Positions 1 to 47,723 of a stretch of 47,723 nt of DNA are shown here, in pieces (within the stretch, counting starts at the first letter, position 1; every line of letters begins with the position of its first letter). Origin of the DNA: Actinomycetes bacterium (GTDB taxonomy: Bacteria > Actinomycetota > Acidimicrobiia > Acidimicrobiales > JAMCQF01); contig JAJZBS010000011.1 in NCBI GenBank assembly GCA_021851885.1, positions 1 through 47,723 on the forward strand. Reading direction: 5' to 3'. The notes beneath the pieces are model-generated. The model worked only from the letters and a program-made list of their open reading frames with translations, had not been told where the DNA came from and made no database searches. Made by a program: the position numbers and the translations under genes.

Positions 1-96
1 GGACCCGTCCAAGGACTATCAACCCATCACGGGAGGGCCCTGATGGCCTACCGTTCATAGGTTCGTCTGTCCACGATGTCTCGCGACATCACACGG

Positions 97-170
97 TGGG
101 CGCTAGAGGACTCGAACCTCCGACCTCAGCCGTGTGAAGGCTGCGCTCTAACCAACTGAGCTAAGCGCCC
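97..170 (-). tRNA. tRNA-Val(CAC)
   Basis: Reverse complement gggcgcttagctcagttggttagagcgcagccttcacacggctgaggtcggaggttcgagtcctctagcgccca folds as a cloverleaf; anticodon loop TTCACAC gives CAC; T-loop GGTTCGAGTCC; 3' CCA not encoded. Confidence 0.95.
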
Positions 171-259
171 GCGTACTGGGACGGGACGGCCGCGAGGCTA
201 CACCGGCCCCACAAGCCTGCCGAGCTCAACCAGGTAGCCGAGAACTAGCGTGAACGTCG

Positions 260-1096
260 ATGCATGCACAGGATGGCGGCGAAGGTGCTCCTGGCGACGG
301 CCAGATGCTTGCCCGTTCCGCGGGCGCTCCGACCGAGCCCACGGCCACGCCCTCTCCCGTGGAAGGGGCGCATATCCGCCGGCTCGAGGTCGGCGACATC
401 CCTCCCGCCGCCGTGCTCCACCGCCACGTCCTCGATGCCGAGTTCCTGTCGACGTGTGGAGGGCCGTTCCTCCGCCGCTATTACAAGGCATGGATCGACA
501 GCCCCTCCTGCGTGGCGCTCTGTGCCGTCGATAGCCGGGGTCAGATCGTCGGCGTGCTCCTCGGATCACTCGACCCCGTCCGGCACTATCGGTCGATGCT
601 CCGCTCCGGCGGCGTGGGCATCGCCGCGCGACTCGTCGCCTATGCCCTGGTCCACCCGAAGTTCGCCGGGACCCTGCTCCGCACGCGCGCTTTGCGCTAT
701 GGCCGGGGCCTGCTGCGCGCGGGCCGCGGCGCACTCGGAGCCCGGCGATCAGCTAAGGCCCTGGCAGCACACACCTCGTCGGCACCGGAGAATGCTCACT
801 CGTCGCACGAAGGCGGTCCCGCAGCTGCCCAGCGTGACGCCCATGGAGCGGCGGGTACCACCGGAGAGCTGGCGCATCTCCTCGTCGATCCTGGAATGCA
901 GGGGCGGGGCGTCGGCCGGAGACTCGTCGACGAGATGGTCGCCACAGCGCGCAGAGGGCGAGTCGGAATGCTCGTGCTCGTCACTCCCCCGGACGCCCCT
1001 GCCCGCCGCTTTTACAACAGGTTGGGATGGGCTGAAGACGGGGAGGTGACGAGCGGTAGCGGCGAGCGGTTCGTCCGCTTCCGCCTGGAGCTCTGA
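260..1096 (+). CDS. GNAT family N-acetyltransferase
   Basis: C-terminal HLLVDPGMQGRGVGRRLVDEMVATARRGRVGMLVLVTPPDAPARRFYNRLGW acetyl-CoA binding motif. Confidence 0.85.
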   Translation: MHAQDGGEGAPGDGQMLARSAGAPTEPTATPSPVEGAHIRRLEVGDIPPAAVLHRHVLDAEFLSTCGGPFLRRYYKAWIDSPSCVALCAVDSRGQIVGVLLGSLDPVRHYRSMLRSGGVGIAARLVAYALVHPKFAGTLLRTRALRYGRGLLRAGRGALGARRSAKALAAHTSSAPENAHSSHEGGPAAAQRDAHGAAGTTGELAHLLVDPGMQGRGVGRRLVDEMVATARRGRVGMLVLVTPPDAPARRFYNRLGWAEDGEVTSGSGERFVRFRLEL

Positions 1097-1156
1097 CCGC
1101 CGGCGAGGCGCCGACAGGCCGTCGCAAAGACTTCGGCGACGCCGCGCCTCGCACGC

Positions 1157-2638
1157 CTAGGCCGGGGCCGGCAAACCCGGCGCCCCCTGGCACCCCGGCG
1201 TCGGCGTGACGGCCAGCAAGGGCGGCACCTGTGGCAAAGCGGGGAGGCCGAGCGCCGGACCGTCGACGGCGTCACCCATTGCAGCCTGGCCCACGGCGTT
1301 CGGGTGCAGGTGGTCACCCGAGTCGTAGGGCGGGAATATCGACGTGGGGACGCAGGCGCCGTTGTAGTCGTCGGCAACGGCCGTCGCGAAGTCGATGACG
1401 CCGTCGAAGACGGTCGACGTGGACAACCACTGGTTGATCTGTTCGAGATAGCTCTGCTGGGTCGCGTCCCACTTCTCGCTGCCGGCCATGCGCGGTGTCA
1501 GCATCACGCCGACAGCCCGCAGGCCGGCCTGGTGGATCTCGTTCGCCGCCTGTTGGAGCCCGGCGATGACCTGGCCGGCCGTCGCCCCGAAGTACAGGTC
1601 GTTCGTGCCGAGGAAGATCACGACGGTCGACACGCCCGACTGGTCGATCGCGTCCTGGGCGAGCCGGTCGAGCCCCGACAGCCCGCCGCCGATCTTCGAA
1701 TAGTCGTCCGCCAGGTCCGTCAGCGTGTTCGCGGTGATCCCCTCGTTGATGACCGCGCGCCTCTCGGCGGACGGGAGGAGGTCTATGCGCTGCTGGAGCA
1801 CGTCGGTCCAGCGCATCGTCGCGTTGAAGCCGTCGGTGATCGAGTCGCCGACGACGACGATGCTGCCTGGCGGCTCCGCGCTCGACGGTGCAGGCGGCTG
1901 CAGGACGTCAACCGCGTCAACCCAGCGCGGCCAAGCACTCTTGTAGCTGAAGGCAGATGCGTTGGTCGCCATGGTCGCGTCACCTATGCCATTGGGCGTG
2001 GCGAACGAGACCGGAGGGCCTTTGCAGCATGGATGGACCGTGACCACGTCGCGGCCGCTCACGTAGACGCTGACCGCCAGGACTTCCCCCCCGGTCACCG
2101 CCATCTGCGCCGGATCGCTGTAGGCAACGGCTCCCTGTGCGACGGTCACACCCGCTTGTCCCCCAAACGTCAAGGGCACCGCAGATCCCGGGACGATCGA
2201 ACCCCCCGCGCGGCCCTGGGCAACGGTGGCCGCGCCGACGACGAGCGGCTGGTCGCCAAACAGGTTCGATATCCGCACGCGTACCGCTTCGCCGCTGATC
2301 GCCACGGTCGTCAGCTCGCGCACCGTCGTGTCCCAGGCGGTCCCGTCCCCCCAGGCCATGGCCGATCCCCAGGCGACGCGCCATGCCGGGGGAGGCGCGG
2401 TCGTCGTCGTGGGTTGAATGGGAAGCGTCGTGGTCGGGTGCCGGGCAAGAGTCGTCGGGGTCGCTTCCCCCACCTTGCCCGACGTGAGGACGCCGATCAG
2501 AGCTGCGAGAGCAAGACAGAGAGCGCCGGCCACGCCTCCGACGATGCGGCGCCACCGGCGAACGACAGCCCGCCTGTGCTTCGCACTGTTCGCGAGCGTC
2601 CGTGCCTGGTCGCGCAAAGGGGTCCAGGGATCCGTCAT
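1157..2638 (-). CDS. SGNH/GDSL-type hydrolase, N-terminally membrane anchored
   Basis: IVVVGDSITDGF (block I), FLGTNDLYFG (block III), DHLHPNAVGQAAMGDAV (block V); N-terminal hydrophobic helix. Confidence 0.88.
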   Translation of the reverse strand: MTDPWTPLRDQARTLANSAKHRRAVVRRWRRIVGGVAGALCLALAALIGVLTSGKVGEATPTTLARHPTTTLPIQPTTTTAPPPAWRVAWGSAMAWGDGTAWDTTVRELTTVAISGEAVRVRISNLFGDQPLVVGAATVAQGRAGGSIVPGSAVPLTFGGQAGVTVAQGAVAYSDPAQMAVTGGEVLAVSVYVSGRDVVTVHPCCKGPPVSFATPNGIGDATMATNASAFSYKSAWPRWVDAVDVLQPPAPSSAEPPGSIVVVGDSITDGFNATMRWTDVLQQRIDLLPSAERRAVINEGITANTLTDLADDYSKIGGGLSGLDRLAQDAIDQSGVSTVVIFLGTNDLYFGATAGQVIAGLQQAANEIHQAGLRAVGVMLTPRMAGSEKWDATQQSYLEQINQWLSTSTVFDGVIDFATAVADDYNGACVPTSIFPPYDSGDHLHPNAVGQAAMGDAVDGPALGLPALPQVPPLLAVTPTPGCQGAPGLPAPA

Positions 2639-2768
2639 ATGCTTCGGCTCATATCCTTATCGGGGCCCTATGCTGGCAGCTGCGTCCAGCGCATGTGTTC
2701 ATGTTCCCGCAAGATTCCTCGCGCAGTGTGGACGATAACTGTCCAGGCGTGAAGGAGACCCAGAACAC

Positions 2769-3503
2769 GTGACGTCGACGAGCACCAATCGAACAGGCGG
2801 ACCCAAGCGATTGGCGCGCCATCAGAGCCGCGTCTGGTCCCGGCGGGCGGGCACCTGGGAGCACGAAGGATCTCAGGGCCTCACCCAGGTCGTGGAGACC
2901 ATCCTCAAGGAATGCCCGGTGGCGCCGGCCGACGAGGTGGCCGACCTGGGGACCGGGACCGGTCAACTCGCCCTCCCGCTGGCCCGGGGAGCGGCGCGGG
3001 TCTTCGCCGTCGACGTGAGCAGCAAGATGCTCGATCTCCTCCAGGCGAATGCACAGTCTCAAGGCCTCGCCAACGTCGCGAGCGTCGAGAGTGCGATCGA
3101 GACGGTCACGTTCCCGGGCTCCAGCTTGGACCTTGTGGTGTCGAATTACGCGTTGCACCATCTCAAAGACCGGGACAAGAAAGAGGTCGTTGCCCGCGCC
3201 GCGACCTGGCTCAGGCCCGGTGGCAGGATCGTGATCGGCGACATGATGTTCGGCCGTGGCTCCGACGGGCGCGATCGCGCCATCATCCGATCGAAGGTCG
3301 CGGCCCTTGCCCGGCTTGGGCCCGGAGGTTGGTGGCGCATCGCCAAGAACGCATGGCGCTTCACATTTCGCGTCCACGAGCAGCCGGTCAAGGTCGACGT
3401 CTGGAAGGCGTACCTCGCTGACGCCGGGTTCACCGACATCGTGGCAATCCCGGTCGTCGCCGAGGCGGCGGTCGTCATGGCCAGCCGGCCCGCCCATTCA
3501 TAG
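2769..3503 (+). CDS. class I SAM-dependent methyltransferase
   Basis: VADLGTGTGQLALPLARGAARVFAVDVSSKML motif I/II, LDLVVSNYALHHL post I. Confidence 0.88.
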   Translation: MTSTSTNRTGGPKRLARHQSRVWSRRAGTWEHEGSQGLTQVVETILKECPVAPADEVADLGTGTGQLALPLARGAARVFAVDVSSKMLDLLQANAQSQGLANVASVESAIETVTFPGSSLDLVVSNYALHHLKDRDKKEVVARAATWLRPGGRIVIGDMMFGRGSDGRDRAIIRSKVAALARLGPGGWWRIAKNAWRFTFRVHEQPVKVDVWKAYLADAGFTDIVAIPVVAEAAVVMASRPAHS

Positions 3504-3522
3504 CGTCGCCGGGGTCCTTCTC

Positions 3523-4620
3523 TCATCCCGACGCTGATGCGGGAGCGCCAGGGCAGACACCACTGAGGGGCATCTCGGTCCCCGGAGCGACCGTCGACGC
3601 GACCCCGGCAACATTTCCGTCGACGCCGATGCGGGCCAAGTTCGCCTTTCCGGCTCCGGTGACTCCCGCCAGGAAGTCCAAGGTGACCTTGTCGACCACC
3701 TCGGCATAGACGCCGGTCGTCGTGTAGGCGACGAGATGGTCGGCACCTTGGAGGACGACGTAGTACTTCGGCTTAGGCGCTGCGTCGAAGATCTGGTTAC
3801 TGCACACGGGCGGGTTGATGACGTCGGCGGTCCCCTGGACGATAAGGAGCGGAACCGAGGGCGTCGTGAAGTAGGTCGTGCCAAAGGCGACGTACTCCGC
3901 CCCGGACAGAAGAATCGCCGCACGGATCCGCGCATCCCGGCAGCAGCTGTTGGCGACCGCTGCCAGTGACACGTCGCCACCGTCCGACTGCCCGGCCGCG
4001 ATGACGTTCCAGGGCTCGATGAGGTTCGATAGCACTGACGAGCTGGTCGCGTTCTGGTGCAGCAGCTGCGAGATGACGAACGAGAGGTCGGCGGGGTGGT
4101 TGACGATGTCGGCGCGGTCGAGCGGGCCGGGGCCTTGTGGATCGGTTCCCGGGTAGACGGGCTCGGCAACCACGTAGCCGGCTTCGGCCCACGCGTCCAG
4201 CATCGCGCTATAGCGCGAGGCCGCAATGTCGAAACCCTGGGAGAAGACGACCAACGGGTACGGCGCTCCGGCCTGCTCCGGCGGTGCCCCCGGGGACTCG
4301 ACGCCCGGCGTCCCGGCAGCGGCGGGATAACGCAGGTAGGTGGTTATCATGCGGGCCGCCGCCGTGGTCGTCGCCGGCTCGGTGAGGGTCTCGACGACTG
4401 TGCCAACCGCAAAGGGACCGGCGGGGCGCGGCGCTCTCGTCGACGACGCGGTATCGCTCCTTGGAACGCTCGACGTCCCGGCCGAGGACGAGTCCAAGGT
4501 GCTGCAGGCAGCGAGGAGCAGGACGGTCGCAGCGGCGGCCGCGATGCGCGCCGTACGGCGGCGATAGGTCCGCGCCGTGCGCGCGACGCCGGCGGGCGTG
4601 CCTGGCTTTTGGTCAGCCAA
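3523..4620 (-). CDS. alpha/beta hydrolase-fold lipoprotein (chlorophyllase/PAF-acetylhydrolase-like)
   Basis: Lipobox-like VLLLAACS; PLVVFSQGFDIAASRYSAMLDAWAEAGYVVAEPVYPG; AAGQSDGGDVSLA nucleophile elbow. TTG start overlaps the FKBP gene end by 8 nt. Confidence 0.75.
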   Translation of the reverse strand: MADQKPGTPAGVARTARTYRRRTARIAAAAATVLLLAACSTLDSSSAGTSSVPRSDTASSTRAPRPAGPFAVGTVVETLTEPATTTAAARMITTYLRYPAAAGTPGVESPGAPPEQAGAPYPLVVFSQGFDIAASRYSAMLDAWAEAGYVVAEPVYPGTDPQGPGPLDRADIVNHPADLSFVISQLLHQNATSSSVLSNLIEPWNVIAAGQSDGGDVSLAAVANSCCRDARIRAAILLSGAEYVAFGTTYFTTPSVPLLIVQGTADVINPPVCSNQIFDAAPKPKYYVVLQGADHLVAYTTTGVYAEVVDKVTLDFLAGVTGAGKANLARIGVDGNVAGVASTVAPGTEMPLSGVCPGAPASASG

Positions 4621-5140
4621 TCTTGATCAGGTCGACGATGAAGATGAGCGTGTCGTTGGCCGGGATGCCCGAGCCCACCGGTGGGGACGCCCCGTAGGCG
4701 AGCGACGGCGGGATGAACAGCTCCCGGCGCCCGCCCACCTTCATCCCGACAAGGCCTTCCGACCATCCCTGGATGACCCCGGCGAGACTGAAAGATATCG
4801 GCGCGCCGTTCCCGGTCGTCCACGAGGCCTGGAACATCTTCCTGTTGGTCCAGGAGTACCCGACGTACTGGACCGTGACGGTGTCCCGCGCGGTCGCCGC
4901 CGCGCCTCTGCCGGTGATCAGGTCGGCGTACTCGAGCGCGGACGGCGGCTGCCCCGCCGGCACCACGACCGTCGGCTCTTTGCCCGGGATCCCTGCCGGT
5001 GAGCGCTGCGCGGCCGGGATGACGGCCATAGCCGGAGCGGCGGCGGTCGTCGCCGTCGTCGAGCCCGGACTGGAGCCGCAGGCGGCGGTCATGGCAAGGA
5101 GGAGCGTGCCGGCAACGGCGGCAAGGCGGATCGGTCTCAA
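4613..5140 (-). CDS. FKBP-type peptidyl-prolyl cis-trans isomerase, lipoprotein
   Basis: Signal LLLAMTAACGSS; VTVQYVGYSWTNRKMFQASWTTGNGAPISFSLAGVIQGWSEGLVGMKVGGRRELFIPPSLAYG. Confidence 0.95.
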   Translation of the reverse strand: MRPIRLAAVAGTLLLAMTAACGSSPGSTTATTAAAPAMAVIPAAQRSPAGIPGKEPTVVVPAGQPPSALEYADLITGRGAAATARDTVTVQYVGYSWTNRKMFQASWTTGNGAPISFSLAGVIQGWSEGLVGMKVGGRRELFIPPSLAYGASPPVGSGIPANDTLIFIVDLIKIG

Positions 5141-5219
5141 GGCGGCTGTTCGTCCCTTCAGGTGGAGCGGCGGCGTGCCGGCGGTCGGACGCTCAGCCTA
5201 AACCCGCAACGAGCCCGGG

Positions 5220-6254
5220 TCATCGCACCTGGCGGCGACTGCGCCGCCGGCAGGGCTCACGCCCCGTGCTCAGCGGCGTGCCAATGGAGCGACCACGCCC
5301 GCGCCCGCTGCATCGGGCACCGCCGCGAATGCGGCCGCGGCGGCCAGGACGCCGGCGTCCGTGGGCGGCGCGACCTCCCGCCTCCCTGTCGCCCGGGCCG
5401 GCCGCTGAGCGGCGGAGCGGATGCACATGTCGGCGTCACGAGCACGTCCACGTCGCGCAACACGGCCGCGAGGCGCGCGTGCAAGCGGCGGCTCTCGTCG
5501 ATGGCGGCAACGCGGTCGTATGCCGACAGGTTCCTTCCCCACTCGGCCACGACACGCAAGCCGGGATCGAGACGGTCTTAGTCTGCGGCCCCATACGGGG
5601 ACAGGGTGCGGTAGAGGCATTCGTTGACGATCGTGAGCCAAACAGGGAGGGGGTCGTCTTCGAAGACGACCCCAGCGTCGACGACGCAAGCGTCGGCGAC
5701 CAGGCAATCTTCATCGTGAGACGTTCTGGGTGCCGCTGGCGGCTACTCGTTCGTACCACGATGTCCGGTCCACCGGCAGCGACGTGACGTCTTCGGCGAC
5801 GGGGCCGACGACTTCGTCCAGAGCGAGAGCCGCATCCGTCAGCCGGCGCGTCACCACGCCGAGGCTCGACAGGTCGAGCCAGTCGGAACCGACGCGCCCG
5901 CCGGATGGCACGCGCCCGAACCACGGCGTGAAGCCCTCCAGCCCGCAGCGCGACGGCGGCGGATCCGAAGCGCGTCGGCATCCGGGCGACGTCGTCAAGG
6001 TCCTTGACACCGATGGGCACCCCCGCGAGCGGCCCCACGGGCTTACCTCCGGCGAGGGCATCGTCGACGGCCGCCGCCCGGTCGAGAGCACCTTGCGGGT
6101 CGACGAAGACACACGCGCAGACGCTGCCGTCGAGGGCACCGATGCGCTCAAGAGCGTCTTCACATGCTTCTCGCGCGCCCACCTCTGTCTGGCGCACGAG
6201 GCGGGCCGTTCCGGCGACCCCCTCCACGAGACAGTCCCTGCTCCCTCCACGCAT
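5220..6254 (-). pseudogene. decayed amidase (amidase signature family)
   Basis: Fragments in different frames: N-term AAAVDDALAGGKPVGPLAGVPIGVKDLDDVARMPTRFGS; middle GRVPSGGRVGSDWLDLSSLGVVTRRLTDAALALDEVVGP; C-term NLSAYDRVAAIDESRRLHARLAAVLRDVDVLVTPTCASAPPLSG. The GGSSGG catalytic block is absent. Confidence 0.75.
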
Positions 6255-6357
6255 TGCCGTGCCCGTGCCCGTGCCCGCGGGCCTCGGCGTCACCGGCGTC
6301 ACCGGCGTCACCGGCGCTGAAGCTCTGCCGCGCGGCGAGGGTACTAGGTTCACGTCG

Positions 6358-7080
6358 ATGCCGGATCCCGCGCACAATGGCCACGGCCCCAACGAAAACA
6401 GCCCCGTCGACGGCGCAACCGACGGAGACCGCTCAGATCGGGCACGCCGTCCGCGCCCGTCGCTGAGCAGGACAGTCCGCACCCTCGACGCCAAAGAGCA
6501 GCGTGTCGGCTATGTCACCGCGGCGGGCACCGCTGTCGTCTTCGCGGCCCTCCTCATCCCTCTCCGCAACACCCACCCGAAGAATCCCGGACCGCTGTCG
6601 ATCCTCGAGATCCTCTTCGTCTTCCTCGGGCTCGCAGTCCTCATCGCCATCGGGACGGCCATGCGCCGGCGCGCCTCTCTGGGCTTTTCCCTCGTGCTCA
6701 CCGGCGTCGCCACGTTCGGGATGACACCGATCCTGGCACTCCCCTACCTCGGCGTCTTCATCTGGCTCATCGTCCGAGCGCATCGCGCCCAGCTCGCAGC
6801 CGCGGGCAACTCCACGTCGCTCGACCGCAGCAGCCCCGGACCGGGGCGGACACCACCCGCAGGGTCACCGGGCGCTCGCCGCCGGAGATCAGGCGAGGCC
6901 TCCCAGGCCCGGGGGGGTTGGGGACTGTGGAGGCGCCGTGCACCGGAGGCTTCGACGGTCCGTCGTGCCGGGACGCAGTCGAAGCGCTACACGCCTCCGA
7001 AGCGCCGCCCCGGATCAAGCCAGGGGCGGCTTTCGGGCCGGAACACCTCCCCGGAAGGCCCACGGGACGAACGACGGTAG
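6358..7080 (+). CDS. small integral membrane protein of unknown function
   Basis: In-frame ATG inside ORF 6004..7080; hydrophobic segments VGYVTAAGTAVVFAALLIPL, ILFVFLGLAVLIAIGTAM, LGFSLVLTGVATFGMTPILALPYLGVFIWLIV; Arg/Pro-rich tail. Confidence 0.6.
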   Translation: MPDPAHNGHGPNENSPVDGATDGDRSDRARRPRPSLSRTVRTLDAKEQRVGYVTAAGTAVVFAALLIPLRNTHPKNPGPLSILEILFVFLGLAVLIAIGTAMRRRASLGFSLVLTGVATFGMTPILALPYLGVFIWLIVRAHRAQLAAAGNSTSLDRSSPGPGRTPPAGSPGARRRRSGEASQARGGWGLWRRRAPEASTVRRAGTQSKRYTPPKRRPGSSQGRLSGRNTSPEGPRDERR

Positions 7081-7124
7081 GCGCCGGGCGGCGGCTGGGT
7101 GATCGGCCACGGCGGCGGCGTCCG

Positions 7125-7715
7125 TCACACCACGAGCGCCGCGTGCAACAGCGCCAGGAGCTCCGCGCGGCGACGGACGAGCGAGCGCGCGTTGGGCTCC
7201 TCGCCGAGGGCCCGCAGGACCTCGACCTCGGTCGCCATGCCGATCACCATGGAGTACGCCGCCAGGAGGACGAGGCGCGGGTCGTGGCGACGGAGGTTGC
7301 CGGCCTCCATCTCGGCGTCGAGGAACGACGCGGCGCGCACGACCAGCGGCTCGAGGGCCTCGGTGAGGCGCACCGTTGCAGGAGGACCGAGCCGGCTCAC
7401 CTCGCGCAGGAGCCCGAGGAGCTCGGGGCGGCGCGCCGCGAGACGGAACACCGACCGCACTATCGCCTCGACCCGCGCCCACCCGGTCCCGGCCCGCGCG
7501 AGCGCGCCTTCGAGCGCCCCGGCGAGCTCCACCGCGCTGCGGTCGATCACGGCGTCGAGGAGAGCTTCTTTCGAGGAAAACCAGTAGAGGATCGTCTGCT
7601 TGCGCACGCCCAGGGTCGACGCCAGGGCGTCGAGGCTGGTCGCCTCGTACCCCCTGGTCCCAAACGAGGCCAGCGCGCTGGCCAGGATCCGTTCACTCGT
7701 TGTCGACCCGGCCAC
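7125..7715 (-). CDS. TetR/AcrR family transcriptional regulator
   Basis: N-terminal HTH: ILASALASFGTRGYEATSLDALASTLGVRKQTILYWFSSKEALLDAVID. Confidence 0.93.
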   Translation of the reverse strand: MAGSTTSERILASALASFGTRGYEATSLDALASTLGVRKQTILYWFSSKEALLDAVIDRSAVELAGALEGALARAGTGWARVEAIVRSVFRLAARRPELLGLLREVSRLGPPATVRLTEALEPLVVRAASFLDAEMEAGNLRRHDPRLVLLAAYSMVIGMATEVEVLRALGEEPNARSLVRRRAELLALLHAALVV

Positions 7716-7716
7716 T

Positions 7717-7728
7717 TACCATATGGTA
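7717..7728. promoter_or_regulatory. perfect 12-bp palindrome TACCATATGGTA, candidate TetR operator
   Basis: Perfectly self-complementary and inside the 23-nt spacer between the divergent tetR and reductase start codons. Confidence 0.55.
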
Positions 7729-7738
7729 GACAGATCGC

Positions 7739-10162
7739 GTGATCGTCGAGTCGCTGGCCGGCAAACGCGTCGCGGTCACCGGCGCGACGGGGTTTCTCGG
7801 GACCGCACTCGTCGAGCGGCTGCTCAGGTGCGTGCCCGACTGCACCGTCGTCCCCGTCATCCGCCCGAGCCGTCGCGCGAGCGCCGAGCAGCGGGCACGA
7901 CGCGAGATCGTCCGCAACGACTGCTTCGACCGCCTGCGTTCAGAGTGGGGAGACCGCTTCGACGGACAGATCGACCGGCGCCTCGACGTCATCGCCGGTG
8001 ACGTCGGCGTCGACGGTCTCGCCCTCGATGCGGCGGGACGTGCGGCGCTCGCCGCGTGCGACGTCGTCGTCCACTCTGCGGCGACCGTCAGCTTCGACGC
8101 TGCTCTCGACGCGGCAGTCGAGGTCAACCTGCTCGGCCCGAGCCGGGTTGCCTCCGTCCTCGAGGAGACCGCAACAGAGGGCGCCGGCAGCGCTGGCGAT
8201 CCCTATCTCGTCAGCGTCTCGACTGCCTACGTGGCGGGGCGCCGTCCGGGCGAGGCCCCCGAACGCCCCCTCGCGGACACGCCGTTCTCCATCGAGGTCG
8301 ACTGGCGCGCCGAGGTCGGCGCCGCCCGGCGCGTGCGCGCCGATGCCGACGCGGCGAGCCGTTCGCCCGAGCAGCTCGCCAAGTTCATGCGTGCCGCACG
8401 CCGAGATCTCGGCGCCGCGGGGACCCACCTGCTTTCGGAGCGCTCCGAGAAGATGCGCGAGGAGTGGGTCCGCAATCGCCTCGTCGAAGCCGGGCGCGCC
8501 CGGGCTCAGTCGCTCGGGTGGCCGGACGCCTACGCCTACACGAAGGCCCTCGGCGAACGCGCCCTCCTCGACCAGCATCCGGATCTTGCCCTGACCATCG
8601 TCCGACCGTCGATCATCGAGTCGGCCCTCGCCGAGCCCGCGCCCGGTTGGATCCGTGGCTTCCGTATGGCGGAGCCGATCATCATCAGCTACGCGCGCGG
8701 CCTGTTGCGCGAGTTCCCGGGCCTGCCGGAAGGCGTCATCGACGTCATTCCCGTCGACCTGGTCGTCGCGGCCGTCATCGCCGCCGCTGCCGACCGGCCG
8801 CAGCCCGGTGACCCCCGCATCCTGCAGGTCGCGTCGGGGATGCGGAACCCTCTCTCCTACGGGCGCCTCGTCGACCTCGCCCAGGAATGGTTCTCCGCGA
8901 ACCCGCTCTACGACGAAAAGGGCCAGCCCATCGTCGTGCCCGAGTGGTCCTTCCCCGGACGCGGGCGGGTGACCCGCCAGCTCCAACGCTCCGAGCGCGC
9001 CCTCGCGCTCGTCGAACGCGTCCTGACCACCCTTCCCGTGCGCGGGCGTCAGGCCCAACTGTCGGGCACCGTGGAACAGAAGCGCTCCCTTGCCGAGCGA
9101 GCCCTCAGCTACGTCACGCTCTACGGCGCCTACACCGAGACCGAGGCGCGATTCGCCGTCGGCGAGCTGATCGCCGCCTATGGCCGCCTCGACGAACGCG
9201 ACAAGGCCGCCTTCTGCTTCGACCCAGCGGTGGTCGACTGGGACCACTACGTCACCGCGATCCACCTCCCGTCGGTCGTTGCCCATGCGCGCGTGCGGAC
9301 GACGCCCGGGGGCCGTTCCGTCGCGTCACGCGCCGAGCGCGCCAAGCGCGCCTTGCTGTCGCCTTCCCGCCAGCTCGCGGCCTTCGATCTCGAGAACACG
9401 CTCATCGCCGCCAACGTCGTCGACTCCTACGCGTGGCTTGCGACGCGACGGCTCCCCCGTGACGACCAGGTACGGCTCGCATTGCGGATGTTCCGCCAGG
9501 CGCCGGGGCTTCTCGCGCTCGACAAGCGCGATCGCGGTGACTTCCTCCGCCACTTCTACCGCCGCTACGACGGCGCCCCGGCAGAGCTGGTGCGCGCCGA
9601 CGCATGGGAGATGTACGCGCAGCTTCTCGCCCTCAAGTCTTTCCCTGCCGGTCTGCGCCGCGTCCGGGAGCACCGCGCCCTCGGGCACCGGACGATCCTC
9701 ATCACCGGGGCCCTCGACTTCGTCGTCGCACCATTGCGCCCCCTGTTCGACGAGATCGTGAGCGCGCGCCTCGAGGAGCGGGACGGTTACTTCACGGGCG
9801 GGCTCGTCGATTCCCCACCGACGGGCGAGGCCCGGGCCCTCCTCCTCGCCTCGTACGCGCAAGCTGAAGGTCTCGACCTCACCGAGTCCATCGCGTATGC
9901 CGACTCCGCAAGCGACCTACCGTTGCTTGAAGCCGTCGGATTCCCCGTCGCCGTGAACCCCGAAGCCAAGCTTGCAACAATCGCGCGCAAGCGCGGCTGG
10001 CACGTCGAGATCTGGCAGAAGGCGCCCGGGGGCCCACGGCCACTCCTGCCGACGGCACAAACCCTCTTTGGCCGGCGGAGTGCCGAGACGCGCGTGGCAG
10101 CCCGCTCGGCGATCACCGGTAATGCCGCGCACGACAGTACGGGCACGGATCCATCGCGATGA
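7739..10162 (+). CDS. fatty acyl-CoA reductase-like SDR fused to HAD-IB family hydrolase
   Basis: GKRVAVTGATGFLGTALVERLL Rossmann motif, GWPDAYAYTKALGERALL (YxxxK), NAD-binding-4/male-sterility-type layout; C-terminal HAD LAAFDLENTLIAANVVDSYAW and SIAYADSASDLPLLEAVGFPVAVNP. Confidence 0.85.
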   Translation: MIVESLAGKRVAVTGATGFLGTALVERLLRCVPDCTVVPVIRPSRRASAEQRARREIVRNDCFDRLRSEWGDRFDGQIDRRLDVIAGDVGVDGLALDAAGRAALAACDVVVHSAATVSFDAALDAAVEVNLLGPSRVASVLEETATEGAGSAGDPYLVSVSTAYVAGRRPGEAPERPLADTPFSIEVDWRAEVGAARRVRADADAASRSPEQLAKFMRAARRDLGAAGTHLLSERSEKMREEWVRNRLVEAGRARAQSLGWPDAYAYTKALGERALLDQHPDLALTIVRPSIIESALAEPAPGWIRGFRMAEPIIISYARGLLREFPGLPEGVIDVIPVDLVVAAVIAAAADRPQPGDPRILQVASGMRNPLSYGRLVDLAQEWFSANPLYDEKGQPIVVPEWSFPGRGRVTRQLQRSERALALVERVLTTLPVRGRQAQLSGTVEQKRSLAERALSYVTLYGAYTETEARFAVGELIAAYGRLDERDKAAFCFDPAVVDWDHYVTAIHLPSVVAHARVRTTPGGRSVASRAERAKRALLSPSRQLAAFDLENTLIAANVVDSYAWLATRRLPRDDQVRLALRMFRQAPGLLALDKRDRGDFLRHFYRRYDGAPAELVRADAWEMYAQLLALKSFPAGLRRVREHRALGHRTILITGALDFVVAPLRPLFDEIVSARLEERDGYFTGGLVDSPPTGEARALLLASYAQAEGLDLTESIAYADSASDLPLLEAVGFPVAVNPEAKLATIARKRGWHVEIWQKAPGGPRPLLPTAQTLFGRRSAETRVAARSAITGNAAHDSTGTDPSR

Positions 10163-11601
10163 AAGCCCTCCTCTTCGAACGCAACCTCCCCCGCTTCGCG
10201 GCCAGCCGGCTCATCGCGGCGGCGGGCTCCGGTAAGGGCGCCGGGGTCGGTCCGCTCCGGCTCACCGACGTCGACGAGCCCGAGCTGCCCGGACCGGGCT
10301 GGCATCGCGTCCGGCCCCTGCTCTCGGGGATCTGTGGCTCCGACCTCGCCCTGCTGGACGGGAAAAGCTCGCGCTACTTCGAGCCTCTGGTGAGCTTCCC
10401 GTTCGTCCCCGGGCACGAGATCGTCGGCGTGGTCGAGGGCGGCCCCCGCGATGGCGAGCGCGTCGCCGTCGAAGCGGTGCTCCACTGCGCGGTGCGCGGC
10501 ATCGATCCCGTTTGCCCGTCGTGTGCCACCGGGCGAACCGAGGACTGCGAGATGATCGCGGCCGGAGATCTGCCACCCGGCCTCCAGACCGGCTACTGCG
10601 CGGCGACTGGGGGGGGATGGTCCGGCATGCTCGTCGCACACGACCGCCAGCTGTTTGGCGTGCCCGAGGGTCTCGACGACGACGCAGCGGTCATGATCGA
10701 GCCCACAGCGTGCGCTTTGCACGCCGCAACCGGAGTGATCGCGTCCGTCGCTGCGGCACGCCTGCGCGACGCGATCGACGACGAGCGACCCTCCGTCGTC
10801 GCCGTCGTCGGCGCCGGCACCCTCGGGCTCTGCACGATTGCCGCGCTCAACCGTCTGCGCAGGTCGCCGGGCGCTCCACCCCTGACGCTCATCGTGATCG
10901 CCAAGCACCCGCACCAGGAGCGCCTGGCACGCATGCTCGGCGCCGACCGCGTCGCTCCCCCGTCGGAGCTCTCCCGAGCTGTGCGCAGGGCGACCCGCAC
11001 CCACCAGATCCCGCCGGCCGGCGGAGCGGTCTCCGTGCGCGGCACGCACCGGCTCGCCGGAGGCGCCGACGTCATCGTCGACTGCGCAGCGAGCCCGTCG
11101 TCGTTCACCGACGCGCTGTCGGCGGTGCGGCCGCGCGGCCACGTGGTGCTCGTCGGCATGCCGGGGCCCGCACGTGTCGACCTGGCCCCCCTGTGGCACC
11201 GCGAGATCACACTGTCGGGGGCATACGCCTACGGGACCGAGCGCCTTGATGCACTCTTCGGCGCGTGGCACGAGGCCGGCCACGAAGACGTGCAGGGCCA
11301 AGCGGGGCTTACACCACAGGATCGGCCGCGCACATTCGCCCTGGCCGCCGAAGTCGTCGCCGACGCAGGACTCGGCAGGCTGGTCAGCGCCCGCTACGCG
11401 ATAGACCGCTTCGAGGACGCCGTGGCCCACGCGGGATCGGCCGGCCGGCGTGGCGCCGTCAAGATCGTCTTCGACCTCCGGCGGCGGCCAGGGGCGCGGC
11501 GAACAGCCGCGACCCGTGCAGCCGCGGCTGGATCGCAGCCCGGCAGGGCGGCTGGAGCCCCCCAGGGCGACACCCCCCGAGGACAAGGAGCACAGCTGTG
11601 A
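10159..11601 (+). CDS. zinc-binding MDR family alcohol dehydrogenase
   Basis: GICGSDLALLDG, FPFVPGHEIVGVVEGGPRDGERVAVE, VCPSCATGRTEDC; cofactor site VVAVVGAGTLGLCTIAAL. ATGA overlap with preceding stop. Confidence 0.88.
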   Translation: MKALLFERNLPRFAASRLIAAAGSGKGAGVGPLRLTDVDEPELPGPGWHRVRPLLSGICGSDLALLDGKSSRYFEPLVSFPFVPGHEIVGVVEGGPRDGERVAVEAVLHCAVRGIDPVCPSCATGRTEDCEMIAAGDLPPGLQTGYCAATGGGWSGMLVAHDRQLFGVPEGLDDDAAVMIEPTACALHAATGVIASVAAARLRDAIDDERPSVVAVVGAGTLGLCTIAALNRLRRSPGAPPLTLIVIAKHPHQERLARMLGADRVAPPSELSRAVRRATRTHQIPPAGGAVSVRGTHRLAGGADVIVDCAASPSSFTDALSAVRPRGHVVLVGMPGPARVDLAPLWHREITLSGAYAYGTERLDALFGAWHEAGHEDVQGQAGLTPQDRPRTFALAAEVVADAGLGRLVSARYAIDRFEDAVAHAGSAGRRGAVKIVFDLRRRPGARRTAATRAAAAGSQPGRAAGAPQGDTPRGQGAQL

Positions 11602-13187
11602 GCCCGAGACCTGGTTTCGTCCTCGACGTGGACCGCTCGACACCGCCGACACTGTTCTGGCACGGGGAGGGGTTCCGCCTGGAGAAGCTCCCCGAGGGCA
11701 GCAGGGTCGTCTACCCACCGGAGCCACATACCGCAATCCCTGATCCCCGCCATGCCATCCGCCAGGCATTGCATCACCCTCTCGGGGATGCACTTCCGCT
11801 CCCTGAGCAGCTGCGGCCGGGTATGCGCCTCACCATCGCATTCGACGACGTCTCCCTCCCGCTACCCCCCATGCGGCGGCCGGACGTCCGCCAGCTCGTC
11901 ATCGAGGAGGTCCTCGAGATGGCGGCCACAGCAGGCGTGGACGACGTGGTCCTCGTCGCGGCTCTCGCCCTCCACCGCCGGATGACCGATGACGAGCTTC
12001 GTCACGCCCTCGGCGAGCGCGTCTTCGACGCTTTCGCCCCGCACGGGCTCCTCCTCCAGCACGACGCCGAGGATCCCACCGGCGTCGTCCACCTCGGCGT
12101 GACCGACACCGGGGAAGACGTGGAGATCAACAAGAGGGCTGCCGAGAGCGATCTCGTCGTCTACGTCAACATCAATCTGGTCGCGATGGACGGAGGCCAC
12201 AAGAGCGTGGCAACCGGGCTGGCGAGCTACCGCAGCATCCGCCACCACCACAACGTCGCGACGATGCGTGCCAGCCGGTCGTTCATGGACCAGCACCACT
12301 CGGAGCTGCACTCGTCGAACTGGCGCATGGGTCGCCATATCGCCAAGAGCGGCGTCAAGATCTTCCAGATCGAGACGACGCTCAACACCGACACCTTCCC
12401 CAACCAGTTCCGCTTCCTCCAGAGGCGGGAATGGGAGTGGTCCCTCAAAGACAGGGCGAGCTACGCGGCCGTCTCGCGCGCAACAGCGGCCGCGCCGGAG
12501 CGGATGACCCGCTCGATCTTCCACTCGATCCGCTCACCTCACGCCATGTCCTCCGTCCAGGCCGGCGAGGTCGAGGCCGTTCACGCAGCAACGACCCGGA
12601 ACGTCTACGCGCAGCAGCTGGTCGAGGTCGACGGGCAGACGGACATCCTCACCCTCGGGCTGCCCTACATCTGCCCGTACAACGTCGACTCGATCATGAA
12701 CCCCATCCTGGTCGCCTGCCTCGGCCTCGGGTACTTCTTCAACATGTACAGGGGAAAGCCGCTCGTACGCGAGGGTGGGGTCCTCATCATGAGCCACCCG
12801 ACCCCGTGGTCGTTCCATCCCGTCCACCATCCGAGCTACGTCGACTTCTTCGAAGAAGTCCTCGCCGAGACGACCGACCCCGTCGAGATCGAGGCGCGCT
12901 TCGAGAAGAGCTACGCGACGGACCCCTGGTACGTCCACCTGTACCGCACGTCGTACGCCTACCACGGCGTTCATCCCTTCTACATGTGGTACTGGTGTGC
13001 GCACGCCCTCGAGCACCTCGGTTCGGTCATCGTCGTCGGGGGGAACCGCTCCGCCGTCCGCCGCCTCGGCTTCAAGCCCGCCTCGACGATGGCCGATGCT
13101 CTCGAGATGGCCGAAGACGTCGTCGGGCCGAGCCCGACCCTGACGCACCTGCACAGCCCTCCGCTCGCGATGGCCGACGTGCGATGA
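11598..13187 (+). CDS. LarA-like (lactate racemase domain / DUF2088) protein
   Basis: LTIAFDDVSLPLPP, VDDVVLVAALALHRRMTDDELRHALGERVFDAF, DVEINKRAAESDLVVYVNINLVAMDGGHKSVATGLASYRSIRHHHN. GTG start overlaps the upstream TGA (GTGA). Confidence 0.8.
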   Translation: MSPRPGFVLDVDRSTPPTLFWHGEGFRLEKLPEGSRVVYPPEPHTAIPDPRHAIRQALHHPLGDALPLPEQLRPGMRLTIAFDDVSLPLPPMRRPDVRQLVIEEVLEMAATAGVDDVVLVAALALHRRMTDDELRHALGERVFDAFAPHGLLLQHDAEDPTGVVHLGVTDTGEDVEINKRAAESDLVVYVNINLVAMDGGHKSVATGLASYRSIRHHHNVATMRASRSFMDQHHSELHSSNWRMGRHIAKSGVKIFQIETTLNTDTFPNQFRFLQRREWEWSLKDRASYAAVSRATAAAPERMTRSIFHSIRSPHAMSSVQAGEVEAVHAATTRNVYAQQLVEVDGQTDILTLGLPYICPYNVDSIMNPILVACLGLGYFFNMYRGKPLVREGGVLIMSHPTPWSFHPVHHPSYVDFFEEVLAETTDPVEIEARFEKSYATDPWYVHLYRTSYAYHGVHPFYMWYWCAHALEHLGSVIVVGGNRSAVRRLGFKPASTMADALEMAEDVVGPSPTLTHLHSPPLAMADVR

Positions 13188-14167
13188 AGTTCCCGCTGGC
13201 ACGACCCAGCTGGCCGGCAACGGTCCCGCGTGACCCGCCCCGACGGTCCGTCGGGGTCGACTACACGACCGACTGGGCTCGCCGGTACCCGGCGCGGGTC
13301 GCCCGCGTCGCACTCGTCGACTTCGTGGCGAGACCGATCGTCACAGCAGTGGCGACACCGGAGATCGCCGGACGAGAAAGGATCGAGCACCTCGACGGTC
13401 CGCTCATCTTCGTCGCCAACCACATGAGCCATGTGGACACGCCGCTGCTCCTGTCGAGCCTGCCACCCCGCTTCCGCCACCGGGCCGTCGTCGCCGCCGC
13501 CGCCGACTACTTCTTCGACCACACCTGGAAGGGGGCGCTCTGGGCGTTCGCTCTCGGTGCCATCCCCCTCGAGCGCACCCGCCCGAGCCGCCGTTCTGCC
13601 GATCTCGCTGCTTCGCTGATCGCTGAAGGTTGGAACCTCGTCATCTTCCCCGAAGGCGGCCGCTCACCGGATGGATGGGGGCAGCAGCTGCGTGCGGGAG
13701 CCGCCTACCTGTCGGCCCGCACGGCTGCACCCGTCGTGCCGGTCCACCTCGGTGGGACCCGTGCGATCCTCGCGAAGGGCAGCAAGCGGTTTCGCCCGGG
13801 GCGGACGACGGTGACCTTCGGGGCACCGATCGTGCCCGAGGAAGGATCGGATGCACGCCGGTTGGCGGCCCACATCGCAGACCGGCTCGCCGAACTTTCC
13901 GACGGATCGGGCCCCGACTGGTGGCAGGCACGCCGACGCGCCGCAGAGGGCGCGACCCCGCCGCTGACCGGTCCCGATCTCGTCGCCTGGCGCCGTGCCT
14001 GGGCCCGCGAGAACGGCCGTCGGGCACCTGGGCGAACGGGACAACAGGGCGTCGTGCAACGCCGGGGGCCCCGACCGGCGGGAGTTGGGTCTGCGGCGGG
14101 CGACACTGCCGCGCCCGGGATGCGAGAGGAAGCGCGCGAAGGCAGCCCCTGGGCGCGTCGTTCCTGA
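13184..14167 (+). CDS. PlsC-type lysophospholipid/1-acylglycerol-phosphate acyltransferase
   Basis: IFVANHMSHVDTPLLLSSLP (NHxxxxD), IFPEGGRSPDGWGQQLRAGAAYLSARTAAPVVPVHLGGT. ATGA overlap with the upstream stop. Confidence 0.88.
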   Translation: MKFPLARPSWPATVPRDPPRRSVGVDYTTDWARRYPARVARVALVDFVARPIVTAVATPEIAGRERIEHLDGPLIFVANHMSHVDTPLLLSSLPPRFRHRAVVAAAADYFFDHTWKGALWAFALGAIPLERTRPSRRSADLAASLIAEGWNLVIFPEGGRSPDGWGQQLRAGAAYLSARTAAPVVPVHLGGTRAILAKGSKRFRPGRTTVTFGAPIVPEEGSDARRLAAHIADRLAELSDGSGPDWWQARRRAAEGATPPLTGPDLVAWRRAWARENGRRAPGRTGQQGVVQRRGPRPAGVGSAAGDTAAPGMREEAREGSPWARRS

Positions 14168-14291
14168 GCGGGGACGGCGACCCTCCCGCAAGGGGAGGCG
14201 AGAGCCGTCGCCGGCGTTGCCGGCCCCGTTGCGCCGACCCAAGGATCCCTGATCGGCGCTGGGCCACCCACGCCGGAGATCCCGGCTCGTC

Positions 14292-14993
14292 TCACGGACA
14301 GGTCGGGAGAACGTCGCAGAACACGAAACCGTCGCGCTCGACGACCTGACCGACCTCGATGGGGATCGGCGACGAGAAGCCCGGGCCGTCGAAGACGAAG
14401 GTGTGGAACTCGCCGCGCTCGCCACAGGGGTCCACCCCTGCTGGCAGAGAGGCCAGAAACTGCGCGTCGTAGTGGTGGCCGGCCAGCTCGGCGGGCACCT
14501 GCCGGGGATCGACGCAGGTGACCACCGCCTTGATGCCGTTGGCGAGCATCTCGCCGGCCAAGGTGTCGGTCGGGCGGCCCCACAGCGGGAACAGGGGCTC
14601 GATCCCGGAACCGGCGAGCCTCTCCTCCCGGTAGGCCCGGATGTCTTCGAGGAAGAGGTCCCCGAACACGATATGGCGCACCCCGTCTTCGGCGGCAACG
14701 GCCATCGCCCGTCCGAGGCGGGCCTCGTAGACGTCGTCCGGGCAGGGGAAGGGGATCTCCACCACCACGAGAGGAAGGCCCAGGCGCGCAGCCTGAGCCT
14801 CGAGCAGGGCGCGGCGGACGCCGTGCATGGCGACCCGGTTGAATTCGGCGTTGACGGTGACAAGGAGGCCGACCACCTCGATGGCCGGGTCGCGGCGAGC
14901 ATCGGCCAGGGCCATCGTGCTGTCCTTGCCGCTGCTCCAGCTCATCCAGGCGGCCGCCGGCACGACACGCTCGGATGACGGGTCAGGCGACAT
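14292..14993 (-). CDS. PP-loop ATP-binding protein, Dph6/DUF71-like
   Basis: MSWSSGKDSTMALADARRDP PP-loop, HIVFGDLFLEDIRAYREE, GERGEFHTFVFDGPGF. ATG at 14993 chosen over the upstream ORF start at 15020. Confidence 0.8.
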   Translation of the reverse strand: MSPDPSSERVVPAAAWMSWSSGKDSTMALADARRDPAIEVVGLLVTVNAEFNRVAMHGVRRALLEAQAARLGLPLVVVEIPFPCPDDVYEARLGRAMAVAAEDGVRHIVFGDLFLEDIRAYREERLAGSGIEPLFPLWGRPTDTLAGEMLANGIKAVVTCVDPRQVPAELAGHHYDAQFLASLPAGVDPCGERGEFHTFVFDGPGFSSPIPIEVGQVVERDGFVFCDVLPTCP

Positions 14994-15216
14994 AGGGGCA
15001 GTGGCGGCATCCCCGATCACAGCAGTAGCCGCGCTCGGCGTGGAAGAGGGACGTCAGCACGAACAGGCCGCTGTCGGGATCGTCGTAGCCGGCATCACCG
15101 GCATCCAGTGCCTGGGCGTGGCGGGACAGGATCTCGGCCCGGCTGGGGTGATCCGGCGCGAGGCGCGACGGGTGCGGCTCGGTGAGCGGACGGTCGGCGA
15201 GGGGGGGAAGCGGCAC
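14983..15216 (-). CDS. DUF5522-like small Cys-rich protein
   Basis: YDDPDSGLFVLTSLFHAERGYCCDRGCRHCPYV; overlaps the Dph6-like start by 11 nt. Confidence 0.7.
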   Translation of the reverse strand: MPLPPLADRPLTEPHPSRLAPDHPSRAEILSRHAQALDAGDAGYDDPDSGLFVLTSLFHAERGYCCDRGCRHCPYVA

Positions 15217-15233
15217 GAAGAGCTCATGCTAGG

Positions 15234-15269
15234 GCGCTGCTCTACGAAGGTGCGCTGCTCTACGAAGGT
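15234..15269. repeat. exact 18-bp tandem duplication (gcgctgctctacgaaggt x2)
   Basis: Read directly at 15234..15251 and 15252..15269. Confidence 0.9.
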
Positions 15270-15333
15270 GCGTCTGTGAGGCCTTTGGCGGCGTGAGGAA
15301 TCGCCCTCCCGCCCGCGGCGGCGATCCCCCGCC

Positions 15334-16791
15334 CTAGCGGTCATCCTTCCCGCAAGGACCATGCCCAGGCGGGTAGGTCGCGGCGAGCTCTTCGGCACTT
15401 GGTGGCTTGGGCCGCGATGCGAGGGCCGGGAGCAGGGCGGCGATCGCATCCATGATGACGCGCGTGTCGTCGGCTGCGTCCCTACGAGAAAGGGCCACGG
15501 GCTCCCCAACCCGGACCTGCACGAGGGGTGGGGAAGCGACATTCGTGAGACGGGGGAGCCGGGCTGAGCGGGGCCAGACCGCCTCGGTCCCCCAGAGGCC
15601 CACGGGGATGACCGGTGCTCCGGTCTTGGCGGCCAGCCGGGCGGCGCCGGTCTTGCCTTCGAGCACGGGCGAAAAGAAGGCGTGGCCACGCGGGATCGTG
15701 CCCTGTGGCAGGACGACGAGCAGCTCGCCCGCTTCGAGGACTCGTTGCGCCGCGTCGAGCGAGCGTGAACCGTGGCCTGAGCGATCGACAGGGATACCGC
15801 CCAAGACGTGGCCGACCAATCCGAGGCCGGGTACGTCGAAGAGCTCCTTCTTGGCGAGAAACCGAACCGGTCTGCCGCATCGCGCCGCGACGATTGCAAG
15901 GGGCACGGGATCGAAGTAGCTCCGGTGGTTGGCGACGAGAATGGCGGGGCCGGCGGGAGGGACTCTCTCCACCCCCGCGATGTCGAAGCGCGCGTACGGG
16001 ACGAGGCTCGGCCGCACGAAAGGCCGCAGGAAGTGGTACGCCTCCCGACCGAGGACCTTGGGGACGCCCGGGGGGGCGTCAAGCCGGATCGACGGCCAAC
16101 GCTGGACAGCAGCGACAATTGCCAAGCGGGCGTCGGCGTTGACGGCATACGGGTGGCCGACGGCGCGCAACAGGGGAACGTCGAAAACGCTGTCGGAGTA
16201 CGCGTAGGACCGCGTGAGGTCGACACCACGCGCCTTGGCCCAGCCGCGCACGGCCGCGAGCTTGCCGAACGACCAGACGAACGGTCCGTCGATCGCACCA
16301 GTGTAGTGACCATCGTGCTCTACATATCGTGTCGCGATTACGTCGTCGAACCCGAGATGCCGGGCGAAGGGCGCCACGAGGTCGGCCGGCGTCGTCGTCG
16401 CCAGCACGACCACGCGGCCGTCGCGGCGGTGCTCGGCGAGCAGGGCGCGCACGTAGCCGGCGACACGGTGGTCGAGAGCCCCGACGGCCCGTTCACCCGC
16501 TCGCCGGACCGCGTCCACCGGCCAGCCGCGCGCAGCCCAGGCTCCCGCCCGGGCGAGCGCCATCGACGCAATCGACTCACCGAAGTCGTCGTAGAGGCGG
16601 TACGCGACGCCTTCCAGGGACTCGACGAGCTTTCCGGACCCCCGATCGGACAGGATCCCCTCGGCTCTCAAGGCCTCGGTGAGCGCTGGACCGCTCGCGC
16701 CATCAAGCACTGTGCGGTCCAGGTCAAGAAAGGCGGCAGCCTGTGGATTCTCCCCTTCGATGCCGTGCTTGACTATCTCCGTCGCGCCCAT
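15334..16791 (-). CDS. HAD-IB hydrolase fused to PlsC acyltransferase
   Basis: AAFLDLDRTVLDGASGPA and SYAYSDSVFDVPLLRAVGHPYAVN (HAD) followed by ILVANHRSYFDPVPLAIVAARCGRPVRFLAKKELFDVPGLG and VLPQGTIPRGHAFFSPVLEGKTGAARLAAKTGAPVIPVGLWGT (PlsC). Confidence 0.88.
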   Translation of the reverse strand: MGATEIVKHGIEGENPQAAAFLDLDRTVLDGASGPALTEALRAEGILSDRGSGKLVESLEGVAYRLYDDFGESIASMALARAGAWAARGWPVDAVRRAGERAVGALDHRVAGYVRALLAEHRRDGRVVVLATTTPADLVAPFARHLGFDDVIATRYVEHDGHYTGAIDGPFVWSFGKLAAVRGWAKARGVDLTRSYAYSDSVFDVPLLRAVGHPYAVNADARLAIVAAVQRWPSIRLDAPPGVPKVLGREAYHFLRPFVRPSLVPYARFDIAGVERVPPAGPAILVANHRSYFDPVPLAIVAARCGRPVRFLAKKELFDVPGLGLVGHVLGGIPVDRSGHGSRSLDAAQRVLEAGELLVVLPQGTIPRGHAFFSPVLEGKTGAARLAAKTGAPVIPVGLWGTEAVWPRSARLPRLTNVASPPLVQVRVGEPVALSRRDAADDTRVIMDAIAALLPALASRPKPPSAEELAATYPPGHGPCGKDDR

Positions 16792-16819
16792 GGCACCGAC
16801 GCTACCTCCCCCCAGGCAC

Positions 16820-16857
16820 GAGAAAGGGGCCGGCGGGGGGGATGCCGGCCCCTTCTC
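16820..16857. other. strong GC-rich hairpin in divergent intergenic spacer
   Basis: gagaaaggggccggc / gccggccccttctc arms (one bulge), loop gggggat; no following T tract. Confidence 0.6.
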
Positions 16858-16975
16858 GCTATAACGTGCGGGCCGGCAGGGGGGCGGCCGGCCGCTGCAC
16901 TAACTGGCTACCAGGGCAATCGGAGGGGGGTCCTGTTCCCTGGGCCTTGCTCTATATTCAACAGTAGCAAGCATT

Positions 16976-16999
16976 ATCTGTCAAACAGGTTTTGCAGAT
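16976..16999. promoter_or_regulatory. candidate LysR-type operator
   Basis: ATCTG-n14-CAGAT inverted repeat with nested CTGTcaaACAG, 20 nt upstream of the LysR start, in a locally AT-rich stretch. Confidence 0.4.
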
Positions 17000-17019
17000 A
17001 TATTGTATCTCTAGATCAG

Positions 17020-17976
17020 ATGGACGTCCGCCAGCTCACCGCCCTCGTCAACGTTGCCGACAACAGCAGCTTCTCGGCGGCTGCCGACGCCTTGGGCACC
17101 GTGCAGTCGAACGTGTCCACACATGTCGCCCGTCTCGAAAAGGAGCTCGGAGCCGTCCTCTACGACCGGCTTGCCGGCCGGTTGACGGCCGAAGGCGAGG
17201 TGGTCGTCGCGCGGGCGCGCCGCGTCATCGCCGAGCTCCAGGCGATCTCCTTGGACGTGGCCGCGCTGACACACGAGGTATCGGGCTCGGTGCGCGTCGG
17301 GATGATCGGGACCACTGCGCGATGGCTCGCACCGCGAATCGTGGCACTCGTTCCCCAGCGCCACCCCCGCGTCCAGCTCGTCGTCGTCGAAGGCACCAGC
17401 ACCGTTCTCGGGCCTCAGCTCGCGTCGGGCCAGCTTGATCTTGCCGTCCTCAACCTGCCGGTCCCCGGTCACGACGTCTCGGCCGAGCTCCTCTTCGAAG
17501 AGGAGCTCGTTCTCGTCGTACCCGCCGACGACGTCCTGGCACGGCGCTCGGAGATATCCCTTGCCGAGCTCACCGACCTCGACCTCATTCTCCCTATACC
17601 GGGGACTGCCTTTCGGGATGAGCTCGATTCGGCGTGCGCACCTCTGGGGATCCGGCTGCGCCCCCGGGTCGAGATCGACGGGACCCGGCTGATCGCTTCG
17701 CTGACTTTCGAGGGCTACGGCCCCGCCGTCTTGCCCGCGACGGCAGTGCCTGCATTCCTGCGCGACGAATGGCGCATGGTGCGCGTGCGCGACCTGCCAC
17801 CCCGGCGTGTCGGCGTGGCCCAGCGCACGCGCGGTCTTCTCTCGGCACCGGCGCGCGCTCTGCACGGCATCTTGCACGAGCTCGTCCGCGAGGCCCAGGA
17901 CATGCCCGACCGCCTTCGCCCGGCACCGGCGGATGCCGACGGCAACCGGCGCACGTCCGAAACCGGGTACGCGTGA
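17020..17976 (+). CDS. LysR family transcriptional regulator
   Basis: MDVRQLTALVNVADNSSFSAAADALGTVQSNVSTHVARLEKELGAVLYDR HTH, then LTTR substrate-binding domain; in-frame ATG within ORF 15808..17976. Confidence 0.92.
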   Translation: MDVRQLTALVNVADNSSFSAAADALGTVQSNVSTHVARLEKELGAVLYDRLAGRLTAEGEVVVARARRVIAELQAISLDVAALTHEVSGSVRVGMIGTTARWLAPRIVALVPQRHPRVQLVVVEGTSTVLGPQLASGQLDLAVLNLPVPGHDVSAELLFEEELVLVVPADDVLARRSEISLAELTDLDLILPIPGTAFRDELDSACAPLGIRLRPRVEIDGTRLIASLTFEGYGPAVLPATAVPAFLRDEWRMVRVRDLPPRRVGVAQRTRGLLSAPARALHGILHELVREAQDMPDRLRPAPADADGNRRTSETGYA

Positions 17977-18106
17977 GCAGCTCGGGGCCACTCCCGCGGC
18001 GTCGGGATCTCCGTGGCCGGTGGCCACAGGCCGCGATCGCACGGGCGCCCGCGGATCCGGCCGGCGGCGGGCCCTTGCAAGCAGGCCACTTCTCCGTCCC
18101 GGGTTC

Positions 18107-18778
18107 TCAGCCCTCGGGGCGCGTCACCCGCCACGCCCCGTTGGCTTTGGGTTGACGCAGCATCAGCCATAAGGGTGGAGCCTGCGGCTCCACCCTGAGC
18201 TCTTGGACGACCTCCCAGCCATGGCGCCGGTAGAAGGGGACGTTGCGCTCCTTCGACGATTCGAGGTAGGCGGGGAGCCCCTCCTCGTCACAGCGCGCAA
18301 GAACGTCCTGCAGAAGACCGGACCCGATACCTCTGCCCTGAAGACTCGGCTCGGTGCCGAGCGTGGCGAGGTACCAATGTGGGTAGGCGGGGCGTGCCAT
18401 GTCGAGGTGGCCGAAGAGGCGCTGTGTGCGCCCCAGGTCCCCCGGCCCCACGTACATGAGCATCGGGAAGAGCCGGATGAAGTCGTGCAGGTCCCGTCGC
18501 GCCATGTCCGGGGGTGCCCAGATGGCCGCGCCCTCGCGCCCCTCCGTCGTGTAGATGGCGCCGCGCGGCAGGAAGATCGTCCGCATCTCGACGGAGAAGA
18601 ACCGCCGGAGCCCGGCTGCCCGGGATCGATCACGGGAGATCAGATAGCACGCGAGCGGATCGTCCAGGAAGGCGCGGGAAAGGACGCGCGCCAACGCAGC
18701 GAGGTCCCGCCGCACAGCGGGGCGGACGCGGGGCCCGGCCGGAAAATCCTCCCGGCCCTCGCCGTCCGCCCTACGCAC
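18107..18778 (-). CDS. GNAT family N-acetyltransferase
   Basis: ARVLSRAFLDDPLACYLI, HWYLATLGTEPSLQGRGIGSGLLQDVLARCDEEGLPAYLESSKERNVPFYRRHGWEV. Confidence 0.9.
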   Translation of the reverse strand: MRRADGEGREDFPAGPRVRPAVRRDLAALARVLSRAFLDDPLACYLISRDRSRAAGLRRFFSVEMRTIFLPRGAIYTTEGREGAAIWAPPDMARRDLHDFIRLFPMLMYVGPGDLGRTQRLFGHLDMARPAYPHWYLATLGTEPSLQGRGIGSGLLQDVLARCDEEGLPAYLESSKERNVPFYRRHGWEVVQELRVEPQAPPLWLMLRQPKANGAWRVTRPEG

Positions 18779-18783
18779 TGCGA

Positions 18784-19551
18784 TCAGCTGCGGAGAATGC
18801 CGCCGAGTATGCCGCCGGCGACGCCGCCGCTGGCACCCGCCGCAGCCGTTCGACCCGCACCGGCATCGCCGAGATAGGGCATGAGCGACGCCGCGAGCAC
18901 GGTGACCGGCATTGACTGGAGCCAGATCCGGCCCGGTCCCGTCAGCACCACGAAGTGATGGGCATCACCGCCGAAGTAGCGGTTGGCGATACCCGGCACC
19001 CGCTCGACCTGGAACGACACCGACGCCTGGAACAGGCCGACATGACCCGGATGGACGCGCATGACCTGACCCGGATCGAGGTCGAAGGTGACCACTTCGC
19101 CCGACAGCTCGACCCAGGCACGTCCGTTGCCTGCGAGGCGCTGGAGAATGAACCCCTCGCCACCGAAGATCCCGCCGCGGAAGCTCTGCTGGAATCCGAT
19201 CGACACCTGTACCCCCGGGACTCCGGCGAGAAATCCGTGACGGTGGGCCAAGTACTCCGCTTCGGCGCCGAGGTCGACCGGGAGGATCTGTCCCGGGAGC
19301 TTCGCGGCGAAGGACACGAACCCGGGAGACCCCTCGGCGGTGAAGGTGTTGAACAGGAGCGAGCTGCCTCCCGCGGCGCGTTTGAGAGCACCCATGAGGC
19401 CCTTGCCGCCGATGCCACCGCCCATTCCGGTCGCCATCTGGACCGCCCCACTCATCCAAGAGAACTCGCCGCTCTCCGAGACGACGCTCTCACCCGGATC
19501 GAGGCCCACTTCGAGGACCGGCATCGTCGTGCCGATGATCTTGTCCTGCAT
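18784..19551 (-). CDS. AIM24/TIGR00266-like protein
   Basis: MQDKIIGTTMPVLEVGLDPGESVVSESGEFSWMSGAVQM, GEGFILQRLAGNGRAWVELSGEVVTFDLDPGQVMRVHPGHVGLF. Start placed at MQDKIIG. Confidence 0.88.
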   Translation of the reverse strand: MQDKIIGTTMPVLEVGLDPGESVVSESGEFSWMSGAVQMATGMGGGIGGKGLMGALKRAAGGSSLLFNTFTAEGSPGFVSFAAKLPGQILPVDLGAEAEYLAHRHGFLAGVPGVQVSIGFQQSFRGGIFGGEGFILQRLAGNGRAWVELSGEVVTFDLDPGQVMRVHPGHVGLFQASVSFQVERVPGIANRYFGGDAHHFVVLTGPGRIWLQSMPVTVLAASLMPYLGDAGAGRTAAAGASGGVAGGILGGILRS

Positions 19552-19704
19552 CACCGACTCCTTCCTGGCGCGGCTCCCAGCCGACGCCGACGCGCCGACT
19601 CTACTAGCGCTCGCGGCCACCGTCCCGGGAGGCAAATCCCGAGACGGTGGCTGCATCGCGGGTGGGGCACGAGGGGGCGGTGTGCCCGCAGCCCGGGGGC
19701 GGCC

Positions 19705-20520
19705 CTATGCGCCGCTGGAGGTGGCCCCGTCACCGCCGGACGCGCTCGGACCCGCGGCGCCGGGACCCCGGTTGAAGGCGGGCATCCCGATACGGACGGA
19801 GGTCGCGTCGAGAGCCATGTGGTTGGCATCGACGGACCCGACGGCGACGATGAAGGTGCCCGACGTCACGTCGGACGCGGTCGCCGATGTCCCGGCATCG
19901 GTGTACGTCGTCGAAGCGGTCACGTTGACCGTGCGCCACATGCCCTGGTCGTCGGCGATCGTGATGGTGTTGCCGCTCACCGAGACGACCGTCCCAGCAA
20001 GGTGCGGCGACACGATGTCGACAGCTACCGCGGTCGGGGTCTGCCCGGACGGAGACGCCGACGCGTTCTGACCGGACGGAGACGGCACGACACGCACGGC
20101 AATGCGCTCACCGGTCGCAAGGGCATCACGAGTCACGGTGGTGCGGTCCTTGTGATAGGTGGTCGACGCGTTCGTCACGAAGGTGCGACTCGTCCCTCCC
20201 GGTCCGCTGACTGTGACCGACGTGCTGGTCAGTGCCGCGAGCGTTCCCACGAACGGACGCCTCGGCGGTCGCTTCTTTCCGCTGTTGGCCGTTCCGGACC
20301 CGGAGCCGGTCCCGGTCGTCGGAGCGGGATGCGAGACGACCTGGGAGCCGGGCCTCGACTGCGTGGTTGGGTTCGTCGCGGCCGACGCTATCCCGTAACT
20401 GCCGAGCGCGAGCCCGACCGTCAGGCCCGCAGCAGGGATGATCCGGGAAGCACGACTGTGCAGCAGACCCCTCCGTTCCTGCCTCCCCTCTGATTCTGTC
20501 TTTTCCGATGCATTCCTCAT
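19705..20520 (-). CDS. secreted DUF5666-like protein
   Basis: N-terminal hydrophobic segment; repeated GTLAALTSTSVTVSGPGGTSRTFVTNASTTY and GTVVSVSGNTITIADDQGMWRTVNVTASTTYTDAG units. Confidence 0.65.
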   Translation of the reverse strand: MRNASEKTESEGRQERRGLLHSRASRIIPAAGLTVGLALGSYGIASAATNPTTQSRPGSQVVSHPAPTTGTGSGSGTANSGKKRPPRRPFVGTLAALTSTSVTVSGPGGTSRTFVTNASTTYHKDRTTVTRDALATGERIAVRVVPSPSGQNASASPSGQTPTAVAVDIVSPHLAGTVVSVSGNTITIADDQGMWRTVNVTASTTYTDAGTSATASDVTSGTFIVAVGSVDANHMALDATSVRIGMPAFNRGPGAAGPSASGGDGATSSGA

Positions 20521-20792
20521 GATGGCGTCCTTCTCTCAGTTGACTGTCCTTCCCCGATGTTTCACTCGATTCATCTGGGTAGGACTGATCATGCGAGCCT
20601 GACCTGTGGGTTCCAGTAAGAGCGCCTTGGAACTTCCCGTGGATTTCCTGGCCAGGCGGACCCCGGCCGCCACGTCACGGTCGCATCCCGATCGATCGCC
20701 ACCGTGGGCCGCTTTCACGACGGTCTCCCGTCGCCGCTCATGGCGAAGCGACAACCGATCCAGGACGCCGGCCCTGTGAGCCCAGGGTCGAC

Positions 20793-22478
20793 TCAGGTTT
20801 CGCCGGAGGTGTGCGTCACAGTGCGCGTGACGCGATCGCGAAGCGGTACCCCGTCCCGACCGACACGCGCAACCGACGCGTGAGCGCCCTGGGTGGGCTG
20901 GGTGCTTCCCCCTGCCTGGGTGCTTCCCCCTGCCTGGGGGGCCCTTCCGGCCAGGGGCTGCGGCGTGGCGGACACGGGGATGCGGACCCAGAAAAGTGTC
21001 TCGGGTGCCCGTGCCCGCAAGGCGGCGCCCCCGGTCGCTGCATCGCCATGCGACCCCACGGCAGCCATGGTGGCGTCGGGCCGCGTGTCGACGCCGACGG
21101 AGCCCCCATGCGCGCGAACGATTGCCGCGACGATCGCAAGACCCAATCCGGTTCCACCGGTCGAGCGAGCTCGCGACGGGTCAGCTCGCCGAAACGGTTC
21201 AAAGATCCGTGCACGGTCTTCGGGCGCGATCCCCGGCCCTCGGTCGGCCACTTCCAAGACCACGTGGTCCGGCTCCCGCTGGACGCGCACGACGACGGGC
21301 GTCCCCGGCGGGGTGTGCTGCAACGCATTCGTCACGAGGTTGTCGATGACACGACGGAGCCGGTTGGCATCGCCGATCACCGTCGACGCGCGCGGGTCTT
21401 CTGGCACCTCCACCGTGATCGGATGGGACGTCGCTTCACTCTGGCCGGCGCGAGCCGCGTCGACAGAGGTCGTTGCCACCTCCGCGATGGCGACCGGCTG
21501 CAAGTCGAGGGGCCTTTCCCGGTCGAGGCGCGCGAGCAGGAGGAGCTCCTCGACGAGCTCTGCCATCCGATCGGCCTCCGCGCGGATGTGGTGCATCGAC
21601 ATCTCCAGGTCCTCCGGCTGTGCCGCCGCGCCCCTGTCGAACATCTCGGAGAAGCCGCGAATCGCCGTGAGCGGGGTGCGGAGCTCGTGGGACGCGTCGG
21701 CAAGGAAGCGCCGCAAACGCGCCTCGGAGGCAGCCCGTGCCGCAAAGGCCTCTTCGATCTCACCGAGCATGGAGTTGAGGGCCGAGCCCAGCCGACCGAC
21801 CTCGGTGTCCGGATGGTCCAGTTCGATCCTCTGAGAAAGGTCCCCTCCGGCAATCGTGTCTGCGGTCTCGGCGATCTCCTCGAGGGGCCTGAGCCCGTGG
21901 CGCACCGCCCACCACGTTAGCGCTCCCAAGGCCAGGATCACGCCGAGCGAGACAAGCAGCTCGACGAGGAAAAGGTCGTGCAGCGTGGCATTCTGAGACG
22001 TCAGAGGGATAGCGATGATGACGGTGCCACCCTGTGCCGTCAGAGGGATGGCAAAGACCCGGTAGGACACCGACCCGCCCGATGTGGCCGTGAAGTACTC
22101 GCCGTCGGCCGGCGACGCTCCCGAGCCGGGCAGCTTGGTCGGGAGATTCGGCTGGGGGGGCGCGGCACCGCCAAAGGTGAAGAAGTCCGTAGCGACGACC
22201 TTGCCCGAGGCGTCCCGCAGCTCGCCGAAGGTGCCCGGCGGGACAAGGTTGCCGGGGCGGACTCCCCGGCCGACACCGAAAGGTTGCCCGCCCGACGACG
22301 CCTCGCCCGCGGTCGCAAGGAGCGCGCGCGTCACAGGGCCCGTCGCGCCTTGGAGCTGGCTGTCCAGCTGGCTCGTCAGGTCCGAGCGCAGCGACGTGAA
22401 GGTGAAGACGTCGGAGACGAGGAGGCCCGCGGCGACCAGGCTGATCAGTACCAGGACCAGCCGGAGGCGGAGGGTCAA
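20793..22478 (-). CDS. OmpR-family partner sensor histidine kinase (HAMP-HisKA-HATPase)
   Basis: FLADASHELRTPLTAIRGFSEMF H box, NLVTNALQHT N box, DRGPGIAPEDRARIFEPFRR, GTGLGLAIV. Confidence 0.95.
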   Translation of the reverse strand: MTLRLRLVLVLISLVAAGLLVSDVFTFTSLRSDLTSQLDSQLQGATGPVTRALLATAGEASSGGQPFGVGRGVRPGNLVPPGTFGELRDASGKVVATDFFTFGGAAPPQPNLPTKLPGSGASPADGEYFTATSGGSVSYRVFAIPLTAQGGTVIIAIPLTSQNATLHDLFLVELLVSLGVILALGALTWWAVRHGLRPLEEIAETADTIAGGDLSQRIELDHPDTEVGRLGSALNSMLGEIEEAFAARAASEARLRRFLADASHELRTPLTAIRGFSEMFDRGAAAQPEDLEMSMHHIRAEADRMAELVEELLLLARLDRERPLDLQPVAIAEVATTSVDAARAGQSEATSHPITVEVPEDPRASTVIGDANRLRRVIDNLVTNALQHTPPGTPVVVRVQREPDHVVLEVADRGPGIAPEDRARIFEPFRRADPSRARSTGGTGLGLAIVAAIVRAHGGSVGVDTRPDATMAAVGSHGDAATGGAALRARAPETLFWVRIPVSATPQPLAGRAPQAGGSTQAGGSTQPTQGAHASVARVGRDGVPLRDRVTRTVTHTSGET

Positions 22479-23215
22479 GCCGGTCTCTCCTTGAGTGGGC
22501 GCAGCACGTAGCCGACCCCGCGGACGGTGTGGATGAGCGCCGGCGCACTTCCGTCGACCTTGCGCCGCAAGTAGCTGATGTAGATCTCCACCACGTTGGC
22601 GTTCCCGTCGAAGTCGTAGCTCCAGACCCTGTCGAGGATCTGCGACTTCGAGACCACCCGACCGGCGTTGAGCATCAGGTAGTGCAGGAGCTTGAACTCG
22701 GTCGGGGTCAAGTTCACCACGGCATCGGCGCGGCGGACCTCGTGGCTGTCCTCGTCAAGCTCGAGGTCGCCGACGACGAGCCTGTTGTCCTGATCAGCCC
22801 CGTGAACCCGGCGCAAGACGGCCCGCACCCGGACGATGAGCTCCTCGACGCTGAATGGCTTGGTCATGTAGTCGTCGCCACCGAGCGTGAAACCGCGCAG
22901 CTTGTCGTCGAGCGTGTCGCGCGCGGTCAGGAACAGGACGGGAAGCGATCCGGCACGACGGTCCGCGCCCAAGCGATCGAGGACCTCGAATCCGTCGAGA
23001 TCGGGGAGCATGACGTCGAGCACGACGAGATGAGGACGAAAGGAGCCCACGGCCTCGATCGCGGCACGGCCTTCGTGGACGACCTTCACGTCGAAGCCCT
23101 CGTAGCGCAGAGCCATGGCGAGAAGATCGGTGATGCTGACCTCGTCGTCGACGACGAGTATGCGAGCCGACCGGGCGGTGCCCGCGTCGGTCAAGCGGGG
23201 GTTTGGTGCGGGCAT
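22475..23215 (-). CDS. OmpR/PhoB family response regulator
   Basis: ILVVDDEVSITDLLAMAL, LVVLDVMLPDLDGFEVL, FTLGGDDYMTKPFS, winged-helix C-term DSHEVRRADAVVNLTPTEFKLLHYLMLNAGRVVSKSQIL; 4-nt overlap with HK. Confidence 0.95.
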   Translation of the reverse strand: MPAPNPRLTDAGTARSARILVVDDEVSITDLLAMALRYEGFDVKVVHEGRAAIEAVGSFRPHLVVLDVMLPDLDGFEVLDRLGADRRAGSLPVLFLTARDTLDDKLRGFTLGGDDYMTKPFSVEELIVRVRAVLRRVHGADQDNRLVVGDLELDEDSHEVRRADAVVNLTPTEFKLLHYLMLNAGRVVSKSQILDRVWSYDFDGNANVVEIYISYLRRKVDGSAPALIHTVRGVGYVLRPLKERPA

Positions 23216-23258
23216 CTCAGTTGGACCTCAGGGGCACCCTACCCCCGAGGCCTGTGAG

Positions 23259-24137
23259 CTACCTGTGAAAGTGACTCCGAGCCTGAGAGTTGGCTGTGAC
23301 ACTTTGCCTCGCCGAGATGGAACTGCCCGGCACAACGGCGCCGGGCGCCGGAGCGCGTGCCGGCGACGGCCGAGTTCGGGCAGCGACCGTGACAACGAAG
23401 ACGACCGCCGCGGCGGCGGTACCTGCGCTCCACCCCCCGACGGCTCCCGTCGCGGCCACCACCACTGCTCCTTCAACGATAGAGATGGCGACGCGCGACG
23501 GACCGGCAAGCGACGAAAGACGCCGGTGGAACGAGACCAACCGGGCCGGCGACGTGATGCCGGCGCCGAGGAAGATCGCCAGGCCGCGCACGAGCCCGAA
23601 GACGACGCCAATCGACAGCGCCGCTGCGCTCGACCCGCTCAGCGCGGAAAGGACGACGGTCAGGTAGGTCCCTGCCGTCATGACGTAGGTGGCAAGACCG
23701 GACCCGATCTGCCAGCCGAAGCCGGAGCCGTAGACCCAAGGCCGGTAGAGGTCGAGCCAGTCCTCGTTGACCTGGCGCCGATGGATCGGGAGCCGGAGCC
23801 CGAAGAGCTCGAGATCGAATGCCCAGGCCGCGCACGCCGCGCACGCCGCCGCCGCGAAAGCGACCGTCGCTCCGCCGTGGGCCGGTGGTGCCAGGCCGAC
23901 CGCCGAGGCGCCGATCTCGGCGATGACGGCGACGAGCCCGAGGCTCGCTCCCCCGAGCAAAGCTCCGGCAACGAACCATGCCGCGGTGGCCGCGAAATGG
24001 TGACGACGCCCTCGCTCGGCAAGGGGTGTCATGGTCGACAGGATCGACAGGCCACACGGTGACCAGGTCGAACGGAGCGCTGCTGCGCAGGAGACCGCGG
24101 CTGCGAGGCCGACAAGGCCCTCCTGTGACGAGATCAT
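23259..24137 (-). CDS. polytopic membrane protein of the mau-like cluster (possibly MauF/CcdA-superfamily-like)
   Basis: Multiple TM segments; STWSPCGLSILSTMTPLAERGRRHHFAATAAWFVAGALLGG resembles CcdA/MauF-type SPCG..S motifs; ATGA overlap with preceding gene. Confidence 0.6.
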   Translation of the reverse strand: MISSQEGLVGLAAAVSCAAALRSTWSPCGLSILSTMTPLAERGRRHHFAATAAWFVAGALLGGASLGLVAVIAEIGASAVGLAPPAHGGATVAFAAAACAACAAWAFDLELFGLRLPIHRRQVNEDWLDLYRPWVYGSGFGWQIGSGLATYVMTAGTYLTVVLSALSGSSAAALSIGVVFGLVRGLAIFLGAGITSPARLVSFHRRLSSLAGPSRVAISIVEGAVVVAATGAVGGWSAGTAAAAVVFVVTVAARTRPSPARAPAPGAVVPGSSISARQSVTANSQARSHFHR

Positions 24138-24634
24138 CGAGAACCCCCTCCTCGGCGAGGCGCCACCGGGAAGGTGGCGGAGACGCGCACCGCCGACAGC
24201 AACCGGTTTGCCTCGCTCGCCAAGACATGGCGCAACCCAAAGCTGCCGATGACGACATACAGGCACAACGCCCTTTTCGCCGTCACGAAGAACGACTGGC
24301 AGCCGGCCTGTCCGGGCAGGTTCCGCTGGAGCGCGTTGGGGCGGAATTCGCCGCCGCTAAGCGGCCAGGGCACGCGCCTCTCGGAGAACAGAGCGGTGTG
24401 TGCGGCCTCGACGTCGTGCTCGAGCAGGGCGACGAAGACGCCGCGCTGGCCCAGCGTCTCGACCGTCCCTCCGCCATAGTCGCCCCGGTTCCGCGCCAAC
24501 GGCACGTTGGCGGCGTGCAGGATCGGCATGGTCACCTCGCCGCGGACGGCGTCTGGTTCGCGCCGGTATATCTCGGCCTCCCAGCCGGCCGGCACCTCGA
24601 CGGACAGGCCGAAGGCTGCGACGGTCGCCGTCAC
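24134..24634 (-). CDS. hypothetical protein in mau-like cluster
   Basis: 166-aa ORF, stop/start 4-nt overlaps on both sides; no motif recognised. Confidence 0.65.
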   Translation of the reverse strand: MTATVAAFGLSVEVPAGWEAEIYRREPDAVRGEVTMPILHAANVPLARNRGDYGGGTVETLGQRGVFVALLEHDVEAAHTALFSERRVPWPLSGGEFRPNALQRNLPGQAGCQSFFVTAKRALCLYVVIGSFGLRHVLASEANRLLSAVRVSATFPVAPRRGGGSR

Positions 24635-25482
24635 CGCGCCTCGTCCATACCGTCCCGCTCGCCGGTCACCGCCCCTTGTTGGGGCCGGCCCGGGTAGAGG
24701 CTCGGATCACCGGGATAGATCCCCGCCGCAGCAAGATCGGCGTCGGCCCGTGTCGCGCGTTCGGCCCCATTGAGATGTGCCCGGTCATGTCCGGCACCAC
24801 CGTGGCGCGGGCCGGCACGGTCGGTCGTGTGCCCGTCGGCATCCGCAACGTCGGCACCCGCAACGTCGTCAGCGGCGAACGAGGCGTCGGCCACGGCCCG
24901 CTGCAGCAGCGCGACGACCTCCTCCCACAGCGGTGCGGACCCCTCCCCCGCGACCGTTCCCGACGGTCCGTCGACCAGCACGAAATGGGGGCCACCAGGG
25001 ACGCCGTAGTCGCGGAAGGCCTCCGTCGACATGACGGTCACGACGTCGCCGGGCGCGATTGACGCGACCGCAGACGGGCTCTCGGCCTCGGGGCCACGGG
25101 TCACGGCGACGAGGCGCGTGTGGGGCCCGAGGTCGCGTGCCCCACCGTTGGCGAAGGCCTCCCAGAAGCCCGCGCACGACGAACAGCCACTCGACAGGAA
25201 GGCGAGCAGCGTGGAGTGACGCACCCCGCTCACGGCGACGGCCACAGCCGAGCCGGTGGGGCTCACGCCGTTGAGATCGTTTGCAACCGCACGCGTCGCT
25301 GCGCGAAGCCGCCTTCCCGTCGGGGCGCGTCCACCACGGTCCGGAGCAGAGGTGGGCTCGTAGACGCCGGCGCCGAGCTCGTGCAGCCGGCGCAGCACCT
25401 CGCCGTGGCTGCGCAACAAACCGACGACGAGGACGGCGAGCAGGGCGACAACGACGGTTTCGACCACTACGAGCGCCAGCAC
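24631..25482 (-). CDS. MauD-like membrane-anchored thioredoxin-fold protein
   Basis: N-term TM VLALVVVETVVVALLAVLVVGLL; LLAFLSSGCSSCAGFWEAFANGG (CxxC), VTVMSTEAFRDYGVPGGPHFVLVDGPSGTVAGEGSA (cis-Pro region). GTG start at 25482 chosen because of an upstream AAAGGA SD. Confidence 0.75.
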   Translation of the reverse strand: MLALVVVETVVVALLAVLVVGLLRSHGEVLRRLHELGAGVYEPTSAPDRGGRAPTGRRLRAATRAVANDLNGVSPTGSAVAVAVSGVRHSTLLAFLSSGCSSCAGFWEAFANGGARDLGPHTRLVAVTRGPEAESPSAVASIAPGDVVTVMSTEAFRDYGVPGGPHFVLVDGPSGTVAGEGSAPLWEEVVALLQRAVADASFAADDVAGADVADADGHTTDRAGPRHGGAGHDRAHLNGAERATRADADLAAAGIYPGDPSLYPGRPQQGAVTGERDGMDEAR

Positions 25483-25513
25483 GACCCGTCCTTTCTCGTC
25501 ACCGCGACACTCC

Positions 25514-27097
25514 TCATCCGCGGTCTCCACCCGCCGGGAACGGCGTGGGAACGTCGAGCTTCGCACACCCAATCGGCGATTCCGGCATCCCACCCGCCGC
25601 AACCGCGACCACACACACGTCGTGGACACCGGCAGCCGTCGCGACCACGACATCGAAGCCGTGCGCGGGCCCGAACGCCGGAAATGCCTTTGCGACGTCG
25701 GGCCGGTCGACGTCGGCGAGGACACGCGTCGCGAATACCCCGTCGACGGTCACGAGGACCTCGATCGGCTGGGGGGTTGCCGGGTCGATGGCCCACCCGG
25801 CGACCCGGAGCACGCTCCCCTCAGCGGAGGCACTGTCGAGGTTGCCGAAGGGGGCTCCACAGCTCAGGGTGGCACAGGCGAGTCGGGTGGGCTCCCCGAG
25901 GCCGGCGTTGAGAGCCGTGACGCAGACGTCGTGGACTCCGCGCGGAACGGGGACCACGGCGTCGAAGCCATGGGCCGGCCCCATCGTGGGGAACAGGGCA
26001 CCCACATCGGGACGAGCGACAGACGCGGCAATGCGCGCGGCGACGGCGCCGTCGATCGTGACTTGGATCGTGACGGGGTCCGTCGTGTCCGGATCGATCG
26101 CCCATCCCGCGACACGCACGTCCAAGGTGTCCGGCGCGACGGCGATCACGTCGAGGTGGCCGAACGGGTCGTGGGGGGCGACCGTCGCGCATCCCAGAAG
26201 CACGTTGCCCGGGCCGAATGCGACGTTGACCCCCGTCGCGCACACGGCAAACCCCTCGATTGTGTCCGGCGTCACGGGCACGACGTTCGTAAAGCCATGG
26301 TCGGAGCCGTAGCCGGGGAGGAACGCGCCGACGTCGGGCCGGTTGGAAGAAGCGGACAACGTTGCCGCCTGGGCGCCTGCAACCGATATCTGGACGTCGA
26401 TCGGTGCCGGCGTGTCGAAATCGACCGCCCAACCGGACACGGCGATCCCGCCGGCGACCTGCGTGGCCGAGTCGAGATGGCCGACGACGGCGTGCAAGCA
26501 CGGAGCGTCGTGGGTCGCGGTGGACTCGTCGGTCTGGGCCGTCGTGGTGCACGTGGGTTCGATCTCCCATGGAGGGATGCATGCCACCACCCGGCACACG
26601 ATTGGACCCAGGCAAGGGATCTCCTGGTTGCATTGGCCGTAGCGGAACTCGTTGCAGCCCGTCGCCCGGAGCCCGCAGTCATCCTCAGCGCAACCGCATC
26701 CCGTCCCGGAGCAAGAACCGGGACACACACCGCTCGATCCACAGCCGCAGTCGCCACAGGTGGCGTTGCAGTCCATGTAGTAGCGCGGACCCGCGCAGAA
26801 CTGCGTCCCGTCTGCCTTCCACCACCCGGCCATGACGGTGCCCGTGGGGCAGGCGTTGTACCCCGTCAGGGTGCAGCAGAACTCGGTGTAGCCGTCACAG
26901 CACATCGCGCCGCATCCGCACAGAGCGCCATGACAGTTGCACACCGCGCCATAGGCATCGCCCGGCTCGAGAGCGTAGGTGAGGGGCTCGAGCGCGAGTG
27001 CGGTTGCCGTGACGACTGTCCGCCCGAGGAACCCCCGACGGGTCACCCGGGGGAGCGAACCCGCAAGAGTATCGACGGCACCCGACAGAAAGCTCAT
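25514..27097 (-). CDS. Tat-secreted Cys-rich methylamine-dehydrogenase-light-chain-like protein fused to three C-terminal GWAxDPD repeats
   Basis: Tat motif TRRGFLGRTVVTATALA; CCTLTGYNACPTGTVMAGWWKADGTQFCAGPRYYMDCNATCGDCGCG ... FRYGQCNQEIPCLGPIVC resembles MADH small subunit; then three units GHLDS..VSGWAVDFDT / FGHLDV..VAGWAIDPDT / FGNLDS..VAGWAIDPAT. ATGA overlap with MauE-like gene. Confidence 0.75.
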   Translation of the reverse strand: MSFLSGAVDTLAGSLPRVTRRGFLGRTVVTATALALEPLTYALEPGDAYGAVCNCHGALCGCGAMCCDGYTEFCCTLTGYNACPTGTVMAGWWKADGTQFCAGPRYYMDCNATCGDCGCGSSGVCPGSCSGTGCGCAEDDCGLRATGCNEFRYGQCNQEIPCLGPIVCRVVACIPPWEIEPTCTTTAQTDESTATHDAPCLHAVVGHLDSATQVAGGIAVSGWAVDFDTPAPIDVQISVAGAQAATLSASSNRPDVGAFLPGYGSDHGFTNVVPVTPDTIEGFAVCATGVNVAFGPGNVLLGCATVAPHDPFGHLDVIAVAPDTLDVRVAGWAIDPDTTDPVTIQVTIDGAVAARIAASVARPDVGALFPTMGPAHGFDAVVPVPRGVHDVCVTALNAGLGEPTRLACATLSCGAPFGNLDSASAEGSVLRVAGWAIDPATPQPIEVLVTVDGVFATRVLADVDRPDVAKAFPAFGPAHGFDVVVATAAGVHDVCVVAVAAGGMPESPIGCAKLDVPTPFPAGGDRG

Positions 27098-27606
27098 CGC
27101 CGCGCCGCCGCAAGTGTCGCCGGCAGCGTCGTCATGACCACGACGACGAGCCACGCCGCCACGGCAATGGCAATCGCCTCGGGGACACCCGCGTACGGCA
27201 GGCGCCACCACCCCCCGATCGCACCGGGTGCACCGGTCGCGGCCGCCGCGGCACCGGCAGCGCAACCGCCGAGATCGACCGCGACGTGGAGGGACGACGG
27301 CGGGGTGGATCGGCTCCCAAAGCATCCGCAGGACCGTTCCGGAGCCGTCCGGCGCAATCGGAGGCTCGCGATCGCAAAGACGAGGTAGACGCTTGCGAGA
27401 GCCGCGGCGAGAAGGCGGCCCGCCGACAGCACGGTCGCGGCGCCAAGGCCTATCTCTGCCGCACCGAGCGTCCGGGCTGCGGCCGGAGTCGAGCCCAGCC
27501 ATAGGGCGCGAAGCATGTCCTCGCTTGATCGTGGGTCCGCGATCTTGAATGCGCCGCTCACCACGAGGACGATCGCCATAACGGCGAGCGGTCCGAAGGC
27601 CGTCAT
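27094..27606 (-). CDS. MauE/DoxX-family redox-associated membrane protein
   Basis: LAVMAIVLVVSGAFKIADPRSSEDMLRALWLG, AAEIGLGAATVLSAGRLLAAALASVYLVFAIASLRLRRTAPERSCGCFGS. Confidence 0.75.
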   Translation of the reverse strand: MTAFGPLAVMAIVLVVSGAFKIADPRSSEDMLRALWLGSTPAAARTLGAAEIGLGAATVLSAGRLLAAALASVYLVFAIASLRLRRTAPERSCGCFGSRSTPPSSLHVAVDLGGCAAGAAAAATGAPGAIGGWWRLPYAGVPEAIAIAVAAWLVVVVMTTLPATLAAARR

Positions 27607-27762
27607 TGGCGCAATGCTACGGTGCGCGTGCCCTGCATGCGCCACCCGGCACGGCTCAAGCCGGCACGCCGGGCACGGCGGCCGCGCGGCGACGCACCAG
27701 GACTCAGACGGCTGCGGCACCGTGTCGGCGCCACCGACCGAACGGCGTGTCTTAGGTGTGTC

Positions 27763-29154
27763 TCAGGCGCCGGACACCGGAAGGGTCGCTGTGATGCGCG
27801 TACCGGCGCCGGGCCGCGCTTCTACCTCGAGGTGACCACCGAGAAGGTGGGCGCGCTCACGCATGCCGACAAGGCCGAGACGTGCCCTGCCCTGAACGGT
27901 GATCGCGGCCGGGTCGAAACCGACGCCATCGTCGCTGAGTGTGAGCTCCAGCGCATCCTCCCCGAAGGTGAGGGCGATGGCCACACTGTGGGCTTTGGCG
28001 TGGCGCACCGTGTTGCGCAACGCCTCCTGGACGATCCGGAAGGCGCCGAGCTCGATCCCGGGGGCCAGGCGCACCTCGCCGCCGGTCACGGCTATGTCCC
28101 CGTTCAAGCCGGCCTCGTCCTCGACGTCGGCGAGAATGCTGGAGATGGCCGCGACCAGGCCCAGCTGATCGAGGGCGGGCGGGCGCAGGTCACGCGCGAG
28201 GACCCTCAGGCGCGAGGCGGCGTCGATCGCTTGATGGCGTGCCTGGGCCAGGCCGGCGGCGACCGGGCCGGGCACCCCCGAAGACCCGCCGAGGCTCTCG
28301 AGACGCCGGGCCAGGTGGAGGAACAGCTGGAGGGGTTCGTCGTGCAGCTCCCGGGAGAGTTTCCGGCGCTGGTCCTCCTCGACGGACACGACGAGCTGGG
28401 CATAGCGGGTTGCCTGGCGCCCGACCCGGCGTTCCTCGGTCACGTCTTCGAAGATGACCTGCGTCGCCGTCCGCCCGCCGAGAACCGGCAGTGGGCAGAG
28501 GGCGACCCGGTAGTCGCGGCCACCGGGAACCGTCAGGACCTTCCCGGCGCGGGTGTCGATCGGCCCGCCATCACCGAGGACGGTCTGCCAAGGCCGGCCC
28601 TGGACCAGCTCCCCGAACAGAGCTGCCGCCGCCGGGTTCGTATCGGCAATCCGTCCACGCTCGTCGACGACGAGAATCGGGGCGACGTTTGCCTCGAAGA
28701 GCGCCCGGTAGCCGGCTTCGGCGGCAAGCCGGCCGGCCGTTGCCCGCTCGAACCGGGCGTGTGCCATGCGTTCGGCTTCGATGCGCTGACCAACGAAGAA
28801 GGCGACCAGGTCCACGAGGGCGAGCTCGACAAGGTCACTGCCGATGTGGCCCTCGCCGTGGGGCAGCACGAGGTCGGGGATCCACAACAGTGTCGCCCAG
28901 ACGCCGGTCGCGGCCGATCCGGCGAGCCCGTAGCGGAGGGCGGCGTAGCCGACGGGGATGATGAGCAAGGCGACCGGGAGGCCGACGGGGAACTGTGCCG
29001 ACTCGGCCTGGCTTTTGGCGTCGACGAGCAGGTGAATGCCGGCGATCAGGATGACGGCGGCCTGGATGGCCCAGAAGCGCCACTGGCGCACCGGCGGGTG
29101 TGCCGCCCGCGCGATGACCGCGCCAAGCTCAGCTGTCGGAGGGCGCGTGTCCAT
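27763..29154 (-). CDS. NarL-type sensor histidine kinase (PAS, HisKA_3, HATPase)
   Basis: ILVVDERGRIADTNPAAAALFG PAS; SVEEDQRRKLSRELHDEPLQLFLHLARRLE H box; LTLSDDGVGFDPAAITVQGRARLGLVGMRERAHLLGG. Confidence 0.92.
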   Translation of the reverse strand: MDTRPPTAELGAVIARAAHPPVRQWRFWAIQAAVILIAGIHLLVDAKSQAESAQFPVGLPVALLIIPVGYAALRYGLAGSAATGVWATLLWIPDLVLPHGEGHIGSDLVELALVDLVAFFVGQRIEAERMAHARFERATAGRLAAEAGYRALFEANVAPILVVDERGRIADTNPAAAALFGELVQGRPWQTVLGDGGPIDTRAGKVLTVPGGRDYRVALCPLPVLGGRTATQVIFEDVTEERRVGRQATRYAQLVVSVEEDQRRKLSRELHDEPLQLFLHLARRLESLGGSSGVPGPVAAGLAQARHQAIDAASRLRVLARDLRPPALDQLGLVAAISSILADVEDEAGLNGDIAVTGGEVRLAPGIELGAFRIVQEALRNTVRHAKAHSVAIALTFGEDALELTLSDDGVGFDPAAITVQGRARLGLVGMRERAHLLGGHLEVEARPGAGTRITATLPVSGA

Positions 29155-29881
29155 CGTCTGCAGCGGCGACGAGGTGGTGCGATATGGCGAAGAGGACGGC
29201 CTCGGTCCGGGAGGCCACCCCCAGCTTGGCCAGCACGTTCGAGACATGGCCTTCGACCGTGCGCAAGCCGAGCCCGAGCTCGTTGGCAATGTGCTTGTTC
29301 GACATCCCCCGGGCAAGGCGCTCGAGGACGTCGGTCTCGCGCGGTGTCAATGACCCGGGTCCCGGCGGCGTCGCCGGAGGGCCGCTTCGCCAGCGCCGGG
29401 ACAGCCGGCCGGACATCGCCCGGTCGAGGACGAAGACCCCGTCCGCGACGGCGCGGACTGCATCGACGAGCTCGCGCGAGCTCGCCGTCTTGAGCAGGTA
29501 GCCCCCGACGCCGAGCTCGAGGGCCTCGGAGACGTAGGCGTAGTCGTCGTAGGCGCTCACGACGAGCACCTGGATCTCCGGGAAGCTCTCGCGCACCTCC
29601 CGGGCCAGCTCCAGCCCGCTCATTCCGGGCAGGTTGACGTCGACGAGGACGACGTCAGGCGGGCGCCCACCTGGGCGCCGCAGGATGCCGAGGGCATCCT
29701 CTCCGCTGCCGGCCTCGTCGGCGACCTCGATGCCCGCTTCCTGGCCAAGGAGCTGGACGGTCCCTTCACGCACCAGCGCGTGATCGTCGACGACCATGAC
29801 GCGCACCAGGTCGGCCCGGGCGACCGAGGGGGCCGGATGCGATTCGGCTCCCGGCTCCCGGGCAGGTAGGGCTTCCCTCAC
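29129..29881 (-). CDS. NarL/LuxR family response regulator
   Basis: VRVMVVDDHALVREGTVQLL, DVVLVDVNLPGMSGLELAREV, LTPRETDVLERLARGMSNKHIANELGLGLRTVEGHVSNVLAKLGVASRTEAVLFA. Confidence 0.95.
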   Translation of the reverse strand: MREALPAREPGAESHPAPSVARADLVRVMVVDDHALVREGTVQLLGQEAGIEVADEAGSGEDALGILRRPGGRPPDVVLVDVNLPGMSGLELAREVRESFPEIQVLVVSAYDDYAYVSEALELGVGGYLLKTASSRELVDAVRAVADGVFVLDRAMSGRLSRRWRSGPPATPPGPGSLTPRETDVLERLARGMSNKHIANELGLGLRTVEGHVSNVLAKLGVASRTEAVLFAISHHLVAAADDGHAPSDS

Positions 29882-30034
29882 GCCCTACAGTCTGCGGCCC
29901 CGCTCACGCCGGCGCCAGCGTAGAAGCCAGGCAACCGCCCCCGGGGTTCCACGCGCACGGTCCGTGGAAACAACGTTGCCGTCGTACGTGGTCTCCTGGT
30001 TCCCGCTGTCGGGCCTCTCGTTCAGGCTTGCACC

Positions 30035-30319
30035 GTGGTCGACGTGCTCCGTCTCGGGCTCAGCGTTCTGTTGGTCGTCGCTTTGGCGACCGTCGTCGCG
30101 TACGTGCTCGCATTCTTCGCCTTGGCCGCTTGGACCCTGATCCGCGGCTCCCATGCAGACCCCCTGGCAGAGGAGCTCGACAGCGTCCTTGACGAGATCC
30201 TCGCGCCGGCCGCGCCCGCCGGAACAATTCTGCGGCATGCCCCCGCATCGTCGGCGCGGCGCGGACGGCGCGAGCTTCGCCTGAGCCAGCGTGCTCGCCA
30301 TTTCCAGAAAGGACTGTGA
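30035..30319 (+). CDS. small single-TM protein leading the cupredoxin/NrfD operon
   Basis: MVDVLRLGLSVLLVVALATVVAYVLAFFALAAWTLI; stop overlaps next ATG (TGATG). Confidence 0.6.
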   Translation: MVDVLRLGLSVLLVVALATVVAYVLAFFALAAWTLIRGSHADPLAEELDSVLDEILAPAAPAGTILRHAPASSARRGRRELRLSQRARHFQKGL

Positions 30320-30972
30320 TGGGCGATCCGATACAGACAGGGACCGAACCCACAAGGTATGCCGTCGGCATTGCGACCTTGCTCGGAGGCATCGTCCTTG
30401 GACTCGGTCTCGTCTTCGGGATGGCGGCGGGAGTCGGCGCCATCTGGTCGTCCGTCACGGCATCGGCGACACCGTCGGCGTCGAGCAGCTCAGGCGGGGC
30501 CGCACCGAACGGCGCCTCAGGCTCTGCGGCTGCGTCGAATACAGGCATGAGCTCGATGAACCAGAGCGGCGCTTCGTCCGCAACGGGTTCGGCACCGGCC
30601 GCCGGCGCCGCGTCGGCAGGTGCCGTCCAGGACGTCTCGCTCGTCGTCGATCCCCCGCCGCTCGGCGGCCGGAAAGGCCCTGACGGACATGTCTACGATG
30701 CCTTCGTCCCCGCGACGTTCTCCATGAAGGTCGGCGTGACCGTCAAAGTCACGGTCCTCAACTACGACACCTTGCCCCATACCTGGACGTCCCCCGGTCT
30801 CGGCGTCAACACGATGGTGCCGGCCGGATCGTCGACATCGCCAAGCCGGACCACCTTCACGATCCACCCCACGAAAGCCGGCACTTTCTCTTGGTACTGC
30901 GCCACGCCGTGCGATTCGTTTGCCATGAAGACGAACGGCTTCATGCGGGGCACCGTGACGGTGACGGCATGA
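30319..30972 (+). CDS. membrane-anchored cupredoxin-domain protein (1)
   Basis: TM then low-complexity Ala/Ser linker; FSMKVGVTVKVTVLNYDTLPHTWTSPGLG ... GTFSWYCATPCDSFAMKTNGFMRGTVTV. Confidence 0.8.
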   Translation: MGDPIQTGTEPTRYAVGIATLLGGIVLGLGLVFGMAAGVGAIWSSVTASATPSASSSSGGAAPNGASGSAAASNTGMSSMNQSGASSATGSAPAAGAASAGAVQDVSLVVDPPPLGGRKGPDGHVYDAFVPATFSMKVGVTVKVTVLNYDTLPHTWTSPGLGVNTMVPAGSSTSPSRTTFTIHPTKAGTFSWYCATPCDSFAMKTNGFMRGTVTVTA

Positions 30973-31703
30973 GCGGATCAGCCAAGCACCGTCGCTCGCC
31001 CGCGGCGACGGCCGCCAACCTGGGCGAGCACCTACTCGCCGGCCTCGACCATCTCGGACAACCGGTCGTACGCCGTTCCATCTCGCGCTTCGCCCGCTCC
31101 GTCGGCATCGTCGGCGCCACTCTCGCTGTCATCTTCGCAGGCCTCGCCGTCACCGTCGCGGCGGTCGCCGGGATCGCGCAGGGTGTCAGCACCGCGTCAG
31201 GCCACCTTGCCGCGTCAACCCGTCCTCTGACCGGCGGCCCTCCCGTGACCGAGTCGATGGAGATCCTCACGGGCAAGATGGACGGGCGTTCCGGTTGGCC
31301 CCGTTACACGAACGCCTCCTGGTCGGTGCACGCAGGCCAGTCGGTCACGATCAAGATCACGAGCTACGACGACGGCACTGCCCCACCCATGGGCTCCCAG
31401 GCCATGTACAACACGGTCGAAGGCACCGTCGGCGGCACGGAGACCGTCGACGGACGCACCATCCGGGGTATGCCGACGGAGGACGTCGCCCATACCTTCA
31501 CGATCGTCGCCCTGCGCCTCAACCTGCCTATTCCGGCAGCTCCTACCGGCGGGAGTGTCACCGTCGTCGCCCGGTTCGTCCCAAAGGTCACCGGCGTATT
31601 CATGTGGCAGTGCTACGCGCCGTGCGGTTCGGGCAAGAACGCGATGGGCGGGGCGATGTCGACCATGGGATGGATGGAGGGAAAGGTCACGGTGTCCGCA
31701 TGA
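30969..31703 (+). CDS. membrane-anchored cupredoxin-domain protein (2)
   Basis: TM; SWSVHAGQSVTIKITSYDDG ... VAHTFTIVALRLNLPIP ... GVFMWQCYAPCGSGKNAMGGAMSTMGWMEGKVTV. ATGA overlap. Confidence 0.75.
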   Translation: MSGSAKHRRSPAATAANLGEHLLAGLDHLGQPVVRRSISRFARSVGIVGATLAVIFAGLAVTVAAVAGIAQGVSTASGHLAASTRPLTGGPPVTESMEILTGKMDGRSGWPRYTNASWSVHAGQSVTIKITSYDDGTAPPMGSQAMYNTVEGTVGGTETVDGRTIRGMPTEDVAHTFTIVALRLNLPIPAAPTGGSVTVVARFVPKVTGVFMWQCYAPCGSGKNAMGGAMSTMGWMEGKVTVSA

Positions 31704-32617
31704 ACGACGAACCGCAGCCGCCGAACTCGGGCAAGGACGGCCCCCCCGCCGCAACCGAGACCCAGAGCGAGCCCCAGGAGACCTCCGGCCCCGCACGCAT
31801 CGAGCGGCGGAGCTTCCTCGGGCGCGCCGTCGTCGGAGGAGTGGGCGTCACCGCCCTCGGAGCTCTCGCCGAGCGCCTGTTCGCAACTCCCGCACCGGCC
31901 GGAGCCTCCCCGACGAAGGCAGGTTCCTCGGCACCGACCGCGAGCTCGAGCGGCCAGGCCGACCACCAGTGGGCCATGGTCATCGACCTGCGCTACTGCA
32001 ACGGCTGCAAGCTCTGCACGGCTGCGTGCCAGGCCGCTCACTACCTACGCCCTGAGCAGACCTGGATAGACGTCTTCACGATGCGCACGGCCGAGAACAA
32101 GACCTACTCCATGCCACGGCCCTGCATGATGTGCGAGGACCCGCCGTGCGTTCCCGTGTGCCCGGTGAGTGCCAACGTCCGCACGAGCGACGGGCTGACC
32201 CTCGTCGACCAGTCCCGTTGCATCGGCACGCGCATCTGCATGAACGCCTGCCCCTACGAGGCCCGCTACTTCAACTGGTCAGACTCGCGCTCCGTGCCGC
32301 GCCAACCCTTCCCCCAGGAACCGGAGTGGCCCGTCCCCCAGCAAAAGGGCACCGTCGGCAAGTGCATCTTCTGCGCGGCGATGCTCCCTTCCGGACAGGT
32401 GCCCGAATGCGTTGCCGACTGCCCCATGGGCGTCCTCTACCTCGGGGACATCGTGCGCGACGTCGCCGTGAACGGCTTGGGGAACACGGTGACGTTGTCG
32501 ACCTTCCTCAAAGAGAACGACGCTGTCCGCTTCAAAGAGTCCTACGGGACAAGCCCGCGGGTCTGGTACATCCTCGGCCACGGCCAGGACCTCGAATCCG
32601 ATACGTCGGCAAGCTGA
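31700..32617 (+). CDS. Tat-exported multi-cluster 4Fe-4S protein, NrfC/PsrB/DmsB-like
   Basis: ERRSFLGRAVVGGVG Tat signal; CNGCKLCTAACQAAH, CMMCEDPPCVPVCP, CIGTRICMNACPYEARYFNW, CIFCAAMLPSGQVPECVADCP. ATGA overlap. Confidence 0.93.
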   Translation: MNDEPQPPNSGKDGPPAATETQSEPQETSGPARIERRSFLGRAVVGGVGVTALGALAERLFATPAPAGASPTKAGSSAPTASSSGQADHQWAMVIDLRYCNGCKLCTAACQAAHYLRPEQTWIDVFTMRTAENKTYSMPRPCMMCEDPPCVPVCPVSANVRTSDGLTLVDQSRCIGTRICMNACPYEARYFNWSDSRSVPRQPFPQEPEWPVPQQKGTVGKCIFCAAMLPSGQVPECVADCPMGVLYLGDIVRDVAVNGLGNTVTLSTFLKENDAVRFKESYGTSPRVWYILGHGQDLESDTSAS

Positions 32618-32630
32618 GGAGGCTGGGGCC

Positions 32631-34157
32631 ATGGACGACGGAATGGAACGAACCGCAATCGACGGTCGCCATCTGCGCTCGGCCGCCATGCGCCCGATCA
32701 TGGAGACACCGCGCTGGTGGTGGCCGGCGGTCCTCGCGCTGGGTGCCGTCGTCGTGGCCGGCGTGGTCGCCTGGGCTGTCCAGCTCGGAGACGGGTTGGG
32801 CGTCGCGGGATACAACGACAATGCCTTTTGGGCCGTCTACGAGGCGGACCTCGTCGCCTTCATCGGCGTGAGCTACGGCGGGGCCGTCGTCTCGGCCATC
32901 CTGCGCCTGACCAACGCTCAGTGGAGGGCGCCGCTCACCCGGATCGCCGAGGCGACGGCACTCGTCACGCTGCCGATCGGCATGCTCTTCATCATCCCCC
33001 ACCTGGGGAGCCCACAGAAGATCTGGGAGCTTATCTGGCCGCCGTACTGGAACCTCTCCTCCCCCATTCTCTGGGACTTCTTCGCAGTGAGCACCTACCT
33101 GCTCGCGACGATCGTGTTCTTCTACCTCCCGCTCATTCCCGACCTCGCGACGTGCAGGGCGTACCTCGACGACCCGAACAACGCCCGCACCGGCGACTCG
33201 CTCGGGCTCGGGAGCATCGCCGGGCTGCGTGCCCGGATGCGCAACGCGCGGCTGCGGACCGCACGCACCCTCTACCGGATCGGGGCGGGTCGTTGGACAG
33301 CGACGAACACCCAGCGCCGTCTGCTGCACGGGTCGATCGGCCTCGTGGCGATCATGGTCATCCCGATGGCGGTCTCGGTGCACTCGGTCCTGTCGTTCGC
33401 CTTCGCGTCGTCGAGCAGAGCCGGCTATCTCGAGACGATCCTCCCGGTCTACTTCGTGGTGGCCGCCCTCTACTCGGGGGTCGCGCTCGTGGTGCTCACC
33501 GTCGCGGCCGCACGCAAGCTCTACCACCTCGAGCCTTACATTCACCGCCGTCACTTCGTCCGGCTGGGGTTCGTTCTCGTCGCCTTCGGGGCCGCCTACC
33601 TGTACCTCACCTTCACGGAGTACCTCATCGACGGGTACTCGGGGGCGCAGGGCAACGCCGCGTGGGTTCGCCAGATCATCGTCGGCCGGTACTGGGTCCC
33701 ATTCTGGATCTACTTCGTCGCCGCAGGCCTCATCCCGCTTCTCATCGTGGCGGTCAAGCGTTTGCGCACCATGAACGGCGTCGTCGTCGCATCGGGACTT
33801 GTCGTCGTCGCCATGTGGATCAAGCGGCTCGTGATCGTCGTGCCGCCCGCCTCTGAGCCCCTTGTCCGTTCCCCGTTGACGTCGTCGGGCTTCTTGTCGG
33901 GAGACTGGGGCACCTACCACTTCACGTGGGTCCCGATCGCCATCACGCTCGCCGCGACGGCCGCCATCCCGCTCTTGCTCCTTGTCGTCTTCCGCTTCGT
34001 GCCAATCCTTCCGGTCGCCGAGATCGAAGAGATGTCAGAACAGCACGGGAGCACGAACGGGAACGGCGCGCTGGATGCGCTCGAAGTCACCACACCCAAT
34101 GCCCGCCTTGACGAGCGGCAGCCCGTCGGAGCCGGCGACGAGATCGGGAGGTCCTGA
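32631..34157 (+). CDS. NrfD/PsrC-type membrane quinone-interacting subunit
   Basis: ~8+ TM; GYNDNAFWAVYEADLVAFIGVSYGGAVVSAILRLTNAQWRAPLTRIAEATALVTLPIGMLFIIPHLG and WPPYWNLSSPILWDFFAVSTYL. Confidence 0.93.
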   Translation: MDDGMERTAIDGRHLRSAAMRPIMETPRWWWPAVLALGAVVVAGVVAWAVQLGDGLGVAGYNDNAFWAVYEADLVAFIGVSYGGAVVSAILRLTNAQWRAPLTRIAEATALVTLPIGMLFIIPHLGSPQKIWELIWPPYWNLSSPILWDFFAVSTYLLATIVFFYLPLIPDLATCRAYLDDPNNARTGDSLGLGSIAGLRARMRNARLRTARTLYRIGAGRWTATNTQRRLLHGSIGLVAIMVIPMAVSVHSVLSFAFASSSRAGYLETILPVYFVVAALYSGVALVVLTVAAARKLYHLEPYIHRRHFVRLGFVLVAFGAAYLYLTFTEYLIDGYSGAQGNAAWVRQIIVGRYWVPFWIYFVAAGLIPLLIVAVKRLRTMNGVVVASGLVVVAMWIKRLVIVVPPASEPLVRSPLTSSGFLSGDWGTYHFTWVPIAITLAATAAIPLLLLVVFRFVPILPVAEIEEMSEQHGSTNGNGALDALEVTTPNARLDERQPVGAGDEIGRS

Positions 34158-34408
34158 TGTTCCACTCTTTGGAGCCGATCGTCGGCGCGGTCCAGGGCGT
34201 GCTGCAGACAGAAGCGTCGCGGCCCGACGGGACCATCGGCCGGTGGGTCGTCGCCGTGCTGCTCATCGCGCTCGTCGCTTTGTGGATCACCCTCATCGCC
34301 GTCGTGGTCCGGCTCCACTCCCGCCTCGCAACTACCGCGACGACGGCAGCCGTTGCCACTGCACAAGGGCTGGACGCAGATGCACCGAAGCGGCCTGGAG
34401 GCGAGTAA
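34157..34408 (+). CDS. small single-TM protein closing the NrfD operon
   Basis: WVVAVLLIALVALWITLIAVVVRL; start overlaps NrfD stop (TGATG). Confidence 0.6.
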   Translation: MFHSLEPIVGAVQGVLQTEASRPDGTIGRWVVAVLLIALVALWITLIAVVVRLHSRLATTATTAAVATAQGLDADAPKRPGGE

Positions 34409-34465
34409 AGGCGTCCGCCCGCCACCAGCCCGCTCCGTCCCTTCCCGATTCACAATCCCCTCGAA

Positions 34466-35833
34466 CTAACGGCGGCGTGCCCCCAGGCAGCAGTGCTTGT
34501 ACTTCCGACCACTCCCGCAGGGGCACGCCTCGTTGCGCGATGCGTGTGACCAGCGGGCCCGTTCCTCCCGCTCCCGTGCGGCGAGCTCTCCCATGATCGT
34601 GGCGATTGGGCGCCCGGACCGCACGTGCAAGGCCATCCGCTGGGCGTAGGGATGGACGTGGCCGTAAAAGCGCCGGTAACCGGCGCACAGGTAGTTGAGC
34701 CCGACTTCGGTGCCCCCGTGGGGGATACTGCCACTCGCGACGCCCCGTTCTGCGCGATCCACCGGCGGCGGCACGAGGAACCGGTCCTTCGGGCATCCCC
34801 CGTTGCAGTAGCGAAGCACCGGGCACGCCCGGCAGCCGGGCGCGAGAAGGTCTAGCTTCGCCGCCCCGAAGGATTCCTGCTCGGCGCTGTCCACGAGGCC
34901 CAATAGCCCGGTGGCTGTCAGGTTGCCGAGACGGTGCTCGGCGTCGACGAAATGGTCGCAGGAGTAGACGCTCCCGTCGTGCTCGACAGCAGGTACCCGC
35001 CCGCAGGTCTCCGCCATGACGCACAGGTTGGGTGAGATCCCCCCCGCGACCAGGAGGCACTCGAGGAAGTTCTGGATGCCGATCCGGTCGACGTCGTTGC
35101 GGACCCACTCGTCGAAGATCGTGCAGAGGAACTCTCCCATCGCCTCGGCAGGCACCGACTCAGCGGTCACGGCGCCGTCACCGGTGCGCCGGACGACCGG
35201 CAGGAACTGCAGCCAGCGCACACCGGCGTCGAGGAAGAACCGGTACACGCCGAGCGGAGCGGTGGCCGTCGCGGCGTTGAGCGTGCAGAGCACGTCGGGC
35301 TCGATGCCGTGGGAACGGAGCAGCTCAAGCCCTCGCAGGGCACGCTCGTGGCTCGGGCGCCCGCGGCGATCGGGGCGCCCGGCGTCGTGGAGGGCGGCCG
35401 GGCCGTCGAGGCTGAGACCGACCGAGAACTCGTTGGCGGCGAGAAAACTGCACCAGCGATCGTCGAGCAGGGTGCCGTTCGTCTGCAGGTTGTTGACGGC
35501 GCGCCAGCCTTGAGGCAGGTAGCGCGCCTGGTAGTCAAGAGCCCTGCGGTAGAGCTCCCGGCCGGCCAGGGTTGGTTCCCCTCCATGCCAGACGAAGTGG
35601 ACGGTCGGTCCTGGGCTCGCTGCGATGAACTCCCGCACATACGCCTCGAGGACGGCGTCACTCATGCGATAACGCTCGCCGCGGGCAAACAGCCCCGTCT
35701 TGTCGAGGTAGTAGCAGTACCGGCAGTCGAGGTTGCACAGCGGCCCGACGGGCTTCGCCATGACGACGAGCGGGTCCGCTTCGATTGCCGTCGCCCCCCT
35801 TGAGGCAACGCCCGGCGGGCCTGCTGTGCTCAC
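34466..35833 (-). CDS. anSME-like radical SAM/SPASM protein with C-terminal SEC-C motif
   Basis: CNLDCRYCYYLDK, HFVWHGGEPTLAG, NNLQTNGTLLDDRWCSFL, SVGLSLDG; SPASM CGRVPAVEHDGSVYSCDHFV, CRACPVLRYCNGGCPKDR; SEC-C NEACPCGSGRKYKHCCLG. Confidence 0.92.
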   Translation of the reverse strand: MSTAGPPGVASRGATAIEADPLVVMAKPVGPLCNLDCRYCYYLDKTGLFARGERYRMSDAVLEAYVREFIAASPGPTVHFVWHGGEPTLAGRELYRRALDYQARYLPQGWRAVNNLQTNGTLLDDRWCSFLAANEFSVGLSLDGPAALHDAGRPDRRGRPSHERALRGLELLRSHGIEPDVLCTLNAATATAPLGVYRFFLDAGVRWLQFLPVVRRTGDGAVTAESVPAEAMGEFLCTIFDEWVRNDVDRIGIQNFLECLLVAGGISPNLCVMAETCGRVPAVEHDGSVYSCDHFVDAEHRLGNLTATGLLGLVDSAEQESFGAAKLDLLAPGCRACPVLRYCNGGCPKDRFLVPPPVDRAERGVASGSIPHGGTEVGLNYLCAGYRRFYGHVHPYAQRMALHVRSGRPIATIMGELAAREREERARWSHASRNEACPCGSGRKYKHCCLGARRR

Positions 35834-35849
35834 CTCTGTCCGGGGATCT

Positions 35850-38165
35850 CTAGCGCGTCACCGCCCGCGTCCCGCCGGCACCGGCTGCTGCTGCTTGGGC
35901 CCGTTGGGCCTCTACGCCCGCCGGCCAGCACAGGGCGAGAAGCTCGCGGGCGAAGCCGACGGCGTCGCTCGGCGCACCGTTGCGGGAGAATCCGGCGTGC
36001 GCCACGACGTCGGCCCCGGCCTTCTCCAGTGCCGCGGCCATCTCTGCGAGTGCCGCCTTCGGGGATACGGCGTAGGTGCAGAAGACGGCGGCCTTCTTAC
36101 CCCCGAGGTGCGGAAGCGCCGCGAGCCAATCGCGAGCCCGCCGTGCCGGATGGACCCCCGCCACGACGAACCCCTCGACCCACGATCCGACGATGACGAC
36201 ATCTGCGGCTGCGAGCTCACGCGCTCCGACCCTCTTCAGGGGCAGGGCAGTCACCTGGGCTCCGCGGCCCGTCAACGCACCGGCAATGGCACGGGCTGCC
36301 GTCTCGGTGCGACCCCCGTTGCTCTCGTAGCAGACAAGAACTCTGCTCGGGGCAACGGTGGGGCGGCCCGGGCGCCGCGGTTGGGACGCGAGCAACGACC
36401 GGACTGCGGCCCTACCTTGAGCCATCGCCTCGACGACGGTCGAGGGCCCGACGACGGCGTCACCGGCGGCGAACAGGCGATCGCGGAACGGGAGTGCCGC
36501 CGCCTGGATGCCGACCTCCCGACCGAGAGCGAGCGTGCCGACCGGGCGGCTGTGCGCGAACGGCGAGGCAGGGCCGGCAAGGACCCCACTTGCCATCCAG
36601 CTCCGGTCCGGGACCCCGGCAGGTGCGACACGCTTGAGCGGCGTCCCCGGGAGCACTTTGGTGAAGTCCGGGTCGTTTCGGTAGCCCATGGCCATGACGA
36701 CCATGTCGACGGGTACTTCGACAGGCTTTGCGCGCTGAACCTTCGGAAGCGTCGTCGGGCTCTCCTGGATTGTCGTGGCAAGATATGCACGACGGACCGT
36801 CGAGCGGCCGGCGGTCGCCGTACCGGGAGCCGGACCGTCGCCCCCCTCGAGACGGACCAGCGTGTGGAGGAAACGCACCTCCACGCCTTCAGCCTCCGCC
36901 TCGGCCAACTCGTCGGGCCGCACGGGAGCGAAGCGGCGATCCAGCCACTCGACACAGGTCGCCTCGATGCCGAGGCGGCGGGCCGACCGGGCCACGTCCA
37001 TCGCGGTGTTGCCGCCTCCGAGGACGAGGATGCGGTGCGCCCCGGCCGTCGCCGCACGGTCGACCTGGGGGGCTTCGCCCGCGGCCGGTGCCACGAGCGG
37101 GAGCACGCTCGCCAGGGTCGCCTCGCCGTCGAGGACGGCCTTCGATGCGTGCAGGAAGCTCGTCGCGTCAACGACGCCGTTCAGGTCTCCTCCGGGCACC
37201 GGAAGCCGCATCGGCACGCCCGCGCCGACGGTGAGGACGACCGCGTCATGGACGCTAAGAAGTTCGTCAAGGTCGCCGGCGGCCACTTCCTTGCCGCACT
37301 CGAGCGTCACACCGGCCGCGCGCAGCTGATCCCAGGCACGGTCGGCGACGGCTTCGGGCAGGGTGAAGTCCGGGATCCCCCAGCGCAGGAGCCCACCCGG
37401 GTTGTCGTCCTTCTCGAAGACGGTCACCTGTGCGCCGGCCGACGCAAGGTCCCAGGCTGCCGCGATCCCCGCGGGACCTGCCCCGACGACGGCGACCGAC
37501 AGGTCGTCACCTGCCGATGACGTCTTGGCCAGGGGCGGGACCGGGGCCTGCTCGGTGATGAAGCGCTCGATGGCCCCGATCGCAACCGGAGTCCCGCCGG
37601 CGAGTGACCAGCTGCACGCCCCCTCGCACTGGGCTGACTGGTCGCAGACACGCGAGCACACGTCGGGCAGGAGGGTCGTCCGCCGCAGAATCGTGTGGGC
37701 GCGCTCCAGGTCCTTGTCCGCCACCGCCGAGATGAAACCAGGGATGTCGTTGTGCGCCGGGCAGCCCCGGACACATGTCGGATCGGGGCAGCTCAGGCAG
37801 CGGGATGCCTCGGCGAGAGCCTCATCCCAGGTCGAGAAGCCCGAACGCGTCTCGGACACGTCACCTTCGATGCGCGCCGGGTGCTGGGTCGTGACCGCCG
37901 TGCGCGCCGTGACAATGAGAGGCCCACTCACCGTGATCGCCGAGAACGGGCACGTGCGGACGCACTGGCGGCATCCGACGCACTTGGTCTCGTCGGCGAC
38001 GGCAATCCAGAGCTCGCTGTTCATGCTCAGAGCCTCTTCCGGGCAGCGCACGACGCACTCCTGGCACCCCGCGCACCTGTCCGCGAAGATCGAGACATGG
38101 GGGTGTCCGTTGGTCTGGCCTGCTTGCGTCCCCTGTGCGGCACCGGCTGTGTCGAGAACAGTCAT
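35850..38165 (-). CDS. ferredoxin - GltD-like FAD oxidoreductase - flavodoxin fusion
   Basis: CAGCQECVVRCP, CVGCRQCVRTCP; CLSCPDPTCVRGCPAHNDIPGFI; VAVVGAGPAGIAAAWDLASAG, ILVLGGGNTAMDVARSARRLG; C-term VLVCYESNGGRTETAARAIAGALTGRGAQVTALPL flavodoxin-like. Confidence 0.9.
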   Translation of the reverse strand: MTVLDTAGAAQGTQAGQTNGHPHVSIFADRCAGCQECVVRCPEEALSMNSELWIAVADETKCVGCRQCVRTCPFSAITVSGPLIVTARTAVTTQHPARIEGDVSETRSGFSTWDEALAEASRCLSCPDPTCVRGCPAHNDIPGFISAVADKDLERAHTILRRTTLLPDVCSRVCDQSAQCEGACSWSLAGGTPVAIGAIERFITEQAPVPPLAKTSSAGDDLSVAVVGAGPAGIAAAWDLASAGAQVTVFEKDDNPGGLLRWGIPDFTLPEAVADRAWDQLRAAGVTLECGKEVAAGDLDELLSVHDAVVLTVGAGVPMRLPVPGGDLNGVVDATSFLHASKAVLDGEATLASVLPLVAPAAGEAPQVDRAATAGAHRILVLGGGNTAMDVARSARRLGIEATCVEWLDRRFAPVRPDELAEAEAEGVEVRFLHTLVRLEGGDGPAPGTATAGRSTVRRAYLATTIQESPTTLPKVQRAKPVEVPVDMVVMAMGYRNDPDFTKVLPGTPLKRVAPAGVPDRSWMASGVLAGPASPFAHSRPVGTLALGREVGIQAAALPFRDRLFAAGDAVVGPSTVVEAMAQGRAAVRSLLASQPRRPGRPTVAPSRVLVCYESNGGRTETAARAIAGALTGRGAQVTALPLKRVGARELAAADVVIVGSWVEGFVVAGVHPARRARDWLAALPHLGGKKAAVFCTYAVSPKAALAEMAAALEKAGADVVAHAGFSRNGAPSDAVGFARELLALCWPAGVEAQRAQAAAAGAGGTRAVTR

Positions 38166-38183
38166 GTGATGTCTCCTCCTCGC

Positions 38184-39737
38184 TCAGTTCGCCGCGTGCA
38201 TGATCACGTAGAGGACGGCGGTCGCCGCCCCGCTCGCCAGGACTATCGCAAGCGTCGACATGTAGATGCCTATGTGCCCACGGCTGACCGACACGAGCTC
38301 GCGTCGGGTGATCCTCCACATGGACCAGGCCGACGCCAGCGTCCCGACGACGATCACGGCGACTTGCGTGAACACGATCCAGCCGTTCGTCATGATCGAG
38401 AGGTGGAACAGGGATGACTTGGCCGAAGCGAAGCCGAAGATGTGCATCACTGCCGGCACGACCCGTGGCGAGTACTTCAGGAACTTCGGCAGCTGGCGGG
38501 CGAAGTAGTCCGCTCCGACGATCGGGATGAGCCCGTAGGCGATGGGCATGAAGTAGGTGCGGAACTGCGACTTCTTCTCGATGAAGTTCCCCGGCTGGTC
38601 GAAGCGGAGCGAGCGGTTGGCGAATGCCTTGCTCACCAGCCAGGCCACACCGGAGACGAGAGCTGCGCCGACGATGATGAAGCCCAGGTAGTCCACCGGG
38701 TTCGGGTACTGCGGGAAGTGCAGCTCGGTGTTCAACCAGTTGTCGATCGCGGCGAAGACGTTCGTTGCGTTGAACTGTTGGTAGAGCACGAGGCCGAAGA
38801 GAAGGGCGATGCCCCATGCGACGTCGATGCGGCGCCGGCGGGGAGCGACGACCGAGGTGAGGGGCTTCTGGAGGAAGAGCCCCACGTTGCCCTCGGGGCA
38901 CGACTTGTAGCACTCGCTGCACAGACCGCAGTAGAGGTTCGAGTCTGCGCTGCCCGGCCAGGTGTACCAGGGGCATCCATATCCGTCGGCGCTGCCGCGC
39001 ATGCAGTCCTTCGTCGTACACGAAAGGCAGACCTCACGGTCCTTGGTGCGGAACCCGGCAACCGAGCCCATCGACCCGACCGAGCCGATCAACGTCGACA
39101 GGGGGCAGATGTAGCGGCAGAAAGTGCGCCGCTCGAAGACCATGAAGAACACGAGCGCCGAGGCCACGATCCCGATCACCATGAACGAGGTCGCAATCGG
39201 GTTGCCGGGGCCCGCGATGTTGAAGAACTCCTCGAGCCAGGTGAGGATAAGGAACGACACGACCGGGATGAGGAACCCGTAACGCGCCAGGCGGGCCGGG
39301 AACTTGCGGCCGAGCCCGAGGCTCTTCTGCGTCCGCTTCCAGAAGGTCCGGCGCTGGATCCACTCGGCGAACCCACCGAAGGGGCACATGACGCACCAGG
39401 CCCGCCCGACAACGACCATCATCACGAAGACGAGGCAGAACCACACGTACCACGTGATGGCCGTGCCGAAGTTGAGCCCGGGGTCGGCCGTGCCGACGAA
39501 CCCGAGCAGGACGACGGCCCAGAAGACGATCTGGTTCGGCAGGATCAGGAAGAACTGGAACTTCCTGTTGCGAATGAGCCGGGCGACCAGCGGAAACCGG
39601 GTGACTTCGAGGCTCGGTTGGACGTCGCTCGAGCTGAATCGCTCAGTGACACCTTTGCGGACCGGCGGCCGTAGGTGCACGGCCACCGGAACCGGATCGG
39701 CGATCCTCGTCGCTTCTTCCTGTACAGAAAGGGCCAT
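38184..39737 (-). CDS. NapH/NosR-like membrane polyferredoxin
   Basis: GRAWCVMCPFGGFAEW and RRTFCRYICPLSTLIG; CLSCTTKDCMRG, CGLCSECYKSCP; many TMs. ATG at 39737 preferred over GTG 39743 (SD AGGGGG). Confidence 0.87.
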   Translation of the reverse strand: MALSVQEEATRIADPVPVAVHLRPPVRKGVTERFSSSDVQPSLEVTRFPLVARLIRNRKFQFFLILPNQIVFWAVVLLGFVGTADPGLNFGTAITWYVWFCLVFVMMVVVGRAWCVMCPFGGFAEWIQRRTFWKRTQKSLGLGRKFPARLARYGFLIPVVSFLILTWLEEFFNIAGPGNPIATSFMVIGIVASALVFFMVFERRTFCRYICPLSTLIGSVGSMGSVAGFRTKDREVCLSCTTKDCMRGSADGYGCPWYTWPGSADSNLYCGLCSECYKSCPEGNVGLFLQKPLTSVVAPRRRRIDVAWGIALLFGLVLYQQFNATNVFAAIDNWLNTELHFPQYPNPVDYLGFIIVGAALVSGVAWLVSKAFANRSLRFDQPGNFIEKKSQFRTYFMPIAYGLIPIVGADYFARQLPKFLKYSPRVVPAVMHIFGFASAKSSLFHLSIMTNGWIVFTQVAVIVVGTLASAWSMWRITRRELVSVSRGHIGIYMSTLAIVLASGAATAVLYVIMHAAN

Positions 39738-39780
39738 GCCCACCCCCTGTGTCTAGGTACTTATCGTTTGCTTGGACGCT

Positions 39781-39808
39781 ACAATAGCACTGTCTTACAT
39801 CACGTCAA
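39781..39808 (-). promoter_or_regulatory. candidate sigma70-like promoter for the polyferredoxin operon
   Basis: Minus strand TTGACG (39808..39803) -16 nt- TATTGT (39786..39781), in the AT-rich divergent region with rrf2-like gene. Confidence 0.4.
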
Positions 39809-39829
39809 GTTCTGCACTACACTACTTGC

Positions 39830-40879
39830 GTGAACCTGGCTCTGTCGAAGCGGGGCGACTACGTGGTGCGGGCGGCGGTCCGCCTCGCCCGAGCACACGC
39901 AACCTCGCCCGATGTCCAGACCAAGCTGCGCGAGATCTCGGCCGACATGGGGATCCCTCGCACCTTCGTCTCCCAGATCCTCGGCGACCTCGTCCACGCC
40001 GGCCTGGCAGTCTCCTTCGCCGGCAAGGACGGGGGCTACCGCCTCGCCCGAGAGCCTGAGGACGTGAACCTGCTTTCCATCGTCGAGGCCGCCGAGGGCC
40101 CCATCGCCACCCAGGCGTGCGCCCTCGGCGAGGGGCCCTGCCACTGGCAGGACGTCTGCCCGCTCCACGAGACCTGGTCGCGCGCGAGCAACGCCTTGAC
40201 CGAGGTGCTGGTCTCGACGACCCTTGCGGAGCTCGCCGAGAGGGACCGGAGGATCGAAGAAGGCTCGTACCCTGTCCCCGCCGATGCCCACCGGCTGGCA
40301 CCGGCACTGACCGGCGGCGTCGCGGTCGCCGACTCCGTGCACGTCGAGCTGCCGGTCGCCGTCGTCGCCGGCCGCCTCGGCACGGGCGCAAGTTGGCTCG
40401 CCCCACACGCGGCGGCCGCTTCAGCCGAAGCTGCGGCAGGCGGTGCAGTAGAGCCCACGGTCGAGATGCGCGTCGGCCCGGGAGGACCGTCGTGGCTCGG
40501 CAAGACGGTGCGCGTCCACCTGGGCCGCAGCCAGACCAAGAGCGACGGCATCGCCCTCCCCCTCGCATGGGAGGCCACCGGCCGCAGCGGCCTCTTCCCG
40601 CGCCTCGACGGCGAGCTCCGCCTGTGCGCCATCGATCCGGAGCGCACCGAGCTCCGCCTGACCGGCCACTACTGCCCGCCCTTCGGCAAAGCCGGCATGG
40701 TCGTCGACGATGCCCTCATGGCCCGCGTCGCACGCTCGACCGTGCGCTCGTTCCTCCGGCGTGTCGCCCGGGCCCTCGACGAAGTGCCCGCCGAACCCCC
40801 GGTCACTGCCGCCCCCGAGGTCTCCCCCGTTCCCGCTCCCCGCAAACGCATCGGGACGGCGCACCCGGAGATGGCCTAG
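39830..40879 (+). CDS. Rrf2 family regulator with Fe-S Cys triad and long C-terminal domain
   Basis: LSKRGDYVVRAAVRLARAH ... LREISADMGIPRTFVSQILGDLVHAGLAVSFAGKDGGYRLAREPEDVNLLSIVEA; CALGEGPCHWQDVC; additional ~190 aa C-terminal region. Confidence 0.9.
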   Translation: MNLALSKRGDYVVRAAVRLARAHATSPDVQTKLREISADMGIPRTFVSQILGDLVHAGLAVSFAGKDGGYRLAREPEDVNLLSIVEAAEGPIATQACALGEGPCHWQDVCPLHETWSRASNALTEVLVSTTLAELAERDRRIEEGSYPVPADAHRLAPALTGGVAVADSVHVELPVAVVAGRLGTGASWLAPHAAAASAEAAAGGAVEPTVEMRVGPGGPSWLGKTVRVHLGRSQTKSDGIALPLAWEATGRSGLFPRLDGELRLCAIDPERTELRLTGHYCPPFGKAGMVVDDALMARVARSTVRSFLRRVARALDEVPAEPPVTAAPEVSPVPAPRKRIGTAHPEMA

Positions 40880-40905
40880 GCCACGAGCCGCCACCGCGGC
40901 ACCTG

Positions 40906-40910
40906 CTCAG
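40906..40910. repeat. 5-bp target-site duplication CTCAG, left copy (right copy 42691..42695)
   Basis: Identical 5-mers immediately outside both TIRs. Confidence 0.8.
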
Positions 40911-40917
40911 CCTGTAA

Positions 40918-41274
40918 CTAAACCTCCGCTTCGGCCTCGAGAATGAGGTTCGTCGCCTCTTCGGCGACCTCGTGTAGCTCGTCGATGAGCGCGCGGAGCC
41001 TTCGGTCGTTGCCGATCCACTCGAGATAGCGCTCGGCCTCGCGATCGGAGAGTCGTCGGTTGACGGTCTTGCCGCCGACCTTCGCCGTCCATTGCCAATA
41101 CGGCCCGTGCGCTTGCGAGGGGTCAGCGTGGCAGCGGCAGCTCGGCGTGCCGCAGTAGTTGAAGCGCTTCGCGACTGAGCCGGACCGGACGAACCCAATC
41201 TCGCCGATCTCGCCAAGCAGCTCGCGATAGCGCCGCTCGTGCTCCTCGATGTCCGCTGTCTTCTTTCGCGCCAC
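40918..41274 (-). CDS. DUF6788-like IS-associated protein
   Basis: GEIGFVRSGSVAKRFNYCGTPSCRCHADPSQAHGPYWQWTAKVGGKTVNRRLSDREAERYLEWIGNDRRLRALIDEL; stop codon lies in the left TIR. Confidence 0.75.
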   Translation of the reverse strand: MARKKTADIEEHERRYRELLGEIGEIGFVRSGSVAKRFNYCGTPSCRCHADPSQAHGPYWQWTAKVGGKTVNRRLSDREAERYLEWIGNDRRLRALIDELHEVAEEATNLILEAEAEV

Positions 41275-41339
41275 GTCGCCAGTCTTCCGCCAGAAGGGGA
41301 TCCACTAGCTGGTACCCGATAGTACCCAGACTATCGTGC

Positions 41340-42675
41340 ATGGTCTCCGCCGAGAAGGCGACGCTCCAGTCGTTTCGTCGCGACCTGTACGCGACGTTCG
41401 AGCGGTGGGGCGACGCTCTCTTCGAGTTGGCCGACGCGCTGGTGTTGTTGGCACCTCCGAACCCGTTACCTCGCTGCTCGCGCTCAGTATCGAGCCGGAG
41501 TTCTCGCGCAGCCACGGCAGCCTCTACAAGGCGCTCGAACGCGGACGGGTCGACGAGGAGGCGCTGCGGTCGCTGCTCGTCGCCAACCGACCCGACGAGT
41601 GGCCGATGGTCTTCGCCGTCGACGCGTCGCCTGTGGAGCACTGCGACGCGGAGTGCAGCGGGGAGCGCGGCTCTTACTACTCCGCCTCGCGGCACTCAGC
41701 CGGCCAGCCGATCGTCGCCGGGTGGCACTACCAGTGGATCTGCCAGCTCTCGTGGGCACCGGACGGCCGGACGGCGCCGGTGGATGTGCTGCGCTTGCCT
41801 CTCAGCGTTGACGAGACCACCGCGACCGTCTCCCAGCTCGGCGTCTCGTCGCGCTCGTGCCCAGAGAGGGCGAGGTGCCGCTGTTCGTGCTCGACGCTGG
41901 CTACGACCCGATCGCGATCGGCCACGACCTCAACGACGGGCGGTGCGAGATCGTCTGTCGCGTCCGCGATGACCGCGTTTTCTACGCCGACGCGCCGACG
42001 AAGCCGAACCGACCGCCGGAGACCGGCGGGCGCCCGCCGCTCCACGGGCGGCGATCGAAGTGCTCCGATCGCGACAGCTGGCCCGAGCCGGACGCGCACC
42101 TCGTCATCGACGACTCCCGGTACGGGACGCTCACCGTCACCGCCTGGCACGCTATGCACCCGCGCCTTTCCGGACGCGGCCACTGGGCCGAGTGGGCGAA
42201 GCCGCCGATCGTGCGCGGCTCGGTGATCCGCGTCGACGTCGAGCACCTGCCGCGCCCGACGTCGCGTGCGAAGAAGACGCTGTGGCTATGGTGGTCCGGC
42301 AAGGGCGAGCCCGACATCGAGCGGTGCGCACGCGCCTACCTCCGCCGCTTCGACATCGAGCACACCTTCCGCTTCATGAAGCAGTCGCTCGGCTGGACGG
42401 CTTCGAAGGTCCAGACCCTCGAACAGGCAGACCGCTGGGCATGGCTCGTCGCCGCGGTGCTCACCGAGCTCCGGCTCGCCCGCGGGCTCGTCGGTGATCT
42501 CCGGCTCCCCTGGGAGAAGCCGCTCGCGCCCATGAAGCTGACACCTGCGCGGGTCCGGCGGGGGTTTCGTCGACTTCGTGCAACGCTCGGCACGCCGGCC
42601 AGTCCACCAAAATCCCAAACACCGGGGCCCGGGTACTCGGATCACTCTCCCCACTTCATCGAGAAGCGCCCGTAA
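41340..42675 (+). pseudogene. transposase split across three reading frames
   Basis: Consecutive fragments: MVSAEKATLQSFRRDLYATFERWGDALFELADAL (frame of 41340), VTSLLALSIEPEFSRSHGSLYKALERGRVDEEALRSLL...VFAVDASPVEH (frame of 41336), FVLDAGYDPIAIGHDL...RRFDIEHTFRFMKQSLGWTASKVQTLEQADRWAWLVAA (frame of 41857). Confidence 0.85.
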
Positions 42676-42691
42676 TGGTCTAGTTACAAGC

Positions 42692-43810
42692 TCAGACGTT
42701 GGCGGGCTTGCCCGTGCCGATGCCGCGACGGCGCAGCGCGACGGTACCTGCGGTCGGAGTGGGCACGCCTGTCCCGTCGAGGCCTTCGACGACGAATCCC
42801 GCGTCGGCGATCATGGCGAGATCGCCCGCGGCCGGCGCCCCTTCGCTCGTCAGGTAGTCCCCAAGGAAGATCGACGTCGCGAGGTGCAGTGCCAGCGGCT
42901 GCAGGGCGCGCAAGTGGATCTCGCGACCGCCGCCGATGCGGACGTCGGTGGCCGGAAAGGCGAGGCGGCACAGGGCCAGGATCTTCAGGCACCTCAGGGG
43001 GGTCAAGTCCCATCGCTCGTGCGCGGGGGTGCCGTCGAAAGGGATCAGGAAGTTGACGGGCACCGAATCGGGCTCCTCGGCGCGTAGTGCGAAAAGCAGG
43101 TCGACGACCTCGGCGTCGTCCTCCCCCAGCCCGAAGATCACACCCGAGCACGGCGAAAGCCCGGCCCGGCGTGCGCGCTCCAATGTCCCCTTGCGATCCG
43201 CGAAGCTGTGCGTCGTGCAGATCTCCGGGTACCGGTCCTCGGCGACGTTCAGGTTGTGGTTGTAGGCGAGGACCCCGGCGTCGCGCAGCATCTCGCCCTG
43301 GCCGTCGCGCAATAGACCGAGGCACGCGCACACTTCGACGCCGGGACGCCGCTTCCTGATGGCCGAGATCGTCTGGGCAACCCGAGCCACATCCCGCTCC
43401 GACGGCCCCCGGCCGCTCGCGACGAGACACACCCGACGCACGCCTGCTGCCACCGCGCGATCGCACACGTCGGCGACTTCGTCGGCGTTAGCCCAGGCGT
43501 AGGTCGCGACATCTGCCGACGACCCGCGCCGCTGGGAACAGTACGAGCAGTCCTCGGGGCAAAGGCCGCTTTTCATGTTCACGAGAAAGTGCAGGCGCAC
43601 CCGGTCTGCGAAGTAGTGGCGACGCACCCGCGCAGCAGCCGCCACGAGATCGAGGAGCATCTCCTCGGGCGTGCCCAGGACTCCGAGAGCCTCGGCCCGA
43701 CCGAGCGGTTCGCCATCGATAGCGCGCGTCGCGAGGACATCCAGGGCTGTGCGTTCTCGGATCGGGCCGGCCATGACACAACCATGCTCCGCCAGGGCGG
43801 CGGGACACAA
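42692..43810 (-). CDS. bioB: biotin synthase
   Basis: SGLCPEDCSYCSQRRGSSADVATYAWANADEV, CLGLLRDGQGEMLRDAGVLAYNHNLNVAEDRYPEICTTHSFADRKGTLERARRAGLSPCSGVIFGLGE, FLIPFDGTPAHERWDLTPLRCLKILALCRLAFP. Start may be ATG at 43774. Confidence 0.95.
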   Translation of the reverse strand: MCPAALAEHGCVMAGPIRERTALDVLATRAIDGEPLGRAEALGVLGTPEEMLLDLVAAAARVRRHYFADRVRLHFLVNMKSGLCPEDCSYCSQRRGSSADVATYAWANADEVADVCDRAVAAGVRRVCLVASGRGPSERDVARVAQTISAIRKRRPGVEVCACLGLLRDGQGEMLRDAGVLAYNHNLNVAEDRYPEICTTHSFADRKGTLERARRAGLSPCSGVIFGLGEDDAEVVDLLFALRAEEPDSVPVNFLIPFDGTPAHERWDLTPLRCLKILALCRLAFPATDVRIGGGREIHLRALQPLALHLATSIFLGDYLTSEGAPAAGDLAMIADAGFVVEGLDGTGVPTPTAGTVALRRRGIGTGKPANV

Positions 43811-44011
43811 AGCCGGCCTCGGCTCGCGGGGGGATCCCGCCGTCGCCGAGGCGGTCTACCACAGTCCCCGCGGGATCCGGCTGCGTGCGGTCGTCCTCAA
43901 GATCATCGCCTTGGCGATCACGTTCCGATCGGGGGATCGGGGGAGAGTGAGGGGCCGACGGCCCAGATCAGCGCCGGCTTCGGTTCCCGGCTCGCCGGGA
44001 TCTTCGACCTG

Positions 44012-44999
44012 TCAGTCGTCGGCGCCGTCGCCCTCGCTGTTCAGCCACGACGTGAGGCGGTCGAGCACGCTCGACACGCCGTCGCTCGCACGGTCGACGA
44101 TGGTCATGAAGCGCCCCCTGTAATGCTCGAACGCCGCTTCGAACTCGGCGGAGGGAGGGGGCTCTTCCCCTTTGCGGACAAAGTTGCCGCTCCAGATGCG
44201 ATCGAGCTCCCCTGCGTCCACCCAGGCCATGAGCTCGCCCACGCGCCGGACCGGGTAGGGGTGGCTGCTTCTGATCTCGTCGAAGAGACGGCAGTATCGG
44301 GAGTAGGCGACGGGCTCGCCCTCGTACTGCGCGCTCTGGGCGACGAAAACGTCGAGGTTGAGGTCGCTGACCGGGCCTCCGGCGATCCGCATCAGTGTCC
44401 GGCAGACGACGAGAGGGTCGCCGCAGACGATGGCGCTGGCCCGGTCACAGGTCAGCTCCGCGGCGCGCGACCACTCGAGCAGGGCGAAGTAGATGGCCCC
44501 GAGCGGGAGGCCGGCAAACGGGACGCTCCGCAGGACACCGTCGACCATCATTCGGACGAGCTCGAACGTCGTGGTCAGACGGCGTTGCCGGCCCGCACGT
44601 GGCCCATCTCGTGGCCGATGACCGCCGCGACCTCGTCGTCGTCCTAGGACGTCACGAGGCCGGAGCTCACCAGGGTGAGCGGCTTGTTCGACCCGATGGT
44701 CAGCCCGCTGCCGACGGGCTCTTGGGTTATGTAGAGGGTCGGGCACGCGGCGACATCCAACACGTGAGCGCACCTCCGCTGGATGGTCCACAGGGCGGGT
44801 AGCTGGTCGTCGCCTATGCGCACGGAGTTACCGAAGTGCAGTTGGCGGAGACGGCGTTCATAGCCGTGCTCGGTCAGGAACTTGACCACCCGGTCGAGGC
44901 CAGGCACCGTCCGGATCGCTGCCGACGCAGCCGATCGGCCGGGTGGGCGAAACCCTGGGCGCTGATCCCCGGGTACTGCAGCGCAGTCTCTATCGTCAT
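44012..44999 (-). pseudogene. M48 family metallopeptidase, disrupted
   Basis: N-term MTIETALQYPGISAQGFAHPAD then frame change to RTVPGLDRVVKFLTEHGYERRLRQLHFGNSVRIGDDQLPALW..LTLVSSGLVTS, TAG stop at 44644-44646, DDDEVAAVIGHEMGHVRAGNAV then TGA, remainder LTTTFELVRMMVDGVLRSVPFAGLPLGAIYFALLEWSRAAELTCDRASAIV in another frame. Confidence 0.8.
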
Positions 45000-45106
45000 G
45001 CGGAAATCCCCCCGACGAGGTCCCCCGGTCTAACACTCCGACGCAGTGAACGGTCCTCGGACAAAGATCCCGGCGCCGGCGCTGCACGGCGTTCGCGACG
45101 CTTACC

Positions 45107-45934
45107 TCAGGTGGCCCGCCGGTAGGCCCGTACCGCCAAGGGGACGAAGACGGCGGCGATGCCGGCCAGCCAAAGCGCGCTCTGCCATGCGTGCAGCCCG
45201 AGCGGCCCTCCCAGCGCGAGCGCCCGCATCTCGTCGATGACCGTGGTCACCGGCTGGTTCTTGGCAAATGCCTGCAACCAGCCCGGCATGGACTGGATGG
45301 GCACGAAGGCGGCGCTGACGAACGTGAGCGGGAAGAGCCAGACGAGCCCGAAGGAGCCGACGGACTCCTCGTCTTTGATGGCGAGGCCGACGAAGCCACT
45401 GATAGTGCAGATGACAACCCCAAAGACGATCGCCAGGAGGACCATCAACACGCCGGCAACAAATCCGTTCTGGAAGCGGAATCCAACGGCGTAGCCAACG
45501 GCCAAGATGACCAGCACCGTGACGACCAGGCGCATGGTGTCGGCGGACAGTCTCCCAAGCAAGACGGCCGAGCGCGCCATGGGCATCGCCCGAAAGCGGT
45601 CGATCACACCCCTCTGGAGCTGCCGGGCCAGGGCGATGGCCGTTCCAAACGAAGCGAAGGCCGCCGACTGGGCGATGATTCCCGGCATGAGGAAGTTCAC
45701 ATACCCGCCGCGCACCTTGACGGGGATCGCACCCCCAAAGACGTAGCGGAAGAGGAGGACGAACATCACCGGTTGGATGATGGTGAAGAAGATGAAGGCG
45801 GGGTTCCTCAACCAGATGAGCAGCTCTCTCCGGGTAAGCGTGGCGATATCGGCCACCGCCGATCGCACCTGTTGATAGGCCGGTGGCCTGCCCACCTCGA
45901 CAGCCACGAGCGGCTCGGTTAATGCATCACGCAT
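45107..45934 (-). CDS. ABC-2 type transporter permease (DrrB-like)
   Basis: RRELLIWLRNPAFIFFTIIQPVMFVLLFRYVFGGAI, YVNFLMPGIIAQSAAFASFGTAIALARQLQRGVIDRFRAMPMARSAVLLGRLSADTMR. Confidence 0.92.
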   Translation of the reverse strand: MRDALTEPLVAVEVGRPPAYQQVRSAVADIATLTRRELLIWLRNPAFIFFTIIQPVMFVLLFRYVFGGAIPVKVRGGYVNFLMPGIIAQSAAFASFGTAIALARQLQRGVIDRFRAMPMARSAVLLGRLSADTMRLVVTVLVILAVGYAVGFRFQNGFVAGVLMVLLAIVFGVVICTISGFVGLAIKDEESVGSFGLVWLFPLTFVSAAFVPIQSMPGWLQAFAKNQPVTTVIDEMRALALGGPLGLHAWQSALWLAGIAAVFVPLAVRAYRRAT

Positions 45935-45946
45935 ATGCGGCGGCCC

Positions 45947-46978
45947 TCAACTCCGGCGGCCAGATCGGCGGCCGCGCCTCGCTTGCGACGCCGGAGCGTC
46001 GCCCTCGGCGGCACCGTGGCCGGTGAGGGCGAGAAAGACATCCTCGAGGGACGGGCGCCGGACGCCGAGGCCTTCGGTGTGGATACTGCGCGCGTCGAGA
46101 CGGCGGACGGTTTCCACGAGCGCACTCGACCCGCTCCCCCCCACCCGGATGCTTACGCGGCCGGCATCGGCGTCCACACTCGGAGCACTCCCGGACAGGG
46201 CACGTACTGCCTCGACGGCTTCGGCCGTGCGATCACGTTCGACGACGTGAAATTCGACGACGTCGCCACCGACCCGGTTTTTCAGATCCTGCGCGGTGCC
46301 GGCCGCGATGACCTTGCCGTGGTCGATGACCACGATCTCGTCGGCAAGCTCGTCGGCCTCTTCGAGATACTGGGTGGTGAGAAGCAACGTGGTCCCCGAC
46401 GAGACGAGCTCCCGGATCACTTCCCACATGCCGAGGCGACTGCGAGGATCGAGTCCTGTCGTGGGCTCATCCAAGAAGAGAACCGCCGGGCGCGACACCA
46501 GGCTGAGCGCGAGGTCGAGACGTCGTTGCATCCCGCCCGAATAACCTCTCGTGGGCCGGTCAGCCGCTTCGCCCAAGTCGAATCGCTCGAGCAGCTCCCC
46601 GGCTCGCCGCCGTCGCGTTTCGGCATCAAGGTGGTACAGGCGGCCCATGATCTCGAGATTCTCCCGGCCGGTCAGCTCCTCCTGGATGGCCGTCGACTGG
46701 CCGGCCAGGCCGATGATCTCGCGAACTGCCTCGGGGGAGCGCACGACGTCGCGGCCCTCAACCAAGGCCCGCCCACGATCGGGTGCGAGCAGCGTCGTCA
46801 GGACCTTGACAGCCGTCGTCTTTCCCGCTCCATTGGGACCGAGGAGCCCGAGAACGTGGCCACGTTCGACGACCAAGTCGATCCCGCGCAGCGCCTGCAC
46901 TTCGCCGAAGGACTTGTGGACGCCTTCGACGTAGACCGCGGGTCCATCCCAGGTCGGTTGTGCGCCTGACGTCGTCAT
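45947..46978 (-). CDS. ABC transporter ATP-binding protein (DrrA-like)
   Basis: LGLLGPNGAGKTTAVKVLTTLL Walker A, YSGGMQRRLDLALSLVSRPAVLFLDEPTTGLDPRSR signature/Walker B. Start at ATG 46978 within a longer ORF. Confidence 0.94.
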   Translation of the reverse strand: MTTSGAQPTWDGPAVYVEGVHKSFGEVQALRGIDLVVERGHVLGLLGPNGAGKTTAVKVLTTLLAPDRGRALVEGRDVVRSPEAVREIIGLAGQSTAIQEELTGRENLEIMGRLYHLDAETRRRRAGELLERFDLGEAADRPTRGYSGGMQRRLDLALSLVSRPAVLFLDEPTTGLDPRSRLGMWEVIRELVSSGTTLLLTTQYLEEADELADEIVVIDHGKVIAAGTAQDLKNRVGGDVVEFHVVERDRTAEAVEAVRALSGSAPSVDADAGRVSIRVGGSGSSALVETVRRLDARSIHTEGLGVRRPSLEDVFLALTGHGAAEGDAPASQARRGRRSGRRS

Positions 46979-47370
46979 CGCTCTCCTGACAGAACCGGTC
47001 CGTGGCACCACTCGCGGCGAGAGCACGGCTTGTTTCTTGGCCTTGCGCCCCTCCCGGATATCGACCGAGGCAAACCGGCTCAGGAAGTGACGAGGTCCTA
47101 GGTGTTGTACTCGATCAGCGTGCTCTGGACAAGGACCCGGACCTGGCCCGTGCGGCCGGCTCTTGAACCTGAAGCACCCCGTCGTCGACGAACGGATGCG
47201 TGCCGCAACGTCGATGATCTCCCGTGCTACTAGGAGCGTGGGTCTGAATCGGCTATGGCGCCAGGTCCAGCGACGTTGGTGACGAGCTCCAACCTGAGCA
47301 TCTTCTCCTGCTGCCGTTCCAAAAGGCGGCTCAGATCCCCCGGTCGCCGTGAAGAGAGGCTCTGTCCTCA

Positions 47371-47723
47371 CTATGCGGGGACGAACAGAACGCTGCCGCC
47401 TGCGTTGGCGAGCTTGCGCAAGTTGTGGCAAATGACGTGGAGCGTCCACTCGCCCTTCGCTCCGGCGAGGCCGCGCGGGCGAAGCTGGCCGGCCGCCTGG
47501 CGAACCTTCATCTGCCCGAAGGCCGGCTCGACGATCGCCTTTCTGCCCGCGTCGTCGGCGCGTCCCTTCTTCGTCCGGGGCCACCGAGCCATGCGTTCGC
47601 GTCGTGTCGCGTTCTTCGGGACCGGTCCGCGTGGTGTCTCTTGGAACTTCTCGCCGTGGCGTTGCCTCCCGGTCGCACAGAGGACATCGGGACCCAGGTC
47701 TTCTGTGGCTTCGAGGTTGTCCT
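47371..47723 (-). CDS. IS1182-like transposase, 3' part (continues past right edge)
   Basis: RKAIVEPAFGQMKVRQAAGQLRPRGLAGAKGEWTLHVICHNLRKLANAGG; frame stays open to the window edge (DNLEATEDLGPDVLCATGRQRHGEKFQETPRGPVPKNATRRERMARW). Confidence 0.85.
   Translation of the reverse strand, partial: DNLEATEDLGPDVLCATGRQRHGEKFQETPRGPVPKNATRRERMARWPRTKKGRADDAGRKAIVEPAFGQMKVRQAAGQLRPRGLAGAKGEWTLHVICHNLRKLANAGGSVLFVPA

Follow-up and report, generated by a model that had tools for sequence, protein, structure and literature searches.

MauF is required for the assembly of methylamine dehydrogenase (MADH), whose light chain contains TTQ formed from two residues, Trp57 and Trp108; we know of no mechanism that has been assigned to MauF itself. 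The membrane carriers CcdA and DsbD have two redox cysteines. A described system that closely resembles the locus analyzed here is the mau cluster of Paracoccus denitrificans (NC_008688): homologues of mauF, mauE and mauD are found beside the gene of a TAT-type exported, Cys-rich protein. Unlike that cluster, however, our locus has no mauB, mauG, amicyanin, mauJ or napGH, its substrate is not a recognizable light chain and there is an extra gene, X. Furthermore, in most of the relatives of this locus the MauF homologue, unlike MauF of P. denitrificans, carries a candidate selenocysteine (Sec). A 2026 inventory of selenoproteins counts 119 prokaryotic families, several of which are thiol-disulfide proteins (PMC13188914).

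The window, by which we mean the entire stretch of 47,723 nucleotides of actinobacterial DNA that was analyzed, contains five minus-strand genes, E, L, D, X and P, and all of them were confirmed at the coordinates given by the preliminary description. Gene E (27094..27606) encodes a membrane protein of the MauE/DoxX type with an invariant SCGCFG (Cys-Gly-Cys) motif in the family alignment. Gene L (25514..27097) encodes a secreted protein of 527 aa that begins with a twin-arginine-like signal (RRGFLGR), continues with a Cys-rich domain (26495..26968; 158 aa, 26 Cys, with invariant GWW, RY, DC and FRYG) and ends in a variable surface region (25514..26494) which, in the window copy, consists of Ig-like repeats (RPDV...HGF). 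The product of D (24631..25482) is a MauD-like, membrane-anchored protein of the thioredoxin fold with an invariant CxxC, and that of X (24134..24634) is a soluble protein of 166 aa that matches no known family and is conserved with the module. The last gene, P (23259..24137), encodes a MauF homologue, a DsbD-superfamily-like membrane protein that is present here in its Cys form; the codon for Cys28 in its WSPCG motif (24054..24056) is TGT, and the homologous codon in most relatives is TGA. Three ATGA overlaps had been claimed between these genes. Those at 27094-27097 and 24134-24137 stand, but the D/X junction at 24631-24634 is GTGA, because the start codon of X is GTG. The gap between L and D does measure 31 nt when GTG 25482 is taken as the start of D, in agreement with the alignment of its homologues; an alternative upstream GTG at 25530 would create an overlap with L.

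The homologies of the three membrane proteins were assessed by hhalign with reference profiles built from true mau clusters taken from plasmids. E scores 54.4 bits against PF07291 (MauE; cut-off 27) and aligns with MauE at 97.9% (E 6e-13), and D aligns with MauD at 98.1% (E 8e-14), though its score against TIGR02661 (18.7 bits) is under the cut-off; the original assignment of these two genes as MauE-like and MauD-like was thus sound. The fifth gene had been recorded simply as a polytopic membrane protein. A membrane protein it is, but its identity had been missed: P aligns with MauF at 99.4% (E 6e-21) over 180 columns, with the motif STWSPCG common to both, versus 0.1% in a negative control against MauE. 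This match rules out P as an orphan membrane protein and completes the F-E-D maturation trio, whose members are linked in most of the loci described below. Like the DsbD/CcdA carriers (PF13386 and relatives), P has an SPC motif near its N-terminus, and weak DsbD_2 matches (PF13386; best 2.9e-6) were obtained with 5 of 27 P homologues. Unlike these carriers it has a single conserved Cys/Sec position, so that a DsbD-type mechanism is not established.

With L residues 1-201 as a query, 43 of the 149 genomes from the same order proved to contain L homologues. Forty homologous loci were fetched and their genes called and clustered, which with the window gives 41 loci. Families D and X are each present in 40 of these, L in 39, E in 36 and P in 31, and the sixth-ranking neighbour family in only seven. 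A check of neighbourhood conservation had been suggested in the preliminary description, and the recurrence of the five-gene set across the 41 loci proves to be above chance. The order of the genes varies among loci (D-P-X-E-L in one genome, for example, and E-L-D-P-X in another), and their retention together in shuffled orders argues for a functional linkage rather than a single inherited operon. The relatives that bear names are mostly Acidimicrobiia, and a cultured strain with the module is Acidiferrimicrobium sp. IK. Beyond the order, the L domain occurs in 24 further genomes of the phylum; its RY, WW, DC and FRYG motifs stay invariant from Acidimicrobiia to distant Actinomycetota. The module is conserved in Acidimicrobiia and in other Actinomycetota.

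The earlier claim that an orphan protein of 166 aa is tightly coupled to this gene set is borne out by the distribution of X and by the lack of a Pfam match in 26 members of its family. An AF2 model of X (pLDDT 93.8) bears a weak resemblance to the PsbP/Mog1-like fold, with matches to the Tsi3 and PsbP folds at E 3.8e-3 or worse and a TM of about 0.3. An export signal is not evident in X. Sequence searches of the PDB with the L, X and D profiles gave no useful match.

Could the E-D-P trio be a general disulfide system of the envelope, next to which an unrelated surface protein, L, happens to be encoded? Two observations speak for this. In eight genomes P is distant from L, which suggests that P may serve further substrates too, and a sister cluster in Acidimicrobiales genomes that lack L consists of MauE, MauD, a MauF paralogue and a different Cys-rich exported protein. 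The sister cluster supports the view of the F-E-D trio as a general-purpose kit for exported, Cys-rich proteins. (With its signal peptide included, the substrate of the sister cluster reaches 96% against MADH over 32 columns, but the mature part does no better than shuffles, 8/100.) The distribution of P, however, follows that of L almost perfectly: at >200 bits P is present in 44 of the 149 genomes of the order, namely in 43/43 of those with L and 1/106 of those without, as well as in 24/24 L genomes outside the order. Where P is missing beside L, the genome has it at another place. Moreover, L, D and X remain together despite the shuffling of gene order. A trio with no connection to L thus seems to us rather unlikely. 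A search for P on plasmids gave no match.

The preliminary description had called L MADH-light-chain-like. Like the light chains of MADH and aromatic amine dehydrogenase (PF02975), L has a twin-arginine-like signal, is probably disulfide-rich and displays the motif order CPPGT...W...DC; unlike them, it is fused to surface modules. PF02975 failed to match the window L or any of 27 homologous domains; it does match light-chain-like proteins of Thermomicrobium. When aligned by hhalign with MADH light chains alone, L reaches 1.4%, and with the Thermomicrobium sequences added up to 40%. The AF2 model of the L domain (pLDDT 86.3, pTM 0.81) found no match in a fold search of the PDB, although MADH light chains, such as that of 2BBK, are among the solved structures. 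The only tryptophans kept in at least 93% of 91 L homologues are the adjacent W49 and W50, and consequently there is no partner comparable to Trp108 of TTQ. With both the Pfam and the fold searches negative, the profile similarity borderline and this partner absent, the light chain call is not supported, and membership of L in PF02975 was rejected as unproven. The C-terminal modules of the relatives are of quite different kinds (SLH, LGFP, ricin-B lectin, DUF4214 or FG-GAP repeats, in place of the Ig-like repeats of the window), and L therefore looks like a Cys-rich domain mounted on swappable surface anchors.

The absence of MauB and MauG, which had been noted for the window, extends to the whole of its genome. 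PF06433 (MauB) has no match in any of 40 module genomes, and the same search did find its target in P. denitrificans, the positive control. CCP_MauG (PF03150) has no match in the genome of the window; 36 of the 40 module genomes lack it, and the other 4/40 contain some CCP_MauG protein. The proposal of a non-canonical quinoprotein is not supported by these results: homology of L to the MADH light chain is not established, MauB is absent from the 40 genomes and MauG from that of the window. We consider such a reading unlikely. The related suggestion of a repurposed light chain with its own maturation machinery survives in part: a mau-like thiol/disulfide set is indeed present, but the light chain identity of L is not sustained.

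A more specific version of this idea would make L a divergent MADH-type light chain with a tryptophan-derived quinone, for which some other maturase replaces MauG. In favour of this, L lies among homologues of MauF, MauE and MauD. A profile of 91 L domains aligned with MADH light chains plus the Thermomicrobium proteins scores 29.6, more than 100 of 100 column shuffles, and the alignment places the invariant WW near Trp57 of TTQ; GWW, DC and FRYG are invariant in 91/91 homologues. Against this must be set the hhalign probabilities of only about 1-40%, the negative PF02975 and fold searches, the lack of a second, nonadjacent conserved Trp and a genome devoid of MauB and MauG, and we judge a quinone-bearing light chain to be unlikely. 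It is very doubtful that the L domain is instead a surface domain for electron transfer or catalysis, with a novel redox cofactor formed from its own W49/W50 by way of a selenol-dependent MauF relay and without MauG.

The start of P was called late in most loci, and the reading frame upstream of the called start is interrupted by TGA precisely at the Cys of WSPCG; these forms read RSTWSP*GESMLSSIHPLGER. The in-frame TGA upstream rules out that the short P genes are N-terminal truncations. Over all fetched loci this codon is TGA in 83, TGC in 15 and TGT in 7 cases, with no other codon observed. The MauF paralogue of the sister cluster has TGA at the same position (SLWSP*GLSVTETV). Outside the order the TGA form of P was seen in 23 of the 24 L genomes, and the match in the remaining genome ends at a contig edge. 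A general change in the genetic code was ruled out, as TGA ends 235 of about 317 called genes and is thus their most frequent stop codon.

The genomes with TGA in P are also those that have tRNA-Sec. This tRNA was found in 24/24 TGA genomes of the first set and, within the order, in 27 of 28 TGA genomes versus 2 of 16 with the Cys form (Fisher p=1.5e-8). Outside the order the count is 22/23, for a total of 49/51; the two TGA genomes that lack it are 79% and 89% complete. The distribution of selB is broadly the same, and ARAGORN calls tRNA-SeC with a UCA anticodon in four sampled loci. In the genome of the window, where P has the Cys form, the best tRNA-Sec hit is under the family cut-off.

A specific hairpin follows the UGA. 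With a sequence rather than an independent event as the unit of these statistics, a hairpin with 6 bp or more in its stem and a loop starting in G lies 29-33 nt past the UGA in 74 of 82 UGA forms versus 4 of 22 Cys forms. In the bSECIS model the hairpin is situated 16-37 nt downstream of the UGA, a range that includes the spacing in the P family (PMC13188914). In an alignment of 27 rows, 98.6% of the cells of the hairpin are paired, versus 34-48% when the structure is slid along the sequence, and there are 15 compensatory cells; none of 500 shuffles comes as high. When the same structure is imposed on the Cys forms, 60.8% of cells are paired and the covariation signal is absent. The mean folding energies (UGA -21.4, Cys forms -20.0) do not separate the two forms; the specific hairpin does. 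Rfam, at its gathering thresholds, gave no match in three loci. In addition, 11 of 12 cases with Phe TTC also have Glu GAA, a codon absent from the other 70. TGA-form P has in common with known bacterial selenoprotein families the UGA/Cys pair, a bSECIS-like hairpin and a redox context, and the UGA, the hairpin and the tRNA-Sec of the host genomes together suggest that most relatives have a Sec form of MauF. That translation instead ends at the TGA and starts again at a nearby ATG (GGNGAGTCGATG), yielding a shortened P that lacks the first helix and involves no Sec, is highly improbable: such an ATG does occur shortly after the TGA, in many copies behind a purine-rich Shine-Dalgarno-like stretch, but this stretch varies (GGAACC, GGACTT), TAA or TAG replaces TGA in 0/83 cases, in-frame coding is conserved upstream (RSTWSP) as in the single ORF of the Cys forms and of MauF, the association with tRNA-Sec is strong and the covarying hairpin is confined to the TGA forms.

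The reading that we consider likely is that a dedicated thiol/selenol-disulfide relay, composed of the MauE, MauD and MauF homologues together with X, folds the secreted surface protein L, and that the module is not a quinoprotein system. L would be synthesized in the cytosol and then exported, probably via the TAT pathway. The relay, with MauE contributing its CGC, MauD its CxxC and MauF/P one catalytic thiol or selenol in WSP-Cys/Sec-G, would then oxidize and/or isomerize the approximately 13 possible disulfides of the Cys-rich domain, presumably through contacts among L, P, D and E. On the cytosolic side X would most likely help L or the partners of L, and mature L may be retained at the cell surface through its variable C-terminal module. 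The catalytic residue of P would be selenocysteine, specified by UGA and a SECIS hairpin, in most relatives and cysteine in the species of the window. The module would be either derived from the mau F-E-D genes or of common ancestry with them.

A selenoprotein form of MauF apparently has not been described: the accessible part of the inventory has neither a MauF-like family nor the WSPUG motif among its 119 families, where a prior listing under another name is possible (PMC13188914), NCBIfam contains no corresponding model and our literature search on MauF as a selenoprotein found nothing relevant. The present results add a candidate family of selenoproteins, widely distributed among Acidimicrobiia and further Actinomycetota. 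Ordinary gene calling truncates its genes at the TGA and so drops the Sec site along with the first helix. The natural exchange of Cys and Sec at WSPCG indicates that this residue of MauF may be a catalytic thiol, and the exchange makes its redox role directly testable. The mau-type maturation trio is re-used here for another substrate, and the F-E-D kit is thus seen with substrates beyond the amine dehydrogenases.

A related cluster is present in Acidimicrobiales that lack L, the exported Cys-rich surface protein of the module (L239:3232-6330; also L240, L241, L242 and L243); it comprises MauE, MauD, a Cys-rich exported protein of the TAT type (~480 aa, motifs CGQSGVSPKC...WGWCWY...KKICDCC) and a MauF paralogue with an in-frame TGA (SLWSP*GLSVTETV). 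In one genome, G019 (contig C12:193959-202603), a tRNA-Sec gene and a selB-like match both lie ~9 kb or less from the module. On the Thermomicrobium roseum plasmid NC_011961, propeller-like exported proteins alternate in tandem with several PF02975 light-chain-like proteins, which score up to 36 bits (L152:6697-16225); most genes of this array are unannotated, and PF06433, the MauB heavy chain family, had no match in the plasmid record.

Two-component systems of the OmpR and NarL types flank the module on either side, on the same strand (window:20793-23215 and 27763-29881). Farther along are a radical SAM protein with a SEC-C motif and a neighbouring 724-aa iron-sulfur flavoprotein that also contains a flavodoxin-like segment (window:34466-38024). 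Adjoining the module, an operon-like plus-strand run (window:30316-34157) encodes a cupredoxin, a second protein with no Pfam match, a 4Fe-4S ferredoxin and NrfD; the run suggests a membrane electron-transfer complex.

What the first reader, a model, noticed from the sequence alone, without database searches (positions are those of the whole stretch)
26498..26965. Light-chain-like domain appears to lack the second TTQ tryptophan and is extremely Cys-rich
By-eye count gives 26 Cys between residues 51 and 200 of the protein starting at 27097, about double what MADH light chains carry. The region aligning to the first TTQ Trp keeps Trp (AGWWKADG), but the region aligning to the second (Paracoccus ..DIIWCFGAED..YHCTISPIVG) reads CNEFRYGQCNQEIPCLGPIVC, with no Trp. 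Only three Trp occur in the domain (92, 93, 177). If the alignment holds, TTQ cannot form in the usual way, so either another Trp/Tyr cross-link or a non-catalytic Cys-rich electron-carrier/structural role is implied.
Basis: partly seen in the sequence, partly recalled or inferred. Interest (0 to 1): 0.75.

Follow-up and report, generated by a model that had tools for sequence, protein, structure and literature searches.

The report
Cysteine-rich protein with mau folding genes
A widespread but unnamed family of exported, disulfide-packed proteins in Actinomycetota sits beside the genes that fold the small subunit of a known amine-oxidising enzyme, yet it cannot make that enzyme's tryptophan cofactor, so the folding genes appear to have a wider job than was known.

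Summary
It belongs to an unnamed family found in 86/395 genomes of its class and 30/397 of its phylum. In 126 distinct members W92 and W93 are invariant. No register of the second TTQ tryptophan carries a conserved Trp, and W177 is not invariant. MauG is absent from 22 of 24 carriers. Usual TTQ is therefore excluded with good confidence. The important discovery is the operon: MauE-like, this protein, MauD-like, a new 166-aa protein, and a MauF homolog, found near essentially every copy with enough flank. Cys counts are even in 111/126 members and C75-C200 are co-lost, which points to full disulfide pairing. C-terminal modules are swapped between members (GWA-D, LGFP, ricin-like, FG-GAP-like, or none). 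Best reading: a Tat-exported, disulfide-armoured, mostly wall-displayed binding or structural module folded by MauD/E/F, with the quinone chemistry absent. Homology to the MADH light chain is likely from synteny and signal peptide but marginal by sequence, and AlphaFold failed on it (pLDDT 33). MauDEF clusters without this family carry other Cys-rich Tat proteins.

The parts
27094..27606 (-). MauE/DoxX-like membrane protein; overlaps the next gene by ATGA
   Evidence: PF07291 E 1.7e-14; iterated profile recovers Paracoccus MauE at 1e-26
25514..27097 (-). the 527-aa protein: Tat signal, Cys-rich domain, three C-terminal repeats
26951..27097 (-). long n-region Tat signal (TRRGFLGR), same layout as the MauA precursor (TSRRSVIGK)
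   Evidence: sequences; RR motif in 132/137 members
26498..26950 (-). Cys-rich domain, residues 50-200, 26 Cys
26819..26824 (-). W92-W93, invariant in 126/126; the position like the first TTQ Trp
26630..26656 (-). C148-NE-FRYG-Q-C156, invariant FRYG; region like the second TTQ Trp, no Trp
26567..26569 (-). W177 (CxPPW), Trp in 107/126 members only
26873..26875 (-). C75, inferred disulfide partner of C200
   Evidence: co-lost in L030, L048, L064, L069
26498..26500 (-). C200, inferred disulfide partner of C75
25517..26497 (-). C-terminal region with three ~100-aa 'GWAxDxDT..RPDV..HGF' repeats; other members carry unrelated modules here
   Evidence: comparison
24631..25482 (-). MauD-like membrane-anchored thioredoxin-fold protein (CSSC); GTG start inferred
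   Evidence: blastp to Paracoccus MauD E 7e-6; iterated profile 6e-46
24134..24634 (-). 166-aa protein without signal peptide or known family, always beside the Cys-rich gene; GTGA overlap with MauD-like gene
   Evidence: model pLDDT 87, only weak fold neighbours
23259..24137 (-). MauF homolog (WSPCG motif), ATGA overlap with the 166-aa gene
   Evidence: 29% identity over 201 aa to Paracoccus MauF, E 1e-19; alignment

Best explanation
The protein is the substrate of a mau-type oxidative folding cassette that lacks the quinone enzyme. Steps inferred: the precursor is exported by Tat; MauD-, MauE- and MauF-like membrane proteins oxidise its many cysteines into about 8-14 disulfides; the 166-aa soluble protein probably helps as a dedicated cytosolic partner. 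The result is a very stable extracellular domain, in most members tethered to wall or surface by a swappable C-terminal module. TTQ is not made. The invariant W92-W93 / N81 / R105-Y106 / D109 / F151-R152-Y153-G154 / R169 set most likely forms a binding or structural site. Shown here: gene content and linkage, Trp and Cys conservation, parity and covariation of Cys, absence of MauG in most carriers, exchange of C-terminal modules. Inferred: disulfide state, folding by MauDEF, surface display, binding role.
For: Core, E, D, 166-aa and F genes are found together in essentially all loci with enough flank, over three dozen loci from many families; the few gaps are contig ends or, in G190 and G004, a MauF copy elsewhere in the genome. 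All 30 core-positive genomes of 397 are also MauF-positive. Even Cys number in 111/126. C75-C200 co-lost in four lineages with different replacements, C53-C62 and C55-C67 co-vary. No MauG in 22/24. Modules: LGFP (PF08310), GWA-D, ricin-like, FG-GAP-like, or none. MauE has been proposed to form disulfides in the MADH beta subunit, as reported in PMC7794033 citing van der Palen 1997.
Against: Disulfides are not observed directly. The conserved non-Cys residues could mean catalysis. Sequence homology to the MADH light chain is marginal. The structure prediction failed. The MauB search had no positive control.
Confidence: 0.62

Rival explanations
1. An active redox enzyme with another protein-derived cofactor: W92 or W93 is cross-linked to Y153, Y106 or a Cys by an unknown maturase, replacing TTQ.
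For: W92, W93, Y106, D109 and Y153 are invariant over 126 members. The Tyr-x-Asp-Cys element resembles MADH YRDC around its catalytic Asp76 (residue role from own knowledge; alignment). MauD/E/F are kept.
Against: No MauG in 22/24 carriers. No conserved oxidase, radical SAM or cytochrome gene in the cassette. Even Cys counts leave no spare Cys for a Cys-Trp link in most members. Swapped C-terminal modules do not look like a fixed heavy chain.
Confidence: 0.12
2. Not a MADH light-chain relative at all: an independent Cys-rich Tat protein that uses the same MauD/E/F helpers.
For: Profile comparison is only marginal. Other MauDEF clusters carry a different Cys-rich Tat family that shows no similarity to light chains beyond chance.
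Against: CPxGT-x4/5-W and YxDC elements, Cys spacing before the first Trp and the Tat signal match MauA and the Thermomicrobium proteins. Score exceeded 148/150 column shuffles in the smaller alignment.
Confidence: 0.35
3. Ordinary TTQ protein with W177 as second Trp.
For: W177 is Trp in 107/126 members.
Against: W177 is replaced in 19 members, lies beyond the C-terminal end of the light chain in the alignment, and MauG is missing in most carriers.
Confidence: 0.03

Closest known systems
Methylamine dehydrogenase light chain, MauA (TIGR02659, PF02975)
   Same: Tat signal of the same layout, Cys-rich domain, CPPGT...W and YxDC elements, MauD/E/F in the cluster
   Different: 26 against 12 Cys, no second TTQ Trp, no detectable MauB or (mostly) MauG, C-terminal surface modules, no PF02975 match
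Thermomicrobium roseum plasmid light-chain-like genes (L033)
   Same: Same neighbours: MauE, MauD and a MauF-like gene downstream; CP[PS]GT and W elements
   Different: They keep a Trp directly before the later Cys (NWC), so a TTQ pair is possible; annotated as methylamine dehydrogenase light chain
Streptomyces MauE/MauD clusters with Cys-rich precursors proposed as RiPP candidates (PMC7794033)
   Same: MauE (one with MauD) beside a gene for a protein of at least 8 Cys, no other mau genes
   Different: Described there as candidate modified peptides; no MauF or 166-aa protein reported; sequences not compared here
Second Cys-rich Tat family beside MauDEF in Actinomycetota (e.g. L181:4774-5370)
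   Same: Tat signal, one invariant Trp, MauD/E/F neighbours, no second TTQ Trp
   Different: 10 Cys, other sequence, no 166-aa partner, no C-terminal module in the copies examined

Membership tests
MADH/AADH light chain (TTQ proteins) | Matches PF02975 / TIGR02659 | tested here: not met
   No match at E<=1; PF02975 above cut-off in 0/297 phylum genomes
MADH/AADH light chain (TTQ proteins) | Both TTQ tryptophans | tested here: not met
   First kept as W92/W93; no conserved Trp in any register of the second, 126 members
MADH/AADH light chain (TTQ proteins) | MauG for TTQ completion | tested here: not met
   PF03150 in 2/24 carriers, absent in G000; control genomes rang
MADH/AADH light chain (TTQ proteins) | Heavy-chain partner MauB | tested here: inconclusive
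   PF06433 in 0/24, but no control rang; none in the cassette
MADH/AADH light chain (TTQ proteins) | Sequence/profile homology | tested here: inconclusive
   hhalign E 0.004-0.036; between 2/150 and 7/100 full-column shuffles scored as well
MADH/AADH light chain (TTQ proteins) | Fold | tested here: inconclusive
   AlphaFold2 model pLDDT 33, unusable
mau maturation cassette (MauD, MauE, MauF) | Homologs of all three in the operon | tested here: met
   MauE PF07291, MauF E 1e-19, MauD E 7e-6, iterated profiles
mau maturation cassette (MauD, MauE, MauF) | Tat-exported Cys-rich client | tested here: met
   RR motif 132/137; 16-28 Cys; export itself not tested

The most novel reading that the evidence does not exclude
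The invariant W92-W93 together with Y153/Y106 or a Cys forms a new protein-derived cofactor, made without MauG, in a secreted redox module whose anchoring domain is exchanged between species.
Probability: 0.1. Interest if true: 0.92.

Novelty: new variant of a known kind. Interest (0 to 1): 0.6.

Why it matters
What MauD, MauE and MauF do has been hard to separate from TTQ formation, because in methylotrophs they occur with MauA, MauB and MauG. Here the three are retained, strictly linked to a Cys-rich Tat client, where the quinone machinery is gone, so their folding role can be tested alone. It also reveals an unnamed five-gene system in about a fifth of sampled genomes of one class, with a wholly new 166-aa component, and at least one further MauDEF-linked Cys-rich family.

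Tried and rejected
PDB sequence searches with single sequence and profile: nothing. PF02975 scan of 297 genomes: one weak sub-cut-off stretch. Viral contigs: none. Plasmid collection with the core: none. In-frame TGA in L070-L073 looked like recoding but is the normal stop after the domain. Blast hits of MauA to L182/L187 looked like bridging light chains but lie in the signal peptides. The second family compared with light chains or with the core: no better than shuffles. hhalign with other settings gave up to 94% probability, but only the default and the shuffle test were trusted. Fold search of the 166-aa model: best E 0.008, PsbP/DcrB-like neighbours, not significant.

Full report
Check. 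The protein runs from 27097 to 25514 on the minus strand. Residues 51-200 contain 26 Cys and three Trp (92, 93, 177), exactly as reported; the Paracoccus light chain has 12 Cys.

Family. A genome-contig scan gave 14 homologs, and whole-genome searches gave many more: 30 of 397 sampled Actinomycetota genomes and 86 of 395 genomes of the class; the named contig records are Acidimicrobiales and other Actinomycetota assemblies. After collecting loci, 126 distinct domains were aligned. Twelve Cys positions plus N81, P84, G91, W92, W93, R105, Y106, D109, F151, R152, Y153, G154 and R169 never vary. No Pfam, NCBIfam or PDB sequence matches the domain. The Pro_Al_protease hit is below its cut-off and lies in residues 201-230.

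TTQ. In MADH the second Trp stands directly before a Cys (IIWC; in the Thermomicrobium relatives NWC). Three registers are possible in this family. Before C148 stands mostly Cys or Gly; before C156 Gln, Asn or Arg; before C162 a variable residue. One member, L167, has Trp before C148, but its nearest relatives have His and Tyr, so it is not conserved. W177 is Trp in 107 of 126 and is replaced by Tyr, Cys, Val or Ser in others. MauG was found in 2 of 24 carriers and not in this genome, with positive controls. MauB was found in none, but that search had no positive control. Usual TTQ is excluded with good confidence.

Operon. Upstream is a MauE-like gene (PF07291). Downstream are a MauD-like thioredoxin protein, a 166-aa protein of no known family, and a MauF homolog (29% identity over 201 aa to Paracoccus MauF, E 1e-19). 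E/core, D/166 and 166/F overlap by four bases. The same five genes are found near the family gene in essentially all loci with enough flank (iterated profiles); gaps are contig ends, and in G190 and G004 a MauF copy lies elsewhere. The iterated profiles recover Paracoccus MauE, MauD and MauF at 1e-26, 6e-46 and 3e-51. All 30 core-positive genomes of the 397 sampled are MauF-positive.

Cysteines. The number of Cys is even in 111 of 126 domains, over counts from 16 to 28. Where C75 is lost (four sequences from four families, replaced by Val, Ser, Ala, Ala) C200 is lost as well; C200 is also lost alone in two near-identical sequences, which then have an odd count. C53-C62 and C55-C67 also come and go together. 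This is what full disulfide pairing predicts. Relatedness of sequences means the counts are not independent, so no formal probability is claimed. C200 lies in the extension beyond the light-chain end, so the disulfide map cannot be identical to that of MADH.

C-terminal modules. After the domain, members carry GWA-D repeats (this window), LGFP repeats (PF08310), 'GGIFAFGDA' repeats, FG-GAP-like repeats, ricin-like repeats, or nothing. LGFP and ricin-type modules bind wall or sugar in known proteins (own knowledge), so surface attachment is inferred.

Is it a light chain? For: the CPxGT...W and YxDC elements, the long Tat signal, and MauD/E/F. Against or open: profile comparison is marginal. 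With 58 sequences the score beat 148/150 column shuffles and 150/150 shuffles with Cys fixed. With 126 sequences 3/100 and 6/100 shuffles were as good. The AlphaFold2 model failed. Membership is therefore not claimed, since both Trp and MauG are defining and not met.

Wider pattern. MauF also occurs in 32 genomes without a detected core gene. Of 20 such loci, one (L198) holds a truncated core at a contig end. Of the other 19, 16 match a second Cys-rich Tat family by pattern and L180 fits it by eye; L197 has a third Cys-rich Tat protein (TIGR02659 E 2e-5, below cut-off, partly in the signal); L189 showed none. In several of these clusters E and F, or D and E, share one reading frame. A published Streptomyces survey noted MauE/MauD genes beside Cys-rich precursors and argued they do not serve methylamine metabolism (PMC7794033). 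Together this suggests MauD/E/F are a general oxidative folding set for Tat-exported Cys-rich proteins, with TTQ enzymes as one case. This generalisation is inference.

The 166-aa protein. Its model is good (pLDDT 87), but the best fold matches are not significant (E 0.008, PsbP/DcrB-like neighbours including an effector chaperone). It has no signal sequence and is strictly linked to this family, so a cytosolic partner of the Tat client is a guess worth testing.

Noticed in passing
L180-L197, L199 (e.g. L181:4774-5370 +): A second unnamed Tat-exported family (AYHICGHTYTTGSCPHP...GGGWxRCC...DCC...RINGD...GYC...VFC), 10 Cys and one invariant Trp, beside MauD/E/F; in several clusters E+F or D+E are fused in one frame.
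   Followed up: partly
L197:3635-5143 +: Third Cys-rich Tat protein next to MauD/E/F-like genes, with weak TIGR02659 similarity and a long C-terminal extension that looks like a cell-wall-binding repeat.
   Followed up: no
L033:717-8687: Thermomicrobium roseum plasmid: several light-chain-like genes that keep both Trp, large hypothetical proteins between them, and a MauE fused to a long N-terminal domain.
   Followed up: partly
window 30316-34157: Separate + strand redox cluster: cupredoxin-like, COX2-like, 4Fe-4S ferredoxin-like and NrfD-like genes; no evident link to the cassette.
   Followed up: no
window 25517-26497: Three GWAxDxDT...RPDV...HGF repeats that no Pfam family above cut-off covers.
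   Followed up: no
window 20793-23215: Response regulator and histidine kinase genes directly downstream of the MauF-like gene on the same strand; conservation of this pairing not tested.
   Followed up: no
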